Below are positions 1 to 64,000 of a stretch of DNA of 64,000 nucleotides, piece by piece (positions within the stretch are counted from its first letter, which is position 1; every line of letters begins with the position of its first letter). The notes beneath the pieces are model-generated. The model had not been told where the DNA came from. It did not search any database and saw nothing but the letters and a program-made list of their open reading frames with translations. This DNA comes from Flavobacteriia bacterium (lineage in GTDB: Bacteria; Bacteroidota; Bacteroidia; Flavobacteriales; Schleiferiaceae), in contig JABXHW010000012.1 in the NCBI GenBank assembly GCA_013373425.1, positions 1 through 64,000 on the forward strand, written 5' to 3'. A program made the position numbers and the translations under genes.

Positions 1-21
1 CCCAGTACCCAGTACCCAGTG
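1..21. repeat. Heptamer tandem repeat at window edge
   Basis: Three successive 7-bp units, CCCAGTA, CCCAGTA and CCCAGTG, sit just downstream of the gatC stop and probably continue outside the window. They belong to the class of short-period intergenic arrays seen elsewhere in this sequence. Their form recalls the heptanucleotide STRR repeats of filamentous cyanobacteria, but no relationship is claimed. Confidence 0.7.
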
Positions 22-27
22 CCGACA

Positions 28-312
28 TCACTTCACCGTCGATACCCTAAAGTAATCCGTATCCGCGTCTGGTGCATTCTTTAGCGCTTCCGCATGGGTG
101 ATTTCTTGAACGACCGTGTCTTCGCGGAGAACGTTGGTTTGGTCGGTCATGTAGACTAATGGCTCAACGCCATCGAGGTCGAGTTTTTCAATCTGAGCGA
201 CGAAATCCAAGATCTTATCCATGTCGGCTTGCATCTTTTCAACAGCTTGATCGTTGAGTTCAAGACGTGAAAGATGGGCCAGTTTGTTGATTTCTTCTTT
301 CGAGATTCTCAT
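28..312 (-). CDS. gatC: Asp-tRNA(Asn)/Glu-tRNA(Gln) amidotransferase subunit C
   Basis: This 94-residue protein matches GatC in length and in the pattern starting ISKEEINKLAHLSRLEL and continuing with a central VEPLVY-like segment. GatC stabilises the GatCAB complex, which converts misacylated Glu-tRNA(Gln) or Asp-tRNA(Asn) to Gln-tRNA(Gln) or Asn-tRNA(Asn) in the cytoplasm. The ATG start lies 5 bp after the plsC stop on the same strand, so the two genes are probably cotranscribed. GatA and GatB are not in the window, which is usual for scattered gat genes in Bacteroidota. The identification is secure. Confidence 0.95.
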   Translation of the reverse strand: MRISKEEINKLAHLSRLELNDQAVEKMQADMDKILDFVAQIEKLDLDGVEPLVYMTDQTNVLREDTVVQEITHAEALKNAPDADTDYFRVSTVK

Positions 313-317
313 GATTT

Positions 318-1046
318 CTACTCGTTTAGAGCGTCAAAGATACGACGGTAAGATTCGTCGCGCAATGCAGGTGCGTGTTCTTCCAGTTTGCTCTTGGGCA
401 CAATTTCGCCCAAGATTTTTGCGCGGACAATTCCGGGATATCCACCTTGAGTGAAATCTGGAAAATGTCTGCGATTATCCGGAAAGGCCAAGGCGAGTAT
501 GGGGACTTGATAATCTACCGCCAATTTGAAAGCGCCCATCTTGAATGGACTCAACTCGTGTTTGGCAGGAATACCACCTTCCGGGAAAATGCAAAGTCCA
601 GTGCCTTTGGCGAGTCGCATGCCCGACATTTCCATCGCTCGACGTTTGGAGCTGACGCTCTTTCTATCTACCAGGATATTGGTTCTCTTGTAGAAGTATC
701 CGAAGATGGGAAGCTTGGCGAGTTCTTTCTTTCCGATAAAAACAAAGGGACTAGGCACGAGTGCCAAGGTCATCATGATATCGAGCTCCGACGCATGATT
801 GGCGATGATGATGTACTGCTGTCCTTTGCGGATTTTCTCTAGTCCAGTAGCTTTTACTCGCAATCCCATCAATATTAAAACTGCCTTAGCCCAAACTCGG
901 GCCCAGCGGAAGAACTTGTCGTAGGTGTCCTCCTTTCTAGAGGTGGTATAGATGAATGGAAAAATCGCGAGAATGACGGATGCCATCACGACGTAGTACC
1001 AGATGTGGTAGAGGATTCCGAAAGATTTCGAGATGGCTTTCTTCAC
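318..1046 (-). CDS. plsC: 1-acyl-sn-glycerol-3-phosphate acyltransferase
   Basis: This 242-residue membrane enzyme of the PlsC/LPLAT family transfers an acyl chain to lysophosphatidic acid, giving phosphatidic acid for phospholipid synthesis. A hydrophobic N-terminal segment (about residues 12-34) precedes the catalytic HX4D motif, NHASELD with His84 and Asp89, and the FPEGG substrate motif near residues 154-158. Length is normal. The start codon is GTG, and a -7-like TACCTTTG lies a few bases upstream (1052-1059, minus strand). It precedes gatC with a 5-bp gap. The family assignment is strong; the exact acyl acceptor is inferred. Confidence 0.92.
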   Translation of the reverse strand: MKKAISKSFGILYHIWYYVVMASVILAIFPFIYTTSRKEDTYDKFFRWARVWAKAVLILMGLRVKATGLEKIRKGQQYIIIANHASELDIMMTLALVPSPFVFIGKKELAKLPIFGYFYKRTNILVDRKSVSSKRRAMEMSGMRLAKGTGLCIFPEGGIPAKHELSPFKMGAFKLAVDYQVPILALAFPDNRRHFPDFTQGGYPGIVRAKILGEIVPKSKLEEHAPALRDESYRRIFDALNE

Positions 1047-1137
1047 GGGAGCAAAGGTAAAATTTGAACCGGATTAAACCTTTAGGATTTCAGAACATCA
1101 TAAACTCGAAATCAACAATATCACAAAAGAGCAATAC

Positions 1138-1746
1138 ATGAAAACGGCAATCACAAAAATGACAGGGGCTCTTCTGCTTTTTACAGTAGCAAGCACATCC
1201 ACTTTCGCTCAACCCGAGCATGCCCGCTCAGAGCGTTCAGACCGAATGGAGCATCTCGAGCGACGACTTGAGCGGCTAGACCTCACTGAGGAGCAATCTC
1301 AAGAACTGCGCGAGCAGATGGAAGTGTTGAGAATCAAAATGCAAGAATTGCGAAGTGCTCATGGCGAACGCGGAGAACTTCGTGCACAGATTAATGAAAT
1401 ATTAACCGAGGAGCAGCGCGCGGAGGCGATGCGCATGCGTGAACTTCGAAGAGAAGAGATGAGAACCCGAGATCGTGAACGTGAAGATATGCAGCGCTCA
1501 CGCCGAGAAAGAGCAGAGAGCCGAGACCTGGAACAGATGATGGAGTCGTTGAATCTCACCGAGGAACAACGTGAAGAGATTCGCTCCATCACTGAAGTTG
1601 AGCGCCAGAAGCGTGAGGAAAGTCGCGAACAGATGCAGGCGATCATGCAAGACTTCAAGCAATCTATGGAGGAAATCCTCACCGAAGAACAGTTTGAAAT
1701 GCTACGCGAACAACAGCATCGCAGAGGCGCACACCACCGCCGATAG
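1138..1746 (+). CDS. Spy/CpxP-like periplasmic LTxxQ-repeat protein
   Basis: A 202-residue exported protein with a signal peptide ending near residue 24 (cleavage around TFA-QPE). The mature part is very rich in Glu and Arg and predicted helical. It contains four LTEEQ motifs near residues 49, 89, 140 and 181, the hallmark of the Spy/CpxP LTxxQ superfamily, whose members are periplasmic chaperones or stress sensors. The four evenly spaced motifs suggest an internal duplication of a roughly 90-residue unit. It is a single-gene unit with its own terminator at 1779-1815. Function beyond periplasmic stress protection is not resolved. Confidence 0.7.
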   Translation: MKTAITKMTGALLLFTVASTSTFAQPEHARSERSDRMEHLERRLERLDLTEEQSQELREQMEVLRIKMQELRSAHGERGELRAQINEILTEEQRAEAMRMRELRREEMRTRDREREDMQRSRRERAESRDLEQMMESLNLTEEQREEIRSITEVERQKREESREQMQAIMQDFKQSMEEILTEEQFEMLREQQHRRGAHHRR

Positions 1747-1778
1747 ACTTAAGATTAGTTGAGTAGTTAGGTTAGTTG

Positions 1779-1815
1779 ACCCGGAGTGAGCAGGAATGTG
1801 AGCTCTGGGTTTTTT
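1779..1815 (+). terminator. Rho-independent terminator after the Spy-like gene
   Basis: An 8-bp stem (1779-1786 pairing with 1803-1810, one G-T pair) is followed by a run of T residues, 33 bp downstream of the Spy-like stop codon. Confidence 0.75.
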
Positions 1816-1837
1816 CTTTGGGATGGAGATGAATAGC

Positions 1838-1865
1838 TAGCTACTAGCTACTAGCACCTAGCGCT
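1838..1865. repeat. Heptamer array (TAGCTAC-type)
   Basis: Four contiguous 7-bp units: TAGCTAC, TAGCTAC, TAGCACC and TAGCGCT. The array is followed by a 240-bp stretch with hairpins and then by an octamer array at 2105-2140. This is the same 7-mer, core, 8-mer order seen around 15.3-16.3 kb. Confidence 0.7.
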
Positions 1866-2104
1866 GTCGCGTGGAAATCGCGATTTGAGGCAGAGAACTG
1901 TGTTCGAAATGGTTCGACCGTTCTGGAGAATCAAGAATGTATGGAAGATCATTTGATCTTGCATGGGGTGGAAACCCCATGTTTGTGATAATTGGTTAGC
2001 CTTGTGTTTTGAAGAGAAGTTTGGAAGGACAAAGGACCGAGGTTAGAAATGGCGCGATATGCGATAAAGCTTGACATGAGACACGAACTCTTGAGTTGAG
2101 GTGA
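1866..2104. other. Non-coding spacer with palindromes and twin hairpins
   Basis: I see no convincing gene here; the one minus-strand open frame (1949-2176) runs into the flanking repeat and has no recognisable features. The spacer holds a perfect 12-bp palindrome at 1875-1886 (AAATCGCGATTT) and two adjacent hairpins: 1945-1960 with a 7-bp stem and 2-base loop, and 1962-1981 with an 8-bp stem and GGAA loop. It is bounded by a 7-bp-period array on the left and an 8-bp-period array on the right. Confidence 0.5.
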
Positions 2105-2140
2105 CCTGCGTTCCCGCGTTCCTGCGGACCTGCGCACCTC
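2105..2140. repeat. Octamer array (CCTGCGNN-type)
   Basis: Four 8-bp units in register, CCTGCGTT, CCCGCGTT, CCTGCGGA and CCTGCGCA, followed by a partial CCTC. It lies upstream of the lipoprotein gene at 2188. Confidence 0.75.
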
Positions 2141-2187
2141 TTTTCGTATCTTCACCTCCTCAGCTTCAGTTCTCACCTTTTTGACTC

Positions 2188-2571
2188 ATGAAACCTCTTC
2201 TCCTTTTACTTCCCCTCATCCTTCTATCAACTGCTTGTCAGCCGGATTGCAGCACTCTAAAAAATGGAACTTTCGAGTTTGCCCATGATGATGGAAAAGC
2301 CACGGTAGTTACACGAGAAGGGGACAGACAAGTTGAGAGCTTTAACAATGGAGAAAGAGTAGCTGAATACCAAGTGGAATGGCTGAATGACTGTGAATAC
2401 TTACTCTATTCAAGAAGAGCAATTTCTGGTCCTGATTGGGCGGTTGGCTCTGAACTTGACACCCTCCGTTTTCAAATACTCAATGTCCGGGAAGACTCCT
2501 TTACCATCCAAGGGACCTTTATCACCAGAAATAGACCATCGGTTATGATGGAGGGAAGGATTTTGGAGTAG
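2188..2571 (+). CDS. Small hypothetical lipoprotein
   Basis: A 127-residue protein that I do not recognise. The N-terminus is a clear lipoprotein signal with lipobox LSTAC, so Cys17 would be lipidated. The mature part is short, with alternating hydrophobic and polar residues suggesting beta strands. It contains segments such as LKNGTFEF and YQVEWLNDCEYLLY that resemble small Bacteroidota lipoproteins of a lipocalin-like or beta-sandwich kind; this is inference. The next gene starts 12 bp downstream on the same strand, so it may head a three-gene unit (2188-3869). Confidence 0.7.
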   Translation: MKPLLLLLPLILLSTACQPDCSTLKNGTFEFAHDDGKATVVTREGDRQVESFNNGERVAEYQVEWLNDCEYLLYSRRAISGPDWAVGSELDTLRFQILNVREDSFTIQGTFITRNRPSVMMEGRILE

Positions 2572-2583
2572 CTACTACGAACG

Positions 2584-2937
2584 ATGGAACTGGATAAACC
2601 AATATTTTACCTCACAGAGGAACTAAGGGAATTGGTCGAGTCTGAGCTAGAATTCGTCCGGGAGATACCCTTCTTTAAGGTCTACCGGGATCCAGAAACA
2701 GGCCAGTATTGGAGGGTACCCATTCCCGATAAATATCAAACGGAGTTCTTGGTCAATCTTCCACCAGGAGTAGATTGGATAGAATTTGATTCTCGGGAGT
2801 TGGAAATCTCGCTATTGAAGGAATACCGAGGTATCTCCGCAAATCAGTGCATTTGGAAAGAGTGCAATGAAAGTGCGCTAAATGGACTTAGGTATTGCGC
2901 AATGCATGCATTAACAAAGATGAATATTAGAAAATGA
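2584..2937 (+). CDS. Hypothetical protein with C-terminal Cys/His cluster
   Basis: A 117-residue protein without signal peptide or membrane segment, not recognised. The N-terminal 85 residues are acidic and rich in aromatics. The last 30 residues carry the arrangement CIWKEC, then RYCAMH, a possible Cys-Cys-Cys-His zinc site. A CX4C pair followed by CX2H resembles short zinc ribbons or knuckles, but zinc binding is not shown. The stop codon overlaps the start of the next gene by 4 bp (ATGA), so translation is probably coupled. Confidence 0.65.
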   Translation: MELDKPIFYLTEELRELVESELEFVREIPFFKVYRDPETGQYWRVPIPDKYQTEFLVNLPPGVDWIEFDSRELEISLLKEYRGISANQCIWKECNESALNGLRYCAMHALTKMNIRK

Positions 2938-3869
2938 GAGCTTTTTTTCGAGTAAAACAGCCAGTGTATTTAATGTTGGTTGTTTTGACCACTTTGGTTA
3001 CGGCCTGTGCAACGACTTCAAACAGAAGCGTGAAGGCAATCTACGGTTTCCAAAACGATACTGTCGTAAGTATTCAAGAGTATGACGAAGATGGAAGAAT
3101 AATCTTCGACCGAACAACGCAAATCATCTCTCGCGGAGAGAATAGCTCACTTATGACTTCGATGAAGGCTTCTGAGTATAGAGATGAGAAACTGCTTTAT
3201 GAGTATTACGCTCACTCCAACACCGGATTGAGAATCACCTTGTTCGACTCTAATTCGAACGGCAGCATAGCCAACAGATATAGCATGTCGGTTAATGCTC
3301 CCTTGGAGCTGAGTAGAAACCTCTTAAGGGAAATACATGGAATTGAGAACGCGGATTCACTGATAATTTACGTTGAAAGATTGATGCCTGAGAGTCTTCG
3401 ATTTTCTAAAGTAAATAGAGCTCAGAGAGCGAACACTGAATATTTCTCAACATATCAAGATTCATTAGGACTCCTTGTTAAAGAGTATTGGACAATCGAA
3501 GACACATCAAGAACTGAGCATATCATCAAAAAGTTCGATTTGGAAGACAATCTAGTTTATCAATATACATACACAGAATGGCAAGAAAGTGTTGATGAGT
3601 ATCGATACGATAGTGCTGGTAATTTGGTCGAGGAACTGGAAATTTGGGATGCTCGAGAAGGCCGATTTCAGAGAAGAGAACACCTATATAATGATGGACT
3701 GCTACAAAGGACTAACTTATATCATGGTACAGCATTAGCTTTTACTTACGAGTACTTCTATGACGATTTACTCCTTGTCAGAGAAGTTCACACACGAGTA
3801 ACAGATTCGGAGCATTTCAAGGATAGAAAGCGAGTTGTAACCATAGAGTACGTTTATGAGTTCTATTAA
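2934..3869 (+). CDS. Hypothetical lipoprotein with YD-like segments
   Basis: A 311-residue protein with a lipoprotein signal (lipobox VTAC, Cys near residue 25). The mature part has repeated strand-turn units containing Y-x-Y-D or Y-N-D motifs, for example YRYDSAGNLVEE near residues 223-234 and HLYNDGLLQR near 251-260. These resemble the YD repeats of antisense-like or Rhs surface proteins, but they are too few and too irregular to call Rhs. It overlaps the upstream Cys/His protein by 4 bp. The next gene is convergent. No function can be assigned. Confidence 0.7.
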   Translation: MRAFFRVKQPVYLMLVVLTTLVTACATTSNRSVKAIYGFQNDTVVSIQEYDEDGRIIFDRTTQIISRGENSSLMTSMKASEYRDEKLLYEYYAHSNTGLRITLFDSNSNGSIANRYSMSVNAPLELSRNLLREIHGIENADSLIIYVERLMPESLRFSKVNRAQRANTEYFSTYQDSLGLLVKEYWTIEDTSRTEHIIKKFDLEDNLVYQYTYTEWQESVDEYRYDSAGNLVEELEIWDAREGRFQRREHLYNDGLLQRTNLYHGTALAFTYEYFYDDLLLVREVHTRVTDSEHFKDRKRVVTIEYVYEFY

Positions 3870-3957
3870 TTCAGGGATTGGAAAAGATCTAACTCAGCGA
3901 ACAATTGATAAAATGAATACCTGTGCCTCATTTCGAAGCCAAGTGCTAGCGGCCCCC

Positions 3958-4545
3958 TCACTCCAACCGATTCAACATCTCCGTCACTTGCTCATAGTAC
4001 TTCCCATACAAGGCTTGAATGTAGATTCGAATCAAGATGATGAAGACGGCGCTGGTTACAGCGCAAATGGCTAAAGCAATGTAGAAGTGTTCACTGAACA
4101 ACACGATGTCGGTATCGGCTCTGAAATATCCGACGCCCACAGAGAGAGGGACAATGATGTAATTGGTAAGGTGCATTCGACGGATATACTTGCCGAGCAC
4201 GTCCTTCTTTTTGGTGAGTGATTCGATAATGGAACCCTCGTGAATCTGGCGAATGCTGCGGAAATAGCTGCCGTAGATTCGAAGGGTCACGATAACGGCA
4301 ATGACCATCAATCCTGTTAACCACCAAAAAAAGGGGTCGTCTTTAAAGATGAAAGGAAAGCCTATCGCGGCCACCGCTGAAGCCCATAATTCAACCACCA
4401 TGTTGCGGCGAATACGCTGAAAAATATCCTTCCCCTGTTTTTGAAAGTAGCTTTCACCGAAGTGAGATACTGTTGCTTCCATTTTCTTTTCACTTTGATC
4501 GGAGCTCTTCCAGAGGCCGATTAAATCTTCGTCTTCCTCCTTCAT
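3958..4545 (-). CDS. Membrane protein, candidate anti-sigma factor
   Basis: A 195-residue protein with a charged cytoplasmic N-terminus (residues 1-45) and four likely membrane segments near 50-70, 73-90, 125-143 and 150-172. Its start overlaps the stop of the ECF sigma gene by 4 bp, the usual arrangement for a sigma factor and its anti-sigma partner. No classical zinc anti-sigma HxxxCxxC motif is visible, so the role rests on position and topology. It could simply be a cotranscribed membrane protein. Confidence 0.65.
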   Translation of the reverse strand: MKEEDEDLIGLWKSSDQSEKKMEATVSHFGESYFQKQGKDIFQRIRRNMVVELWASAVAAIGFPFIFKDDPFFWWLTGLMVIAVIVTLRIYGSYFRSIRQIHEGSIIESLTKKKDVLGKYIRRMHLTNYIIVPLSVGVGYFRADTDIVLFSEHFYIALAICAVTSAVFIILIRIYIQALYGKYYEQVTEMLNRLE

Positions 4546-5021
4546 ATTTGTCCTTCTAATAGTTTTCTCAATTGCTTCTTGGCTCTGCTAATCTTCACGC
4601 CGACGTTGCTCGCCGACAACCCCGTAATCTCAGCGATTTCATCGTACTTCTTCTCTTCGAGATAGAGCAGCATCACCGAGCGGTCGACCTTTTCCAATTG
4701 CCTCACGGCATCGAAAAGGCGCTGTACTCTTTGTTCCTTTTCCGCCGCTTCATCCGAGCTTGAAGCTGGGACCATCGACTCGGAGAGAGGAGTCTTGTTC
4801 CTGTGTTTGGAGTTGTTGCGTTGATAGGTCAGAGCCGTGTTCAAGGCCACGCGATAGGCCCACGTGCTCAATTTCGATTTCCCCTCATACCGTTTCAACC
4901 CTTTCCAGAGGTTGATTGAAATTTCTTGATAGAGATCGTCGAAATCGTACTCATCGGAATACACCCGACAAATCTTGTAGATCATCGGATGATATTCCTG
5001 AATGAGTTGGTTGATGTCCAT
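4542..5021 (-). CDS. RNA polymerase sigma factor, ECF (sigma-70) family
   Basis: About 159 residues from an ATG at 5021. A longer frame from a TTG at 5057 would overlap the upstream gene and adds residues that do not fit the family. Region 2 is visible as YHPMIYKICRVY and DFDDLYQEISINLWKGL, and region 4 as a helix-turn-helix around YDEIAEITGLSASNVGVKIS. ECF sigma factors direct RNA polymerase to stress or envelope regulons. The gene follows a TraB/GumN-like gene by 19 bp and overlaps the membrane protein gene by 4 bp, so the three form one unit. I found no clear autoregulated promoter. Confidence 0.9.
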   Translation of the reverse strand: MDINQLIQEYHPMIYKICRVYSDEYDFDDLYQEISINLWKGLKRYEGKSKLSTWAYRVALNTALTYQRNNSKHRNKTPLSESMVPASSSDEAAEKEQRVQRLFDAVRQLEKVDRSVMLLYLEEKKYDEIAEITGLSASNVGVKISRAKKQLRKLLEGQI

Positions 5022-5040
5022 CGACGGGATTGAGTCGAGA

Positions 5041-5913
5041 TTAACGTACAGGTTCAACGGTATAACCCGCTTCTCTTAGTAATTCGATGACGCCAGTGTC
5101 GCCTCCCAAGTGGGCTGCTCCGACCGCGAAAAACGTGGGCTGTTCCGATGCAAATTCAATCATTGGTTCAATCCAATTCGCGTTGCGTTTTACGAGAAGC
5201 TCATCGGCCATTCCCTCCATTTCTGGGGAGTTTTCTACATACTCAGCTAATCCTTCTAAGTCTTCATTCAGATAAAGAGAAATCATGGTTTCCATCTCTT
5301 CAGAAAGCTTGTCTTCTTCGGCAATGTAGGCCATGAGCCATTCAATCTGTTCTTCAAAGGAAGCGGTTTCAATCACCGCGATTTGCTCTTCGATAGACTC
5401 AAGTCCGTAGGTTTCCCATTCGTTCTCCTCCGCGTAGCTGAGGAATTGCTCTTCATACGATGCTGGAAGCGGACATTCAAAGCCTTTCACCAATGCCATG
5501 GATAGCAAAGAAAAAGGGCGCATAACGCCAAGCTGACTCATGTCAGTGCCATAGTGCTTTGTGAAGAATGCATTAATAGTTGTCAGCTGCTCTTCGTTGA
5601 GGTCTGAACTGATGTTTCTCATTCCTGGGTTCACTGACAAGCGCTGCATTTCCATGACTAGCGATGGGTCGTCTAGATCGAGCTCCATTACAAGCTGCTC
5701 AGAACGGGCTAGAGATTGCATGATGGCCTCACTCATATTGAGGTCGTCGGGACAAATCATATGTACGGTTCCGTAGAGGTAAGAGCTTTCGGAAAGTCCA
5801 TTTCCAGAAATCTCCCAGAGCAATGAGCTCTCTTGTGCGCTGGAATGGTTAAACCCGAAGATCGCGAAAATCGACAGGGCAGCCGATGCAAGTTTAGTTT
5901 TCATGATGTTCAT
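5041..5913 (-). CDS. TraB/GumN family exported protein
   Basis: A 290-residue protein with a signal peptide (cleavage near residue 26, SSAQ). The family motif GTVH occurs at residues 48-51, and a second conserved piece, AVGAAHLGG, lies near the C-terminus. Both are characteristic of TraB/GumN (Tiki-like) proteins, which contain paired GxxH motifs and are proposed metalloproteases; the exact activity in bacteria is not established. An alternative ATG at 5904 would shorten the signal peptide by three residues. It lies first in the unit with the ECF sigma factor, which hints at envelope stress sensing (inference). Confidence 0.85.
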   Translation of the reverse strand: MNIMKTKLASAALSIFAIFGFNHSSAQESSLLWEISGNGLSESSYLYGTVHMICPDDLNMSEAIMQSLARSEQLVMELDLDDPSLVMEMQRLSVNPGMRNISSDLNEEQLTTINAFFTKHYGTDMSQLGVMRPFSLLSMALVKGFECPLPASYEEQFLSYAEENEWETYGLESIEEQIAVIETASFEEQIEWLMAYIAEEDKLSEEMETMISLYLNEDLEGLAEYVENSPEMEGMADELLVKRNANWIEPMIEFASEQPTFFAVGAAHLGGDTGVIELLREAGYTVEPVR

Positions 5914-5996
5914 GTTTTTGTGTTTTAGTCGTTGTTTGCCCTATTAGTATCGCATCCTTTCAGATTATTACAGATGAGATGAAAAATTTTTCATTT

Positions 5997-8426
5997 TCAC
6001 CATTCCTGCATGCGGCGAACTTGATCTTCCAAACGCTCGCTTGAAACCTTTTCTCTCAATCGGTCAACCATAATCGGAAAAGAAAGAGGAGTAGGTTTAT
6101 CGATGTACTTCAGCTTTATGTTTTGGGTCTCTATTCGCTCGAGCGCTGAACGCAATCGCGCCTCTTCTAATTGGAAGGTGTGTACCTCTTCGAAGGCTTG
6201 AAGCAGGAGTAAATTATCGGGTTCATCCTCCAAAAAGACATTGAAGAACAATTGCGCATTTGCTTGCAGGTGGCGGATTTTCACGGGTTTTCCCGGAAAT
6301 CCTCCGAAGACTAACCCTGCTATATGAGAAATGTCGCGGAATCGTCGTCGAGCCATTTCTGTTTCGTTCACGCTGGCCTGAATATCTTCCCTCAAATCCG
6401 TTGTGGTGAAGATGTCGGAATCCAGCGCATCTTGAATCGGGATGGGTTGATCACAGAGCAACTCAAATCCATAGTCGTTCATGGCAATGCTGAAGGTAAG
6501 CGGCGCAAAAAGTCCAAGTCGATAGGCAAATAGCGCGGCCATTCCTTCGTGAACTAATCGCCCTTCAAAAGGATAGAAGAACAAGTGGTAACCTTCCTCG
6601 CTTTGGAAATATTCAATGAGGAGTTCCTTCTCGCTAGGAACAATGGAACGTTCGGCTTGAAGCTCGATTAGAGGTTGGATGAGTTGTAACTCTGGGTCGT
6701 TTTCGAGTGTGGTGGTTTTATGAATGAAAGCCTCGCCCAGCTTGACGCGAAGCATGGCGCCGAGTTGTGCACTCAATGGCATTCTTCCGCCTTGCCAGCT
6801 TGGAACGACTCCCGCTTTCGACTTCGTTCGAGCCACTTTCACGGTCATTCCCTTTATCTCAATCAGCTCTAAATTCTGACCCGCAAACCAGAATACATCG
6901 CCAATTTTCAATCTTGAGATGAAGTACTCTTCAATGGTGCCAAGGAATCCACCTCGTACCAATCGAACCTGGAGTAAGCCATCAGAGACAATTGTGCCCA
7001 TGCTCAATCGATGTCGGAAGGACACTTTTTTGCTGTTTACTACATACTTTCCATCGGGTTCAATCTCCACTTTGTGGAATTCATCGTAGCCTTCCAAGGG
7101 TTCGCCTCCATGGGTGATGAAGTTCAAACACCACAGCCAATCCCGGTCGCTAATACTTCCGAAGCTCACCGTAGACCGGACTTGCTCCAGGGTTTCATCA
7201 GGATAAAACCCTTCGCCTACCGCTAGAGTGACCAGCCACTGGAGTAGGACATCGAAGGAACGTAGGTAGGGGACGCGTTCCTCGATAATTTTCTCTTGAA
7301 TGGCTCCACGAAGAGCTGCAGCTTCAATCAGTTCGAGCGAATGTGTAGGGACGAAATAGATTTTCGATACAGCTCCAGGTTGGTGTCCGGATCGGCCGGC
7401 ACGCTGGATGAATCTGGCCACACCCTTCGGACTCCCAATTTGAATGATAGTTTCTACTGGTCGGAAATCAACCCCAAGGTCTAAGCTTGAAGTGCAAACT
7501 ACAGCCTTGAGGTCGCCAGTGTGCAACGAATCCTCTACCCAATGGCGGAGCTTTTTATCGATACTGCCATGGTGCATTCCAATCCACCCTGCTAGTTCGG
7601 GAGCTACGTCAAGAATTCGCTGGTACCAAATTTCGGCCTGACTACGGGTGTTGGTGAAGATGAGACAGCTCTTGCTCTTCTTGATGGTGGGGATGACTTT
7701 TTCGAGTAAGCGAATCCCAAGATGGCCCGCCCAGGGGAGTTCATCAATGGTATCAGGTAGAATGCTGACTACCTCAATTTGCTTCTCATGATTGGCTTTT
7801 ATCACCACCGGCTTTGGCTTTGGAGGATTGGTTCCCATAAGGATGTCCATAGCATCTCCCATATTTCCTATGGTCGCCGAAATGCCCCAAACACGAAGCT
7901 TAGGATGCCACGATTTCAATTTTGATAAACCGAGTTCCACTTGAACTGCTCTTTTCGAACCGAGCAATTCGTGCCACTCATCCACCACCATACTCTCCAA
8001 GTTTCGGAAGAGGTGAGCTGCTTTTTTCTGTGAGAGCAATAGGTGTAAACTCTCTGGTGTAGTAATGAGGATGTCAGGTAGAGCCGTTCTTTGTTTTTGC
8101 TTCTCCTTCTGCGAGGTGTCCCCCGTACGAACGCCCACTTCCCAATCGAGAGAAAGTCCCTCGACCGCTCTTTTAGAGGCTTGCTCGATTTCTTTGGATA
8201 AAGCACGAATCGGGGTAATCCAAATCAGCTTAACCCCTTTCTTTTTAGAGTTTGCACTGAGAAGAGCGGGGAGTAGAAGGCTGTATGTTTTACCGCTTCC
8301 TGTGGGGGCATTCACCAAGCCGCTTCTGCCTTTAGCGTATGCCTCCCAAGCTTCTTTTTGAAAGGGGAAGGCGCTCCAACCTAGGGATTGGAACCATGCT
8401 TCGGCTTTTTGGACTACGGTGGACAT
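5997..8426 (-). CDS. Ligase-associated DNA damage response DEXH-box helicase
   Basis: An 809-residue superfamily 2 helicase of the Lhr branch. Motif I is APTGSGKT (40-47), motif II DEWH (149-152), motif III SATIGN (183-188) and motif VI QRAGRSGH (341-348), followed by the long Lhr-type C-terminal region. Length and organisation fit the ligase-associated DEXH helicase, which normally sits beside an ATP-dependent ligase, a ligase-associated exonuclease and a PdeM-type phosphoesterase. None of those partners is adjacent here. Its likely role is DNA repair; the exact substrate is not known from sequence. Confidence 0.9.
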   Translation of the reverse strand: MSTVVQKAEAWFQSLGWSAFPFQKEAWEAYAKGRSGLVNAPTGSGKTYSLLLPALLSANSKKKGVKLIWITPIRALSKEIEQASKRAVEGLSLDWEVGVRTGDTSQKEKQKQRTALPDILITTPESLHLLLSQKKAAHLFRNLESMVVDEWHELLGSKRAVQVELGLSKLKSWHPKLRVWGISATIGNMGDAMDILMGTNPPKPKPVVIKANHEKQIEVVSILPDTIDELPWAGHLGIRLLEKVIPTIKKSKSCLIFTNTRSQAEIWYQRILDVAPELAGWIGMHHGSIDKKLRHWVEDSLHTGDLKAVVCTSSLDLGVDFRPVETIIQIGSPKGVARFIQRAGRSGHQPGAVSKIYFVPTHSLELIEAAALRGAIQEKIIEERVPYLRSFDVLLQWLVTLAVGEGFYPDETLEQVRSTVSFGSISDRDWLWCLNFITHGGEPLEGYDEFHKVEIEPDGKYVVNSKKVSFRHRLSMGTIVSDGLLQVRLVRGGFLGTIEEYFISRLKIGDVFWFAGQNLELIEIKGMTVKVARTKSKAGVVPSWQGGRMPLSAQLGAMLRVKLGEAFIHKTTTLENDPELQLIQPLIELQAERSIVPSEKELLIEYFQSEEGYHLFFYPFEGRLVHEGMAALFAYRLGLFAPLTFSIAMNDYGFELLCDQPIPIQDALDSDIFTTTDLREDIQASVNETEMARRRFRDISHIAGLVFGGFPGKPVKIRHLQANAQLFFNVFLEDEPDNLLLLQAFEEVHTFQLEEARLRSALERIETQNIKLKYIDKPTPLSFPIMVDRLREKVSSERLEDQVRRMQEW

Positions 8427-8468
8427 ATGTAGTGAAGTACCGAAATCTGGCCGAAAAGTTCGCTGAGG

Positions 8469-9017
8469 TCAGTCCATTATTTTCTTAGTGAGCCAGATGA
8501 GGTCGTCGATGGTTTTGCCGCTGTTTCTTACGAATCGTTCATCCACTGCATTTCCTTCATCGTCGAACACGTCATTGACATTGCTCACAAGCAGTTTTTG
8601 CGGAGAAACAATTCCTCCGACGTATTGCATCCAGAACCAAAGCTGGTGGAGTGCATTTACTCCTCCAAAGTTGCCCGAGCTCACTGTTACGGCGGTCATG
8701 GGTTTATGGTCGAACTCCTTCCTGAAATAGTCGAGCGTGTTCTTTAAACTGCCCGCCATTCCACCATTGTATTCAGGAGTGACAATCACAAGGGCATCCG
8801 CCTTCTCAAGTGTTTGTCCGAATTCTTCAAGACCTTCGATTTCTTTGTCCAATCGGCCTCGACGTTCTTCGAGAACGGGAAAGGCGTATTCGTGAACATC
8901 GAGCAGGGTTACACGTTTAACCTCCGACCTTTCCTTAACCCGATCAACTAAATAATTAGCAACATCATGGCTCTTACGTCCGATTCTGTTAGACCCTGAG
9001 ATGACGACAATATGCAT
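8469..9017 (-). CDS. NADPH-dependent FMN reductase family protein
   Basis: A 182-residue flavodoxin-fold oxidoreductase. The FMN phosphate-binding GSNR (8-11) and the conserved PEYNGG (81-86) identify the family, whose members reduce FMN, quinones, azo dyes or chromate with NAD(P)H. The protein is soluble, of normal length and starts with ATG. It lies 42 bp upstream of the helicase gene on the same strand and is divergent from the DUF2490 gene. The physiological substrate cannot be read from sequence. Confidence 0.9.
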   Translation of the reverse strand: MHIVVISGSNRIGRKSHDVANYLVDRVKERSEVKRVTLLDVHEYAFPVLEERRGRLDKEIEGLEEFGQTLEKADALVIVTPEYNGGMAGSLKNTLDYFRKEFDHKPMTAVTVSSGNFGGVNALHQLWFWMQYVGGIVSPQKLLVSNVNDVFDDEGNAVDERFVRNSGKTIDDLIWLTKKIMD

Positions 9018-9049
9018 GCTTTGTTCGTTGTGTTTCTATTTTTGTGCCT

Positions 9050-9763
9050 ATGAAAAAGACGATTGTTCTACTCACCACCTTACTTTCTTTCAGCTTTCAA
9101 AGTAAGGCACAAACTGAACCGATTGTTTACAACGGTCAGGAGATGTGGTTTCTCCTCTTAAACAAGTTTGAAATTAACGATCATTGGTCGGCTGGCAATG
9201 AGTTGCATATTCGTCGACACGATGTTTTCAATCAACAGAAGCAACTGATTGTTCGTCCATGGATAGACTACAAAGCGGCCGACGGGTTCGTTGCGAGCTT
9301 TGGTTACTCCTATTTGAGATCCGCTGGACATGGTGAATTCATCAACGATATAACTACCAACGAACACAATATTTGGGAGCAAGTCACTTTGAGTCATTCG
9401 CCTTGGAGCAACGTGGAATTTAGTCACCGTTTGCGCTTGGAACATCGCTGGAGCCAGGTTCAGCCTGAGCCGATGGACGAGGACATTCCCGTTGTTTATC
9501 GGAATCGCTTTCGTTATCGATTAACCGCAAAAGTGGACATCTCGCAGCGTTGGTATGCTCACATTTTTGATGAACTGTGGGTGAATGTCAATGAAGGAAT
9601 CCACATTACCAATTTCGACCGCAACTGGATATATGCTGGAATTGGATATAACGTCAACAAGAATTTGACAGTCGAATTAGCGTACCTCAATCAGTGGGAC
9701 AATATCGCTGTGGGGTATTACAATAATCAAGGACTTCAGGTTACTGTGGTGACTCAATTTTAA
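9050..9763 (+). CDS. DUF2490 domain outer-membrane-like protein
   Basis: A 237-residue exported protein starting with ATG at 9050; a GTG six bases upstream is less likely because the signal peptide MKKTIVLLTTLL begins at the ATG. The mature protein consists of alternating amphipathic strands with the DUF2490 pattern (WFLLLNKFEIN, HRLRLEHRW, YRNRFRYRL) and ends in an aromatic strand, VTVVTQF. DUF2490 proteins are predicted outer-membrane beta barrels of unknown role. A TATTTTTG box directly upstream would give almost no leader, so its use as a promoter is uncertain. Confidence 0.82.
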   Translation: MKKTIVLLTTLLSFSFQSKAQTEPIVYNGQEMWFLLLNKFEINDHWSAGNELHIRRHDVFNQQKQLIVRPWIDYKAADGFVASFGYSYLRSAGHGEFINDITTNEHNIWEQVTLSHSPWSNVEFSHRLRLEHRWSQVQPEPMDEDIPVVYRNRFRYRLTAKVDISQRWYAHIFDELWVNVNEGIHITNFDRNWIYAGIGYNVNKNLTVELAYLNQWDNIAVGYYNNQGLQVTVVTQF

Positions 9764-9898
9764 TAGCGCGTCACTTTGCGTTTGGAAAGATTGAGTGGGT
9801 AATGATTAGGGAGCTCTACAGGATGGGAAAGAGTTGCCTGATGAGAGATTCACAGACGCAGAAATCGCTCAAGGATCGGTATGGCGGAGGGCGTTGAT

Positions 9899-10089
9899 GC
9901 CCGGGGCCGGTTCCCTCGGCCCCAATCTCAAGTTCGGAGTATTCTTCCGGATTGCGCCGATTCTCACCACACAGATATGTGATTCACACTAAAGAAATTT
10001 TAGAGGCGTAAGTAAACGTTTGCCCTCCGACTATTATCCAAGACCATCACTAACTTGATGGTGGGGCAGCGGGTGCTGCCCCCAGGGGC
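9899..10089. repeat. 190-bp inverted-repeat element, copy 1
   Basis: A palindrome-ended element with imperfect GC-rich terminal inverted repeats: the left end begins GCCCGGGGCCGG and the right end has TTGATGGTGGGGCAGCGG. Inside are a GTGATTCAC palindrome and the block GTAAGTAAACGTTTGCCCTC. The same parts recur in order at 31069-31256 (opposite orientation) and 52767-52957. Conservation may extend about 13 bp beyond both ends. There is no coding capacity, so it resembles a MITE or REP-type sequence. Confidence 0.85.
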
Positions 10090-10190
10090 TCGCTCCGCCC
10101 TACCCATGATTCTACCAAAGGTCCCAGCGACAACTCCACGAGATTCTGTACCGTACATTAACCGATAGTAGCACCCCCACTTTGGACCAA

Positions 10191-10221
10191 TAAAAACCCG
10201 CCTCAATTTCTCGAGGCGGGT
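10191..10221 (-). terminator. Terminator of the T9SS gene at 10246
   Basis: A perfect 9-bp stem (10196-10204 with 10213-10221) is followed on the minus strand by a T run (A run at 10192-10196). It is 25 bp beyond the stop codon. Confidence 0.85.
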
Positions 10222-10245
10222 GATTCTATGATTCCTGATTCAGGT

Positions 10246-11205
10246 CTATTCTTTAACCCATTGGATGACTTGCTTGACGCTATTCTCGTTCATGATTTGA
10301 ACGAAGTAAATACCGCTTGCAAGGTCTTCAACATTGAGGACGGCGCGAGATTCGCCTACTTCAACATTGCCTTCAAAATGGAGGCGACCGTTAATGTCAA
10401 CCACGCGCAAGTCTAAATTATTGATTCCCTCTTCGCGGATGTATAGGAACATATTTTCTCGAACCGGATTCGGGGCTACATAAGCTTCTAAAGGCTCAAG
10501 GTCAGCTTCCGGTGTAGAGAAGGCCTGGTCGATATGGAATGAAGCCGGACTATAGTATGATTCGCCTTGAGTGGTTAGAAGGTTGAACGACCAATATCCC
10601 TGCTGTGCATTTTGAGGAATATTCACGTCCACTTGAACGTTTGTGTTGTTTTTCAAGACTACTGAAGCGTTCGAAAGAGACGTTATGGTCTGACCATTAA
10701 AGCTCAACCACATTTGAGCGATATCTGAAGTTGTGATGTTCAATCCTGCCCATTGAATGGTTTCTGTGACCGTTGTTCCAGGTTGACCACCGCCGATGTT
10801 TAATGTAGAACCTGTCGCCGGACCGGCCTGCACTTCGAATGAATTCATGCGGCTCATCCAAGTTCCTGCGTTCACCCACAATTCGTAAAAGCCAGTTGAT
10901 ATCGTTCCTGGAATGGTGAGGTCGCCCGAAATCGTGCTAGAGTTCACTACCTGAACATTGATAATATCCGGATTCAAGGTTACTGAACCACTGCTCGTCC
11001 AACTGTGCATTTGGTTCGAGCCTTGCTTGAGCACAATATCTACTTGTGTTCCTGCATTTTGAAATGCGCCAGTTTGGCCACTTACAATGATGGGAAGCGT
11101 TTGTCCACGGTTACCCATGGCTGGAGTCATACCGGTGAGTTGGGCTTGAGAGGAAAAACCAATTCCAATGGCTACGAGCGCCATTATTGTCTTGAGAGTT
11201 TTCAT
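10246..11205 (-). CDS. T9SS type A sorting domain-containing protein
   Basis: A 319-residue secreted protein with an N-terminal signal peptide (cleavage near SSQA-QLTG). Two beta-rich repeats follow, each describing an IPT/TIG-like or Ig-like fold (residues 22-130 and 135-225). The last 85 residues are a Por-type C-terminal sorting domain, with APNPV, LRVVDINGRL, LASGIYFVQI and a basic end. The type IX secretion system would export it and attach it to the surface. It is a single gene followed by its own terminator. The passenger function is unknown. Confidence 0.85.
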   Translation of the reverse strand: MKTLKTIMALVAIGIGFSSQAQLTGMTPAMGNRGQTLPIIVSGQTGAFQNAGTQVDIVLKQGSNQMHSWTSSGSVTLNPDIINVQVVNSSTISGDLTIPGTISTGFYELWVNAGTWMSRMNSFEVQAGPATGSTLNIGGGQPGTTVTETIQWAGLNITTSDIAQMWLSFNGQTITSLSNASVVLKNNTNVQVDVNIPQNAQQGYWSFNLLTTQGESYYSPASFHIDQAFSTPEADLEPLEAYVAPNPVRENMFLYIREEGINNLDLRVVDINGRLHFEGNVEVGESRAVLNVEDLASGIYFVQIMNENSVKQVIQWVKE

Positions 11206-11266
11206 GTTAAGAGCGATTAGTTGCTATCGAATATACGTTTAAAAGTGCGCGACAGTGTCATTTCAC

Positions 11267-13258
11267 TTATTCAGATATAATGAACTCAATCAATGCGTCG
11301 ATAATATCCTCACTTTTTCGCACTGCTTTTTTGTGAACGTCTAACAACTGTTCATACGTTGGAGTAGGGATTGTGGTTGGCTCGGTGTTGGGATTCAAGC
11401 TTTCCCACGTATTCTGATATTGAGTTTCCAGAACCACTTTCATGTATAAATCAAATTGACTTTTATCATTCACGAAGAGGCCTTCATTCTCCCTCAATAC
11501 AGTATATGCCCTTCCTACCTCACCACCATTGAAGTAGGCTGAAGCAAGATTGAGTGTTCCATCGATATAGTATGGCGCAATGCTCTTGGCTTGTATGTAG
11601 TACTCGATGGCTTTATCATGCTCTCCGAGCATTTGATGAGATGCGCCCAAGTTATTCACCACATGTATGTTATTAGGATGTATTTGTGATGCACTTTCGA
11701 AAGCTTTGATTGCTGTGGGGATTTCACCTGTGTTCAGTAGCGCTAAACCATGGTAAAACTCGACAGGCATAGAGACTGGGTCGAGGTTATAGAACGGTAT
11801 TTCCCCTGCTCTTTCAGCGTTGATCCGCATTTGCGCCCACTCTGACAGCACACGATTCTTTGTCATTCTCAAACTGTACAATTCCCCTCGGTAGCGTTGA
11901 GTGAATACGAATGCAGAGAACCCAAAAATGCCGAGCATGATTAGGAGTGTTGGCCATGTGAAATGCGACCTCTTCAGAGTGTGTGCTTTTTTTGGCATCC
12001 AAATTATCGCAAGAGCAAGATGCAGAATCCATTGATGAAATATTCGCTCTCTTGGGAAGCTGAAATTGGCCACTAAAAAGTAAGAGAGTAGGAGTCCGAA
12101 TCCGAATAGGTAGAGCTTTTTTACTTCCGATGATGATTCTGAAGAAAGAGCTCCTTTAGCGGCTACAAACAGAGAAATCAACAAGATCAATCCGTATGCA
12201 ATGAAGCCAAATACACCGTTCTCAGACAGCACCCAGATGAAGTCGTTATGCGGCCTTTGGAACTGAACCAAGCCTTGACGAGCCCTCCAAATCCCAGAGC
12301 CGTACTCTGGAAAATGCAGTTTCCAGTGACCGGGCCCTACACCTTCGATAGGGTGGTCTTCAATCATATCCTTGCTGAAATTCCAAAGCAGTGCACGTTC
12401 GCGTATGGTGTAATTCCCTTGAGATTGGTTCTCTTCATAACTGCTCAAGCTGGGTAGAACTTCTTTATCAGCAGATGTGAAGAACAAGGAAACCCCAAGG
12501 AGAATAATCAGAGCTGCGAGGGCTGCATGAACCGTTTTAATTCTAGCTAGAAGTCGAGACAAAGGCTTTCTGAGAGTCACTAATCCTACAAGTGCTATCA
12601 ACGTTATCGTCAATGCAAGCCAAACCGTACGGGTTTGTAGAATCCAGATGAAGAAGAGAGAAAGAAAAGCAATGATTACGGAAATGATTTTTTCAATCTT
12701 TCCACCCTCTACTGCCGCGTAGACAGCGGAGATGAGTGCAATCAAGGCAGCGGATGAAAACAGGTTTTTATGACCAAGTGTAGAGCGAATTTGATAGGCA
12801 TCTAAATCATGAAACGACCCTATTTCCCAAAGCTCAACCATGCCATAGCCCATGAATATCGCTCCGGCAGTGGATATAGATAGGGCAATCCAACGGACAG
12901 TGCCAGGTCGGATGGAGGAAAGCATCAGTATAAACAAGCCTAAAAAGAGGCTGTCCTTCAATAGAGATGCCGTGGCTTCGGCGGAGTTAATGGAACCTCG
13001 AGATGTGATAATACCTATCAAGATAAAGGCTCCATATAGCCATACAATTGGGGTTGAACGAATTGACTGAAGTAAAGCCGATCGCCTATCACTTTTTATA
13101 GCCACCCAGCCAGTGCCAAGACCTAGCGTGATGACGCTGAGTAGGGTTCGCGACAAAGTGACTGGGTCAATTAATCCACTGTCGTAGACAAAGGGCATTA
13201 TTACCAATGCACCCATCCAAAGGAAGGCGAGGGAATTTGTTTTTTGTGGATCGTGCAT
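11267..13258 (-). CDS. O-antigen ligase/polymerase-like membrane protein with TPR tail
   Basis: About 663 residues from an ATG at 13258. A longer frame from 13327 would overlap the upstream gene by 47 bp and adds a polar Ser/Thr tail unlike a membrane start. Ten or more membrane segments occupy residues 1-450. The large loop holds GVGPGHW and PHNDF (about 336-340), typical of the Wzy_C/WaaL superfamily. Residues about 515-605 form two to three TPR units. It could polymerise or ligate O-antigen, or glycosylate pilin-like proteins; the TPR tail suggests partner binding. It is 22 bp downstream of the serine hydrolase gene. Confidence 0.85.
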   Translation of the reverse strand: MHDPQKTNSLAFLWMGALVIMPFVYDSGLIDPVTLSRTLLSVITLGLGTGWVAIKSDRRSALLQSIRSTPIVWLYGAFILIGIITSRGSINSAEATASLLKDSLFLGLFILMLSSIRPGTVRWIALSISTAGAIFMGYGMVELWEIGSFHDLDAYQIRSTLGHKNLFSSAALIALISAVYAAVEGGKIEKIISVIIAFLSLFFIWILQTRTVWLALTITLIALVGLVTLRKPLSRLLARIKTVHAALAALIILLGVSLFFTSADKEVLPSLSSYEENQSQGNYTIRERALLWNFSKDMIEDHPIEGVGPGHWKLHFPEYGSGIWRARQGLVQFQRPHNDFIWVLSENGVFGFIAYGLILLISLFVAAKGALSSESSSEVKKLYLFGFGLLLSYFLVANFSFPRERIFHQWILHLALAIIWMPKKAHTLKRSHFTWPTLLIMLGIFGFSAFVFTQRYRGELYSLRMTKNRVLSEWAQMRINAERAGEIPFYNLDPVSMPVEFYHGLALLNTGEIPTAIKAFESASQIHPNNIHVVNNLGASHQMLGEHDKAIEYYIQAKSIAPYYIDGTLNLASAYFNGGEVGRAYTVLRENEGLFVNDKSQFDLYMKVVLETQYQNTWESLNPNTEPTTIPTPTYEQLLDVHKKAVRKSEDIIDALIEFIISE

Positions 13259-13280
13259 AGAGAGAGATAGCAAATCGGAT

Positions 13281-14732
13281 CTATCGCTTGTAGAAGTCGA
13301 AGGTGTCGTTCCAACTGAAATGGGCATTCTCTCCTAAAGTAATAAACTTGAGCACGTCGCCATCCGTAAGGTCTATGAACACTGAATCCGATTCGGCAAT
13401 TACACGTTCCTCGACCTCTCCGTCAGGATTGATCACTTCCATGTACGCTCCGTTCTGCCTGAATTCAATGACGTACGGTTCTGGGCTATTGGGAGATTGA
13501 TATACATAGGTGCCTGAAATTTCCTCGAGGAATGATGGTGGATGGTTGAATGGAATGACGGTATCGACTCCGAGCAGTCCCCATTCGTAATGCCTAGAAA
13601 TAGAGCGCAGAACTTCACGCATGGCTATCGTTCCATTGTCTCCGTTGGTAAGGATGATGGCGGCATTTCCCAGTTTAGGCTGACCAACAAAAATATTAGA
13701 GAAGCCCATGTTCTTTCCGCCGTGCTGCATTCTCAAGGAGTCGCCAGACCATTCTAGAGCTGGACCAAGTCCCCATTCGCCCAAGTGAGGAGTGAGCATA
13801 GCGTCGACGGTTTCTGGAGAAAGAATACCATCTGTGCTTCGGGTTGCATAGATTTTATGGATTTCGATAAAGTAATTCGCCAGGTCCTTCGGGGTAGTCC
13901 ACAGTCCGGCTGGAGCCTTGGCAGGATACGTGTTCCATCCGTGCTCGTTTACCGACATATTACTTCGGTACGCCAAGCTAGTATTACCGTGAAGATCTTC
14001 TGGAAGTGGTTGAGCAAACGTGCTGTTAATCATGTTGAGAGCGGGAAGAATCTCACGATCCATATACACATCAAAGGCCTCTCCCGTTACGTCTTCAATC
14101 ACTTGTTGAATGATTACATATCCTCCTCCAGAGTAGGCCCATTCAGTACCTGGGGTGCGAATCACTTTGATGGAGTCTGAATTACCTTTTCCATTTAGCA
14201 CATCTGACGTAGAGAGATTCGGGTCGATTTCATATCCGGCAAAACCGTGAACATTTACTCCGGCCGTATGGGTGAGAAGAAGGCGCAAGGTTACTTTTTG
14301 GGAATCCGTGAAATCTGAATCTGGTATCTGCCACGATTTGAGATACGTATTCACGTCGGTGTCAAGGTTGAGTTTCCCCTCTTCCACAAGTTTCAACACG
14401 CCTATTGCCGTAATCGGTTTGGAGATGGATGCGGCCTGGAAAAGCGTATTGGTATCGAGCGCAACTTGATTGGAAATATCGGCCCAACCATACGTTTCAA
14501 GCCATTCGATTTTACCATTTCGAACCACGGCCACGCTTGCACCAGGAACCTTGAGTTCACTCAATCGATCAATGATGTTTTGAGGCTGAAGTGATTCGCC
14601 TTTTAGTACCAACCCCGGTAGAAGTCCGTTTTCAATGGCTTCTCGATCTTGATCGGTTTGAGACAGCTCAGAGTCGGGTTCACAAGCAATTAGCAACAAG
14701 AGTGCAGCGGAGAGTAAAAGGGAAGTCTTCAT
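13281..14732 (-). CDS. Serine hydrolase, class C beta-lactamase-like lipoprotein
   Basis: About 483 residues from the ATG at 14732, which begins a lipoprotein signal with lipobox LLIAC. The beta-lactamase/penicillin-binding fold is shown by SISK (about 102-105, the catalytic Ser and Lys), the Tyr motif YSG (200-202) and MQHGG towards the end. A C-terminal domain of about 100 residues (SGTYVYQSPNS onwards) resembles the lipocalin-like tail common in this family. It is probably a D-amino-acid peptidase or esterase rather than a true beta-lactamase. The divergent acetyltransferase starts 37 bp away. Confidence 0.88.
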   Translation of the reverse strand: MKTSLLLSAALLLLIACEPDSELSQTDQDREAIENGLLPGLVLKGESLQPQNIIDRLSELKVPGASVAVVRNGKIEWLETYGWADISNQVALDTNTLFQAASISKPITAIGVLKLVEEGKLNLDTDVNTYLKSWQIPDSDFTDSQKVTLRLLLTHTAGVNVHGFAGYEIDPNLSTSDVLNGKGNSDSIKVIRTPGTEWAYSGGGYVIIQQVIEDVTGEAFDVYMDREILPALNMINSTFAQPLPEDLHGNTSLAYRSNMSVNEHGWNTYPAKAPAGLWTTPKDLANYFIEIHKIYATRSTDGILSPETVDAMLTPHLGEWGLGPALEWSGDSLRMQHGGKNMGFSNIFVGQPKLGNAAIILTNGDNGTIAMREVLRSISRHYEWGLLGVDTVIPFNHPPSFLEEISGTYVYQSPNSPEPYVIEFRQNGAYMEVINPDGEVEERVIAESDSVFIDLTDGDVLKFITLGENAHFSWNDTFDFYKR

Positions 14733-14769
14733 AAGATAAATGTACACGAATAGGAAGTACCTTTATAAC

Positions 14770-15258
14770 ATGTCGTACTCAATCCGTAAAATACAGGAGC
14801 AAGATAACGCTGCGGTGGCGCGAATGATTCGCGAAGTCTTTGAAGAACACGGCGCGCCAACATGTGGAACGGTGTACTCAGATCCCACAACTGATACTTT
14901 GTTCGAAGTATTTCAGCGCGACCAATCGGTTTACTTCGTGGCGTTAGTCGGCGAGAGGATTGTTGGCGGTTGCGGTATATATCCAACGAATGGATTGCCA
15001 GACGGCTATGCCGAGTTGGTGAAATTCTACCTGTCCGCGGATGCACGGGGAAAAGGGATTGGTCGAGAGCTCATGGAGAAAAGCTTTGAAGCCGCAGAGA
15101 AAATGGGCTATCAGTATCTCTACCTTGAGAGCCTACCTGTCTTCGATAAAGCCGTTCGGATTTATGAGAAGCAGGGGTTCAAGCGGTTAGAAGAGCCGTT
15201 GAGTACGGAACATCCGGGGTGTAATCTTTGGTTTGTGAAGGGGTTAGAGGGCAACTAG
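14770..15258 (+). CDS. GNAT family N-acetyltransferase
   Basis: A 162-residue cytoplasmic protein starting at the ATG at 14770; an upstream ATG at 14740 would overlap the start of the divergent serine hydrolase and adds ten unlike residues. The acetyl-CoA motif A is visible as ADARGKGIGRELMEKSF, followed by YLYLES and the end motif KAVRIYEKQGF. GNAT enzymes move an acetyl group from acetyl-CoA to an amine; the acceptor here is unknown. The gene ends just before a heptamer array. Confidence 0.88.
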   Translation: MSYSIRKIQEQDNAAVARMIREVFEEHGAPTCGTVYSDPTTDTLFEVFQRDQSVYFVALVGERIVGGCGIYPTNGLPDGYAELVKFYLSADARGKGIGRELMEKSFEAAEKMGYQYLYLESLPVFDKAVRIYEKQGFKRLEEPLSTEHPGCNLWFVKGLEGN

Positions 15259-15285
15259 CAACTGGCACTTAGCACTTGGCACTGT
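15251..15285. repeat. Heptamer array (GCACTTG-type)
   Basis: Five 7-bp units: GCAACTA, GCAACTG, GCACTTA, GCACTTG and GCACTGT. The first unit overlaps the stop codon of the acetyltransferase. It leads directly into the first copy of a 61-bp core repeat. Confidence 0.8.
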
Positions 15286-15343
15286 TGGGGCGAGGGTATC
15301 ATGTGCTTATTATCAACTCGAGAGTCGTATTAACCTGAGCACC
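15283..15343. repeat. 61-bp core repeat, copy 1
   Basis: This runs from TGTTGGGG to TGAGCACC. It aligns without gaps to 15380-15440 and 16202-16262; shared blocks include GAGGGTATCATG, ATCAACTCG and AACCTGAGCACC. It is preceded by a heptamer array and followed by 8-bp-period units. Confidence 0.85.
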
Positions 15344-15349
15344 TCGTCA

Positions 15350-15384
15350 CCTAAGCACTTTGCACGTAGCACTTAGCTCTGTTG
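15350..15384. repeat. Heptamer array (ACTTAGC-type)
   Basis: Five 7-bp units, CCTAAGC, ACTTTGC, ACGTAGC, ACTTAGC and TCTGTTG, leading directly into the second 61-bp core. Confidence 0.7.
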
Positions 15385-15440
15385 CGGTGAGGGTATCATG
15401 GGTTTATTGCCAACTCGTGAGCCGTGCCAACCTGAGCACC
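15380..15440. repeat. 61-bp core repeat, copy 2
   Basis: A second, ungapped copy of the 61-bp core, again with a heptamer array on its left and an octamer array on its right. Confidence 0.85.
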
Positions 15441-15464
15441 TTAACACCTGCACACCTCCCCACC
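15433..15464. repeat. Octamer array (TNNNCACC-type)
   Basis: Four 8-bp units, TGAGCACC, TTAACACC, TGCACACC and TCCCCACC, ending 2 bp from the stop codon of the minus-strand gene at 15466. Confidence 0.8.
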
Positions 15465-15465
15465 T

Positions 15466-16140
15466 TCAGTACATCATCACTGCCGGTACAATGTTGTGTA
15501 CTTGCTTGAACTTGCGACCTAGTTCCGAGTTGGTGTTGAAATTTACCGACGTGCCAACAACTTCGTATTCAACGTAACTGTGCATCGACTTACTATCCTC
15601 GTTTGCGTGCCAGAAGAACTTGATATTATCTGCTCGTAGGATTTTCGTGTAGGTGTCCACTTCGTAGATTTTATCAGGATTCCTGACTTCCAAACGAGAG
15701 CCAGAATTGAATTCGAATGACAAGGTGTTACCCTCAAAAGAGATAGCTACAATCTGACGGGCTTTTCGATCTAGTTTATGCAGTTTTACGCCTAAGACTT
15801 CTATTCTCCTCACCCCATTGAAAAGATGAGTTCCCACCTTAAAATTTTCTTGCAACTCTTGAGCGGTCCTACGCTTTACCGAACTACCCTTAGCAGGAAT
15901 GAGGTGGTCTAAATCTGGAGAATGGCTGGCGTGAGGAGCAGTATGGATATCATTAATATTTCTATTCTTGATTGCCTTGTAAAATGCGGAAGTGGCAATG
16001 GTAAAGATCAACGCAGTAATTATCCAACCTAATTCTCCCCAACCGGCTTGCACAGCGGATAAGCCAATGAGTAGCGCAACGCCTAGCACCCCTAAATAGA
16101 CGAGGACATTTCTTATGATGATATAGATTTCTCTTAGCAT
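15466..16140 (-). CDS. Hypothetical membrane-anchored protein
   Basis: A 224-residue protein, not recognised. Two membrane segments lie near residues 11-31 and 37-53, followed by a basic loop and a soluble domain of about 150 residues with alternating strands, for example IEVLGVKLHKL and RQIVAISFEGN. The topology would place the soluble part in the cytoplasm if the N-terminus is inside. Its gene is flanked on both sides by the 7-bp/61-bp/8-bp repeat modules, so it may have been moved with them. No enzyme motif is visible. Confidence 0.7.
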   Translation of the reverse strand: MLREIYIIIRNVLVYLGVLGVALLIGLSAVQAGWGELGWIITALIFTIATSAFYKAIKNRNINDIHTAPHASHSPDLDHLIPAKGSSVKRRTAQELQENFKVGTHLFNGVRRIEVLGVKLHKLDRKARQIVAISFEGNTLSFEFNSGSRLEVRNPDKIYEVDTYTKILRADNIKFFWHANEDSKSMHSYVEYEVVGTSVNFNTNSELGRKFKQVHNIVPAVMMY

Positions 16141-16174
16141 GGGTTGTATCCTCTTTCTAGATTCGTGTGAATTT

Positions 16175-16202
16175 TAGCAACAGACAACAGGCAAATTGCT
16201 CT
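16175..16202. repeat. Heptamer array before the third core
   Basis: Units TAGCAAC, AGACAAC, AGGCAAA and TTGCTCT, less regular than the other arrays, leading into the third 61-bp core. Confidence 0.5.
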
Positions 16203-16262
16203 ATTGGTGCGAGGGTGTCATGGGCTTAATATCAACTCGTGAGTCGTACTAACCTGAGCACC
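16202..16262. repeat. 61-bp core repeat, copy 3
   Basis: A third ungapped copy of the core, beginning TATTGGTGCGAGGG and ending in AACCTGAGCACC, about 760 bp from copy 2 and in the same orientation. Confidence 0.85.
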
Positions 16263-16286
16263 TCTACACCTGTGCACCTGCCAACC
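16255..16286. repeat. Octamer array (TNNNCACC-type), second
   Basis: Four 8-bp units, TGAGCACC, TCTACACC, TGTGCACC and TGCCAACC, ending next to the stop codon of the lipoprotein gene at 16289. Confidence 0.8.
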
Positions 16287-16288
16287 TC

Positions 16289-17596
16289 TCAAAACTGCGT
16301 AAACTCTTCCTCCACAACATACTCAAGCCAAAGTCGACGGGCGAAATTAACAAACGCTACAGGCTGACCTTCGAAGTCGTTTTCATCGGCATAGCGACCT
16401 TCCATTTCTCTCCTAGCAGCTTGTGAAGTCATGGATGCGGTATCTATCCTGGAATAGTCGGGATCAAATAAGGATTGCGAGTGAAGCGACTCTCTACGCT
16501 TGCCGAAGTTGTCAAACTTCAACATCATCAATCCTTCCAAAGCCATCCGAGACTCGCCCTCATACATCACGACAAAGAGGTCCGATGGCGACATATCTCC
16601 TCTGCATGCCCCGTTATATGCAAATGTGGTTTCTGTAATGCCATTGCGATTTAAATCGGTAAGACGAATTGAGCCAGGAAGAACACCCATCCACATGTCT
16701 AATGGGCAGTCACGGATCGAGTCGGTTTCTTCCCAAAGAAGCTTAAACACACCGCCTTCTGAAAAGTATTGGGCTATTCTCAAGTCCACGTTATCTCGGT
16801 CTTCACCGTGATTTTCAGTTGTGGAATAGGGCCCTTTTCTAGATGATACCAGCACATATTCTAGGTTGCCTGATTTCCATTCAAAAGCCTGAAGAATTTC
16901 AAAATCAGCGATTACACACTCCACGGGAACTTGACTTGGTAGTAACTCTGAATAAGATACGTCTTTGCTCAATTCTGTACGGCCAAGTCGGTTAAGCCTG
17001 ATACGCTCCGATTGTTCAGCCTCCACTGCTGGATCACGAACGATTTCAGATCCTACTTCGTACACGCGAAGCTGGTCTAGGCACCAGCCGGGGTTGTCCA
17101 TTTGTTCGAGTAGACTGGCCTGACAATGAATTTGATAACCTCCAATTTCAAGTCGGCCATCGTTGTCGATATCCTCGATGAATTCTGCCGTTGTCGGCCC
17201 CGTTTTCCCAATCAATTTGATATTTCCAGAATGGAATTCAAAAACATAGAAGCCGTGGGGCTCCGGACGATTATCCCATTTGATCAACAGATAAGTTTTG
17301 TCGCCCACTTCGAAGACATTCTCATCTAAGATGAACCGATATGCCGCGAGTTCCAGGTCATTTTCATTAAGCGTGATGAGCGTATCTCGTCCGCTTCTCA
17401 CGTCTAATCGTCCAAACCAATTCAAGTCGTTTTCAGAGTAGATGAACTCTACATTTTGATACGTTTGGATGACCGTAGAATCTTGTACTCCGGTACTTTT
17501 AGATTCACCAGTATTCGAAGTTTCAGGGCTCTCTGAACACGAGAAGAGAAGTCCAGAAACGGCAAGGGCTAGGAAGAGACGAAGGCGAGGGTGCAC
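16289..17596 (-). CDS. Lipoprotein, M949_RS01915-like
   Basis: A 435-residue lipoprotein with lipobox LLFSC (Cys20) and a probable GTG start. Two halves are visible. The N-terminal one has an FG-GAP-like acidic turn, DIDNDGRLEIGG (near 145). The C-terminal one has LTDLNRNGITETTF, then CRGDMSPSDLFVVMYEG and a final WLEYVVEE. The second half resembles the flavobacterial M949_RS01915 family, named as a surface polysaccharide biosynthesis protein; this is from memory and not a search result. Its actual role is unproven. The gene stands alone between repeats and the gene at 17662. Confidence 0.7.
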   Translation of the reverse strand: MHPRLRLFLALAVSGLLFSCSESPETSNTGESKSTGVQDSTVIQTYQNVEFIYSENDLNWFGRLDVRSGRDTLITLNENDLELAAYRFILDENVFEVGDKTYLLIKWDNRPEPHGFYVFEFHSGNIKLIGKTGPTTAEFIEDIDNDGRLEIGGYQIHCQASLLEQMDNPGWCLDQLRVYEVGSEIVRDPAVEAEQSERIRLNRLGRTELSKDVSYSELLPSQVPVECVIADFEILQAFEWKSGNLEYVLVSSRKGPYSTTENHGEDRDNVDLRIAQYFSEGGVFKLLWEETDSIRDCPLDMWMGVLPGSIRLTDLNRNGITETTFAYNGACRGDMSPSDLFVVMYEGESRMALEGLMMLKFDNFGKRRESLHSQSLFDPDYSRIDTASMTSQAARREMEGRYADENDFEGQPVAFVNFARRLWLEYVVEEEFTQF

Positions 17597-17661
17597 GTGT
17601 GAGGATTAAAGGGTGGATGGTGTTCAATTTACTCGTTTTTGGGCATACATGTTTTCAAGAC

Positions 17662-18180
17662 TCATCTCATGTCTCTGACCAACCCCTCCAGTTCTCTGAT
17701 TCGCTCCTCATAAATCTCAAAAATGGATTCCGGCTCCCAACCTTCCACTTCGGTTTTTCCGTGACCGAGCGAGATATGAGATAAGATTTCACCGTCCTTG
17801 ATGGTGTACTCAACGTACCATGTAATTTGAATGTAATGGCCCGCAGGAATGTAGTTGTATCGCTCCATGGCATAAACATAAACCAGCTCACCGTCCAGTT
17901 CAAAGAAGATTTCCTCGTAGTAACCTTCGCCGGTATACCATTCAATGGTAAATACGCGCACTCCCTCTTCGCGTTCCACAATGTGCCAAAGCTGCGCAGT
18001 TCCATTTTCATCTAATGTGACGGCATCGGCTGGAGCATTTACTGGAATCTGAATAGCGCGAAGTGCCTCATCGATTCGGTTCTCGTATTCCTGCACGTCC
18101 ATGTGCAAGGGTTCACGTTCGACCTGGGCAAAGTTCGCGAGACTAAGAAAAGTGAGTAGAATAGAGAGGAAAGTCTTCAT
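17662..18180 (-). CDS. Hypothetical secreted protein
   Basis: A 172-residue protein with a short signal peptide (MKTFLSILLTFLSLANFAQ). The mature part is acidic and rich in aromatics, with strands such as VRVFTIEWYTGEGYYEE and GHYIQITWYVEY and a helical C-terminus. It has no lipobox or sorting domain. I do not recognise the family. It is preceded by the acetyltransferase gene with a 64-bp gap on the same strand, so the two could share transcripts. Confidence 0.7.
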   Translation of the reverse strand: MKTFLSILLTFLSLANFAQVEREPLHMDVQEYENRIDEALRAIQIPVNAPADAVTLDENGTAQLWHIVEREEGVRVFTIEWYTGEGYYEEIFFELDGELVYVYAMERYNYIPAGHYIQITWYVEYTIKDGEILSHISLGHGKTEVEGWEPESIFEIYEERIRELEGLVRDMR

Positions 18181-18215
18181 ACGTCTAAGATACGATTTTT
18201 TACGATGTGTTTTCG

Positions 18216-18251
18216 CCTGCGCACTTGCGTTCCTGCGCTCCTCCCTACCTC
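18216..18251. repeat. Octamer array overlapping a stop codon
   Basis: Units CCTGCGCA, CTTGCGTT, CCTGCGCT and CCTCCCTA plus CCTC. The fourth unit contains the stop codon of the minus-strand acetyltransferase at 18245. The consensus resembles that of the array at 2105-2140. Confidence 0.75.
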
Positions 18252-18679
18252 AAAACCTTCTTCATCTTCAAGTGCGGAATTCCGTCTTCATCGAAGTAAT
18301 CACCCTCAGGGGAGTAGGAATTTCTAAGGTAAAAGTTCACAGCACTATCACGTGCATGACAGTAGACGGACGTGCGATTTGATCGGAGTATATAGTCTTC
18401 ACAAAACGCCATCATGTCGGAACCGATATTCGAGCTTCTGAGTTTTTCAGCAACTACTACGCGCTGCATTTTGAAAGCGTCAGGTTCTGGGACAAGAACG
18501 GTCGTAGCAATGATTTTATCGTCGATTAGCCCTGCGATTTGAATATGGCTCTTCTCCTCTTCGAGCTCTTCTGAGGTAAACTTCAATCCAAATGGAGCAC
18601 GCAGGATGCCTTCGCGTAAACGAACGGCTTCCTTCCACTTTTCGCTACCGTAAGGGATAATTTCAAATCGGGCTTTCAT
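18245..18679 (-). CDS. GNAT family N-acetyltransferase
   Basis: About 144 residues from the ATG at 18679; the longer frame from 18748 begins with an Arg-rich stretch that overlaps thiL and is not credible. The core resembles the YitH/ElaA-like GNAT branch: VRLREGILRAPFGL at the start, FKMQRVVVAEKLRSSNIG as acetyl-CoA motif A, and YCHARDSAVNFYLRNSY near the end. The C-terminus and stop lie inside an octamer repeat. It sits 29 bp downstream of thiL on the same strand. The substrate is unknown. Confidence 0.85.
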   Translation of the reverse strand: MKARFEIIPYGSEKWKEAVRLREGILRAPFGLKFTSEELEEEKSHIQIAGLIDDKIIATTVLVPEPDAFKMQRVVVAEKLRSSNIGSDMMAFCEDYILRSNRTSVYCHARDSAVNFYLRNSYSPEGDYFDEDGIPHLKMKKVLR

Positions 18680-18708
18680 CTTTTGAAGATAGATGAAAAT
18701 CAGTTGAT

Positions 18709-19767
18709 TTACTCGTCTTCTCCTTCTTCTTCCTGAAGCGGGTTCCAACCCTGTGCAGTGAGTTCGATGGCCACGTCGTCTCGAGTGACGAGATAACGAT
18801 TCTCATCCTCGGTAATGTGACCCACGACGCTCATGTTGGGGTTGCCTTTTATCTTCTCAAAATCTTCAAGCTTGATAGTGAAGAGCAACTCGTAATCTTC
18901 ACCGCCATTTAGGGCAACAGTGGTAGTGTTCAAATTGAATTCTTCACACAAGTCGTACACCTGCGGGTCGATTGGAATTTTCTCTTCAAAAAGGCGGCAT
19001 CCTTTCTTGGATGATTCACAGATGTGAAGGAGTTCGGACGATAAGCCATCTGAGATATCAATCATCGAAGTTGGAGTTACTTCGAGCTTCTCGAGCATGG
19101 CAATAATATCCTGTCGAGCTTCGGGTTTAAGCTGGCGCTCTAGAACGTACTCGTTTCCTTGGAGGTCGGGCTGTACATCTGGATTGTCGATGAAAACGGC
19201 CTTTTCTCTTTCGAGAATTTGAAGGCCCATGTAAGCACCACCGAGGTCGCCTGAAACCACAATCAAGTCGCTAGGCTGAGCGCCAGAACGGCGAGCAATC
19301 TTCTCTTCAGGAGCGCTACCGATTACTGTTAAACTAAGGATTAGTCCGGATGTGCTAGAAGTGGTATCGCCTCCTACGAGGTCAACTTGAAACCGCTCGC
19401 AAGCATGACGAAGACCTTTGTAGATTTCCTCAACCGCTTCAACAGGAAAGCGATTCGATACTGCGATAGACACTAGGAGCTGAGTTGCCTTTCCGTTCAT
19501 CGCATAGATATCCGACAAGTTGACCATAGCAGCTTTGTAGCCGAGATGTGTAAGCGGCATATAGCTGAGGTCGAAGTGAACACCTTCCACGAGCATGTCG
19601 GTGCTGATTAGGGTCTGCTCATCGCGCTTTTTCACGATGGCGGCATCATCACCAACACCCAACTCGGTGTCGTTGTACAATGGTATGTCTTTGGTCAAAT
19701 GACGGATGAGTCCGAATTCTCCCAATTCCCCTAGTGGCGTGCGTTGCGGATTCTTGTCTTCTAGCAT
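18709..19767 (-). CDS. thiL: Thiamine-phosphate kinase
   Basis: About 352 residues from the ATG at 19767. The longer frame to 19848 has a non-conserved N-terminus and passes through the -7-like box. ThiL phosphorylates thiamine monophosphate to the active cofactor thiamine diphosphate with ATP. Diagnostic pieces are ELGEFGLIRHL, GDDAAIV, STDMLVEGVHFD, VDLVGGDTTSS and NGGEDYELLF. Length is normal. A TACCTTTG box 5 bp upstream (19772-19779, minus) suggests a very short leader. A decayed copy of the middle of this gene lies 3.8 kb away at 22985-23215. Confidence 0.95.
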   Translation of the reverse strand: MLEDKNPQRTPLGELGEFGLIRHLTKDIPLYNDTELGVGDDAAIVKKRDEQTLISTDMLVEGVHFDLSYMPLTHLGYKAAMVNLSDIYAMNGKATQLLVSIAVSNRFPVEAVEEIYKGLRHACERFQVDLVGGDTTSSTSGLILSLTVIGSAPEEKIARRSGAQPSDLIVVSGDLGGAYMGLQILEREKAVFIDNPDVQPDLQGNEYVLERQLKPEARQDIIAMLEKLEVTPTSMIDISDGLSSELLHICESSKKGCRLFEEKIPIDPQVYDLCEEFNLNTTTVALNGGEDYELLFTIKLEDFEKIKGNPNMSVVGHITEDENRYLVTRDDVAIELTAQGWNPLQEEEGEDE

Positions 19768-19771
19768 GGTG

Positions 19772-19779
19772 CAAAGGTA
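19772..19779 (-). promoter_or_regulatory. Candidate -7 element of thiL
   Basis: TACCTTTG on the minus strand, 4 bp before the thiL ATG. It matches the Bacteroidota -7 consensus TAnnTTTG. No good -33 TTG is present at the expected distance, so confidence is low. Confidence 0.35.
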
Positions 19780-19844
19780 CGAACAACTGTGCGAAGAGTG
19801 GTAAATCGCACGGAAGACCACCCTTCTTACTGAACAAAGATTTT

Positions 19845-20177
19845 TCAAGTAATGAATGGTTGAGTATGGCTGCTTAATCGCACAAAGTAGACACCCGAAG
19901 CTATACTTGAAATTTCAACCGGTGAACCGTTCCAATCAACCGACTGCATCACTCTACCAATGAGGTCGATGACAGACCCGTGCCAGGCACTGCTTTCCTT
20001 AGCATTGAAGATGCAGCTCCTCATTCATTGAGGCTGCTGTTTTTGCTTCAGAGGCCGACTCAGAAAGGTCAACCCCACGACTTGTCGTAATGTACTCTGA
20101 ATTGATCGTTTGGTATCTAAATGTTGGAGCGAATACGTGCTTCCATCGGAAATCCAGTTAATGGTATTGGCCATTTA
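19845..20177 (-). pseudogene. Decayed 3' end of a T9SS type A gene
   Basis: Read on the minus strand, 19845-19990 encodes a typical sorting-domain end: SVIDLIGRVMQS, then SPVEISSIASGVYFVRL and a stop. Upstream the match continues in other frames (NTINWISDGSTYSLQHLDT, then VDLSESASEAKTAASMNEE), with stops and frameshifts between the pieces. No start or signal peptide was found. This is what remains of a secreted protein gene that once lay upstream of thiL. Which passenger it carried cannot be told. Confidence 0.72.
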
Positions 20178-20419
20178 ATCATCTAAGTACACTTTGCTAA
20201 ACGATTACAAGTTTGTTGTGGCAGGGCTGAACTAAAGTTGAGATGAACCATCATTGTTGTTCTCAGACTCATCGAAAACCTGTGTTGCTAAAGATACTGA
20301 GGCAGTGTGCTTTAAGTTGTTGAAAATTTACGGAGGGCAGTGAGTGCCGAAACTTTAGATATGAACAAATAGTAACCCTTTGAGGTTATCCGGAATGCAA
20401 CTGTCTTTAACCTGGAAAG

Positions 20420-22780
20420 ATGAAACGGATTCTATTGTGCCTTGCTGGAGTGCTAACTAGCCTTTATGCACTCGCAACCCTGAACCCTGGTACTGTAATT
20501 CTTACGGGCCTCTCAGATGAACAGATAAAACTGTATTGTATCGACTATGTCCCTGGAGGGACAGAGATTCATATTACAGAGCGAATCTACGATACCGCTA
20601 CAGCAATGTGGGGTGCCTCACTTGAACCTTCGGGCAATCCGGGTTCAGGTACGATCACCATCACGGCTCCTGCTTGGGGTATTCCTGCAGGTGCTTACAT
20701 GCTGGTGGCTGATATACATACGGCATCCCCAATTGTAAGGACAGACTCAGGTTTTTATAGCGACATAACCGTCACTATGCATTCTCCCTTTATATTGAAG
20801 AAGGGAAATGGTGGAGACGAAATTAAGCTGTATACAACGACAACTGATCAAGATGGCACTCCCAACTGGGACTATGTGGTGAGCACACACAATACCTCAA
20901 GCGCTACGGAAGACTATGGTGACCTACCGAATAATTGTGTGGTAAACATGGGAAACAATTCAGATGCGTTTACTATAAATCTCAATGCACAGACTCCAGG
21001 TACGAAGGAAGAGGTGCTGGATGCAATATTAAATGGTGGGAGCCACACGTGGGAGGAAAACAGAAGCACCTTAGAAGACCTGGCAACCGAAGTAAACGTT
21101 GTTTTTTCCTTCACTTCTATTGATCACGCAGACATCGTTTGGAATGGAGTGAATTGGGTCGACCCAAATGATGGGAATAGCGTCGTTGCAGATGGACCGG
21201 GGACTGCGAATGATGCGGTGCTATCTGCGGATTACAACACCGCCACAGATGGCGCGATTACAGTTTACAGCGATTTGATAATTGAGTCTCCTTATACCTT
21301 GACCATTGATGCTGAAACCAATAACGAATTGAATGTTGTCGGGGATATCATCGTTGAAGCCGGGGCAAAAATTGTTTTTGAGGCGAATGCAAATGATTAT
21401 GCACGTAAAGGGAATCTTTGCTCCATTTATCAGGATTTTTCAGGAGGTGGTACCGTTGAGGTTCAGGTGTATGAAGCTTTTGCGGGCTGGCAGCATATCA
21501 GCTTACCGGGCAGCATTCCTTATAGCAGCATTAGCTTCACCAACGGCATGTCACTCGATGTGTCTCAAACATCAAGTCAGAATATTTACCATTGGAACGA
21601 GTCTACCTACACATGGGATCCTGTTGCTAGCTTGAACGACAACGCCGGTAACCCCGGAACTGCCATCTATTTTCCCGCATCGAGCATTCCTACTACCATG
21701 CTCATAGACTACGTGGCTGATAGTGTAGATGTGGACATTGTTGATGGCAGGTACACTCAAAGTTTAATTTATTACGACTCAGGTTCGAATACTCCTGGGA
21801 ATTCCTCGCAATGGTCCGGCGTTGCTGGTTCAGGAAATAATGGATGGAACTATGTAAAGAATCCTTTCATTGGATACATATCTTCAGAGGACTTGATTGA
21901 TAACCTTCCAGCTGATGTCTTTAGTGGAGTGGCGGTTTGGGATGGCGAAAACCAAACGTATGTAACAAGAGTTCCTGGTGTTGGAGCCGTGACCGAAATT
22001 CCTCCTTATCAAGGCGTGTGGGTTCAACTTCAAAACAATACTTCCCCGTCCTTAAACATTACTTTTAGAAAACGTATCGCTGGTACAGAAACCTATAAGT
22101 CATCACAAGACAAGCCGCAGTTGGCAGTAACGGCATCATCGGGTGCTAAGCGTGCTTCAGCCTACCTGGCATTCGAAGAAAATTCAACCATGGCCTACGA
22201 TGAAAGGCTGGATATGCCCATGCGCTTCAGTGGTTATGGTACTCCGACGGTATCATGGGTTAGCTCAGATTCTATTCGTCTGAATATTATGCAAACACCC
22301 TTCCCGGAGGGAGTAGAAGTTTATTATCTGGTCATCGATCAACCAGATGTTACTTTGGATTCAATCAAATTGACATTCGAAGGGATAAATCTACCTGAAG
22401 GAACTCATCTGATGCTGGAAGATTTGCACACTGGAAATGTGAAGTATTTGAATTCAGACATGCATTATGCATACCGCAATGATACGTCTGCCTTGGCCGA
22501 AAGATTCCGGATTTATGTAAGCAATCAACGTATTTCACTTGAGGAACAAGCAAATCCTATAACTACTATTGCCTACAGAATGGATAATAGAATTCAATTC
22601 GACAGGGTTGAAACTTCAGGAATAACAGAATTACAAGTTATGGATCCGGCTGGACGGATATTGATGAATACAACTGTCGATACTCATGATGGCTCTTTTT
22701 CGATTCCGAGTCCTGCGGAGGGTGTTCTATTCATCTATCTAGGGAATGATACGTCTGCCCAAGTCCTTAAGATAATCTAG
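20420..22780 (+). CDS. Large secreted protein with T9SS-like C-terminus
   Basis: A 786-residue exported protein with a signal peptide (cleavage near residue 19). The N-terminal 100 residues form a beta domain beginning NPGTVILTGLSDEQIKLYCI. A middle part contains a segment resembling adhesin or pectate-lyase-like surface proteins (VEVQVYEAFAGWQHISLPG near 350). The last 75 residues, with LQVMDPAGRILMNTTVD and GVLFIYLGN, are a divergent type A sorting domain. A 54-residue PID-CTERM-like gene follows after 16 bp. The gene is flanked by relics of a T9SS gene and of thiL, so the locus has been rearranged. The passenger function is unknown. Confidence 0.75.
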   Translation: MKRILLCLAGVLTSLYALATLNPGTVILTGLSDEQIKLYCIDYVPGGTEIHITERIYDTATAMWGASLEPSGNPGSGTITITAPAWGIPAGAYMLVADIHTASPIVRTDSGFYSDITVTMHSPFILKKGNGGDEIKLYTTTTDQDGTPNWDYVVSTHNTSSATEDYGDLPNNCVVNMGNNSDAFTINLNAQTPGTKEEVLDAILNGGSHTWEENRSTLEDLATEVNVVFSFTSIDHADIVWNGVNWVDPNDGNSVVADGPGTANDAVLSADYNTATDGAITVYSDLIIESPYTLTIDAETNNELNVVGDIIVEAGAKIVFEANANDYARKGNLCSIYQDFSGGGTVEVQVYEAFAGWQHISLPGSIPYSSISFTNGMSLDVSQTSSQNIYHWNESTYTWDPVASLNDNAGNPGTAIYFPASSIPTTMLIDYVADSVDVDIVDGRYTQSLIYYDSGSNTPGNSSQWSGVAGSGNNGWNYVKNPFIGYISSEDLIDNLPADVFSGVAVWDGENQTYVTRVPGVGAVTEIPPYQGVWVQLQNNTSPSLNITFRKRIAGTETYKSSQDKPQLAVTASSGAKRASAYLAFEENSTMAYDERLDMPMRFSGYGTPTVSWVSSDSIRLNIMQTPFPEGVEVYYLVIDQPDVTLDSIKLTFEGINLPEGTHLMLEDLHTGNVKYLNSDMHYAYRNDTSALAERFRIYVSNQRISLEEQANPITTIAYRMDNRIQFDRVETSGITELQVMDPAGRILMNTTVDTHDGSFSIPSPAEGVLFIYLGNDTSAQVLKII

Positions 22781-22796
22781 TTAAAAATGAGATGAG

Positions 22797-22961
22797 ATGA
22801 GGAAGAGTCTTTACTATCTATTCGGCTTAATGCTAATGTCATGCATTGTTTTAGGGCAACCCGGTAACCCAAGTAACCCTACTCCCATCGATGGTGGTTT
22901 AGTCCTGTTGGCCTTGGCAGGTTTAGCACTTGGACGAGAAAAGCTGAAACAGCGAGCCTAG
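22797..22961 (+). CDS. Small PID-CTERM-like membrane protein
   Basis: A 54-residue frame starting at ATG 22797. It has a hydrophobic signal (YYLFGLMLMSCIVLGQ), a short Pro/Asn linker (PGNPSNPTP), the motif PIDGG, a second hydrophobic helix (LVLLALAGLALG) and a basic tail, REKLKQRA. This is the architecture of the short Bacteroidota PID-CTERM proteins, recognised from memory. The cysteine at residue 16 is not in a clear lipobox. It starts 16 bp after the large T9SS gene, so the two are probably cotranscribed. The role may be a sorting tag or membrane anchor; this is not established. Confidence 0.7.
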   Translation: MRKSLYYLFGLMLMSCIVLGQPGNPSNPTPIDGGLVLLALAGLALGREKLKQRA

Positions 22962-22984
22962 TCCAAAACTGAGCTTTCTTCCGC

Positions 22985-23215
22985 TGAGGATAGATGAAAA
23001 TCTCGTTGTCTCATTCAAGATTTTAAAGCTCCATGTAAGCTCCGCTAAAGCCGCCTAAAACTACAATCAAGTCACTGGGTTTTGGCCAGAACGGCGAGCA
23101 GTTTTCTCTTCTGGAGCGTTGCCGATTTCGGTCAACTCAGGAAGAGCCTGGATGTGCTAGAGGGTGTCGCCGCCAACGAAACCTCGTTGAAAACGCTCGT
23201 AAGCATGATAATAGC
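22985..23215 (-). pseudogene. Decayed partial copy of thiL
   Basis: On the minus strand this stretch is clearly similar to nucleotides about 19176-19420 inside the intact thiL. Recognisable pieces are APEEK-ARRSG and PSDLIVV-GG-GAYM. An in-frame TAA stands where thiL has CAA, and at least one frameshift separates the pieces. It covers only about residues 115-195 of ThiL, with no 5' or 3' end. It therefore cannot make an enzyme. It lies downstream of the T9SS/PID-CTERM genes, in the same orientation as thiL. Confidence 0.85.
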
Positions 23216-23454
23216 GTGCGCTGTGGGTTCATATCTTCTCGAATGGTGGCTTTCCTTGAAATCAGGCGATGCACTCTGAAGCCAGCTCCATGGTCATTTT
23301 ATAGACAGACAGTCTATTGTGGTCGTGAAGCATGAAGTGAAGTTACTAAGCCAACGCTCTCTAGTCGTTGGATAAATGTTTAACCACGATTAAATCCCAA
23401 TTGTGTGCTACATGGATTTGAGCACACTCACCGCTACTCAGACACACGCCGATT

Positions 23455-23510
23455 GTCCAATCCTCGAATCCTCAACGATCCTGATTCCTTCAACTATCTA
23501 ATATCTAACT
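23455..23510. repeat. Octamer array (TCNAATC-type)
   Basis: Seven 8-bp units, including GTCCAATC, CTCGAATC, CTCAACGA, TCCTGATT, CCTTCAAC, TATCTAAT and ATCTAACT. The units are more degenerate than in other arrays but keep the period. The array ends 24 bp before the candidate gdhA -7 box. Confidence 0.55.
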
Positions 23511-23533
23511 CCGCTATCATTCCAAATTTCCTG

Positions 23534-23541
23534 TACATTTG
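23534..23541 (+). promoter_or_regulatory. Candidate -7 element of gdhA
   Basis: TACATTTG fits TAnnTTTG and lies 43 bp upstream of the gdhA ATG. No TTG is found at the expected -33 distance. Confidence 0.35.
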
Positions 23542-23572
23542 CCATGTGAATCCGCGCCCATAAAGCGCTTAA

Positions 23573-24940
<1,368 letters not shown>

Positions 24941-24946
24941 GGTGGA

Positions 24947-24978
24947 CTGATCAGCTGGTTACCTAGTGACCTGGCTAG
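24947..24978. repeat. Octamer array (CTGGTNAC-type)
   Basis: Four 8-bp units, CTGATCAG, CTGGTTAC, CTAGTGAC and CTGGCTAG, between the gdhA stop codon and its terminator. Confidence 0.65.
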
Positions 24979-25001
24979 CACATTGGATTTCATAAATAGA
25001 G

Positions 25002-25030
25002 GAGCTTCCCGAGAGGGGAGCTCTTTTTTT
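25002..25030 (+). terminator. Terminator of gdhA
   Basis: A GC-rich stem (25002-25010 with 25016-25023, one bulged base) is followed by seven T residues. Confidence 0.8.
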
Positions 25031-25034
25031 ATAT

Positions 25035-25074
25035 GTGGACGCGGGGGCGTGTGGACGTGCGTGCAGACGGACGT
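25035..25074. repeat. Octamer array (GTGGACGT-type)
   Basis: Five 8-bp units, GTGGACGC, GGGGGCGT, GTGGACGT, GCGTGCAG and ACGGACGT, placed between the gdhA terminator and the next ATG. Confidence 0.75.
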
Positions 25075-25085
25075 ATATTGAGCGT

Positions 25086-26033
25086 ATGAAGTACTTTTCT
25101 CTCATCGCATTGATGTTTTTGGGCTTGCCGTTGAGTGCACAGCCTCAGCTGAATTATCACGCAGAAGAACTTCTGCTAGAAGACATGTTTGGACGTGCAG
25201 AGGCGATGCAGTTTGACCTGGATTCTGCTTTCGCTTGGCAGGAAGGTCGGTTGAGGACTGAAGGGTTTCTAAATGGGAATGAAGCCGCTGATTTCTATTC
25301 CTTGTTTCAATCTATGTGGGTTGGGAATCAACCAAATTTCGAGAGACTCGATGAGTTAACCTTTTCTCTTTTCGAAGTTGGCGATGACCTGGGTAGCCAC
25401 GTTCCACCTCTTGAGTTGTTCTACACCACCTCCCACATCTCACAAGCGTGTATGGAATTCTCCGGATCAAAGTTGGCAGATTGCGCTTTCGGGATGGAGG
25501 GCATGAATGGAATTCCTGAATGTTTGAATGAAGAGGACTTCACGCATCCCTTCTACAGATCCTTCATTTATGTTACGCTTTGGCGAATGGCTGATGTGGA
25601 TAGAGGACTTTCGGACCCTCTCGAACTCTCCCTTTCCGATGTTCTAAACGAATCGAGCACAGATCTAATCTTAGAGGTTCTTGTACTTCCCAACAAGCAG
25701 GTCGCTATGAATGGCGTACCGCTACCGGCTACTGCACCTGAAGTGAAAGAAAGAGTATTGTCCTTTTTTGAAACGGTAGAGCCGAGAATCGAGCATAACG
25801 AAAATGGCCGAACCATCCGGCTTCCACCTCAGGACTTAGTTATTCTTTTGAAGACAAAGCCCGAGGTAGAGTACACGCACTACATCGATATCCAGAATGA
25901 AATCGTGGCTGCATATCGCACATTGAGAAATCAAACCGCACTGGATTTATTCGACTCTCCGTTCGATGAACTCGCACCAGAAAACCGTGCCTTGATCCAA
26001 CGCCTCATCCCTCAAAACATACAAGAGGAGTAG
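25086..26033 (+). CDS. Secreted protein with ExbD/TolR-like C-terminal region
   Basis: About 315 residues from the ATG at 25086; the longer frame from 25035 is made of the octamer repeat. A signal peptide ends near LPLSAQ. Residues 20-165 form an unrecognised domain with three Cys. From about residue 190 the sequence follows Bacteroidota ExbD: LILEVLVLPNKQVAMNG, then HYIDIQNEIVAAYRTLRNQ and the ending LIQRLIPQNIQEE. ExbD normally has an N-terminal membrane anchor that couples to ExbB; here a cleavable signal replaces it. It may be an adaptor or decoy of the energy-transducing complex (inference). Confidence 0.7.
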   Translation: MKYFSLIALMFLGLPLSAQPQLNYHAEELLLEDMFGRAEAMQFDLDSAFAWQEGRLRTEGFLNGNEAADFYSLFQSMWVGNQPNFERLDELTFSLFEVGDDLGSHVPPLELFYTTSHISQACMEFSGSKLADCAFGMEGMNGIPECLNEEDFTHPFYRSFIYVTLWRMADVDRGLSDPLELSLSDVLNESSTDLILEVLVLPNKQVAMNGVPLPATAPEVKERVLSFFETVEPRIEHNENGRTIRLPPQDLVILLKTKPEVEYTHYIDIQNEIVAAYRTLRNQTALDLFDSPFDELAPENRALIQRLIPQNIQEE

Positions 26034-26036
26034 AAG

Positions 26037-26064
26037 ACGCCCGCACGTCCCTACGCACCCACCC
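26037..26064. repeat. Octamer array (ACGCNCCC-type)
   Basis: Three to four 8-bp units, ACGCCCGC, ACGTCCCT and ACGCACCC, right after the stop codon of the ExbD-like gene. Confidence 0.6.
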
Positions 26065-26066
26065 AC

Positions 26067-26092
26067 AAAAAAACCCCGACATAAGTCGGGGT
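26067..26092 (-). terminator. Terminator of the LPP20-like gene
   Basis: A perfect 8-bp stem (26073-26080 with 26085-26092, ATAA loop) has a seven-base A run on its left, that is, a T run on the minus strand, 22 bp beyond the stop at 26115. Confidence 0.85.
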
Positions 26093-26114
26093 CAAGGTTT
26101 GGTGTGTATTGTGC

Positions 26115-26696
26115 CTATCGATTGTTGCGATAGTTTTCCATTTCTTCTTCGAAAGTCTCCTTGAAGCGCTCGTAGTTGTAATCGATGCGAACTACTTCAT
26201 CTTGACTTAGTGACTCGTAGTAACTAGTCACAAGGTTCTCTGCTGAAAGCTCAATCGCTACGTAGTAACGATAAGTATCTTGAGTTCCTTCGTTGCGAAC
26301 TACAGTGCTTACTTCGCAGATGTTGCGAATACCTCGTAGAGTTTGGTTCACTACTGTGCGGGCATTCTCTTCGAAACGCTCCATCACTTCTTCGCGGTTG
26401 TTCATCTCGCGACTCATCACGTAGTTGTCGCCAACGAGTTTCATAACACTCTCTAGGTCTCCAGCAAGCTGAGCTTTTGCATTGCTCATCGCTTTGCGCT
26501 TTGCTGTGTTCATGTCTATGCTCTCGCCGAAAGCATTTGCACGGAAGGCATTATCGTCGGTGAAGTAATCAGGTCCAGAACAAGGGATGACAATCACTTC
26601 TTCATTTTCACTGATAGTCTCTTCGCTTGATCCGCAGCTTACTGCTACGAAAGCCATTGCGATTGCGGCTAGTTTAAGGGAGTAGGTGCGTTTCAT
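26115..26696 (-). CDS. LPP20-like lipoprotein
   Basis: A 193-residue lipoprotein (lipobox AVSC, Cys near 21). The mature part resembles the LPP20/FlgT-N fold: AKRKAMSNAKAQLAGDLES in the middle, followed by a strand-rich part with TYRYYVAIELSAENL. Such proteins are outer-membrane lipoproteins of uncertain role. It stands alone, divergent from the nuclease gene, with a good terminator. Family recognition is from pattern and would need a profile search. Confidence 0.7.
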   Translation of the reverse strand: MKRTYSLKLAAIAMAFVAVSCGSSEETISENEEVIVIPCSGPDYFTDDNAFRANAFGESIDMNTAKRKAMSNAKAQLAGDLESVMKLVGDNYVMSREMNNREEVMERFEENARTVVNQTLRGIRNICEVSTVVRNEGTQDTYRYYVAIELSAENLVTSYYESLSQDEVVRIDYNYERFKETFEEEMENYRNNR

Positions 26697-26777
26697 AGTT
26701 TCTGTATTTACGTTGTACGATTGTTTGCTTATGTTCTTACCTTACGAAGGTAGCTCAATCTGACTTTTGCTAAGACC

Positions 26778-29588
26778 ATGCCAAAAGCTTTTCTCGACCT
26801 CGCTGTAGAACACATTCTCTCAAAACACGAAAGCAATCTATCAAAGCTTTTGATTGTATTGCCGAGTAGGCGCGCAGGATTATTCTTACGTAAGAAGTTG
26901 GCAGCCAGGATTTCAGCTCCTAAACTAGGACCGCAAATCACGGTGATTGATACTCTGGCCCAAGAACTCTCCGGTTTGCAGAAGGCCGATAGCCTCTCCC
27001 TTCAGTTTCAACTTTATCAATCCTACAAGGCGGTCTTTGGAAAGGACAGCGAAAGTTTTGAGGACTTTCTAAAGTGGTCGGGCCGATTGCTTCAAGATTT
27101 CAATGAAATCGATCGATACACCATCGATGCAAAAAAGCTGTACGACAACCTCACGGAAATCAAGCGACTTGAAAGCTGGGGCGTGGATGGTGAGGTGCCT
27201 GAAGTCATGGATACATTTCTGACTTTTTGGAAGCGGCTACACCCCATCTACCTACATTATATAGAGAACTTAGAGCAGCGGAAAGTGGGCTACCAAGGTT
27301 TACTTTACAGAAAGGCTGCGACTATTCTCGAGACCGATGGATGGAAGCCTTACTTGGAACCCCTCAACGCCGAACACGTTCTTTTCCTTGGTTTCAACGC
27401 ACTGAACAATGCTGAGATTTCCATAATTCGTTCTGCCCTGGATAGCGATGTGGGAGATATCTTATTTGATGTTGACTCGCTCTATTTTGAAGATGAAGAA
27501 TATGAGGCAGGGATGTTCCTGCGGCGGTATAAAGATTGGCCCTATTTCTCTAGGAAGCCATTTAGTTTTGTGAGCGATTCACTTCGAAAGGAGACGCGTA
27601 AAATTGAGCTCATTGGTGTCCCCCGAACGATAGGAATGGCCAAAGCCACTTCGGAAAAACTGGGAGAGATGAAGGCAGCCATCCCTCAAGCGGATGTCAC
27701 TGAAAAAATTGCACTGGTATTGGCCGAAGAAGGGATGCTTCTCCCTGCTCTGAATAGCATTCCATCTGATTTTGAAGATATCAACGTAACTATGGGTCTG
27801 CCGGTTAGCCGATTGACCTTGGCCACCACCGTGGAGAATCTATTTGAGGCTCAAGAACGGGCGCTCCGACTTCAAAACTTGGAGAATCGCTCGTATCAGA
27901 TTTATCACAAGGATATTGAACGCCTATTACTTCAGTCGTTTGGTCAGTTTCTTCTAGGCGACAATGGATCACAGAAGGCCACGGAGTTGAGCGGAATGAT
28001 TCGAACCTATAATGCACCTTTCCTCAGCTTGAAGAAGTTGAGAGAATGGCTGCCCGATTCACCGAATTTCATACGCATACTCGAGGAGAAGACGCCTTCA
28101 GAAATGCTGTCAACTTGTGCGGAGCTTCTCGCTGCTTATCACGATTCGGAAAGAACCTCTCCGGAAGATAAGGAGGGGAGCAAGATGTTGTTTCGAGTTT
28201 GCCATCGACTTTTGGATTTATATCTAGATTATGAGCAAGAGCCCAGCATGACCACATCTCTTCAGTTGTTTCGTCAGCTTCAGAAAGATGAAAAACTGGA
28301 CTTCTTCGGTGAGCCATTAAAGGGCTTACAAATTATGGGTGTGTTGGAAACCCGGCTGCTCACGTTTGAGCGCGTAATTATCACCCATGTTAATGAGGAG
28401 ATCCTTCCAGCGGGGAAGTCGGAGAACAGCTTTATACCATATGACTTAAAGCGGGGTTTTGGGCTACCTACCCACCGTGAGAAAGACGCGATTTACGCCT
28501 ATCACTTTTATAGATTACTTCAAGGGACAAAACACGTCTGCTTGATGTACGATACCGAAACCAAGGACGTCGGAACAGGAGAGCCTAGCCGCTTTATCGA
28601 GCAAGTTCGCCGTGAACTTTCTGTGTATGAAAACAATGAAATTCACGAATCGATTTATTCCACTCCAATTGAGAAGAAGCAGATGTCTGTCGACTTTGAA
28701 TTGGATAAAGGTCCTTTCTTAGAAGAGGCCTACCGCCGACGAGCGAAAGACGGTGTGGCGCCATCTCACCTTCAAGCATGGGTGAAAGATCCATCCCTTT
28801 TCTACAAGCGATTTATCCTCCGTGCAAATGAGGCCGATGAGGTTGAAGAAGTGATGGGAGATCGAACGATTGGGACCGTTGCCCACAAAGTTTTAGAGAA
28901 CTTCTACAAGCCCTTCATCGGAAAATCGCCTAGTCCGCAAGACTTCGATGAGATCATTCAGAATATTGGAGCCCACCTTGCCAAAGCTCATTTGGATGAA
29001 ATCAAACGACCTATTGAAACGCAGGGCAGAAGCGGATTGGTAGTGTATGCCATCTCTGAAATGCTCACTCAATTCTTGAAAGAAGAACGGAAGCGGGCGT
29101 TGGAATACGCCCGTGACGGCAGGGAGTGGATTATAGTTGGAGCTGAAGAAAAGTTGATGCACACTATAGAAGTTCCTGGCCTCGGCTATCCTGTTATGCT
29201 CAAGGGTCTCATCGACCGAATAGACAAAGTGGACGGCGTGTATCATGTCATAGATTACAAGACGGGCTCAGCCAAACCAGAAGACTTGCGATTCACCGCA
29301 CTGTCTCAATTAGCGGAAAGCGAGCGCAAATCCAAAGCACTTCAGCTCGTCATGTACGCATGGTTAATGGCGAAGAACTACCCAGAGTCCAATGATTTTG
29401 TCGCTGGGATTTTCTCGCTACGAGATAATAAGGCTGGCCTTCTAGTGTCCCACCCCAGTAAGCAAGTAGGCAACGTACTCACCCGTGATATACTCGATCA
29501 GTTCGAAGAACTACTTATCTCTATGTTGCAAGAGGTGTTCTCTTTGGAGGGCGTGATTAGAACGGAGAAGGAGTTGGAGGAGGGGTGA
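26778..29588 (+). CDS. AddB-like PD-(D/E)XK nuclease family protein
   Basis: A 936-residue protein. The N-terminal part, with LLIVLPSRRAGLFLRKKL (22-39), is a degenerate UvrD/AddB-type helicase fold, where PSRRAG replaces a Walker A. The C-terminal nuclease has Asp813 (GLIDRID), the IDYKTG motif with Asp826 and Lys828, and the QLVMY motif near 856-860. AddB pairs with AddA in double-strand break repair. In Bacteroidota an AddA gene is often adjacent; none is present here, so the partner must lie elsewhere. The stop codon overlaps a heptamer array. Confidence 0.88.
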   Translation: MPKAFLDLAVEHILSKHESNLSKLLIVLPSRRAGLFLRKKLAARISAPKLGPQITVIDTLAQELSGLQKADSLSLQFQLYQSYKAVFGKDSESFEDFLKWSGRLLQDFNEIDRYTIDAKKLYDNLTEIKRLESWGVDGEVPEVMDTFLTFWKRLHPIYLHYIENLEQRKVGYQGLLYRKAATILETDGWKPYLEPLNAEHVLFLGFNALNNAEISIIRSALDSDVGDILFDVDSLYFEDEEYEAGMFLRRYKDWPYFSRKPFSFVSDSLRKETRKIELIGVPRTIGMAKATSEKLGEMKAAIPQADVTEKIALVLAEEGMLLPALNSIPSDFEDINVTMGLPVSRLTLATTVENLFEAQERALRLQNLENRSYQIYHKDIERLLLQSFGQFLLGDNGSQKATELSGMIRTYNAPFLSLKKLREWLPDSPNFIRILEEKTPSEMLSTCAELLAAYHDSERTSPEDKEGSKMLFRVCHRLLDLYLDYEQEPSMTTSLQLFRQLQKDEKLDFFGEPLKGLQIMGVLETRLLTFERVIITHVNEEILPAGKSENSFIPYDLKRGFGLPTHREKDAIYAYHFYRLLQGTKHVCLMYDTETKDVGTGEPSRFIEQVRRELSVYENNEIHESIYSTPIEKKQMSVDFELDKGPFLEEAYRRRAKDGVAPSHLQAWVKDPSLFYKRFILRANEADEVEEVMGDRTIGTVAHKVLENFYKPFIGKSPSPQDFDEIIQNIGAHLAKAHLDEIKRPIETQGRSGLVVYAISEMLTQFLKEERKRALEYARDGREWIIVGAEEKLMHTIEVPGLGYPVMLKGLIDRIDKVDGVYHVIDYKTGSAKPEDLRFTALSQLAESERKSKALQLVMYAWLMAKNYPESNDFVAGIFSLRDNKAGLLVSHPSKQVGNVLTRDILDQFEELLISMLQEVFSLEGVIRTEKELEEG

Positions 29589-29628
29589 GTTGCGAGTTGC
29601 GGGTGACGGGTTTGCAAGTAGCGAGAAC
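29587..29628. repeat. Heptamer array (GAGTTGC-type)
   Basis: Six 7-bp units: GAGTTGC, GAGTTGC, GGGTGAC, GGGTTTG, CAAGTAG and CGAGAAC. The first overlaps the stop codon of the nuclease gene. It marks the left side of an accessory stretch that ends at the octamer array 32599-32638. Confidence 0.7.
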
Positions 29629-29662
29629 TGCCCCCTTGATAAAACACATTTTAAAGAATCCT

Positions 29663-30157
29663 ATGAAGCATCACATAGTTCTACTCTTCTGTGCTAGTTT
29701 ACTATTCTCTTGTGCTCAACAAGAAAAGGACAGTAGTGTATCAGAAAAAGTCCTAGATGAACTTCGATTGATTGAATCAGCGTTAGTTATCGAATCGATG
29801 GGTGAAGTGCCAATTGAGCAGCGATTGGAGGAGATTCGAAAAAGCCTGTATGGTAGGGATGAAATTTCTGTTATTGAACTCGAAAGAGACGTGTGTGGTG
29901 AGTACCAAGTTGGAGATTCAATAGTCCATTATATTTCTCCAAGACCATTATTCTACCAACCATATGATTCACTTCACTTGGTTAAACTTTCAAGTGGACG
30001 AACTTTTAAACTTGGTTTAGACACAAGGCTTCAGTGCTTTATACTGAGGGATATTGCAGACTCGGCTGGAGTTCAAGTTTATTCAGGAGGGTTTACTACC
30101 GTTGGAATGAACCATAACAAGGCGATGGCAGTTCGAATTGAGGTTTTGGAAGAGTAA
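29663..30157 (+). CDS. Hypothetical lipoprotein
   Basis: About 164 residues from the ATG at 29663, which starts a lipoprotein signal (lipobox LFSC, then AQQEK). The longer frame from 29585 is encoded by the repeat array. The mature part has a helical segment (residues 25-60) and a strand-rich C-terminus with VCGEYQVGDSIVHYI. Not recognised. It is the first of three same-strand genes with lower GC and little similarity to known families, within a repeat-bounded stretch. Confidence 0.7.
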   Translation: MKHHIVLLFCASLLFSCAQQEKDSSVSEKVLDELRLIESALVIESMGEVPIEQRLEEIRKSLYGRDEISVIELERDVCGEYQVGDSIVHYISPRPLFYQPYDSLHLVKLSSGRTFKLGLDTRLQCFILRDIADSAGVQVYSGGFTTVGMNHNKAMAVRIEVLEE

Positions 30158-30191
30158 GTAGCACTCAAATCAATCTGCCAACCTAGGCTAA

Positions 30192-30521
30192 ATGAACCTG
30201 AACAGAAATCCATCAACGCAAGAAGAAAGACTTTTAGAGTTCCTTGTCAGGAGATCTTTAACGCCAATACCTGAGAAATGGAGCGACGGATTATTGGTGT
30301 ATCCGATGGATGATGGGGGAATGGGCGGTTTGTATTTGTTCCCAGGAGGCGAACGGAAGGCTGGAAGGACCTTCGGAGAACAAGCGAGCGAATATCAGTT
30401 TACAGATTCGGATGGGGTTGAAGTAATCGCTTCGTTGAATTTGGATAAGGACGGAGAGCTCTTTGAACTTGATATTTGGAAAACGGATTTTAGAAAGATT
30501 TCAAAGTGGCCGGATTTGTAG
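30192..30521 (+). CDS. DUF6984-like small protein
   Basis: A 109-residue soluble protein. The pattern YPMDDGGMGGLYLFPGG (36-52) followed by FTDSDGVEVIASLNLDKDG and ELDIWKTDF resembles the DUF6984 family, named from memory. Such small acidic proteins often sit near polymorphic toxin loci as immunity-like genes, though no toxin is visible here. It starts 34 bp after the upstream lipoprotein and ends 10 bp before the next gene, so the three may be one transcript. Function is unknown. Confidence 0.6.
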   Translation: MNLNRNPSTQEERLLEFLVRRSLTPIPEKWSDGLLVYPMDDGGMGGLYLFPGGERKAGRTFGEQASEYQFTDSDGVEVIASLNLDKDGELFELDIWKTDFRKISKWPDL

Positions 30522-30531
30522 ATTTTGAAAG

Positions 30532-30963
30532 ATGATTAAAGTGAAAGGTTGTCGAGTTAAATTGTGGACTTCTGTTTATTCTACGAAAGATGAAACATTG
30601 GACTTGCTCGGCCGCAAGTTGGGGCATAAGGATGTAGAGAGTAAAATGATCAAAGGGCAACAAAGATTCAACAATGTTACGAAGCGCTACTCTCGCCCTT
30701 GGTGGGCTACTGTCTATCATTTTTTATCAGAATATGACAATGTTTTTCATGTAGAAGAGTGTAATAAAGAGTGGCTGCAAGATTGGAATGATGAGGTTCC
30801 AATTCTCGTTGAGTTAGTTAAGAAGCACGGTTACAAGGTTAAGCTTGAATATGACATCGCACTAAACCCTGGAACTTATCCAAGTATCGAATTCTCAACA
30901 GAGTTTTTATCCCACTTGGCCAAGTTTGAATGTGAGATCAACATGAGCTTTTTGCACGAATGA
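30532..30963 (+). CDS. DUF4279-like small protein
   Basis: A 143-residue soluble protein. The N-terminus has a strand with KGCRVKLWTSVYST, the middle a WATVYHF strand and an acidic helix, and the C-terminus YPSIEFSTEFLSHLAKF, giving the overall layout of DUF4279 proteins. The match is by eye and tentative. It follows the DUF6984-like gene by 10 bp. DUF4279 members are frequent in immunity gene arrays, but no toxin gene was found nearby. Confidence 0.55.
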   Translation: MIKVKGCRVKLWTSVYSTKDETLDLLGRKLGHKDVESKMIKGQQRFNNVTKRYSRPWWATVYHFLSEYDNVFHVEECNKEWLQDWNDEVPILVELVKKHGYKVKLEYDIALNPGTYPSIEFSTEFLSHLAKFECEINMSFLHE

Positions 30964-31068
30964 GATTGAATAGCTTTAGTTGCTGGATGTGTAGAATGAG
31001 AGGATGAGAAAGAATGAAATGGTGGTTCATTGATAAAGCTTGGCAAGGAAGAATTTTCGCTGTTATTT

Positions 31069-31256
31069 GCCCGGGGCTAGCTCCCGCTGCCCCAGTATCA
31101 AATTACCCATTTCACCTGGCCTTAGTCGGAGGGTAAACGTTTACTTACGACTAGTCAAAACTTTTTGCGTGATTCACGCAGTTTGCCTCTGAGATTCGAA
31201 GATTCACTTTATTATTCCCGAACTTGATGGTGGGGCAGCGGGAGCTGGCCCCGGGC
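31069..31256. repeat. 190-bp inverted-repeat element, copy 2
   Basis: The best preserved copy (188 bp). Its 33-bp terminal inverted repeats (31069-31101 and 31224-31256) match at 30 of 33 positions by eye. Inside are GGTAAACGTTTACTTACG and a GTGATTCAC palindrome, in reverse order relative to copies 1 and 3, so this copy is inverted. It lies between the DUF4279-like gene and an octamer array. No obvious target duplication was seen. Confidence 0.88.
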
Positions 31257-31281
31257 AGTCCGCCCCTTCCATTCTGCCGGT

Positions 31282-31385
31282 TCTCATCCTCCATAACCCG
31301 CCCCATTCAATCTCATCACCTACTGCCGCTCTAATCTTCCAGTATTCCAACAGTCCAACCTTCGAGCGCTCCAGTCCTTCATCAA
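31282..31385. repeat. Long octamer array (TCCANNNN-type)
   Basis: About thirteen units in an 8-bp register. The last six are clearest: TCCAGTAT, TCCAACAG, TCCAACCT, TCGAGCGC, TCCAGTCC and TTCATCAA. The consensus is the reverse complement of the array at 52546-52689, and both lie next to a copy of the 190-bp element. Confidence 0.65.
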
Positions 31386-31454
31386 CCCCCAACCAATTCC
31401 CCTTCTCCCACGTTATCCTCCTACAAGGCTCAATAACATCCAAACCAGAGCATT

Positions 31455-31802
31455 ATGAAGATGGGCAAGTACATGAAGGGGGCGATAACGATACTCGTTT
31501 TGAGCATTCCGAACTTTATTTGGGGTCAAGCTGTGGTAGCTGCGCCTATTGAAGTGGAGAAATCTGAAATTGCTCCTATGGAGTTCAGTTGGAATTACGA
31601 CTGTGTATCTGACATGACTTGGCAGGATATGGATCGCGGAGAGCCTCAGTTAGGGGAGGTCATGAAAAAAACACGAGCTTGCACAACATACCTTGTCTAC
31701 GTTCCGGCTCAATCGGAACAATTGCACCAGCTCAACCGCTACAACAACGGCATGCCCGCCACGGCAATGCTGAGCTCAGAAATCTACTTTAGAGAATACT
31801 AA
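31455..31802 (+). CDS. Small secreted protein A
   Basis: A 115-residue protein with a signal peptide (ITILVLSIPNFIWGQ). The mature part, about 90 residues, has two Cys and short acidic segments and matches no family I know. It is followed by two more small exported proteins on the same strand with gaps of 11 and 10 bp, so they form one unit. The signal-peptide coding region is almost identical in nucleotides to that of the next gene, while the mature parts differ completely. Confidence 0.65.
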   Translation: MKMGKYMKGAITILVLSIPNFIWGQAVVAAPIEVEKSEIAPMEFSWNYDCVSDMTWQDMDRGEPQLGEVMKKTRACTTYLVYVPAQSEQLHQLNRYNNGMPATAMLSSEIYFREY

Positions 31803-31813
31803 ACCGACAAGCC

Positions 31814-32185
31814 ATGAAACAGAATAGCCTCAAGTTGTTTTCCATGATTCTCGTTTTGAGCATTCCTAATTTTATTTGGGCTCAAAGTGCCCCATATGAG
31901 GAAGAGTGTTCCGAAGGAGTTCGAGTAGAAAAAGTCGAGATCGCAGACCGAGTGCCTGATGAGATTCTTGATGCCTTGTTAGTGGAAGCTGAGTCGTGCG
32001 AAGTTTCTGTTCAATCGACGTGCAGCTTGCCGAATGGCGAAGATGCAGCACAGTCAGGAGCGAGATGCTGCTGGTTTTACGACTATACTCCATCTGAACG
32101 CGGCTTTAGATCAAATCAAGATGACTTCACGACACGTACCGTGTTTACCCGTGAAGACCTCCAGCGGATGAATCGTTACGATTAA
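31814..32185 (+). CDS. Small secreted protein B
   Basis: A 123-residue protein with the signal peptide MILVLSIPNFIWAQS, nearly the same as in protein A. The mature part is acidic and contains six Cys, including the pair CCWFYDY near residue 84, so disulphide bonding in the periplasm or outside is likely. Not recognised. Both A and B end near a similar LNRY or MNRY motif, a second trace of common origin. Confidence 0.65.
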   Translation: MKQNSLKLFSMILVLSIPNFIWAQSAPYEEECSEGVRVEKVEIADRVPDEILDALLVEAESCEVSVQSTCSLPNGEDAAQSGARCCWFYDYTPSERGFRSNQDDFTTRTVFTREDLQRMNRYD

Positions 32186-32195
32186 TCCAAAAGCA

Positions 32196-32600
32196 ATGAA
32201 AAGCGCTCTATTTCTTGCATCCGTCTTGTTTGCAGTTTCTCTTTCCTCATTCGGACAAGTCTTACCTCCGCGCGCGGGGTTGGCTCAAATGACCATTGAG
32301 CGCACGATGCCTACGGCTGTTCATGGCTTAGACAAAGAAGAGTCTAAGTTGGGTTGGATGAAAGTGTCGACTAGCTTTTTCTATTATAATCCAGATTTGG
32401 AAGCAGAGTTCGAACGGCTACAGGGATTTTTTTGCGGCGCTGGAGCCACTGTGAGTGTAGAAGTTCAAAAGAGTGGTACGCCCGCTCAATACGGCGAGAT
32501 ACCCAGCCGTCCAAATGCATCTTCTTGGCCATCACCAGAAAGCCACGCGCAACCGATTAACGATCTTCGTTTTGTAGATGCGGATCCGGCTTATAAGTAG
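32196..32600 (+). CDS. Small secreted protein C
   Basis: A 134-residue protein with a signal peptide (cleavage near SSFG-QVLP). The mature part has little Cys, a segment WMKVSTSFFYYNPDLE and a Pro/Ser-rich C-terminus. Its signal peptide differs from those of A and B. It is the last gene in the unit; its stop overlaps an octamer array. No family is recognised. Confidence 0.65.
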   Translation: MKSALFLASVLFAVSLSSFGQVLPPRAGLAQMTIERTMPTAVHGLDKEESKLGWMKVSTSFFYYNPDLEAEFERLQGFFCGAGATVSVEVQKSGTPAQYGEIPSRPNASSWPSPESHAQPINDLRFVDADPAYK

Positions 32601-32638
32601 GCAAGTGCGCAGGAACGCAGTAGCTCAGGTAATGTGAG
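32599..32638. repeat. Octamer array (GCGCAGGA-type)
   Basis: Units AGGCAAGT, GCGCAGGA, ACGCAGTA, GCTCAGGT and AATGTGAG, beginning in the stop codon of small secreted protein C. It marks the right end of the accessory stretch that starts at 29587. Confidence 0.6.
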
Positions 32639-32732
32639 CACGTCGGCGTTGCTCTAGAGCTATGAAATACTCATGATTTTCACATCCAATAAACCTCTAG
32701 CTTGAGGCTTCACACTTCGGCCCTCCGTCTTT

Positions 32733-33326
32733 CTACCCTCTCCTCGCCATCATCTCCGCGATATACTTCCCTAGAATATCAAATTCCAAGTTCACGGTAT
32801 CGCCTTCCTTCAACTGATGAAAATTGGTATGCTCCCACGTGTACGGGATGAGGCTAATGCTGAATTCTGTTGGGGTGCTGTTCACTACGGTCAGACTGGT
32901 GCCATTGACACAGATAGAGCCTTTTTGAACGGTCATGAAGTTGAGCCCTTCGGCGTGTTCTATGTGAACGTTCCAAGAGCCGTCGACGTTTTCGATTTTC
33001 TTTACCGTCCCAGTTGTGTCTACATGCCCCTGAACGATGTGTCCGTCTAATCGGCCGTTGGCAATCATGCAGCGTTCTACATTCACCAAGGTGCCCACTT
33101 TCCAATCGCCGAGATTGGTCTTCTTCAAGGTCTCGTCAATGGCAGTCACTCGATACACTCCCTCTTCAGGAAAATCAACCACTGTCAAGCAAGCGCCGTT
33201 GTGCGCCACACTCTGATCAATCTTCAACTCTGAAGTGATGTCGGTTTTTAAATCGAAATGAATATTGGTTCCTTCACGGGTGATGTTTACCACCTCGCCC
33301 ATCGTCTCAATAATTCCTGTAAACAT
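32733..33326 (-). CDS. ribE: Riboflavin synthase, alpha subunit
   Basis: About 197 residues from the ATG at 33326; the longer frame to 33401 lies inside the upstream gene. Riboflavin synthase dismutates two 6,7-dimethyl-8-ribityllumazine molecules into riboflavin. The two lumazine-binding repeats are visible: MFTGIIETMGEV at the start and GHIVQGHVDTTGTV near residue 95. The first base of the upstream stop is shared with the start (TAATG), which suggests coupled translation with a surface-protein gene. Confidence 0.95.
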   Translation of the reverse strand: MFTGIIETMGEVVNITREGTNIHFDLKTDITSELKIDQSVAHNGACLTVVDFPEEGVYRVTAIDETLKKTNLGDWKVGTLVNVERCMIANGRLDGHIVQGHVDTTGTVKKIENVDGSWNVHIEHAEGLNFMTVQKGSICVNGTSLTVVNSTPTEFSISLIPYTWEHTNFHQLKEGDTVNLEFDILGKYIAEMMARRG

Positions 33327-35989
33327 TATCGGAATAGATGTAAATCGCCTTGAATAATCTGTTCTGGAGCAGTGCCTAACGACCGTGCTCTGTAGATGCA
33401 AATATAGTAGTAAACGCCTTCAGCACAGGGCTGGTCGGTGGTCATATCCGTTCCATCCCAACCTTCATTTACAAATCGATTCGGATCTTCTTCTGAATAC
33501 ACTTTGCGTCCCCAGCGGTTAAAGACTTCAATCTTGAAATCTGAAATATCTCTGAAAATTGGCTGACCTTGATCGTTGCGGACTGGGAAGAAGAAATCAT
33601 TCTGCCCGTCGCCATTCGGACTGAAGGCATTCGGTAAAAGCAAGTCTGCACACCCCTCGATGCAGAACGCCTCAATGATGTCGCTTTCATTCGGAATGTC
33701 CGCATCATCTACAGCAGTAACCGCGTAACATCCTACAATAGACCCCTCGGTGAATTCAAAGAAATTCCCGGTGAGACCAGATACCAGCGGCGTGCTCGGC
33801 CATGGGTCGTCTGGAGAAGGCTTGTAATAGATGTTGTACGACACCACGTCGGTTGGACAACCAACAGGATTGCTCCATCCGATACGGAGATAGGCTGCTT
33901 CACAATCGGCTAACCAGGTGACGGTAGGCGGACAAGGCTTTTCGGAATCCGACGGTTCGCCACAAACGACTTGAGAACGATTGAAGAGAGGAGCCGGCAT
34001 GTTCGACCCAGTAAATCGCCCTACACCCATTCCATAATAACAGTATTCCGTGCCGTTCACCAGACCAGTGTCCAAGTAAACCGTGTCGGTCGTGAACCCA
34101 ATCGAATCAAAAACACCAGAACCAGGAGTGGTTTCACGGAAAACCACAATGGTATCATTCACCCAAGGAGTCAGGTATTTGAAATTGAGTTGGATGCTCT
34201 CATCTCTCGGAGTAGTTCGAGCAAAAATGCTAGATGCGTCATCCGAAACGCCCACTTCAATGTTGGTACTAGTTTCTAATCGAACGCGATACGACCAAGC
34301 CTGATCTTGCGTGTTCATGCCTGCGTCGATGAAATTGGTATCCGTATCCGGCAAGGTGGCGATCTGAACGAATGTGTTCCCATCAAAACCAGGCGCTCGC
34401 TCCAAAATATATTCATAAGGTGGAGGGAAGGCCACAGAATCTAGCTCTTGAGCAGCTATCCAACGCACTTCAATTTCACCGTTTGTGGCATCAGTTTGAC
34501 GAATATCCACATTGGTGACAATCGGCAGTGTCTTAGGAAGCTCTGCACAGAACTCTACCGACGCATAACTCTCACTGCCATCAGGGAATGTGGCCACCAC
34601 CATATAGCAGTATTGAACACCGAGTTCCAAATCCACGGAATCCTCATAGGTCGAACTAATCCAACCCGTAGTTGAGCCGATGTACTCATATCCTGTGTAG
34701 GCCGGCACGCCCGTTTCACACTCCGCAGGGGAGAACCCGAAGGTTCCCTTTCTTCTATAAATGTCATAGCCATCGGCCTCTGTACACAGGTTTGGATCCC
34801 ATGCTAAGCTGATAGAATTCTGATTTGCTGTAGCTCCTGGGTTCTTGCAGCTGGGAGCAACGACTCTGATTTCAACGGTCTCGATATCCACCAAACTCGG
34901 ATTGTTTACCGATGGGTTGGCAGGCGAGTCTTCTGTACGGAAAGTCACGTAGTAAGGTTGAAGTCGAACCTGACCGCAATCTGGCGTCCAGTTGAATTGT
35001 GCCGTAAGCGGACTTGGTCCCGTGGCAGGATTTGGGAAAGATGCTGAAGGAGTAATTTGGAACGGTCCACCGCTTGCTGATAGCGATAGGTCATCTCCAT
35101 CTGGGTCAGTTGAAGTTACCTGGAAATTCAAGTTCGTTCCAGCTTCCACACAGAAAGGTCCCACCGGATTGATAACAGGTGGCTGATTAGTACACGGACG
35201 AATATCCACCTGCATATCGCGGGTAACACTTCCCATCAATTCGTAATTGCCATTGCGGTTTTTACGGAACTCCTTAATGACAAATGCAAAGTTGAACTGG
35301 CCTGTATTCTTTGGTACGTTCCAGATGAAATCTCCGGTAATCTCATTCAGATAGACCGAGTCTTGAACGTAATTCGGATTGTAAGTTTCAGTGATGTTTC
35401 TGCCGTTGAGACCTTTACAGTCCACAAGTTCGTAGGCTATGCTATCCCCGTCAATGTCAAAAGCTCCCGCATTGTGAATGAAGATTTGATTTTGACAACC
35501 TTCATCGATAGGCGCATTGAGGAGTGTGGGTGAATTGTTGGGGCCAAGGTCGGAACGAACGAACACCGTGGTGCTCACGAAAAAGGGTACTTGAACGGAA
35601 TTCGGAATATTATTTACGTCGGAGTTTCGGTTGAGGTCTTGCACTGAAATAGTGTAGTAGCCTTGAGAGGGGAAAGTGTGCTCGCCTCGGTACACATTCA
35701 ATCGGATATCATTTCCAATGTTTACACCGTCTCTTGCTGGCGACCCTGGGCAACGGGCATTTCCGCCATTCACGCGGTAGATGGTACTCGACGATCCGTC
35801 GCCCCATTCAACGGTTAATTCACAACGGTCGATTTGCGAGCTGACCTTCGTGTAGGTAGTAACCGTAATCTCGTATGTGTTGCCGCCTAGTGACCGATAG
35901 GTAATCTCCCCGGCGCGATTGTGCGTCGCCATAGCAACCCATGGTAGTAGCAGGGTAAAAAGGAAATATTTGAATCTCTGAAGGTTCAA
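33326..35989 (-). CDS. Large surface protein with gliding-motility (T9SS type B) C-terminus
   Basis: About 888 residues from a TTG at 35989, chosen because a signal peptide (LNLQRFKYFLFTLLLPWVAM) begins there; a GTG at 36091 gives a longer, unlike N-terminus. The mature N-terminus, ATHNRAGEITYRSLGG, is typical of Bacteroidota surface proteins. Ig/fibronectin-like modules fill residues 300-750. The last 100 residues, with LPNAFSPNGDGQNDFFFP, FKIEVFNRWGRKVYS and VYYYICIYRA, are the gliding-motility C-terminal domain used for type IX export. It overlaps ribE by one base. Confidence 0.88.
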   Translation of the reverse strand: MNLQRFKYFLFTLLLPWVAMATHNRAGEITYRSLGGNTYEITVTTYTKVSSQIDRCELTVEWGDGSSSTIYRVNGGNARCPGSPARDGVNIGNDIRLNVYRGEHTFPSQGYYTISVQDLNRNSDVNNIPNSVQVPFFVSTTVFVRSDLGPNNSPTLLNAPIDEGCQNQIFIHNAGAFDIDGDSIAYELVDCKGLNGRNITETYNPNYVQDSVYLNEITGDFIWNVPKNTGQFNFAFVIKEFRKNRNGNYELMGSVTRDMQVDIRPCTNQPPVINPVGPFCVEAGTNLNFQVTSTDPDGDDLSLSASGGPFQITPSASFPNPATGPSPLTAQFNWTPDCGQVRLQPYYVTFRTEDSPANPSVNNPSLVDIETVEIRVVAPSCKNPGATANQNSISLAWDPNLCTEADGYDIYRRKGTFGFSPAECETGVPAYTGYEYIGSTTGWISSTYEDSVDLELGVQYCYMVVATFPDGSESYASVEFCAELPKTLPIVTNVDIRQTDATNGEIEVRWIAAQELDSVAFPPPYEYILERAPGFDGNTFVQIATLPDTDTNFIDAGMNTQDQAWSYRVRLETSTNIEVGVSDDASSIFARTTPRDESIQLNFKYLTPWVNDTIVVFRETTPGSGVFDSIGFTTDTVYLDTGLVNGTEYCYYGMGVGRFTGSNMPAPLFNRSQVVCGEPSDSEKPCPPTVTWLADCEAAYLRIGWSNPVGCPTDVVSYNIYYKPSPDDPWPSTPLVSGLTGNFFEFTEGSIVGCYAVTAVDDADIPNESDIIEAFCIEGCADLLLPNAFSPNGDGQNDFFFPVRNDQGQPIFRDISDFKIEVFNRWGRKVYSEEDPNRFVNEGWDGTDMTTDQPCAEGVYYYICIYRARSLGTAPEQIIQGDLHLFR

Positions 35990-36211
35990 GAATCGGTGTG
36001 TTCTAGGTATAAAACATGAAGGTACGACAAATGTTGCAGGGCCTTTATAGTAGTACGGATTGAGCCGATTTACAGAGGCCACCGCAGGCACACAATATAT
36101 ATACGAGGGAATGAGGGAAATAGTTGAGCAAAAGGGCCGTTCATTTGTTTCTTCAATAGGCGAGCCCTTGCGTTTTTCCTACTTTTGAAATCGAAATTCT
36201 AATCCTGCTGT

Positions 36212-37615
36212 ATGTCATTCTTTCAACAAGCGACTTCTGGATCGGCGGTCCGCGCATTCGCATCTTCAGATAAAGACAAGATCATAGCCCACTTCGGAGA
36301 AGATTCCGAGGCATATGTTCGTCAGGCTATCGACCAAAAATTCACTGGATGGATTCAAATCCCGGCGGCGGGCAGATATCATCTGGCCAAAGTGCTTAAA
36401 TCGAAAGATCAGAAAAACGAGAGCTTAGAAGCGGCTCGTAAAGCAGGAGCGTCTTTGGCCTCTTGGATGAACACCCACATGGAGGCTGAGGTTCAAATTG
36501 AGGGTGAGTTGGCGGAGTTCATTGCAGAAGGATGCGCACTCGCGAACTACAAGTTTACAGAGCTCTTCAGCAAGCCAAACACCAAGAAGAATAAGCTTAC
36601 CAAGATTTTCACCCCGTCGTTATCGGACGCTGAATTCACCGATCTATCTGTCCGCGTTGAGGCGACTATGGTGGCTCGTGATTTGGTTAATACTCCTGTT
36701 CTGCAGCTCAATGCTGAGAAGTTGGCATATACCGCTAAGAAGCTCGGCGAGGAGTGCGGGTTTCAGGTGGAGATTTTCAACAAGAAGAAGATTGAATCCC
36801 TCAAAATGGGTGGCTTACTCGGGGTGAACAAAGGCAGTATTGATCCACCAACGTTCAGCATCATGGAGTACAAGCCTGAGAATGCGAGGAATGATAAGCC
36901 CATTGTGCTCGTTGGCAAAGGGGTGGTTTACGATACAGGAGGATTGAGCCTCAAGCCATCTACAGCCATGGATACTATGAAAAGTGACATGGGTGGTGCC
37001 GCCGCTGTAATCGGTACCATGGTAGCCGTGAGTAAGGCGAAACTTGATGTGCATGTGGTGGGTCTTGTACCTGCTACAGATAACCGCCCGGGTGGAAATG
37101 CCATAACTCCAGGCGATGTGATCACCATGTACGATGGAAGTACAATTGAAGTGATGAACACCGATGCAGAGGGCCGATTGATTTTGGCAGATGCTCTTCA
37201 TTACGCCAAGAAGTTCAATCCGAAATTGGTTATTGACTTGGCTACGTTAACCGGAGCAGCTGCACGTGCGATTGGTTCTCAAGGAATCGTGGCGATGGGT
37301 AATGCTCAAACTAAAGTTTTCGATCATTTGTCAGATTCTGGCCACCGCGTTCACGAGCGCTTGGCCATCTTCCCTTTCTGGGATGAGTATAAGGACATGT
37401 TGAAGAGTGACATTGCCGACATGAAGAACATTGGTGGCCCTGAAGCAGGAGCTATCACTGCCGGAAAGTTCCTCGAGCATTTTACAGATTATCCGTATGT
37501 TCATTTTGATATAGCTGGGCCAGCCTTCCTTTCATCTCCTGATGGTTACAGAACAAAAGGGGCAAGCGGCGTAGGCGTTAGAATCCTATATGACTACATA
37601 AAGAACAAAGCATGA
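36212..37615 (+). CDS. pepA: Leucyl aminopeptidase (M17)
   Basis: A 467-residue cytosolic metallopeptidase that removes N-terminal residues from peptides using two zinc or manganese ions. The metal site shows VGKGVVYDTGGLSLKP (about 231-246), MKSDMGGAAAV and the signature NTDAEGRL (about 313-320). The N-terminal domain is shorter and less conserved than in the E. coli enzyme, which is common in this phylum. A TACTTTTG box lies at 36180-36187. The stop overlaps pdxA by 4 bp. Confidence 0.93.
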   Translation: MSFFQQATSGSAVRAFASSDKDKIIAHFGEDSEAYVRQAIDQKFTGWIQIPAAGRYHLAKVLKSKDQKNESLEAARKAGASLASWMNTHMEAEVQIEGELAEFIAEGCALANYKFTELFSKPNTKKNKLTKIFTPSLSDAEFTDLSVRVEATMVARDLVNTPVLQLNAEKLAYTAKKLGEECGFQVEIFNKKKIESLKMGGLLGVNKGSIDPPTFSIMEYKPENARNDKPIVLVGKGVVYDTGGLSLKPSTAMDTMKSDMGGAAAVIGTMVAVSKAKLDVHVVGLVPATDNRPGGNAITPGDVITMYDGSTIEVMNTDAEGRLILADALHYAKKFNPKLVIDLATLTGAAARAIGSQGIVAMGNAQTKVFDHLSDSGHRVHERLAIFPFWDEYKDMLKSDIADMKNIGGPEAGAITAGKFLEHFTDYPYVHFDIAGPAFLSSPDGYRTKGASGVGVRILYDYIKNKA

Positions 37616-38670
37616 GCGAAGTAGAAAAAATCAGGGTAGGTATCTCTTGTGGCGACTTGAATGGGATTGGGATGGAAGTCATTCTCAAAACCTTTGCAGA
37701 TTCGGCCATGATGGACCTCTGTACTCCCGTGCTTTTCTCTTCCAGTAAAGCGGTTTCGTATCACAGAAAAGCGATCAACGAGCACGACTTCAAATTCGTT
37801 TCTGTCAAGGCAGCTGTGGAAGCCCGTGACGGCAAGTTCAACGTAGTTGAAAGCTGGAAGGACATGGTCAATCTTGAGTTGGGAAAGGAAGATCCCGTTG
37901 TAGGCGACTATGCATACTTGTCGTTAGAAAAAGCCTCAGAGGCACTGCAGAAAGGTCATGTTGATGTATTGGTGACCGCTCCAGTGAACAAGAATAATAT
38001 TGATAAAGAGGGAAGAACATTCACCGGACATACTGGCTTTTTGGGTGACTTTTTCAAAGGCGACCCGTTGATGATTCTCTGCGGAGATAAAATGAAAGTG
38101 GGGTTGGTTACTGGGCACATTCCATTGGAAGAAGTGGCTGGAACACTCACCAAAGAGATGATTGTTGCTAAGGTGCAGCAATTGAGCAAAGCTTTGACCA
38201 GCAACTTCGCCATTCGCAAACCTAAGATTGCTGTATTGGGTTTGAATCCACACGCTGGTGACGGTGGATTGTTGGGCAAACAAGAAGAAGAAATTATCGC
38301 TCCGGCAGTGAAAGAAGCCTTTGAATCTGGAGTCGTAGCCATGGGGCCTTATTCCTCAGACGGCTTCTTCGGATCTGGAGCTTACGAAAAATTTGACGCC
38401 ATTTTGGCGATGTATCACGATCAAGGATTGATTCCATTTAAAGCCATGCACTTCGGAAATGGGGTGAACTTCACGGCGAATTTGAGTATTGTGAGAACAT
38501 CTCCAGATCACGGCACGGCCTACGATAAGGCTGGAAAAGGCGAAGCGGATGAGAACAGTTTCCGCCAAGCTGTCTACATGGCCATTGATGCATTTAGAAA
38601 TCGCGGTCAGCACGAAGAAATCAGTTCAAACCCCCTCGCATTTGGAAAATCTTCACGCGATTCGCGCTGA
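37612..38670 (+). CDS. pdxA: 4-hydroxythreonine-4-phosphate dehydrogenase
   Basis: A 352-residue enzyme of the DXP-dependent vitamin B6 pathway. It oxidises 4-phosphohydroxy-L-threonine with NAD. Recognisable pieces are GISCGDLNGIGMEV (9-22), LVTAPVNKNNI, FTGHTGFLGD and the metal-site segment MYHDQGLIPFKAM. Length is normal. It overlaps pepA by 4 bp and is followed after 68 bp by DUF177, which has its own promoter. The downstream pathway enzyme PdxJ is not in the window. Confidence 0.95.
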   Translation: MSEVEKIRVGISCGDLNGIGMEVILKTFADSAMMDLCTPVLFSSSKAVSYHRKAINEHDFKFVSVKAAVEARDGKFNVVESWKDMVNLELGKEDPVVGDYAYLSLEKASEALQKGHVDVLVTAPVNKNNIDKEGRTFTGHTGFLGDFFKGDPLMILCGDKMKVGLVTGHIPLEEVAGTLTKEMIVAKVQQLSKALTSNFAIRKPKIAVLGLNPHAGDGGLLGKQEEEIIAPAVKEAFESGVVAMGPYSSDGFFGSGAYEKFDAILAMYHDQGLIPFKAMHFGNGVNFTANLSIVRTSPDHGTAYDKAGKGEADENSFRQAVYMAIDAFRNRGQHEEISSNPLAFGKSSRDSR

Positions 38671-38684
38671 TTTTCAATTTGATG

Positions 38685-38714
38685 TTGAGTGGTTTCAAAA
38701 GATTTGTATTTTTG
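38685..38714 (+). promoter_or_regulatory. Bacteroidota-type promoter of DUF177-rpmF
   Basis: TTG at 38685-38687, a 19-bp spacer, then TATTTTTG at 38707-38714, an exact fit to TTG-N19-TAnnTTTG. The ATG at 38739 leaves a leader of about 18 bases. Confidence 0.75.
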
Positions 38715-38738
38715 CGGGCTCAAAGGACCTAGGGGATC

Positions 38739-39293
38739 ATGAAACTGAAGGACTACAACATTGTGTTTTCCGGACTGCCGATCGGTTCTCACGCCTTTGA
38801 TTATGCGGTTGACGCATCGTTCTTAGAAACATTGTTCGATTATCACGACCTGCCAGGATTGACTGCGCAAGTTGATGTAAATCTCACGAAACAGAACACG
38901 ATGCTCGAGTTCGAGTTTTCCATGAAAGGCAAATTGCCGGTCGAATGCGACATCACTGGAAAGTCATTTGAGCAGGAACTTTCGAATAAATTCGAATTGG
39001 TGGTGAAGTTTGGTGAGGCGTTTAATGATGACGACGACGAGATATTGGTTTTACCTCACGGCGAATACGAAGTGAATATAGCCCAGTATATCTACGAACT
39101 CATCGTTTTGTCGTTGCCTACGAAGTTCTTGCATCCCGATGTGGAGGCTGGCGAAGTAGACGAAGAGACACAAGCACTACTCGATCAGTATCAGGTCATC
39201 AATCAAGATGAAGAAGATATTGATGAGGATGATTCGGATGATGATGACGATGTTGACCCGCGTTGGTCGAAGTTGAAAGATTTGTTGAATTAA
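38739..39293 (+). CDS. DUF177 (YceD family) protein
   Basis: A 184-residue cytosolic protein. The DUF177 pattern is present: a VECDITGKSFEQ strand-turn and a conserved region near residues 100-135. The C-terminus is a very acidic Asp/Glu tail (residues 155-175). In many bacteria this gene precedes rpmF and is needed for normal 23S rRNA handling, as known for YceD in E. coli and plants; I infer a similar role. RpmF follows after 33 bp and shares the promoter at 38685-38714. Confidence 0.88.
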   Translation: MKLKDYNIVFSGLPIGSHAFDYAVDASFLETLFDYHDLPGLTAQVDVNLTKQNTMLEFEFSMKGKLPVECDITGKSFEQELSNKFELVVKFGEAFNDDDDEILVLPHGEYEVNIAQYIYELIVLSLPTKFLHPDVEAGEVDEETQALLDQYQVINQDEEDIDEDDSDDDDDVDPRWSKLKDLLN

Positions 39294-39326
39294 GCTCAAC
39301 ATAAAGAGCAATATAAATTAGAAATC

Positions 39327-39515
39327 ATGGCACATCCAAAGCGCAGACAATCCAGCACTCGCCGTGACAAGCGTCGTACTCACTACAAGGCAACAGCTCC
39401 TCAGATTGCTGTTGATCCTACTACAGGTGAAGCACACCTTTATCACCGTGCTCACTGGTACGAAGGCAAACTATACTACAAAGGAAAAGTAGTTCTCGAG
39501 AAGGAGGAAGCTTAA
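39327..39515 (+). CDS. rpmF: 50S ribosomal protein L32
   Basis: A 62-residue basic protein beginning [20 protein letters not shown], the expected L32 N-terminus, with the right length. There is no zinc Cys quartet, as in the Cys-minus form. It follows DUF177 and is closed by a strong terminator, separating it from fabH. Confidence 0.96.
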
Positions 39516-39541
39516 TTCCCCTTTGAGAAATAGATATTAAA

Positions 39542-39583
39542 AGTAGACTCTTACGATGCTCTATCGTTTGAGTCTGCTTTTTT
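39542..39583 (+). terminator. Terminator between rpmF and fabH
   Basis: A long hairpin: a 9-bp outer stem (39542-39550 with 39570-39578), an inner ACGAT/ATCGT stem, and a T run. It is 26 bp past the rpmF stop. Confidence 0.88.
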
Positions 39584-39622
39584 GTTTGTCCTATCGGGTA
39601 GGTGTAAAAGTGCCACTAAAAT

Positions 39623-39652
39623 TTGTCGCTTAAGGCCGAAGACCTAACTTTG
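39623..39652 (+). promoter_or_regulatory. Bacteroidota-type promoter of fabH-accB-accC
   Basis: TTG at 39623-39625, a 19-bp spacer, then TAACTTTG at 39645-39652, an exact fit to the consensus. It lies 31 bp before the fabH start and after the rpmF terminator. Confidence 0.78.
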
Positions 39653-39683
39653 ACCTTTTCGACCTAGCACAAAGAGCAGCCAA

Positions 39684-40685
39684 ATGAGCAAAGTGAATGC
39701 CGCGATTACGGCCGTAGGAGGTTACATTCCTGACTTTCGCCTCACCAACAAGTTGTTGGAAGAGATGGTAGATACCACAGACGAATGGATCACCACTCGA
39801 ACAGGAATCAAAGAGCGCCGTATTCTGAAAGAAGAAGGTGCTGGGACATCTTTCATGGGCATCAAGGCTGTGGAAGACCTCAAGAAAAATTATGGTGTTG
39901 AGGTTGATGACGTGGATCTAGTGATCTGCTCCACCGCAACTCCCGATATGCCAGTAGCCTCTACTGCTGCATACATCGCCACGAACATTGGCGCATCCAA
40001 CGCTTTTTCATACGATTTAATGGCCGCGTGTAGCGGATTCCTTTACGGTCTTTCCACCGGTGCAAAGTTCATCGAGAGTGGGAGATACAAGAAGGTATTG
40101 GTCGTTGGTGCTGATAAAATGTCGTCGATTATCAATTACGAAGACCGTGCAACTTGTGTGATCTTCGGTGATGGCGCCGGTGCCGTTTTGCTCGAGCCGA
40201 ACGAAGAAGGTTACGGTGTGCAAGACGAAGTGCTTCGAAGCGATGGAAGCGGACGCCAGTTCTTGAAAATCGACGCAGGAGGTTCTATTCTTCCAGCTTC
40301 TCAAGAGACGGTTGAGCTCAATAAACACTACGTACATCAAGAAGGTCAGCAGGTGTTCAAATTTGCCGTAACTAATATGGCAGAAGTGAGCGCTCAGATA
40401 ATGGACCGCAACAATTTGACAGGCGATGATGTTGATTGGTTGGTGCCTCACCAAGCTAACCTCCGTATCATCAACGCAACTGCCAATCGTATGAATCTTG
40501 ATGAAGATAAAGTGATGCTGAATATTCAGCGTTACGGTAACACCACAAATGGTACCTTACCACTTCTTTTGTGGGACTATCAAGATCGTCTCAAGAAAGG
40601 CGATAACCTAATTTTTGCTGCCTTCGGTGGCGGCTTCACTTGGGGGTCATTGTACCTCAAGTGGGCACTGAATCCAAAGAATTAA
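39684..40685 (+). CDS. fabH: Beta-ketoacyl-ACP synthase III
   Basis: A 333-residue enzyme that starts fatty-acid synthesis by condensing an acyl-CoA with malonyl-ACP. The catalytic Cys116 lies in MAACSGFLYG, the His in VPHQANLRII and the Asn in GNTTNGTLPL; the canonical motif is GNTTNATIP, so the Gly is a mild change. It is the first gene of the fabH-accB-accC unit. PlsX, which often precedes fabH, is absent. Confidence 0.95.
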   Translation: MSKVNAAITAVGGYIPDFRLTNKLLEEMVDTTDEWITTRTGIKERRILKEEGAGTSFMGIKAVEDLKKNYGVEVDDVDLVICSTATPDMPVASTAAYIATNIGASNAFSYDLMAACSGFLYGLSTGAKFIESGRYKKVLVVGADKMSSIINYEDRATCVIFGDGAGAVLLEPNEEGYGVQDEVLRSDGSGRQFLKIDAGGSILPASQETVELNKHYVHQEGQQVFKFAVTNMAEVSAQIMDRNNLTGDDVDWLVPHQANLRIINATANRMNLDEDKVMLNIQRYGNTTNGTLPLLLWDYQDRLKKGDNLIFAAFGGGFTWGSLYLKWALNPKN

Positions 40686-40708
40686 CGATCCACTTAATAA
40701 CTCGAACA

Positions 40709-41206
40709 ATGGACTTAAAAGAAATCCAAAATCTTATCAAGTTTGTTGCTAAGTCTGGCGCAAACGAGGTAAATCTCGAGACAGAAGAGTTCAAGATTAC
40801 TATCAAGACTGGCGGCGAAGAAGGTGCTACTTATGTACAGCACGTTCCAGTTGCTCAGGCGGCTGCTCCAGCTCCTGCACCTGCTCCAGCTCCTGCAGCG
40901 GCTCCGGCACCAGCAGCAGCTCCAGCTCCTGCAGCTGAATCTGCTCCAGCGGAAGACGACAGCAAATACGTGACTATCAAGTCACCTATGATTGGTACAT
41001 TCTACCGTCGCCCTTCTCCAGACAAAGACTTGTTCTGCGAAGTAGGAGACGAAATCAAACCAGGATCAGTGGTTTGTATCATCGAGGCCATGAAGCTCTT
41101 CAACGAAATTGAAAGTGAAGTTTCAGGTAAGATTGTGAAGATCCTCGTAGAAGATCAAAAACCAGTTGAGTACGACCAGCCACTCTTCTTGGTTGATCCA
41201 TCATAA
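40709..41206 (+). CDS. accB: Biotin carboxyl carrier protein of acetyl-CoA carboxylase
   Basis: About 165 residues from the ATG at 40709; a frame from 40640 overlaps fabH and is not used. A helical N-terminus is followed by a Pro/Ala linker (about residues 50-85) and the biotinyl domain, with EAMKL carrying the biotinyl lysine. BCCP carries CO2 from biotin carboxylase to the transferase to make malonyl-CoA. AccC follows after 29 bp. The carboxyltransferase genes accA and accD are not in the window. Confidence 0.95.
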
Positions 41207-41235
41207 GCCCAAGGGTAGAACCAAATTCTGATCCT

Positions 41236-42576
41236 ATGTTTAAAAAGGTACTCATTGCCAACCGTGGTGAGATTGCACTTCGTGTAATCAGAACTTGCCG
41301 CGAGATGGGCATCAAGACCGTAGCGGTTTACTCGACCGCCGACGCAGATTCGCTTCACGTGAGATTCGCAGATGAAGCAGTTTGCATCGGACCGGCACCG
41401 AGTAGCGCGAGCTACCTCAATATTCCAAATATCATTTCAGCTGCTGAGATCACAAATGCAGATGCCATCCACCCAGGATATGGTTTCTTGTCAGAGAATG
41501 CCAAGTTCTCAAAGATCTGTGCTGAAAACGGTATCAAGTTCATCGGTGCAAGCCCAGAGCACATCGATAAGATGGGCGACAAGGCTACTGCAAAGGCAAC
41601 TATGAAAGCTGCGGGCGTACCATGCGTTCCTGGTTCAGATGGCCTTATCGAAGACTTCGACGCATGTGTGAAGCTCGCTGAAGAGGTGGGCTACCCAGTA
41701 ATGCTCAAAGCTACTGCCGGTGGTGGTGGTAAGGGTATGCGCGCCGTTTGGAAGAAAGAAGATCTCCAAAAAGCTTGGGACTCTGCACGTCAGGAAGCCG
41801 GTGCTGCCTTCGGAAACGATGGTATGTACATGGAAAAACTCATCGAGGAACCTCGTCACATCGAGATTCAAATCGTGGGTGACCAAACCGGTAAGGCGTG
41901 TCACCTTTCTGAGCGCGATTGCTCTATTCAGCGTCGCCACCAGAAATTGACAGAGGAAACTCCAAGTCCATTCATGACTCCTGAACTTCGTGAGAAGATG
42001 GGTGAAGCGGCTGTTAAAGCTGCTGAGTACATCAAGTACGAAGGTGCAGGTACGGTAGAGTTCTTGGTGGACAAGCACCGCAACTTCTACTTCATGGAGA
42101 TGAATACTCGTATTCAGGTAGAGCACCCGATTACAGAGCAGGTGATTGATTACGATTTGATTCGTGAGCAAATCAAAGTGGCAGCTGGAATTCCTATCCT
42201 AGGGAAGAACTACGAGCCACAATTGCATTCTATCGAAGTTCGTATCAATGCTGAGGACCCATACAACGGATTCCGCCCATCTCCAGGAAAGATTACTTCA
42301 TTCCACGCACCAGGTGGACACGGCGTTCGTTTGGACACACACTGCTACGCAGGATACGTCATTCCTCCTCACTACGACTCTATGATTGCCAAGTTGATCA
42401 CCACAGCTCGTACACGTGAAGAGGCTATCGATAAAATGAAAAGAGCGTTGGATGAATTCGTTATCGAAGGCATCAAAACAACGATTCCTTTCCACCGCGC
42501 ATTGATGGAAGATGAGAACTTCCTAGCCGGTAATTACACTACTAAGTTCATGGAAGACTTCAAGCTTGAAGAATAA
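41236..42576 (+). CDS. accC: Biotin carboxylase subunit of acetyl-CoA carboxylase
   Basis: A 446-residue ATP-grasp enzyme that carboxylates biotin on AccB using ATP and bicarbonate. The N-terminus [18 protein letters not shown], the glycine-rich ATP loop GGGGKGMR (about 162-169), [15 protein letters not shown] and [12 protein letters not shown] are all intact. Length is normal. It is the last gene of the fabH operon and closes with a hairpin shared with the convergent XRE gene. Confidence 0.96.
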
Positions 42577-42597
42577 TCCCTGAATCCCGAATGACTT

Positions 42598-42633
42598 AAA
42601 GCCCTACTGATTGGATTATCAGTAGGGCTTTTT
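42598..42633. terminator. Bidirectional terminator between accC and the XRE gene
   Basis: A perfect 11-bp stem (42601-42611 with 42618-42628) has T residues on the right and A residues on the left, so it can end transcripts from both sides. The flanking genes converge. Confidence 0.88.
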
Positions 42634-42636
42634 CAT

Positions 42637-42969
42637 TTACTGTTCTTCCGCTTCACAACAGCGCTTCCTCAATTCATCAATTTTGTGAGATACCGTGTCG
42701 AGAAACAAGTTAAGCTCTCGCATGAAGTTCTCTTTTTTCACCGAGTTGAAAAGTGGAATAGAAACATCAATGAGATACGAGAGCGATACATCGAAAGCCT
42801 CGGAAACTAGAACGAGCTGAGATAAACTCCATTCACGTTGACCATTCTCCAGGCGCTGGTATTGCCGAAGACTGACTTCCAGTATGTCACTCATGTACTC
42901 TTGAGAGTAGCCATTTAAACTGCGGATTTGGCGAATCCGTTCACTGATTTGGTGTGACCTTTCCTCCAT
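42637..42969 (-). CDS. XRE family transcriptional regulator
   Basis: A 110-residue DNA-binding protein. The Cro/C1-type helix-turn-helix occupies residues about 8-60, with IRQIRSLNGYSQEYMSD and VSLRQYQRLENGQREW. The C-terminal 40 residues are helical and end in a Cys-containing RCCEAEEQ. There is no ligand domain. It sits between accC (convergent) and dxs (same strand, 84 bp upstream). Its target is unknown. Confidence 0.85.
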   Translation of the reverse strand: MEERSHQISERIRQIRSLNGYSQEYMSDILEVSLRQYQRLENGQREWSLSQLVLVSEAFDVSLSYLIDVSIPLFNSVKKENFMRELNLFLDTVSHKIDELRKRCCEAEEQ

Positions 42970-43053
42970 AGTTGCAAATTGAGAGGGTTATAGGTCTGAA
43001 GGTGGTCTGGTTTATAACGGTATTAGTGTAAACCGAAATATCCCCCATTTGTT

Positions 43054-44712
43054 TTAATGGTGCAAGAGCTCTTTACACTTTTCTAAAACAGAACGAGAAT
43101 CCATCTTATGCTTGAGGTGGAGCTCTTCGACTGTCCCATGTTCTACGAATTCATGGGGGAGATGAATGGAAGACAAGCGAACTTCATCCACGCGTTGTTC
43201 GTGGAGCCAAGTTGAAAGCAAAGAGGTCAGTCCCCCTCGTGAAGAATCTTCCAACACGAGCCAATGGTTGTACTTCGATGCTGCGCTTAATGCGGCTTTA
43301 TCAAGAGGTGTAACAAATAGATGATGCATTACGCCAACATTCACGCCTTCGCCTTCTAATTTTTCGGCCACTTCGAGCGCTCTTCTCGACATGGTTCCGG
43401 TGGACATGATACAAAGCTTAGCGCCTTCTTTGAGAGAAATGGCCTTGCCAATTTCTAGTGTGTCGAATTTGCCCTCAGCATCAAATCGTGCTTCCGTATC
43501 GCGTGGATATCGAACCACAAATGGACCGTTGTGTTGAAGCCCTGTATGAAGCACATTTCGAAGTTCAACTCCGTTACGAGGGGAAGTGATGATGAGATTA
43601 GGAATGGCGGATAAAAAGGCCAAATCGAAGGCGCCGTGGTGCGTCGGGCCATCGGCTCCAACCAAACCAGCTCTGTCGATACAGATAGTAACAGGTAGGT
43701 TTTGAAGTGCAATATCATGGATGATTTGATCGTAGGCGCGCTGAGCAAATGTGCTGTACAAGTGTAAAATCGGTCTGCCACCTGCTGCGGCAATCCCAGC
43801 AGCGAAAGTCGCGGCGTGCTGTTCAGCAATACCCACGTCGATGATTCTGGCAGGGTAAAGCTCCTTTGAAGCCTTTAAGCCAGCTCCTGAGAGCATCGCA
43901 GGAGTAATGACTGTAATGTCTTCGTGCTTGCCCAATAGCTCCTTCACAGCTTGCCCAAATACTTCATGAAAAGGAAGGTCGGCTTTGAAGGACGGTTCGA
44001 CTTCGAGTGAGGTGCTTTCCGTTCGAACGCGAAGTACACGAGGTCGATCGTAGCTCAATGCGTTTTTGAGCGTTGGTAGGAGAAACTTTAGGTCGTGCCC
44101 ATCCACTTCTCCGAGATATTGAATGTTGAGCGATTTGAAGAACTCCGGATAGCTCTCCATTTCATGTAAAGCACCAACGTTGGCGTCAATTGCCTTTCGG
44201 TTGTCATTTAAAACGATGAGCACATTCAACTGAGTAGACCCCAAGAAATTCAAAGCTTCGTACGCCATGCCTCCAGTGAGCGCTCCGTCGCCTATCACGG
44301 CAACGTGGCGATTGGGTAAACCTTTTCGCCTATTCTCCATCGCCATTCCTGAGATGGCTGAAATACTTGTTGATGAGTGCCCAGTACCAAACGCGTCGAA
44401 TTCACTTTCCGCCATTCGGGGAAATCCACTAATTCCGCCTAACTGGCGATTAGTTTTGAATTCATCGGAACGGTTCGTGAGCACTTTATGGACATAAGCT
44501 TGATGACCAACATCCCAGATGAGGGCATCTTGGGGCGTATTCAAACTGTAATGCAATGCAATCGTCAACTCTGTAACAGACAAGCTGGATTCCATATGCC
44601 CTTTCTTCTCTTTCGTCAGCTTTGGAATTTCAGTCCGCAACTGATCTGCCAATTCCTCTAGTTCGGGAATGGATAGTGAACGCAGTTCAGAGATAGAAGG
44701 GAATTTCGACAT
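43054..44712 (-). CDS. dxs: 1-deoxy-D-xylulose-5-phosphate synthase, compact form
   Basis: A 552-residue TPP enzyme that condenses pyruvate and glyceraldehyde-3-phosphate to start the MEP isoprenoid pathway. Conserved landmarks are GH (38-39), WDVGHQAY, GHSSTS (111-116), GDGALTGG with Asn171, DGHD and EQHA (297-300). It is some 30-80 residues shorter than usual. The large loop after NVGAL (179-182) is cut to about ten residues, and the KGKGY segment with its following His is missing near 230-245. Function is likely but should be checked. A TACCTTTG box lies at 44717-44724. Confidence 0.88.
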   Translation of the reverse strand: MSKFPSISELRSLSIPELEELADQLRTEIPKLTKEKKGHMESSLSVTELTIALHYSLNTPQDALIWDVGHQAYVHKVLTNRSDEFKTNRQLGGISGFPRMAESEFDAFGTGHSSTSISAISGMAMENRRKGLPNRHVAVIGDGALTGGMAYEALNFLGSTQLNVLIVLNDNRKAIDANVGALHEMESYPEFFKSLNIQYLGEVDGHDLKFLLPTLKNALSYDRPRVLRVRTESTSLEVEPSFKADLPFHEVFGQAVKELLGKHEDITVITPAMLSGAGLKASKELYPARIIDVGIAEQHAATFAAGIAAAGGRPILHLYSTFAQRAYDQIIHDIALQNLPVTICIDRAGLVGADGPTHHGAFDLAFLSAIPNLIITSPRNGVELRNVLHTGLQHNGPFVVRYPRDTEARFDAEGKFDTLEIGKAISLKEGAKLCIMSTGTMSRRALEVAEKLEGEGVNVGVMHHLFVTPLDKAALSAASKYNHWLVLEDSSRGGLTSLLSTWLHEQRVDEVRLSSIHLPHEFVEHGTVEELHLKHKMDSRSVLEKCKELLHH

Positions 44713-44716
44713 ATCA

Positions 44717-44724
44717 CAAAGGTA
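44717..44724 (-). promoter_or_regulatory. Candidate -7 element of dxs
   Basis: TACCTTTG on the minus strand, 4 bp before the dxs ATG, fits TAnnTTTG; no -33 TTG was seen at the expected distance. Confidence 0.35.
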
Positions 44725-44759
44725 GAGGATAGGGCAATATGAATGTGAGCCCTAGGGTC

Positions 44760-45731
44760 TCAATACCCCATTGCTGCTCTCACGCGGGCAATGGTCTCGC
44801 GAGCCACTACTCGTGCTTTGTCGGCGCCTTTAGCAAGCTCAGCAAAGATTTCTTCAGGCTTCTCCACTAAAGCGTCAAACTTGGCTCGTTCTTCTTTGAA
44901 CTCCTCAATGATGAGTTCGAAAAGAGCCTGTTTAGCGTGGCCGTATCCATAGTTTCCACCTTCGTAATTCTGACGCATTTGAGCGATTTGCTCGTTGTTC
45001 GCCAAGAGTTTGTAAAGTGTAAACACATTGCAAGTGTCAGGATTCTTCGGTTCCTCCATAGGGGTGGAGTCCGTTTCAATCTTCATTACCTGCTTGCGGA
45101 GTTTCTTCTCGGGGAGAAATATATCGATGATGTTTCCGTACGACTTTGACATTTTTTGTCCGTCGGTGCCAGGAACTGTCATTACATTTTCGTCGATGCT
45201 TGCCTCTGGAATCACGAAGATTTCATCGTTGTAGGCCATGTTCACCTTTGTGGCGATATCGCGAGTAATTTCAAGGTGTTGCTTCTGATCTTTTCCGACT
45301 GGAACGACGTGTGCATCATAAAGAATGATGTCTGATGCCATGAGAACGGGATAGTCGAAAAGCCCGGCATTCACATCACTTAATCTATCACTCTTATCCT
45401 TAAAGCTGTGGGCATTTGCCAACATGGGATAAGGCGTGAAGCAGTTGAGATACCATGTGAGTTCGGTACATTCAGGCACAGCAGACTGCAGATAGAACAC
45501 GGTTTTCTCAGTATTGAGACCACACGCCAACCACGCTGCAGCGGTAGCAATAATATTTTCTTTGCGCGTATCTGCATCCTTAATGGTGGTCAAAGAATGA
45601 AGGTCGGCAATGAATAAAAATGATTCAGTTCCAGGGTCATTCGATTTGCGAATAGCGGGACGAATGGCACCTAGGACGTTTCCCAAATGCTGGCGACCGG
45701 AACTCTGAATTCCGGTGAGTACTCTAGTCAT
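44760..45731 (-). CDS. trpS: Tryptophanyl-tRNA synthetase
   Basis: A 323-residue class I synthetase that charges tRNA(Trp). The HIGH-like motif is GRQHLGN (12-18) and the KMSKS motif appears in GQKMSKSYGN. ATP and tryptophan-binding residues are in ECTELTWYLNC. Length fits the bacterial TrpRS. It is preceded by a lipoprotein gene with a 6-bp gap on the same strand. The identification is secure. Confidence 0.96.
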   Translation of the reverse strand: MTRVLTGIQSSGRQHLGNVLGAIRPAIRKSNDPGTESFLFIADLHSLTTIKDADTRKENIIATAAAWLACGLNTEKTVFYLQSAVPECTELTWYLNCFTPYPMLANAHSFKDKSDRLSDVNAGLFDYPVLMASDIILYDAHVVPVGKDQKQHLEITRDIATKVNMAYNDEIFVIPEASIDENVMTVPGTDGQKMSKSYGNIIDIFLPEKKLRKQVMKIETDSTPMEEPKNPDTCNVFTLYKLLANNEQIAQMRQNYEGGNYGYGHAKQALFELIIEEFKEERAKFDALVEKPEEIFAELAKGADKARVVARETIARVRAAMGY

Positions 45732-45737
45732 AGTAAA

Positions 45738-46250
45738 TTACAGATCGCTGCGTAGAATCACTAACATGTCAACTGGCACAAAGGTACCAGAAGCGGTGTC
45801 AAAAATAGGCATTACGGTTTGCCAACGCTGTCTTTGGTCGTAATCTTCTAGAATTTCCCATTTCAGCGTATCAATGCCATCCTCCAAGTAGATGGAGTCA
45901 TTTCCGACGAGCCACCATGATCCGATTCCTTCTCTGTAAAAAGGTAGGCGAAGCGGTTCGCTTGTTCCGATGTCAATTCTGGCGGTGAACCCCATGAAGT
46001 AATCGGCCGAAGCGTCTTGGTAATAATTGAATGTTCCGTAGGTATCTTCTCCTTCTCCCGAAATATTGGCCCCTTGAGAAGGGTTCAATGGATTTGGGAT
46101 ATAGGCTTCGTACTCAACGTGAGTAAGTTCCCAATCGTTGGTGAGTCGACTTTGTAAATCGCCAGTACGTGTATACGGGTTATCGTTGTCATCTCGACAT
46201 GAGCTGATAACTAAACCAACAAAAATGAATAGCAAAAGCGATTTCTTCAT
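45738..46250 (-). CDS. Hypothetical lipoprotein
   Basis: About 170 residues from the ATG at 46250, which begins MKKSLLLFIF and ends in the lipobox ISSC. The mature part looks like a lipocalin-like beta barrel: LTNDWELTHVEYEAYIPNP, then GTFNYYQDASAD and LKWEILEDYDQ. It resembles the lipocalin-like lipoproteins common in Bacteroidota, an inference from pattern. It lies 6 bp before trpS and 22 bp after an SDR gene, so it belongs to the same transcript. Confidence 0.72.
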   Translation of the reverse strand: MKKSLLLFIFVGLVISSCRDDNDNPYTRTGDLQSRLTNDWELTHVEYEAYIPNPLNPSQGANISGEGEDTYGTFNYYQDASADYFMGFTARIDIGTSEPLRLPFYREGIGSWWLVGNDSIYLEDGIDTLKWEILEDYDQRQRWQTVMPIFDTASGTFVPVDMLVILRSDL

Positions 46251-46272
46251 ACTGAGGAGAATAAGGTACAAG

Positions 46273-46968
46273 TTACAAATCTCGTACTGAAAATACGTTG
46301 CTCGGCGCTTTATCGGGCCGCATTCCGAACATTCCTATAATTTTTGCCACTTCGGCTGGTGATTTTAACTCGCCAGATTCATGCATTTGGACGAACCGAT
46401 CTTTCACTGGAAAAGCCTCGTCTGCAGTTGATCGAATATCGGCTTGCATCTCTGTGTCAACCACTCCAGGAGCGATGGACAAAAAGTGGACATCGGGTAC
46501 ATCAGCATTCCAAACCTCGGTCATTTGATCGACAGCTGCCTTGGAAGCGCAATAGGCACTCCACGAAGGAATCACGCTTTTAGCAGCGCCGGATGAAATG
46601 GATATTACCACCTTCTCAGCGGCTTGGCTATTTCGAACAAAGGCATTTGTCCACCTTGCAACAGCAGATACATTGATTTCAAAAACGCGAGAAATCGACA
46701 TTGAATCTAAGTTGCCAATTGCGTTGACAGGTCCGATCCAACCGGCATTGTTGATGAGGATTTCTCGGTCACATTCTCCTGAAAGGGATAAGCTCTCCTC
46801 ACTTGTAGCTTCAGCCAAGTCAACTTGGTGATGGGTGTAATTCGGAAGTGATGGCCCGGGTCTGCGACTGTAACCATGAACTAGGGTATTCTCCTGAGCT
46901 GAGTAGAATTCAGCTAGGCCTTTTCCGAGTCCACTGCTCGTCCCTGTGATGTGGACAACGGTGGACAT
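46273..46968 (-). CDS. SDR family oxidoreductase
   Basis: A 231-residue short-chain dehydrogenase. The nucleotide-binding motif is GTSSGLGKG, a NAG motif is in INNAGWIG, and the catalytic Ser-Tyr-Lys is seen in ISSG and YCASKAA. The family uses NAD(P)H to reduce or oxidise alcohols and carbonyls; the pattern resembles sepiapterin or YxxxK reductases, but the substrate is unknown. It starts 1 bp after the ktrA-like gene ends, so cotranscription is likely. Confidence 0.9.
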   Translation of the reverse strand: MSTVVHITGTSSGLGKGLAEFYSAQENTLVHGYSRRPGPSLPNYTHHQVDLAEATSEESLSLSGECDREILINNAGWIGPVNAIGNLDSMSISRVFEINVSAVARWTNAFVRNSQAAEKVVISISSGAAKSVIPSWSAYCASKAAVDQMTEVWNADVPDVHFLSIAPGVVDTEMQADIRSTADEAFPVKDRFVQMHESGELKSPAEVAKIIGMFGMRPDKAPSNVFSVRDL

Positions 46969-46969
46969 T

Positions 46970-47638
46970 CTAGCTGTTGATTTCGATGAATCGCTCGATG
47001 TCGCGAACAGTACCGAAGACTACGATAATATCTCCTGACTCCACCACTGTGTCGGCATCAGGCACCCCATAAATGTGGTGTTCGTTCTTGTCTTTGCGAA
47101 GAAGCGTTACCAAGTTGAGTTTGTACTTCTCTCGCAATCCGATATCTCCAAGGGTTCGTGAGAATAACGCCTTAGGAGCTTTAATCTCTACGATTTCATA
47201 TCCATCAGGAAGTTCGAAGCACATCACCACACCTGGGTTAATCAGCTGTTCAGCGACGTTGTTTGCAACCTCATCTTCTGGACTCAAGATTTCTTGGATG
47301 CCCATTTTCTCGAGGATACGGCGTTGTGTGACGCCTTGAGCACGTGCGATGATTCGCTTTATACCCATATCTTGAAGTTGGAAGCAACAAAGAAGTAGGC
47401 CTTGGAAGTTCTGACCAATGGAAACGATTACCGCATCCATTTTGCTCATGTTTTGAGAATCCAACGCCTTTTGATCGGTAGCATCCATGGCAACGGCATA
47501 GGCCACGTCTTCACGGATAGCTTCTACTTTTTCTTCATCGGTGTCAATAGCAATAACCTCAGCACCTTTTTCGCTGAGTTTTCTAGCAATTGCGGAACCA
47601 AATTGTCCGAGTCCGATAACGGCAAATTTTTCTGCCAT
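46970..47638 (-). CDS. TrkA/KtrA-type potassium channel regulatory protein
   Basis: A 222-residue cytoplasmic gating subunit. The N-terminal RCK domain has the Rossmann pattern VIGLGQFGSAIARKL, with Asp33 for NAD, and the C-terminal RCK_C domain begins near 135. Such proteins bind NAD(H) or nucleotides and control a TrkH/KtrB membrane channel. No channel gene is adjacent, so its partner must be elsewhere. Length fits the single-domain KtrA form, not the double-domain TrkA of E. coli. Confidence 0.9.
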   Translation of the reverse strand: MAEKFAVIGLGQFGSAIARKLSEKGAEVIAIDTDEEKVEAIREDVAYAVAMDATDQKALDSQNMSKMDAVIVSIGQNFQGLLLCCFQLQDMGIKRIIARAQGVTQRRILEKMGIQEILSPEDEVANNVAEQLINPGVVMCFELPDGYEIVEIKAPKALFSRTLGDIGLREKYKLNLVTLLRKDKNEHHIYGVPDADTVVESGDIIVVFGTVRDIERFIEINS

Positions 47639-47668
47639 AATTGAAATATTGTGTTGATAGTAACTCTA

Positions 47669-48832
47669 TCAAATTTGTTTTAGTGCGCGGTCTAAATCTG
47701 CTATGAGGTCGTCGGCATCTTCAATACCAACGCTCAATCTAATCAATCCATCCACAATGCCTGTTTTCGCTCGTTCTGCAGGAGGGATAGATGCGTGAGT
47801 CATGCTGGCCGGATGGCCGGCTAGAGATTCAACACCTCCAAGCGATTCGGCAAGGGTAAAGACGTTCAAATTGGAAATCACCTTACTCGCTGATTCCAGT
47901 GTCCCGTCCTTCACTACGAAGGAAATCATTCCTCCGTAATTCTCCATCTGTTTTTTCGCTATTTCATGACCTGGGTGGTCTTCAAATCCGGGCCAATACA
48001 CCCTATCAACCTTAGGGTGGTCTTTCAAAAATTCAGCGATGCGAACCCCATTTTTACAATGACGCTCCATTCTCACATCTAGGGTTTTGATGCCACGAAG
48101 CGTGAGGAAGGCATCCATCGGTCCACAAATAGCACCCACGGAGTTTTGAATAAACTTGAGACGCTTGGCAAGCTCGTCATTCTTCATTGTGAGAAGCCCG
48201 AGTACCACATCCGAATGTCCTCCTAAGTACTTTGTTGCACTGTGCAAGACGATATCAGCTCCCAAGTCAAGAGGGCGCTGGAGAATCGGGGTGGCAAAAG
48301 TGTTGTCGACCACCAAAATGGCTCCTGCTCGATGAGCCACATCGGCCATTGCGGCGATGTCGATAATATTCATCATCGGGTTGGTGGGCGTTTCCACCCA
48401 AATCATCTTGGTCTTCTCGTTCACTCGCTTCTCCACATTTGAAGGGTCGCTCATCCCAGTGAAGTGGAATACAAGTCCGAAATCTTCATACACCTTCGTG
48501 AACTGTCGATAGCTCCCACCGTAGAGATCATTTGTAGAAATAATTTCGTCGCCTGGTTTCAAGAGTTTCATCACGGCGTCTACCGCTGCGAGTCCCGATC
48601 CAAAAGCCAATCCGGCACTACCCCCTTCAAGCGCGGCGATGCTCTTTTCGAGCGCAGTTCGGGTAGGGTTTCCAGTTCGAGAGTACTCGTAACCCTTATT
48701 CACCCCAAGCGCTTCTTGTGCGTAAGTAGAAGTTTGATAAATGGGTGTCATAACCGCTCCACTAGCAGGATCGGGGCTCTGACCACCATGAATCGTAAGA
48801 GTTCCGATTTTCAGACCGTTTTGGTCTTTCAT
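47669..48832 (-). CDS. metB: Cystathionine gamma-synthase-like PLP enzyme
   Basis: A 387-residue PLP enzyme of the trans-sulphuration family. The pyridoxal lysine is Lys201 in HSATKYLGGHSDVV, and SRTGNPTR (51-58) and NTFATP are conserved. It could be cystathionine gamma-synthase or gamma-lyase, or O-acylhomoserine sulphhydrylase; the family shares the same fold and the assignment to metB is by resemblance. Its start is downstream of TACCTTTG (48853-48860, minus). It lies 30 bp upstream of the ktrA-like gene. Confidence 0.82.
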   Translation of the reverse strand: MKDQNGLKIGTLTIHGGQSPDPASGAVMTPIYQTSTYAQEALGVNKGYEYSRTGNPTRTALEKSIAALEGGSAGLAFGSGLAAVDAVMKLLKPGDEIISTNDLYGGSYRQFTKVYEDFGLVFHFTGMSDPSNVEKRVNEKTKMIWVETPTNPMMNIIDIAAMADVAHRAGAILVVDNTFATPILQRPLDLGADIVLHSATKYLGGHSDVVLGLLTMKNDELAKRLKFIQNSVGAICGPMDAFLTLRGIKTLDVRMERHCKNGVRIAEFLKDHPKVDRVYWPGFEDHPGHEIAKKQMENYGGMISFVVKDGTLESASKVISNLNVFTLAESLGGVESLAGHPASMTHASIPPAERAKTGIVDGLIRLSVGIEDADDLIADLDRALKQI

Positions 48833-48852
48833 AGCGCCGTGTTTTTCAGAGG

Positions 48853-48860
48853 CAAAGGTA
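48853..48860 (-). promoter_or_regulatory. Candidate -7 element of the metB-like gene
   Basis: TACCTTTG on the minus strand, 20 bp before the start codon, fits TAnnTTTG; the -33 region is not convincing. Confidence 0.4.
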
Positions 48861-49083
48861 CAGTAATGTAACGGGAGAAGGGAGGGTGTTGTTTAGGAGT
48901 GCGAGTTTTCTAAATCCTCCAATCGCTAAACTTTGGAGTGTTTGCGAAGAAACGATGAATCTAGTCTTGTACTCATTGTCAACGGTGCGTGTGTCACATC
49001 CAATTTAACCAACCCGTAGTAATGACCGAAGTGCCAAAGAAGGGCTTTCAAACCTCTCAATGTAAAACTCAATCTCGATGATT

Positions 49084-50028
49084 ATGAAACGAATTATTCA
49101 ATTTACCGCCGCAGTTGCACTCGCTTTCGGGTTGTACTCGTGCGACAGTGATCCCTTGGAAGATATGCCGGAGGATGTGCCAACTACCACTTTCCAATCG
49201 GTAGACGAACTGTTATCAGATATGGAGCCGGAAGTGTCAAGCTTCACGGTAGATGTCTCAACGGGTGGAACCTTCACCACGAACCGTGGCTCTGAAATCA
49301 CTATTCCAGCCAACGCATTTGTAGACGGAAGCGGCCAAGCGGTTACAGGAAATGTAGACTTGGAATTTCAAGAGATTTTCAACGCATCTGACGCGATAAC
49401 CTCTGGTGCTTTCACGATATCCAATGGAATTCCGATTGGGACAGGAGGTGCCTTTTTCATAGGAGCCGAGCAGAACGGCCAGGCCTTGGGAGTTACGCCT
49501 GGACAGTCTGTTCAAGTTCAAATCCCAAGTCAACAGACGAACCAAGCAATGCAGCTGTTTACTGGAGGCACTTCAATAAGTACTTCCCCACAGTGGGCTC
49601 CTTTAGACACTGCTCAATTTTGGGCTTGGATGAATGTTGTGGGCAATTATTTCAATGTGAATATGAATCGCTTGATGTGGGTGAACTGTGATTATTTCAC
49701 AAACCCTTCTTGGGAGGACCCTGTTCACTTTGACCTACTTGGGCGAACAGGATTGAATTCCACCAACAGTCAATTATTCGTTGTGGAGCAGAGTAACCTA
49801 GCTACATATCCTCTCCAAATGGGCTCAAATTATTCCTTCATGAATAGTGAAGTGAGAAACGCCAAGTGCAATTCGGGAGTCTCGCAGGTGGTCGTTGCAC
49901 TGGCCATATACAACAACACGATTTACTTAGGTCATACAACGATAACTCCAGCGGCAGGAACAACCTATCCGATTCAAATGGCCGCGGTTACCCAAGCCGA
50001 TTTACAAGCCTTTTTAAACAGTCTTTAG
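49084..50028 (+). CDS. Lipoprotein with ZU5-like domain
   Basis: About 314 residues from the ATG at 49084, starting a lipoprotein signal (LYSC, then DSDP). Residues about 55-135 include GGTFTTNRGSEITIPANAF and GNVDLEFQEIFNASDAI, matching the ZU5-like or carboxypeptidase-like beta domain frequent in Bacteroidota lipoproteins. A second strand-rich part follows with two Cys. Surface exposure is likely but not shown. The gene stands alone and has its own terminator. Confidence 0.72.
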   Translation: MKRIIQFTAAVALAFGLYSCDSDPLEDMPEDVPTTTFQSVDELLSDMEPEVSSFTVDVSTGGTFTTNRGSEITIPANAFVDGSGQAVTGNVDLEFQEIFNASDAITSGAFTISNGIPIGTGGAFFIGAEQNGQALGVTPGQSVQVQIPSQQTNQAMQLFTGGTSISTSPQWAPLDTAQFWAWMNVVGNYFNVNMNRLMWVNCDYFTNPSWEDPVHFDLLGRTGLNSTNSQLFVVEQSNLATYPLQMGSNYSFMNSEVRNAKCNSGVSQVVVALAIYNNTIYLGHTTITPAAGTTYPIQMAAVTQADLQAFLNSL

Positions 50029-50058
50029 TGGAACAAGCCAATGACGTAGGACTGTGCT

Positions 50059-50087
50059 GGTCGGGGAGAAATCTCCGGCCTTTTTTT
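50059..50087 (+). terminator. Terminator of the ZU5-like lipoprotein gene
   Basis: A 10-bp stem with two G-T pairs (50059-50067 and 50072-50080, GAAA-type loop) followed by seven T residues. It overlaps the last codons of the convergent lipocalin gene. Confidence 0.72.
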
Positions 50088-50613
50088 ATTCCTCTTCGTC
50101 TGGACAATCGTGCTCAGTGAAGATGAACTTCGAAGTGTCAAACCCCTTTTCCTTTGCCGACGCCGAAAGCTCTTCAATGATGTCGGAATCGAGCTCTTCT
50201 GTGCGCGAAAGTATCCAAAGGTATTTTCTACTTGGAGCTCCTACGAGTGCATATTGGTAGTCGTCATCGAGTTCAATGATGTAATAGTCGCCGTAAAAGG
50301 GTCGAAAGAAACTCACTCTCAACTGCCCGGGCTTCGATGTGTCGGGTTGAACCGCAACCCCTTCCGCCTTTTCCCAGCCATCATCACCATAGCCTTGATT
50401 CACCACTTTGATGTCACCATCCTCTTCCAAGGTATAAGCGGCGGTCACACAATTCAATCCTTCTTCTTGTGATATGGGAAGTCGAGCGATTTCGTACCAA
50501 ACACCTGTGTATCGATATAAATCTACGGCATCGACTGTGGAAAGCGGCTCCGGACTACTGCAGGAAGTAAGAAGCAGGCCCGTACAAGCGAGTGTCAGAA
50601 TAATCTGTTTCAT
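50086..50613 (-). CDS. blc: Bacterial lipocalin (Blc-type lipoprotein)
   Basis: A 175-residue outer-membrane lipoprotein with lipobox LLTSC (Cys18). The lipocalin signature GVWYEIAR is at 37-44, followed by the expected strands ending in YALVGAPSRKYLWILSR. Blc binds fatty acids or lysophospholipids and helps membrane maintenance under starvation stress in E. coli; the same role is inferred. The last residues, CPDEEE, are acidic. It is a monocistronic unit convergent with the ZU5-like lipoprotein. Confidence 0.9.
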   Translation of the reverse strand: MKQIILTLACTGLLLTSCSSPEPLSTVDAVDLYRYTGVWYEIARLPISQEEGLNCVTAAYTLEEDGDIKVVNQGYGDDGWEKAEGVAVQPDTSKPGQLRVSFFRPFYGDYYIIELDDDYQYALVGAPSRKYLWILSRTEELDSDIIEELSASAKEKGFDTSKFIFTEHDCPDEEE

Positions 50614-50670
50614 ACTATCAATTTAGGGCTAAGTGAATTGTTCCAGTTTATTGAAGATAGGAAGGGTCTA

Positions 50671-51204
50671 TCAATGACCGATATCAGCTATAAACGCTCT
50701 TGTGGAATCGGTATTAATGTACAGGTCGCGTTTGATGTTAGAAGAAGAATCCGACAAGTAGAGATGAAGCATATCCTCTGTCTTGAACCACTTTGGACGA
50801 CCACCTCCATAGTTAGGTGTTTGCTTGTTTGAATCAACCGTATACCCAGATGTGAGTCGAGCTATTTCTTCAGGACAACATTTCACCTCAAAGCAAACGA
50901 CATCATCGATAATTGGAAAAGCAGGTTTGAAGTTTATCAATTCAACACATCCATCGGGTCTCCCCAATATTTCGGCATAGACTTCCGAATCATCTGTTTC
51001 GCTATGGAAGAGAGCAAACATACCTTCAGCCACTTTTGTCGTGGCCAAAACAGCCATTGCACTCCCAAGAACTATGCTGAAAAGTGAAAGGCCCAATCCG
51101 ATATATACGCCTTTCTTGGCCTTTCGAATTACAGCTATAATAGAAATCAGAATACCTAGTCCGAGGAGGAAAGATGCAAGCAATAGAAGTAGAAAGTAGC
51201 CCAT
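50671..51204 (-). CDS. Hypothetical membrane protein
   Basis: A 177-residue protein, not recognised. Two membrane segments lie near residues 2-22 and 35-55, separated by a basic KAKKG loop, followed by a soluble domain of about 115 residues with four Cys, including the CFEVKCCPEEI segment. The Cys residues could bond outside the membrane. Its upstream neighbour is divergent. No enzyme signature is visible. Confidence 0.7.
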   Translation of the reverse strand: MGYFLLLLLASFLLGLGILISIIAVIRKAKKGVYIGLGLSLFSIVLGSAMAVLATTKVAEGMFALFHSETDDSEVYAEILGRPDGCVELINFKPAFPIIDDVVCFEVKCCPEEIARLTSGYTVDSNKQTPNYGGGRPKWFKTEDMLHLYLSDSSSNIKRDLYINTDSTRAFIADIGH

Positions 51205-51278
51205 GAGAGATTGGTTTGTATAAAGGTAACGATAGATTGAGATAGACGTGCACTATCGGGTTGTTGGAATTGCGACCT

Positions 51279-51286
51279 TACCTTTG
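51279..51286 (+). promoter_or_regulatory. Candidate -7 element of the ArsC-like gene
   Basis: TACCTTTG fits TAnnTTTG, 16 bp upstream of the ATG at 51303. TTG motifs exist upstream but with short spacing (12 or 15 bp). Confidence 0.4.
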
Positions 51287-51302
51287 TCGAAAATCACAAG
51301 GA

Positions 51303-51653
51303 ATGAAGAAGGTCATTTATCACTTGCCGACGTGTTCAACTTGTCAACGTTTACTCAAAGAATGGAATACCGAGGGAGCTGAATTGAGAGATATCCGCAA
51401 CCAACCGATTTCAGAGAATGAGATTGATGAGATGGCCGATCTCGCAGGAAGTTACGAGGCTTTGTTCTCTCGTCGAGCTATGAAATACCGCTCTATGGGA
51501 TTGAATGAAATGGAGCTTTCTGAGTCGGATTACCGCAAGTATATTCTTCAAGAAGATACCTTCCTCAAGCGACCTGTTGTGATTGTTGGAAATGAGATTT
51601 TCGTTGGATCGGCTAAGAAAGACGTCGCCAAAGCTGCGGAGGCCCTCAAGTAA
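51303..51653 (+). CDS. ArsC/Spx-like thioredoxin-fold protein
   Basis: About 116 residues from the ATG at 51303; the frame from 51261 has an unlike N-terminus and crosses the -7 box. The thioredoxin-like fold is marked by CSTCQR (11-16) and KRPVVIVGNEIFVG near the end, as in arsenate reductase ArsC and Spx/MgsR-like proteins. The CX2C pair is more like Spx than the single-Cys ArsC. Arsenate reduction is not implied. The stop shares one base with the next start (TAATG). Confidence 0.85.
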   Translation: MKKVIYHLPTCSTCQRLLKEWNTEGAELRDIRNQPISENEIDEMADLAGSYEALFSRRAMKYRSMGLNEMELSESDYRKYILQEDTFLKRPVVIVGNEIFVGSAKKDVAKAAEALK

Positions 51654-52543
51654 TGGATAAGGCCACGCGGAACGCCCATATTGCCTTACTCGCTGTAGCG
51701 CTCATCTACGGATTGAATTACATCATCGCTAAAGAAGTGATGAACGGCTACTTGGAACCAAGAGGTTTCATTTTGCTGCGAGCGGTGGGCGCATCAATCT
51801 TGTTTTGGATTTTTCACAGAAGCTCGAATCGAGTAAAGATTGATCGAAAGGACATTCCCAGATTTTTATTGGCCGGACTTTTCGGAGTGGCGCTGAATCA
51901 AATCATGTTCTTCGAAGGATTGATGCGAACCACGGCAATCAATGCTTCAATCATCATGACTATCAATCCAATCCTCGTCCTCATATTGTCTACAATATTC
52001 CTCAAAGAGGCACTCGGATGGATAAAAGTCGTGGGCATTGCCCTCGGCGCAAGTGGAGCCATTTGGTTGATTTCTGGTAGAGGTGATGTGGACTTGCTCG
52101 AAAGCGAGACGTCCTTGGGAAACCTCTTGGTGTTGGTGAATGCCACTTCGTATGCACTTTACCTAATTGTTGTCAAGCCTCTAATGGCAAAATATCCTCC
52201 CATTCAGGTCATCAAATGGGTCTTCATGTGTGGGATTCTGTTTGTTACTCCCTTCGGAGCAGAGCAACTCATTGGTGCCCCTTGGGAAACCTGGACGGTT
52301 GAGATTTATCTACAGGCTGGCTTTGTCGTTGTATTCACGACTTTTTTCGCATATCTACTGAATGTTTATGCACTCAAAACCGTCTCGTCTACAACCGTGA
52401 GCGCATACATTTATCTGCAACCATTCTTCGCCACCGCTCTTACCTTAACCTTAGGTCTTGGGGTCCTTACTTGGCAGCAAGCCGGAGCCGCAGGATTAAT
52501 CTTTGGTGGGGTGTATTTGGCGAATTTTTTTCGGAGGAAGTGA
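51653..52543 (+). CDS. EamA family transporter
   Basis: A 296-residue membrane protein of the drug/metabolite transporter superfamily with about ten membrane segments and two EamA repeats (residues 8-140 and 150-290). Typical features are the NYIIAKEV start and the repeat motif LKEALG near 120. Members export metabolites such as amino acids; no substrate can be named. It overlaps the ArsC-like gene by one base, so they are cotranslated. A long octamer array begins just after the stop. Confidence 0.9.
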   Translation: MDKATRNAHIALLAVALIYGLNYIIAKEVMNGYLEPRGFILLRAVGASILFWIFHRSSNRVKIDRKDIPRFLLAGLFGVALNQIMFFEGLMRTTAINASIIMTINPILVLILSTIFLKEALGWIKVVGIALGASGAIWLISGRGDVDLLESETSLGNLLVLVNATSYALYLIVVKPLMAKYPPIQVIKWVFMCGILFVTPFGAEQLIGAPWETWTVEIYLQAGFVVVFTTFFAYLLNVYALKTVSSTTVSAYIYLQPFFATALTLTLGLGVLTWQQAGAAGLIFGGVYLANFFRRK

Positions 52544-52545
52544 GA

Positions 52546-52689
52546 TGGACAGCTGGAGGGCCTGAGGACCGGAGTGCTTGAAGACGGAATGACTGGAGAA
52601 TTGGACTACTGGAGGGCTTTAGGATTGGATGACTGAAGAACTGAAATTCTTGATGGGTATGAGCTGGTCAGATGAAAGACTGGGCGGAT
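52546..52689. repeat. Long degenerate octamer array (TGGAGGAC-type)
   Basis: Eighteen consecutive 8-bp units kept strictly in register, for example TGGACAGC, TGGAGGGC, CTGAGGAC, CGGAGTGC, TTGAAGAC, TGGACTAC and TGGATGAC. The unit TGGAGGGC occurs twice. The consensus is the reverse complement of the array at 31282-31385. It is the longest array in the window and starts 3 bp after the EamA stop codon. Confidence 0.85.
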
Positions 52690-52716
52690 GAGCTATCATT
52701 CTAAAGTACTAGCTGA

Positions 52717-52756
52717 CCACTGCACCATGGTACCATTGCACTATGGCACCACTGAG
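52717..52756. repeat. Octamer array (CCATTGCA-type)
   Basis: Five 8-bp units, CCACTGCA, CCATGGTA, CCATTGCA, CTATGGCA and CCACTGAG, ending at the edge of the third 190-bp element. Confidence 0.8.
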
Positions 52757-52766
52757 AGGAGGTGAT

Positions 52767-52957
52767 GCCCCCGGGGGCGAGTCCCTCGACCCCTCCATTA
52801 AGTTCGGAAGTAATTTCTCAAGATTTGGAATCTCAGCGGGTAATTGTGTGAATCACGTTAAAGTTGAAATTCGTCGGAATCTTAGCCGTTTACCATACGA
52901 CTAGTGCTGTGGAATTGCGCTAACTTGATATTGGGGCAGCGGGAGCTGGCCCCGGGC
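52767..52957. repeat. 190-bp inverted-repeat element, copy 3
   Basis: The left end begins GCCCCCGGGGGCGAG and the right end is TTGATATTGGGGCAGCGG with GCTGGCCCCGGGC. Inside are GTGAATCAC and a CCGTTTACCATACG block, in the same order as copy 1. It lies between octamer arrays and the deacetylase gene, in a gap of 470 bp. Confidence 0.85.
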
Positions 52958-53016
52958 ATGCCACCCCTCCAAGCTCGATTGCTTCACATCCTATCTCTTT
53001 TCCTAACTTCGTACTT

Positions 53017-53631
53017 ATGTACCCCAAACGCGTTCCAGCTCCTCTCCGATTGCCTTTCGGAACCATGACATGGCGCATGCCCTCGGCCACAAAAGAGGTG
53101 TTCCTCACTTTTGATGACGGACCGACTCCTGAGGTTACGCATGCCGTGTTGGATATCCTCGACGAGTATGGAGCGAAGGCAACGTTTTTTGGTATTGGAA
53201 AGAATGTGGACGAGCATCCTGAAATTTGGCGAGCGGTGCAAGATCGCGGGCATTCAATCGGACACCACAGCTATACGCACGTGAACGGTTGGAAAACAGA
53301 CCGTATGGAATACATTGACGATGTTCACAAAGCCGCCAAGGTGATAAAAAGTCGACTGTTCCGCCCTCCTTATGGTCGCATTTCACCGCGCAAGGCAAAA
53401 GCACTTTCCAAGCATTATAAGATTATCATGTGGACCGTCTTGTCTGGCGATTTTGACATTAACATCGATGGCGAACAGTGCACGGATAATGTACTGTCGA
53501 GTTTGAAACCCGGCGACATTGTGGTGTTTCACGACAGTGTAAAAGCTTGGCCGAGATTGAAGGAGGCGCTCCCTAAGGTGTTGGAATATATTGAGAAGAA
53601 AGGGTGGAAAGCCGACAAGCTTCCTCAATGA
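53017..53631 (+). CDS. Polysaccharide deacetylase family protein
   Basis: A 204-residue NodB-type enzyme that would remove acetyl groups from N-acetylglucosamine polymers such as peptidoglycan. Motif 1, TFDDGPTP (31-38), holds the catalytic Asp33 and metal-binding Asp34; motif 2, HSIGHHSYTH, gives His84 and His88 of the metal site; RPPYGR and the WTVLSGDFD segment are motifs 3 and 4. No signal peptide is visible, so it may act in the cytoplasm or lack an annotated leader. It is convergent with, and overlaps by 7 bp, the next gene. Confidence 0.9.
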   Translation: MYPKRVPAPLRLPFGTMTWRMPSATKEVFLTFDDGPTPEVTHAVLDILDEYGAKATFFGIGKNVDEHPEIWRAVQDRGHSIGHHSYTHVNGWKTDRMEYIDDVHKAAKVIKSRLFRPPYGRISPRKAKALSKHYKIIMWTVLSGDFDINIDGEQCTDNVLSSLKPGDIVVFHDSVKAWPRLKEALPKVLEYIEKKGWKADKLPQ

Positions 53632-54830
53632 GTATCCTCAAATTGAACTTCGAAATACTCTTCAATGAATGGAGAGACCGGGAAGTTCAATCCACTTTTC
53701 TGAATCACTTCATAAGCTGAATCTAGCGCTATAAAGAGCCTAACTTCGATTTCATGATGCATGTGGCTTGGCCCAGGTGGTGGCGGAGGCAGAGAGTATA
53801 AGATGGAATTCTGCTTTTCATTCTCTTCAATTGCTGAATATTCTCCCCAACCTAATCGCTCACATAATTCGATTTCGTGGAGGTACACGCTTGATTCGAG
53901 GATAAGCAAATACGCCAACTCTAATTCTTCCGGACTGCCCTGTTCTGATGCTTCAAACCAATGCATGGTATAATACAAGGCAGTCTCTTGGCCTTGTGGC
54001 CATTCTTCTAGAATGAACTCACGTTTATAATCGAAGTTGGCGTGAAATACGGTTTGAAGATATAGCAGGGTATCTAGAGACGGAGCTGCCGGGGAGAGCA
54101 CCCTCGACCTTAACATACTCATCATTCTCCAATTCCATAGTCCCGCGCGAAGCTCAATTATTTGGACTGAAGGCAGCTCTAGCTGATGTGAGTTTTGATA
54201 ACGATTGATCTGCGCATCTACGAACTCTAATTGATCCCCATACATGCTCTCAAATTGCTTCTCGCCGTCAAAGAGTTTCATTGGGACTTGGCTCGCACCT
54301 GTCCACATCATTGCGAAAATCAACCAAATCAATGCTTGAAAACGTCCCGCTCTATAGATGCTTGAAAGACTCATCAATGGAATCATCAGTCCAACTATAG
54401 GGGTCAGGCAGGCGAGCAGAGTGTGAATTGGCAGATCTGAATACACAGACTGAGGTGCGGCAAAAGCGGCAGTTGAGAACCATAGTTGACCTAGTCTGAT
54501 TACAATAGCTAGAGCACCCCAGATAACAACTTGCGTCATCATCCAAGGCCAATTCATCTTTCGGCTCGACCTTATTCCCGGTTGGAACCAAACACTCATG
54601 GCAGTTACCAAAGCTATCATCGAGGATACTCCGCTTATTAGAATTTGAGTGTTATGAGAATAAATAGCACCGGGATAAGCGAAATAGAATTTGGAAAACT
54701 GTACAGAGAAGTAACCAACGAGCCCGAGTAAGAAATAGTGAATTAGCGAACCCATTATGATTCCTAAGGTTGCACCTAGTGCCCATTTAATGGGAGATAA
54801 CGTCTTGAGAGAGAGCAGCGGCTTCTTCAT
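53625..54830 (-). CDS. Hypothetical membrane protein
   Basis: A 401-residue protein, not recognised. Five to six membrane segments lie in residues 13-200 (for example near 13-38, 52-72, 80-97, 105-125, 135-155 and 160-175), followed by a soluble domain of about 200 residues with a YSLPPPPPGPSHMHHE linker near 350. It has no enzyme motif I can name. The end overlaps the deacetylase stop by 7 bp on the opposite strand. Confidence 0.68.
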   Translation of the reverse strand: MKKPLLSLKTLSPIKWALGATLGIIMGSLIHYFLLGLVGYFSVQFSKFYFAYPGAIYSHNTQILISGVSSMIALVTAMSVWFQPGIRSSRKMNWPWMMTQVVIWGALAIVIRLGQLWFSTAAFAAPQSVYSDLPIHTLLACLTPIVGLMIPLMSLSSIYRAGRFQALIWLIFAMMWTGASQVPMKLFDGEKQFESMYGDQLEFVDAQINRYQNSHQLELPSVQIIELRAGLWNWRMMSMLRSRVLSPAAPSLDTLLYLQTVFHANFDYKREFILEEWPQGQETALYYTMHWFEASEQGSPEELELAYLLILESSVYLHEIELCERLGWGEYSAIEENEKQNSILYSLPPPPPGPSHMHHEIEVRLFIALDSAYEVIQKSGLNFPVSPFIEEYFEVQFEDTH

Positions 54831-54910
54831 GAAATTGAAGGTAATAAAGCCTAGCAGAAATTATGAAACGCCATGGAGTGAATGGCTAAAAAGTGAGAGT
54901 AGACGATTTT

Positions 54911-54959
54911 TAGACTCTAGTCTCTAGGTCAGCTATAGCAACGACTAATGCTTGTCTCC
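54911..54959. repeat. Heptamer array (TAGTCTC-type)
   Basis: About seven 7-bp units, beginning TAGACTC, TAGTCTC, TAGGTCA and GCTATAG, then more degenerate, in the gap between nadD and the membrane-protein gene. Confidence 0.5.
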
Positions 54960-54984
54960 TTATGTTTGCTAAGTGCTCCCAGCT

Positions 54985-55563
54985 CTACTTATAGAAACTC
55001 CCGCTCTTCAGATACTCCCAAACCTCCTTGGGCACCATGTAAGACATGTCCTTGCCTTCCTGCAATGCAGCTCTGATACGGGTAGCCGAAATCTCCATAT
55101 TCGGCGCGTCGATGATGTGGACCTTCGGGTGGTCTTTAAACTGACCGCCATCATGACCAGGTCGAGGGTAGACGTAAAGGTCGTGTTGCTCGATGATTCG
55201 GTCGAAGTTCTTCCATTTGTGGAAGCTCTCCAGATTATCCATGCCCATGATGAGACTGAATTTTTTATCTGGATATTTCTCGGTAAGATGGGTGAGCGTG
55301 GTAACAGTATAGCTTGGTTGCGGAAGGCTGAACTCTTCGTCGGATGCCTTCATTCTCACGTGGTCTGTAATGGCTAAATCGACCATGTGGAGACGTTGTC
55401 TATCGTCCAGTAGGGTACTCTTTTTCTTGTGTGGATTGTGCGGCGTAACCATAAACCAAAGCTGATCCATGTCACTATACTCCAGCATGTGTTGAGCGAT
55501 GATCATGTGCCCTACATGAACTGGGTTAAACGTTCCAAAGAAGAGTCCGACGTGTGCTTTCAT
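54985..55563 (-). CDS. nadD: Nicotinate-nucleotide adenylyltransferase
   Basis: A 192-residue enzyme that joins nicotinate mononucleotide and ATP to deamido-NAD on the way to NAD. The nucleotidyltransferase motif GTFNPVHVGH (10-19) and the ISATRIR motif near the C-terminus are both present. Length is normal. The gene starts inside the end of gmk (4-bp overlap), in the order yicC-gmk-nadD that is common in Bacteroidota. Confidence 0.95.
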   Translation of the reverse strand: MKAHVGLFFGTFNPVHVGHMIIAQHMLEYSDMDQLWFMVTPHNPHKKKSTLLDDRQRLHMVDLAITDHVRMKASDEEFSLPQPSYTVTTLTHLTEKYPDKKFSLIMGMDNLESFHKWKNFDRIIEQHDLYVYPRPGHDGGQFKDHPKVHIIDAPNMEISATRIRAALQEGKDMSYMVPKEVWEYLKSGSFYK

Positions 55564-56132
55564 CCGTTTAGGAATGCTCCAATTTTATCTTCCGCCTCTT
55601 GGCAAGCTCGGTCTAAATCATCATTTACAATGGTGATATCGAACTCGGGTTCACGGAGTGATTCTTCTTCAGCTTTTGCCAAACGTTGGACGATTTTTTC
55701 TTCAGAGTCTGTACCTCTGTTTCTCAAACGTTGCTCAAGGATTTCCATACTCGGCGCTTTCACGTAAACCGCCAATGCTCTTCTGCCAAAATGCGATTTG
55801 AGGTTGAGACCGCCTACGACATCAATATCGAAAGCGACATGTCCTCCTTTATCCCAGATTCTGCTTACTTCTGAACGGAGGGTGCCGTAGTAGGTTCCTG
55901 CATAGACTTCTTCCCATTCTAAAAATTCACCCTTGTCAATGCGTGAACGGAATTCTTCAGTGGATAAAAAGTGATAATCGACACCGTCTTTTTCTTGACC
56001 ACGTGGATCTCTGCTTGTGGCAGAAATCGAAAACTCGAGTTTTGGATTTTTCTTGAGAAGATGGCGGACTATGGTTGTTTTACCAGAGCCCGAAGGAGCT
56101 GAAAAAATAACGAGTTTACCGCTAGAGTACAT
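55560..56132 (-). CDS. gmk: Guanylate kinase
   Basis: A 190-residue enzyme that phosphorylates GMP to GDP. The P-loop SAPSGSGKTT (11-20), the GMP-binding region with TSRDPRGQEKDGVDYHFL (about 39-56) and the lid EQRLRNRGTDSEEKI are conserved. The start overlaps yicC by 11 bp and the end overlaps nadD by 4 bp, so the three genes are coupled. The identification is secure. Confidence 0.96.
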   Translation of the reverse strand: MYSSGKLVIFSAPSGSGKTTIVRHLLKKNPKLEFSISATSRDPRGQEKDGVDYHFLSTEEFRSRIDKGEFLEWEEVYAGTYYGTLRSEVSRIWDKGGHVAFDIDVVGGLNLKSHFGRRALAVYVKAPSMEILEQRLRNRGTDSEEKIVQRLAKAEEESLREPEFDITIVNDDLDRACQEAEDKIGAFLNG

Positions 56133-56985
56133 TGAGAACTTGTTCTTTGATTTTTTCCAACTCTTCCTTCATTCCGACCACGAGTTTTTGCATTTCTACG
56201 TGGTTTGCTTTGGAGCCGAGGGTGTTAATTTCACGCCCGATTTCCTGACTGATAAAGCCGAGCTTACGGCCATGGACTCCTTCTGCGTCTAGCGATTCTA
56301 AGAAATGATCGAGGTGACCAGCGAGACGAACTTTCTCTTCATTCACATCGTATTTCTCGAGGTAGAAAATGAGTTCTTGCTCGAATCTGCTTTCATCCAC
56401 CTTAGCTTCAAGTGCCTCTAAAGCTTTTCGAATTCTCTCACGAGTATTGACAACGCGCTCCTCCTCGTACTTTGGCACTTCGGCGAGCAAGTCGCGAATA
56501 GTTTGAATATTATTTGTGAGGTCATCCTCGAGGTGAGCGCCTTCACGCAGACGGAATTCATTGAAACTTTTGAGAGCCTCTGCTACCGTATTTCGAACCA
56601 CCTCTTTTTCTTCATCGAGAAGCTCTTTGGCTTCTCCTTTCATGGCATCAGGCATGCGCATGGCGAGGGATAGCAGATCACTTTCGAGTCCTAGCTCGCG
56701 GGCGATAGTGTTCAACTGACGAACATATCCTTTGACTACTTCTGAGTTGATGGCCTGAGCATCATCTGCTCCTGTGAGCTCAACGAAAAATCCGATGTCG
56801 GTTTTGCCTCGAAGAACGCCATTGGCGAGTTGATCACGAATTTCAACCTCCATTTCTCTGTGTGAAGAGGGAAGGCGCATATTCAAATCAAGACCTTTGC
56901 TATTCAAGCTCTTAATCTCGATGGTGAGTTTCTTACCGGGAAGCTGTGCTACCGCTTTCCCAAAGCCAGTCATGGATCGAATCAT
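56122..56985 (-). CDS. yicC: YicC family endoribonuclease-like protein
   Basis: About 287 residues from the ATG at 56985; the start at 57033 lies inside the promoter. It begins MIRSMTGFGK, the YicC N-terminus, and ends with the conserved NTLGSKANHVEMQKLVVGMK. E. coli YicC is reported to be an RNA-processing nuclease; the same activity is inferred. It is first in the yicC-gmk-nadD unit and is driven by the promoter at 57005-57033. Confidence 0.93.
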   Translation of the reverse strand: MIRSMTGFGKAVAQLPGKKLTIEIKSLNSKGLDLNMRLPSSHREMEVEIRDQLANGVLRGKTDIGFFVELTGADDAQAINSEVVKGYVRQLNTIARELGLESDLLSLAMRMPDAMKGEAKELLDEEKEVVRNTVAEALKSFNEFRLREGAHLEDDLTNNIQTIRDLLAEVPKYEEERVVNTRERIRKALEALEAKVDESRFEQELIFYLEKYDVNEEKVRLAGHLDHFLESLDAEGVHGRKLGFISQEIGREINTLGSKANHVEMQKLVVGMKEELEKIKEQVLNVL

Positions 56986-57004
56986 GTACGTAGTCGTTTG
57001 ACGG

Positions 57005-57033
57005 CAAAGGTACAGGATAGAATGGTATAGCAA
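57005..57033 (-). promoter_or_regulatory. Bacteroidota-type promoter of yicC-gmk-nadD
   Basis: On the minus strand, TTG (57031-57033), an 18-bp spacer and TACCTTTG (57005-57012), close to the consensus. It lies 20 bp before the yicC ATG at 56985 and supports that start. Confidence 0.68.
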
Positions 57034-57076
57034 GCCATGTGGTCACTTAGACTCGAATCAATAGGAGCCTAAAATA

Positions 57077-59398
57077 CTAGTTCCGTTGAATAACAATCCT
57101 ATGATTCTCAACGGAAGTACTGTCGATGATTCTTAAAATGTAAACGCCCGGCGTAAGGTGCGAGGTGACAATACGGCCATCTCCAGATAGATTTCCTGAA
57201 TGAACTGATTTCCCATTGATATTGATGAGTTCATAAACTTCGTCATCTACCGTTCCACTGACTTCGATAAATTCTGAAGCCGGGTTGGGAGAGACCTGAT
57301 GTTTCCGCACAAGTTCTGCTAGCCCAAGGCCATTCGAACCTCGGAAAACCATAGGTAAAATTGCCGAACCATTACCGTCGATATCCATACCTGAAATAAT
57401 CGCCTCTGGCGTAGAATAGGGCCACTGATCTGTTACTCGAATTGCACGATACCCTCTGAAAACAAAATTGAACTCATACGTTGTTGAGAAATCGATTTGA
57501 AAGGGTGTGCTGAAAGTGATTGTTGATGAGTTGTATCCGTATGAACTAACTGTAATTGGTACGTTCCATCCTGAAGAGCCCACCTTCAAAAGTAAGCTGG
57601 CACCGTTGTCAGTCACGTTGTGTACCCTCAATCCTGGAACTACAATATGATTGAGGACCTGCATGTTTCCTGGTATGTTTTGAAACTTGACTCGAAACTT
57701 AAATCTATTGAAACCGGATCCCTGGGATGACGTGAGAACAGGGTCATCCACAATGTGAAACTCTATCCAATTGCTATCCCTGACATCATGGTTGGGGCCT
57801 ATTCCAATACAATAATTCGTATCACTCACAGCCATTCTGTACAAACCATCTGCTGGAGGTAATCCGATAGTGCTATTTTGGGAGTAGAAGACCGGAATGT
57901 TATAGTACAATAATCGCCAATTGGATTCGAAAGAAGAGGCATTAGTGGCTACTAGGCTACTGTTCACATATGAAGATAGAATTGGGATTTGCGGATAAAG
58001 ATCCACGCGATAGACGCCAAGAGTATCACCGTAGGCCGTGCAATAGTAAGTTTGCGGACTAGAAGGAGATGCGTTCGGCGACCTAACATTCGATGCACTT
58101 AGTCCTGTTGTCGGAGACCATTGGTAGGCATTTGAAGGAAATCCATAAGGGCCATTTAATGTGATTGTCCCTCCAAGGCATATTTCGTGTGACTCGTATA
58201 TAGTTTCATCATTGCTGTAGAATTCTAAGGGAATCGTAACAACGGAATTAGCTGGACAGCGATTGGTTTCAATAATAAGATTAAATGCGTAGTGTCCGAT
58301 AGGTAAATCGCCTGGAACCGCCCAGTGAAATTTGATGTGAAGAGAACCTGTGTCTGCTATACTTGTGGCGTTCCCGGCGGGAATTACAATCGGCCTTCCA
58401 ACCAGGTTAAAACTGTGGTGAGGAGTTGAAATGGAGACATAGGCCTGGAGAGAGTCATTGATGGAACGAATGGAGCTTGTATCGGTTACAACGAACTCAA
58501 ACTCTACTGTATCCATTCTCTCTACTTCTGCAATACGTGCACCATCGAAAGGCCGTACGATGCTTGCATGGGTTGAGCCCATGAACTGATAATTTGGAAC
58601 ATTATAATGTTGCTGATTAATGTGCCTGAAGCCCACGATATATTTCACCATCGATGCATTTGACCCATTAATAGAGTCAAATTTTCTTCCTGCAAATGCA
58701 AGAGCTGCATGGAATGTCGAGTCTTGTAATCCCGAAATAAAGGTCCCATTTGGAAGAAGCGTATCGAGCGGTGAAGTTGGATGATCCTTATCAAATCCAG
58801 GTCGATAATTAACCGGGACTCCTCCAGCTGTTCTAATCCCGGCCATACCTATTGACATAGTTGATCCGCTATGACCAGGGTTTGGAGATAAATGGATTTC
58901 TCGAGATGCAGAGTTTCTAATCGTCGAAACGATATTAAAGTAGCCACTGGACTTGTTGGCACCGTTCGTCCACATGTAGGATTCCAAGTAGATAGAGTTA
59001 TATCCAGTGGTGTTGATTTCTGAAGTGTCGGCGCGACAGCAATGCTCATAATTGAAGTTGTACCTAACCCCAGGAGGCGGAGCAGCTAGTGTGATAATAT
59101 TACTCTTGAAGGTGCGTAGCTCGAGATTTCTCTCGTTGGTGTCATTACAATATTGCGTCAATCTCTTGGTCTCAAACAACGAACAGCCAATGTTAAGTCG
59201 TCCCGTAATGTTTGTGGAAATGGATACGCTGTGAGGCAAGACTTGTGAATTGTGATTCGTATGCCCAATGAGTTGCACATAGAATACATATTGGTCGTTG
59301 CCGAGTGGCTCCCAATATATTTGACCTCCTTCATAATGTGTTGCGAAAGAGGTGAATGAGAAAAAGAATAGAATGGTCGAGAGAAAGAGTGTCCTCAT
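57077..59398 (-). CDS. T9SS type A sorting domain protein, paralog 1
   Basis: A 773-residue secreted protein. A signal peptide ends at FATH; the mature N-terminus HYEGGQIYWEPLGNDQYVFY matches the next gene (HWLGGQIYW). Middle segments resemble Ig-like strands and carry Cys pairs. The C-terminal 75 residues, with VSPNPASEFIEVSG, YELININGKSV and LTPGVYILRI, are a type A sorting domain. It follows its paralog by 26 bp on the same strand. Both were probably made by tandem duplication. The binding partner or substrate is unknown. Confidence 0.85.
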   Translation of the reverse strand: MRTLFLSTILFFFSFTSFATHYEGGQIYWEPLGNDQYVFYVQLIGHTNHNSQVLPHSVSISTNITGRLNIGCSLFETKRLTQYCNDTNERNLELRTFKSNIITLAAPPPGVRYNFNYEHCCRADTSEINTTGYNSIYLESYMWTNGANKSSGYFNIVSTIRNSASREIHLSPNPGHSGSTMSIGMAGIRTAGGVPVNYRPGFDKDHPTSPLDTLLPNGTFISGLQDSTFHAALAFAGRKFDSINGSNASMVKYIVGFRHINQQHYNVPNYQFMGSTHASIVRPFDGARIAEVERMDTVEFEFVVTDTSSIRSINDSLQAYVSISTPHHSFNLVGRPIVIPAGNATSIADTGSLHIKFHWAVPGDLPIGHYAFNLIIETNRCPANSVVTIPLEFYSNDETIYESHEICLGGTITLNGPYGFPSNAYQWSPTTGLSASNVRSPNASPSSPQTYYCTAYGDTLGVYRVDLYPQIPILSSYVNSSLVATNASSFESNWRLLYYNIPVFYSQNSTIGLPPADGLYRMAVSDTNYCIGIGPNHDVRDSNWIEFHIVDDPVLTSSQGSGFNRFKFRVKFQNIPGNMQVLNHIVVPGLRVHNVTDNGASLLLKVGSSGWNVPITVSSYGYNSSTITFSTPFQIDFSTTYEFNFVFRGYRAIRVTDQWPYSTPEAIISGMDIDGNGSAILPMVFRGSNGLGLAELVRKHQVSPNPASEFIEVSGTVDDEVYELININGKSVHSGNLSGDGRIVTSHLTPGVYILRIIDSTSVENHRIVIQRN

Positions 59399-59424
59399 CT
59401 TACAATTTGTGAATGATTCAAAGC

Positions 59425-61710
59425 TTACTGTTCAATCAATAATTTTTGAGAATAAATCTGTTGGCCTGAATCAATAGTTATCATGTACATTCCAGGAGAA
59501 AGCATGGATACATCAATGGTTTGATCGCCGAAATTGCTTCCCTCTAGGACAAGCCTCCCTGAAATATCGGTGAGTCGATAGTTAAACCCTTCGTTTAACC
59601 CCGAAATTTGCACTTCTGAAGATGTGGGATTAGGACGGAGTTGCACAACGGAAGCCATCAGCTCCTCGGTTCCAATTCCGTCAGATGTAACGAATACCAT
59701 ATTCGTGATTTGTCCAAAATTACCACCCATCTGACTCCAATACATATGATGCGGACCTTGGCCGCCTGGAGGGTAGTTCTTTATAGGGATATAGACGTAT
59801 CCTCTATCTGCCTTAAGCTTGAAGGTATATCGACTGTCAAACCCTCGAAGCGGTGGGTCCAATATTACCCGAGAAGAATGTCCGAGGAAATTATCGACGG
59901 AATATGCAGTATCCACCGAATTGCCTCCAACAATTTCCAGGTACAGGGAGTCGTTTGGCCCAGAAATTATCCCGGGAAAAATTAACTCGCGAACGAATCT
60001 TGGTGTGCCGGCAACATTGTTGAATTCTACATTAACTTGATAATTCCGTCCTGGCTGTAATGCGTCCAAGACATGGTCGTAAAACGGTATGGAAACTAGA
60101 CGGGTGTAGTGCATGGTGTCGCTCGACCAGAATTCATTGGACCACCCTTCGCAACCCGAGGTGTCAATGCCAAAAAACTCATACGGCCCGCGGAGAATAT
60201 CATGGGTTGGAGAAGTAGATTGTTCTTCAACCAAGCTGGTCCAGTAGTAGACATCCACTCCACTAAAGACAGATATGTTTTGTATTCGCACCCGATTACC
60301 AGAAATAGCGGTCACGTCTGGAGAATTGTCAGGTAATATCTTTACCAAACACTTAGTTAGCGTGTCTCCATTCCCATTTACATAGTGGTACCAAATTGAC
60401 TTATTCGGTTGTGCGCCAGTGGTAGGAATGTATGGATTGGATAGCCAACTGGAAGGCAGCCATTGACCTGGAGTGTTAGAGAAGTTAGTTGAGATAGAAA
60501 CAACTTCTCCAGGACACGTGGTTACTAACCTATACTCCGTTGTGTCGGTACTTTGGATATTGAATTGGATAGACCGTTGTCCATAATTTGGGCAGTAATT
60601 GTCTTGACCAAGTACAAACGCGGTATGTGAGCCCGGCTCTAAATCGAACGGAACCTCCCAGTACAAAGTCATTGTTAATGGACTTGTGGTCGCAAAGGTC
60701 TGCGTAGAGTTTGGGCTACTCGGGAACAATTCAGGCCCGGTTCCATTTAATTCATGCAGTCTGGAAATTAGCCGCCCTTGCACCGAGTCGGAGGCTGAAC
60801 CAACTTTAGAATCGAGAAGTATTTGAATTGCAAGAGTATCCCCTCTCTTCACGTTCAAGTTGTATATAATCGAGTCAGTTGTGCTCAACGCATGACTAGT
60901 CTGTGTGATGGTAAGATCAGGAGGAGATTGCAGAGAAATAGAATTGTCAAACGAGCAAATCGCAAAGACATCTACATCTGAGGTCACGATTCCATTCACC
61001 ACATTCTCCACTTTAAAAGCCATCACCCCTTTGAAGAAGGCATCATTATTTCCAGAGACGAATTGTCCATTCGGGTAAATTGTATCAGTTGCCGAAGTAG
61101 GCTGACTTGCAGAGTATCCAGTGGAGAAAGGTATAGGTGAGCCCGTGTTGTCCAGGGGAGTGCCAAATCCGAGATGTACGCTATCGGTTGATAGACTTTG
61201 CGCATTCAGCCAAACTTCCCGGTTGTAGGGGTTTCTGGTCACCATTCCTAAATCCAGATAGCCACTAGAAACGTTCTCACCTCCAGGATAAATGGTGGCA
61301 CGAACCCCAAAGCTCTGATTCCAAGTAGCGCCTACATTAGTGAAGTTGGTATCCGCGAGACAACAACTTGTAAGAAGAAGCTCGACGGGCGTATTTCCAG
61401 AAGGTGGAGAGATTAGAGCATTGCTGACCTTCCATCTTCTGATAAAATAATTTCTATCTCCGCTAGGAGTACAAATCAAATTTACCGGAAAGTCTCCCAC
61501 ATGAAGTAGTTGCAGAGGAGTGCTCGCGTTGCTCAAATCGATATGTTGGGCCACTATTGCGTAGCTGCTGCTGGCATCATATAGATGTTCATAATAAACA
61601 TCATATCTGTCATTACCTAAGGCAACCCAGTAAATCTGGCCTCCTAGCCAGTGCGTGGCATAGCTTGACATAGCCGCAAGGACCAGTACGAGAGTGAGAG
61701 CTTTTTTCAT
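59425..61710 (-). CDS. T9SS type A sorting domain protein, paralog 2
   Basis: A 761-residue secreted protein with a signal peptide (cleavage near YATH). Its N-terminus, HWLGGQIYWVALGNDRYDVY, repeats that of the downstream paralog, and similar units occur throughout, such as IYPNGQFVSGNNDAFFKGVMAF against LLPNGTFISGLQDSTFHAALAF. The end has RPNPTSSEVQISG, YRLTDISGRLVLEG and LSPGMYMITI, a type A sorting domain. It is upstream of its paralog in transcription and starts 50 bp after the membrane protein's end. The role is likely surface adhesion (inference). Confidence 0.85.
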   Translation of the reverse strand: MKKALTLVLVLAAMSSYATHWLGGQIYWVALGNDRYDVYYEHLYDASSSYAIVAQHIDLSNASTPLQLLHVGDFPVNLICTPSGDRNYFIRRWKVSNALISPPSGNTPVELLLTSCCLADTNFTNVGATWNQSFGVRATIYPGGENVSSGYLDLGMVTRNPYNREVWLNAQSLSTDSVHLGFGTPLDNTGSPIPFSTGYSASQPTSATDTIYPNGQFVSGNNDAFFKGVMAFKVENVVNGIVTSDVDVFAICSFDNSISLQSPPDLTITQTSHALSTTDSIIYNLNVKRGDTLAIQILLDSKVGSASDSVQGRLISRLHELNGTGPELFPSSPNSTQTFATTSPLTMTLYWEVPFDLEPGSHTAFVLGQDNYCPNYGQRSIQFNIQSTDTTEYRLVTTCPGEVVSISTNFSNTPGQWLPSSWLSNPYIPTTGAQPNKSIWYHYVNGNGDTLTKCLVKILPDNSPDVTAISGNRVRIQNISVFSGVDVYYWTSLVEEQSTSPTHDILRGPYEFFGIDTSGCEGWSNEFWSSDTMHYTRLVSIPFYDHVLDALQPGRNYQVNVEFNNVAGTPRFVRELIFPGIISGPNDSLYLEIVGGNSVDTAYSVDNFLGHSSRVILDPPLRGFDSRYTFKLKADRGYVYIPIKNYPPGGQGPHHMYWSQMGGNFGQITNMVFVTSDGIGTEELMASVVQLRPNPTSSEVQISGLNEGFNYRLTDISGRLVLEGSNFGDQTIDVSMLSPGMYMITIDSGQQIYSQKLLIEQ

Positions 61711-61760
61711 AGGTCGCTAAGTTAAACCCTATGCGAGTAATTTAAAAGTCTGGAGTTTAA

Positions 61761-62555
61761 CTATCTGTGTTCTAAATGTGGCGCGAAGAGGCTAGCTTTT
61801 TTATATGCATTACGTCCTTTAAGGGCACAACTGCAATTCAACTGAACCGGCTTATCGGGGAAGAATTGTCTATATAGACGAACTCTTGTTTTTAGATCTA
61901 CGGGCAATGGATCTTGTAAATCATTAGACCACAACCCAATAACCAACAAAGGCTCATGCAATGGTGGTCGCCACCCATCATAGGGGTAGTATTTCGTGTG
62001 ATACTTGAAGTGCATCCCTAGAATCTTCTCCGTCATGAAGGTTTGATTGAGTTCCGTGTAGTTCGACGCCTGAAATTCGCGGATGTCTTTTACTGCCTCT
62101 CTATAGTTTTTTGTGCCCAGAAATGCCATCGTAAATGCGCAACCCATACCCAGTACAAAGGCCGATTTGACACCTGAATTTGTTGTCTTGAGGAGGTTTT
62201 TCCAAAGTATCTGTGCCATGAAAAAGTAGGGGACTAGCACGCCAAGCCCAATGCCAAACAATATCATTAAGATTCCAAATGAATGTCCTAGCTCACCGAG
62301 GAAAACGACAGTATACAGGAAGAGCAAGAAAGAGATTCCCGCTATGAATGAGGAGACGTATTTGTATCGGGTTTCCAGGAGTAATGGGGCAAGGGCTGAA
62401 TTTAAGAAGCAGATTGCAATCGTGATAGCTGCCCAGGTAGTGGGGACGCAGAATGCCTGAAAGAAGTAATTCAATGCGAGGATGAAAACAAGTAATGCGG
62501 AATTGACAACAACCAGTTTTCGCGGTTCGGCAAGACGAGCGAAGAGCTTTTTCAT
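61761..62555 (-). CDS. Hypothetical membrane protein
   Basis: About 264 residues from the ATG at 62555. The longer frame from 62810 would overlap gluQ by 205 bp and begins with unlike polar sequence, so it is rejected. Five membrane segments lie near residues 17-37, 43-60, 68-90, 97-118 and 130-150, then a soluble C-terminal domain of about 100 residues with an NCSCALKGR segment and a His-rich end. No family is recognised. It starts 50 bp after the gluQ stop on the same strand. Confidence 0.68.
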   Translation of the reverse strand: MKKLFARLAEPRKLVVVNSALLVFILALNYFFQAFCVPTTWAAITIAICFLNSALAPLLLETRYKYVSSFIAGISFLLFLYTVVFLGELGHSFGILMILFGIGLGVLVPYFFMAQILWKNLLKTTNSGVKSAFVLGMGCAFTMAFLGTKNYREAVKDIREFQASNYTELNQTFMTEKILGMHFKYHTKYYPYDGWRPPLHEPLLVIGLWSNDLQDPLPVDLKTRVRLYRQFFPDKPVQLNCSCALKGRNAYKKASLFAPHLEHR

Positions 62556-62605
62556 GAGAGTAGGTTTAATGAAGAAACGTGACTCTCGAAACCTGAGTAT
62601 CAATC

Positions 62606-63514
62606 TTACACTTGTCGCATGGATATTTTCTCCAAAGTGAATTGCTCTAGTAAATCCCTCAAGGAAATGGACTTTTTCGATTTCGTCAATCCTGACTTGT
62701 AAGCTATGGCTCCAAGAATTTCTTCTTTGGAACGTCCTTCCATTCTTAACTGGTTGATACTCTTGGCTCCATTGCGTTTGGAAAGCCGATGGCCATCTTC
62801 GCCCATCCAAAGCGGACTATGTGCATACTTCGGAGGTGTGTGACCCAAGACATCCATCAGGGCGAGTTGTCGGGGGGTGCTATCCACTAAATCGGCACCG
62901 CGGAGCACATGCGTGATACCCATTTCAATATCATCCACTGTACAGGCCAATTGATAGGCCCACATGCCGTCGGCTCGCTTCACAACAAAGTCGCCCCCAA
63001 ATGCAGGTGGGAACAGCTGTTCTCCCAAGATGAGGTCGTTGTACGAGTAGGACTTATGAGGTAGTCGGAACCGAATGGAAGGATCTTTTTCATATCGATT
63101 TGCTTCCTGCTCTTCAGGACTCAAATCTCTGCAGAAACCCGGGTAATCCGGGCCTTCAGATGAGATGCCGTGAGGAGCTGAAGCTAGAGCTTGAAGGTCT
63201 TTTCTCGAGCAGAAGCAAGGGTATGTAAGACCTGCACTTTCAAGTTTTTGGAGGGCGGATTCGTAAAGCTCAGTTCTCTGACTTTGATAGAACGGTCCCT
63301 CATCCCAATGTAATCCCAACCAATCCATGTCACGCATGATTTGGTCGGCGTATTCCTGCTTACTTCTTTGGGTATCATTGTCCTCCATTCTCAAAATGAA
63401 GGAGCCCTTCATTTTGCGAGCTTGGAGCCAGGAAAGAGTGGCAGTAGCAAAATTACCAAGGTGTAGCTCGCCCGTAGGCGAGGGAGCAAATCGGAAGCGA
63501 GGTTGAGCTTCCAA
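62606..63514 (-). CDS. gluQ: Glutamyl-Q tRNA(Asp) synthetase
   Basis: A 302-residue GluRS paralog without the anticodon-binding domain, which attaches glutamate to queuosine in tRNA(Asp). The HIGH-like site is APSPTGELHLGN (10-21), the KMSKS-like site RLSKRNGA, and the zinc region CFCSRKDLQ with a later GFCRD. The likely start is a TTG at 63514, five bp after the kdsC stop; no ATG fits better. Length and zinc residues distinguish it from full GltX. Queuosine biosynthesis genes are not in the window. Confidence 0.9.
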   Translation of the reverse strand: MEAQPRFRFAPSPTGELHLGNFATATLSWLQARKMKGSFILRMEDNDTQRSKQEYADQIMRDMDWLGLHWDEGPFYQSQRTELYESALQKLESAGLTYPCFCSRKDLQALASAPHGISSEGPDYPGFCRDLSPEEQEANRYEKDPSIRFRLPHKSYSYNDLILGEQLFPPAFGGDFVVKRADGMWAYQLACTVDDIEMGITHVLRGADLVDSTPRQLALMDVLGHTPPKYAHSPLWMGEDGHRLSKRNGAKSINQLRMEGRSKEEILGAIAYKSGLTKSKKSISLRDLLEQFTLEKISMRQV

Positions 63515-63519
63515 AATGA

Positions 63520-64000
63520 TTAGATGAGATAGCGATCAATCCACTCGCGAACGACGCCTTCCCCACCCTTGAGAGGTAGAATCACATCTACTGTTTTTCG
63601 CACAGCAGGAACAGCATCGGCTGGACAAGCGGTAAAACCTACTACTTCCATGATTGGAATATCGCTTACGTCATCACCAATGTAGGCGATGTTTTCAGGA
63701 ATAATATCCATCTCATTCACCCATTCATTTAAGACCTCAATCTTAGGTCGAGTTCCCACATAAACGTGATCGATACCGAGCATTTCAGCTCTTCTTTCAA
63801 TCATTCTAGGCTCACGACCTGCGGAGATAATCCCAGTCTTGATTCCTCTTTCTTTCAGGAACTTGATGCCCATTCCATCCTTTGCGTTGAACTTCTTTAT
63901 TTCATCGCCTTCAGCGGTGTATATCATGCCTGCGTCGGTCAAAACTCCATCACAGTCCATAATGACAAACTGGATATTCTTGGCTTTGTCCTTCTCTTTC
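63520..64000 (-). CDS. kdsC: KDO-8-phosphate phosphatase (HAD-IIIA), 5' end beyond the window
   Basis: At least 160 residues; the frame stays open to the window edge (KEKDKAKNIQFVIMDCDGVL precedes the first ATG), so the true start is outside. KdsC removes phosphate from KDO-8-phosphate in lipopolysaccharide synthesis. HAD motif I is DCDGVLTD, motif II ISAG near 60 and motif IV GDDVSDIP near 107. The Lys of motif III is in the TRPKIEVL segment. It is cotranscribed with gluQ. Confidence 0.88.
   Translation of the reverse strand, partial: KEKDKAKNIQFVIMDCDGVLTDAGMIYTAEGDEIKKFNAKDGMGIKFLKERGIKTGIISAGREPRMIERRAEMLGIDHVYVGTRPKIEVLNEWVNEMDIIPENIAYIGDDVSDIPIMEVVGFTACPADAVPAVRKTVDVILPLKGGEGVVREWIDRYLI

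Follow-up and report, generated by a model that had tools for sequence, protein, structure and literature searches.

Short intergenic repeats of a Schleiferiaceae genome tend to carry heptamer arrays on one side of a core and octamer arrays on the other

The closest published picture to the repeats described here is that of the convergent heptamer pairs of Xanthomonas, as presented in the accessible portions of Rehm et al. 2015 (PMC4692102). According to those portions, heptameric intergenic repeats occur in Xanthomonas (GGGAATC) and Nostoc (GGGGAYT), where the arrays lie a mean of 28 nt from the 5′ neighboring ORF and farther from the one downstream; Xanthomonas has 70–75 convergent array pairs in close proximity, oligonucleotides of similar heptamers form G-quadruplexes (G4), and heptamers of Calothrix are also mentioned (PMC4692102). 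Many bacteria have an excess of heptamer arrays, for which polymerase slippage is a proposed cause and a 7-nt polymerase contact has also been proposed (available text of PMC4692102 and PMC4679880). TAACTGA heptamer repeats have likewise been described by MacGregor 2015 in the Beggiatoaceae, Cyanobacteria, and some Bacteroidetes (available text of PMC4679880).

The repeats in the present genome resemble those of Xanthomonas and Nostoc in being genome-dispersed intergenic arrays of period 7 with convergent pairs; there, however, a pair consists of heptamers on both sides, and neither an octamer partner nor interchangeable cores were found in the accessible part of that paper (PMC4692102). The TAGCACT units seen here are also not G-rich, unlike the Xanthomonas and Nostoc heptamers given in the same text (PMC4692102). 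With the TAACTGA repeats they share short heptamer direct repeats in gaps, a patchy occurrence, and some overlap with stop codons, whereas the TAACTGA repeats lie mostly just 5′ of start codons, have a single unit, and form no composite in the available part of the source (PMC4679880). No published composite of 7- and 8-bp arrays was found in our literature search, which had thin coverage of subscription journals. Heptamer arrays and their convergent pairs are already known; what looks new here is the presence of octamer partners, a 7/8 polarity, and cores that are interchangeable.

The window, i.e., the whole 64,000-nt stretch of DNA analyzed, contains three 61-bp cores (15283–15343, 15380–15440, and 16202–16262, here A, B, and C; all module features are given on the forward strand) that align without gaps, as the first-pass annotation had proposed, and share 50, 54, and 49 of 61 bases in pairwise comparison. 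That annotation also placed 7-bp units on the left and octamers on the right of every core. On the left this was borne out, with a best lag of 7 for all three flanks (scores of 16, 11, and 8), albeit weakly in copy C. On the right it held for copies B and C (best lag of 8; scores of 16 and 13) and not for copy A, whose octamers are short (~3 units, 15332–15352, lag-8 score of 6) and merge into the heptamers of the next module, such that the best lag becomes 7 (score of 9). The heptamer pattern was matched 10 times in the window (2.3 expected by chance) and the octamer pattern eight times (0.15 expected).

Modules A and B, arranged head to tail, occupy the entire gap between two convergent ORFs (stops ending at 15258 and 15466). 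The TAGCACT-like left array of module A (15251–15283) contains the TAG stop codon of the upstream ORF (15256–15258), the left array of module B (15353–15384) was recognized by both heptamer pattern and lag score, and the right array of module B (15430–15465, CACCTNNN) adjoins the stop codon (at 15466) of the ORF that faces it. This reverse-strand ORF (15466–16140, 224 a.a.), which returned no Pfam match, thus has modules on either side. Copy C sits in the 148-bp gap between it and the ORF at 16289–17596, with a left array at 16175–16202 and a right array at 16252–16292 that extends to, and overlaps, the stop codon of the latter ORF at 16289.

A further module carries another core. The same order of heptamer then octamer, which had been noted around a 240-bp core, was confirmed by the array census, with a period-7 array at 1837–1862, the core at 1863–2102, and a period-8 array at 2105–2139. 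For most of its length the 240-bp core is, as had been claimed, unrelated to the 61-bp core; the exceptions are its end part (2085–2131), which weakly fits the model built on the window modules (E = 0.011), and a ACTCNNGAG motif ~20 bp ahead of the octamers. The core terminates in a ACTCTTGAG motif, and 33 nt of it match a stretch on another contig that is REP-like by eye. The census also called an octamer array at 18218–18258 (forward strand) without a called heptamer array alongside, and a pattern search placed a (GGGTACT) heptamer array at the very end of the contig (1–23, reverse strand).

Two other kinds of repeat were observed in the window. GC-rich inverted repeats (TGGGGCAGCGGGAGCTNGCCCCGGGCA), found in five places (9886–10098, 31068–31267, and 52921–52970), form a separate REP/BIME-like family, to which a cluster of eight array flanks (two in the window) probably also belongs. 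In addition, 19189–19359 and 22993–23161 are 76–84% alike with their parts in the same order, and the latter segment, which lies outside the listed ORFs, may be what is left of a duplicated gene.

The source genome (3.09 Mb, 76 contigs, 96% complete) was sampled for arrays over 755,257 bases of six contigs (three in part) comprising 378 gaps, as set by simple ORF calls of ≥90 a.a. that will miss some small genes. This sample held 29 intergenic period-7 arrays and 46 intergenic period-8 arrays, compared to 0.4 and 0.2, respectively, in single-base shuffles, while all other periods from 4 to 20 gave 0–4 arrays each, apart from the multiples 14 (18) and 16 (35). The 7-bp excess that marks heptameric simple-sequence repeats is therefore present, and period 8 is equally enriched. 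Unit sequences vary among arrays (TAGCACT, GGGTACT, GGATACT, GRGTRAC, and TGGTCTC for the heptamers; CACCTGAG, TCCTGCGC, CACCAGCT, ACGTCCGC, and TCCAGTNN for the octamers), with the period fixed at 7 or 8. Given that many contigs (C1, C37, C38, C45, C55, C57, and others) terminate in GGGTACT arrays, at which the assembly breaks, the copy numbers are underestimates. On the reverse strand of one locus (L109, ~600–660), a switch of unit length was caught, where an octamer array (TCCTGCGT) becomes a 7-bp array (TTCTGCG, seven times) by the loss of one C.

Four core families with a total of 26 copies were recognized, in which the left flank had a period of 7 in 24 copies (13 of the 26 having been selected via the left array) and the right flank a period of 8 in 19; the reverse arrangement, 8 on the left with 7 on the right, was seen in none. 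The flank check proposed for the core copies was thus largely passed. The window family comprises five copies on one contig (left lag of 7 in 5/5, right lag of 8 in 4/5). With core B as the query, only the three window cores were returned from the whole source genome at E ≤ 0.001; a model of the three cores added a match at C38:100952 (E = 1.2 × 10^-4) in the source-genome sequence examined, to which C38:97254 is a near copy. A module model that includes the arrays ranked the five members at the top, followed by seven weaker matches that lean on the array sequences and the junction on the right, and a core-only model found nothing past the five members in the source-genome sequence examined save one chance-level match.

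Family E is built of (GGGTACT)n GGGTACA, a ~55-bp core, a few GGATACT/AATACTC-type units, and then octamers, and is represented by 15 copies across 14 contigs, with one further copy on C11. Its left flank has a period of 7 in 15/15 copies, a count that is largely by construction, as 13 of them were picked by the left array; the best right lag is 8 in 11/15 and 7 in 4/15. Column identity among the copies is 95% in the left array, 62% in the core, 76% in the inner heptamers, and 54% at the octamer start. Plain slippage would predict arrays drifting like the core, so this pattern suggests that the unit is constrained or that arrays are exchanged between loci. The contrast is overstated because 13 copies were chosen by exact GGGTACT units, and the unselected inner heptamers exceed the core by a smaller margin; we regard the array constancy as a lead, not a proof.

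The remaining two families, (iii) and (iv), have three copies each on contig C63, spread over 6–34 kb in the sequence examined, with TAGCACT-like left units and CACCTGAG-like right units (left 7 in 4/6 and right 8 in 4/6 at the threshold used). The ACTCNNGAG motif ~20 bp ahead of the octamers occurs in 4/5 window-family copies (the fifth having ACTCAAGGA) and at locus L010, as well as in the 1837–2139 module, with looser variants in family (iii). The 61-bp core is accordingly not the defining part, since other cores carry the same ends, and the presence of conserved cores in several families sets the modules apart from heptameric simple-sequence repeats, which are arrays only. Another core family is seen at C47:21003–21291 (L057, L073), where an octamer array accompanies tandem copies of a ~90-bp unit that are nearly identical (94% over 86 nt).

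The polarity of the modules was assessed in several ways. When oriented by unit motif, 41 heptamer arrays had an octamer array within 300 bp, located on the right in 39 (33 on the same strand and six on the opposite strand) and on the left in two. By family, with an array able to enter two families, the right/left counts were 25/1 for GGATACT, 16/0 for GGGTACT, and 6/1 for TAGCACT, with three or fewer for each of the others. Because the orientation assigned to each family's heptamer motif was chosen by us, only agreement within a family counts as evidence, and many of the GGGTACT and GGATACT pairings are copies of one family and, hence, not independent. Orienting instead by G over C at a stricter threshold in the source genome gave an 8-bp array on the right and C-rich in six of nine cases, and on the left and G-rich in the other three; the TAGCACT type is itself C-rich on the motif strand.

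Among converging pairs within 300 bp on the census contigs, 11 were 7|8, five were 8|8, and one was 7|7, and with homologous copies set aside the excess of 7|8 pairs over chance pairing is modest. The first-pass annotation had proposed a defined composite with distinct left and right ends rather than random satellites; the composite is supported, whereas its distinct ends are a tendency and not a rule, given the 8|8 and 7|7 pairs and the composition result above, and a strict 7|8 rule is rejected. A link between unit length and the strand being replicated, with 7-bp units on one and 8-bp units on the other, was likewise rejected, because both orientations of each period occur within single contigs. 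An orientation driven by G-richness in the transcription sense was unsupported in the tandem gaps of the source genome (17 vs. 20).

Arrays are unevenly distributed between genes. Among gaps of ≥40 bp, arrays were held by 18/53 convergent, 28/184 tandem, and 4/91 divergent gaps. Heptamer arrays located 3′ of a co-oriented ORF often begin at its stop codon, with 23 of 41 starting within −12 to +6 nt of it, and the distinct stops linked to arrays are TAG in 13/22 cases, compared to 129/548 ORFs of ≥150 a.a., an excess that presumably arises because arrays can contribute the TAG themselves.

Across 40 genomes (the source and relatives), the TAGCAC pattern was found in the source and as one match elsewhere, while GGGTACT arrays were abundant in the source, present as GGTTACT in a member of another family (G025), and represented by one to two matches in three others. 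Sampled sequence from G025 held nine period-7 arrays and one period-8 array in 117 kb, that from a member of the same genus (G001) one and none in 160 kb, and that from G005 none of either in 120 kb. The octamer pattern was matched 36 times in the source (reversed control, six), twice in G022, once in G004, and not at all in the remaining 23 of the 26 genomes of the family. Neither of the two congeners searched (G001 and G002) had a match to family E or to the window module model, and under strict filters the latter gave just two weak matches (E = 0.015 and 0.023) among 295 further genomes from the order. Two array gaps could be compared with their orthologs in G001, a distant congener, and measured 188 vs. 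54 bp and 125 vs. 227 bp (source first), the former pair being suggestive of presence vs. absence and the latter not; empty sites in G001 were set aside, as the comparison is too distant (79 orthologs, 58% identity).

The GGGTACT unit is itself widespread. Three units with ≤2 mismatches occur in 17 of 395 phylum genomes, with the source counted, and an exact 20-mer of the repeat was found in at least 106 stretches from many phyla in a scan of named genomes. At the loci examined elsewhere, the array is mostly isolated or near other heptamer arrays, and the octamer partner is not general, with period 8 on the right at four and on the left at four of 80 GGGTACT loci from many phyla. In a follow-up within the phylum (18 loci from 16 other matching genomes), an array was callable in 14 genomes, and at the threshold used the right side of these had period 7 or nothing, with the exception of a weak period-8 stretch in G335.

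The 7-left, 8-right frame is repeated in one uncultured Bacteroidetes MAG (G040; loci of 63–69% GC), whose contigs were selected for heptamers and not for octamers. There, a period-8 array lies within 400 bp to the right of 13/18 heptamer arrays (12/17 places, with one double-counted) and to the left of none, the other flanking periods being 9 (six) and 7 (three) on the right and 9 (two) and 6 (one) on the left. Over 247 kb, orientation by G over C placed the 8-bp array on the right within 300 bp in 12/13 pairings (11 C-rich and one G-rich, with the remaining pairing on the left; an array may enter several pairings). Converging next-neighbor pairs in this genome were 7|8 in six cases and 7|7, 7|9, and 8|8 in one case each.

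At roughly even odds (a probability of about 0.5), we read the modules as members of a lineage-specific superfamily: short intergenic repeats, non-coding and non-autonomous, that carry arrays at their ends, with the arrays subsequently altered by slippage. Each module would consist of a ~50–240-bp core flanked by two short-unit tandem arrays, the left end usually of 7 bp (TAGCACT, GGGTACT, and GGATACT types) and the right end usually of 8 bp (CACCTGAG, TCCTGCGC, and ACGTCCGC types). As unlike cores carry the same ends, the arrays would be the constant ends and the cores the passengers, by analogy to families of miniature elements that are moved by one enzyme. Copies would spread as a unit and land in intergenic DNA, often beginning exactly at a stop codon, and the arrays would later gain or lose units by slippage with the unit length unchanged. 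The modules are in this respect like MITEs, which are small, non-coding, and intergenic, with common ends, unrelated interiors, and lineage-specific bursts; the difference is that no clear terminal inverted repeats were seen here, the repeat search having listed no inverted arms within 15251–16287 and the two arrays in G040 being inverted only loosely and by composition, and that the ends are tandem arrays of unlike unit length. They are also like the pneumococcal BOX elements, modular intergenic repeats with distinct sub-parts in a fixed order, although this likeness is by description only and the BOX parts are not 7/8-bp arrays. A likeness also exists to the cyanobacterial STRR, degenerate heptamer arrays in gaps such as those of Calothrix, for which we know of no 7/8 polarity or cores.

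Enzymes that might drive such spread were sought in the source genome, and none was tied to the arrays. Its only Y1 transposase match, a single RAYT-like gene (L268, contig C61, 1405–1893), sits beside different palindromes (CATCGGGTGG...CCCGATG) in its flanks as far as read, and is probably partnered with a different family of repeats. Its only RVT_1 match (L269, contig C44, 1366–2525) is a retron-sized reverse transcriptase of 283 a.a. whose neighbor looks like an XRE-type regulator, with no link to arrays in the flanks read; contig C44 itself terminates in GGGTACT arrays.

A serious rival to a spreading element is that no element exists, and that gaps independently grow 7- and 8-bp arrays by replication slippage, bounded by the flanking genes, with local duplication or gene conversion between neighboring gaps producing the similarity of the cores. 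The excess of heptamers in many bacteria and the proposed 7-nt polymerase contact, as far as given in the available text (PMC4692102, PMC4679880), are in keeping with this, as are the many phyla in which the GGGTACT unit occurs, mostly without nearby octamers. The clustering of window-type core families by contig, with all copies of the window family on one contig and two families within 6–34 kb of C63, suggests local duplication, and it is for the window family above all that this rival is serious. Independent growth does not, however, readily account for homologous family E cores at 15 loci on 14 contigs, for a congener (G001) almost without arrays, or for the recurrence of 7-left and 8-right around a short core in two genomes (although one family's copies are not independent), and overall we consider it rather unlikely. 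Less likely still is that the modules are functional 3′-flank elements that serve, for example, in termination, in protecting transcript ends, or in insulating convergent genes, with the arrays as candidate binding sites for a protein or, in the case of GGGTACT, as G-quadruplexes. The enrichment of arrays at stop codons and between convergent genes, the greater likeness of family E units than of family E cores (with the selection caveat above), and the G4 formation by similar heptamers reported in the accessible text (PMC4692102) would fit such a role. Against it, an ordinary terminator-like hairpin adjoins the module by eye at five loci (L108, L109, L112, L116, and L117), orientation is independent of gene sense in tandem gaps, no fold is conserved, and TAGCACT units have no G runs.

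The conservation of fold bears more directly on a structured RNA or a palindromic (REP/BIME) family whose left and right arrays pair as a stem. The G040 arrays lend this some appeal, being loosely inverted by composition (left G-rich, right mostly C-rich), and one G040 module folds well on its reverse strand (z = −4.5). All other single-strand folds had z-scores of −2.1 to +1.4, mostly near 0, the consensus fold of the 15 family E copies reached −1.74 kcal/mol with no covariation, and Rfam gave no match above the gathering score in the 64-kb window. Units of 7 and 8 bp are, in addition, unable to keep register. The hairpin reading, as RNA or DNA, was rejected on these grounds, the short palindrome that defines REP/BIME did not show in the modules, and this already disfavored explanation is in our view very improbable.

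Returning to the spreading superfamily with array ends, a bolder form of it, to which we give little credence, is that unit length, and not sequence, defines the ends, with a dedicated machine that recognizes or builds 7-bp-phased and 8-bp-phased DNA ends, such as a transposase that would oligomerize along phased sites or a templated addition of arrays. Any intervening DNA could then be carried, which would explain the constant periods across unit sequences, the interchangeable cores, and units that are more alike than cores. A comparison of strains would separate slippage from movement. A genome whose 7- and 8-bp arrays tend to occupy the two opposing ends of small repeats, around cores that are conserved, offers a concrete way in, since its arrays can be investigated as element ends; an enzyme that reads the period, if there is one, would represent a novel means of marking such ends.
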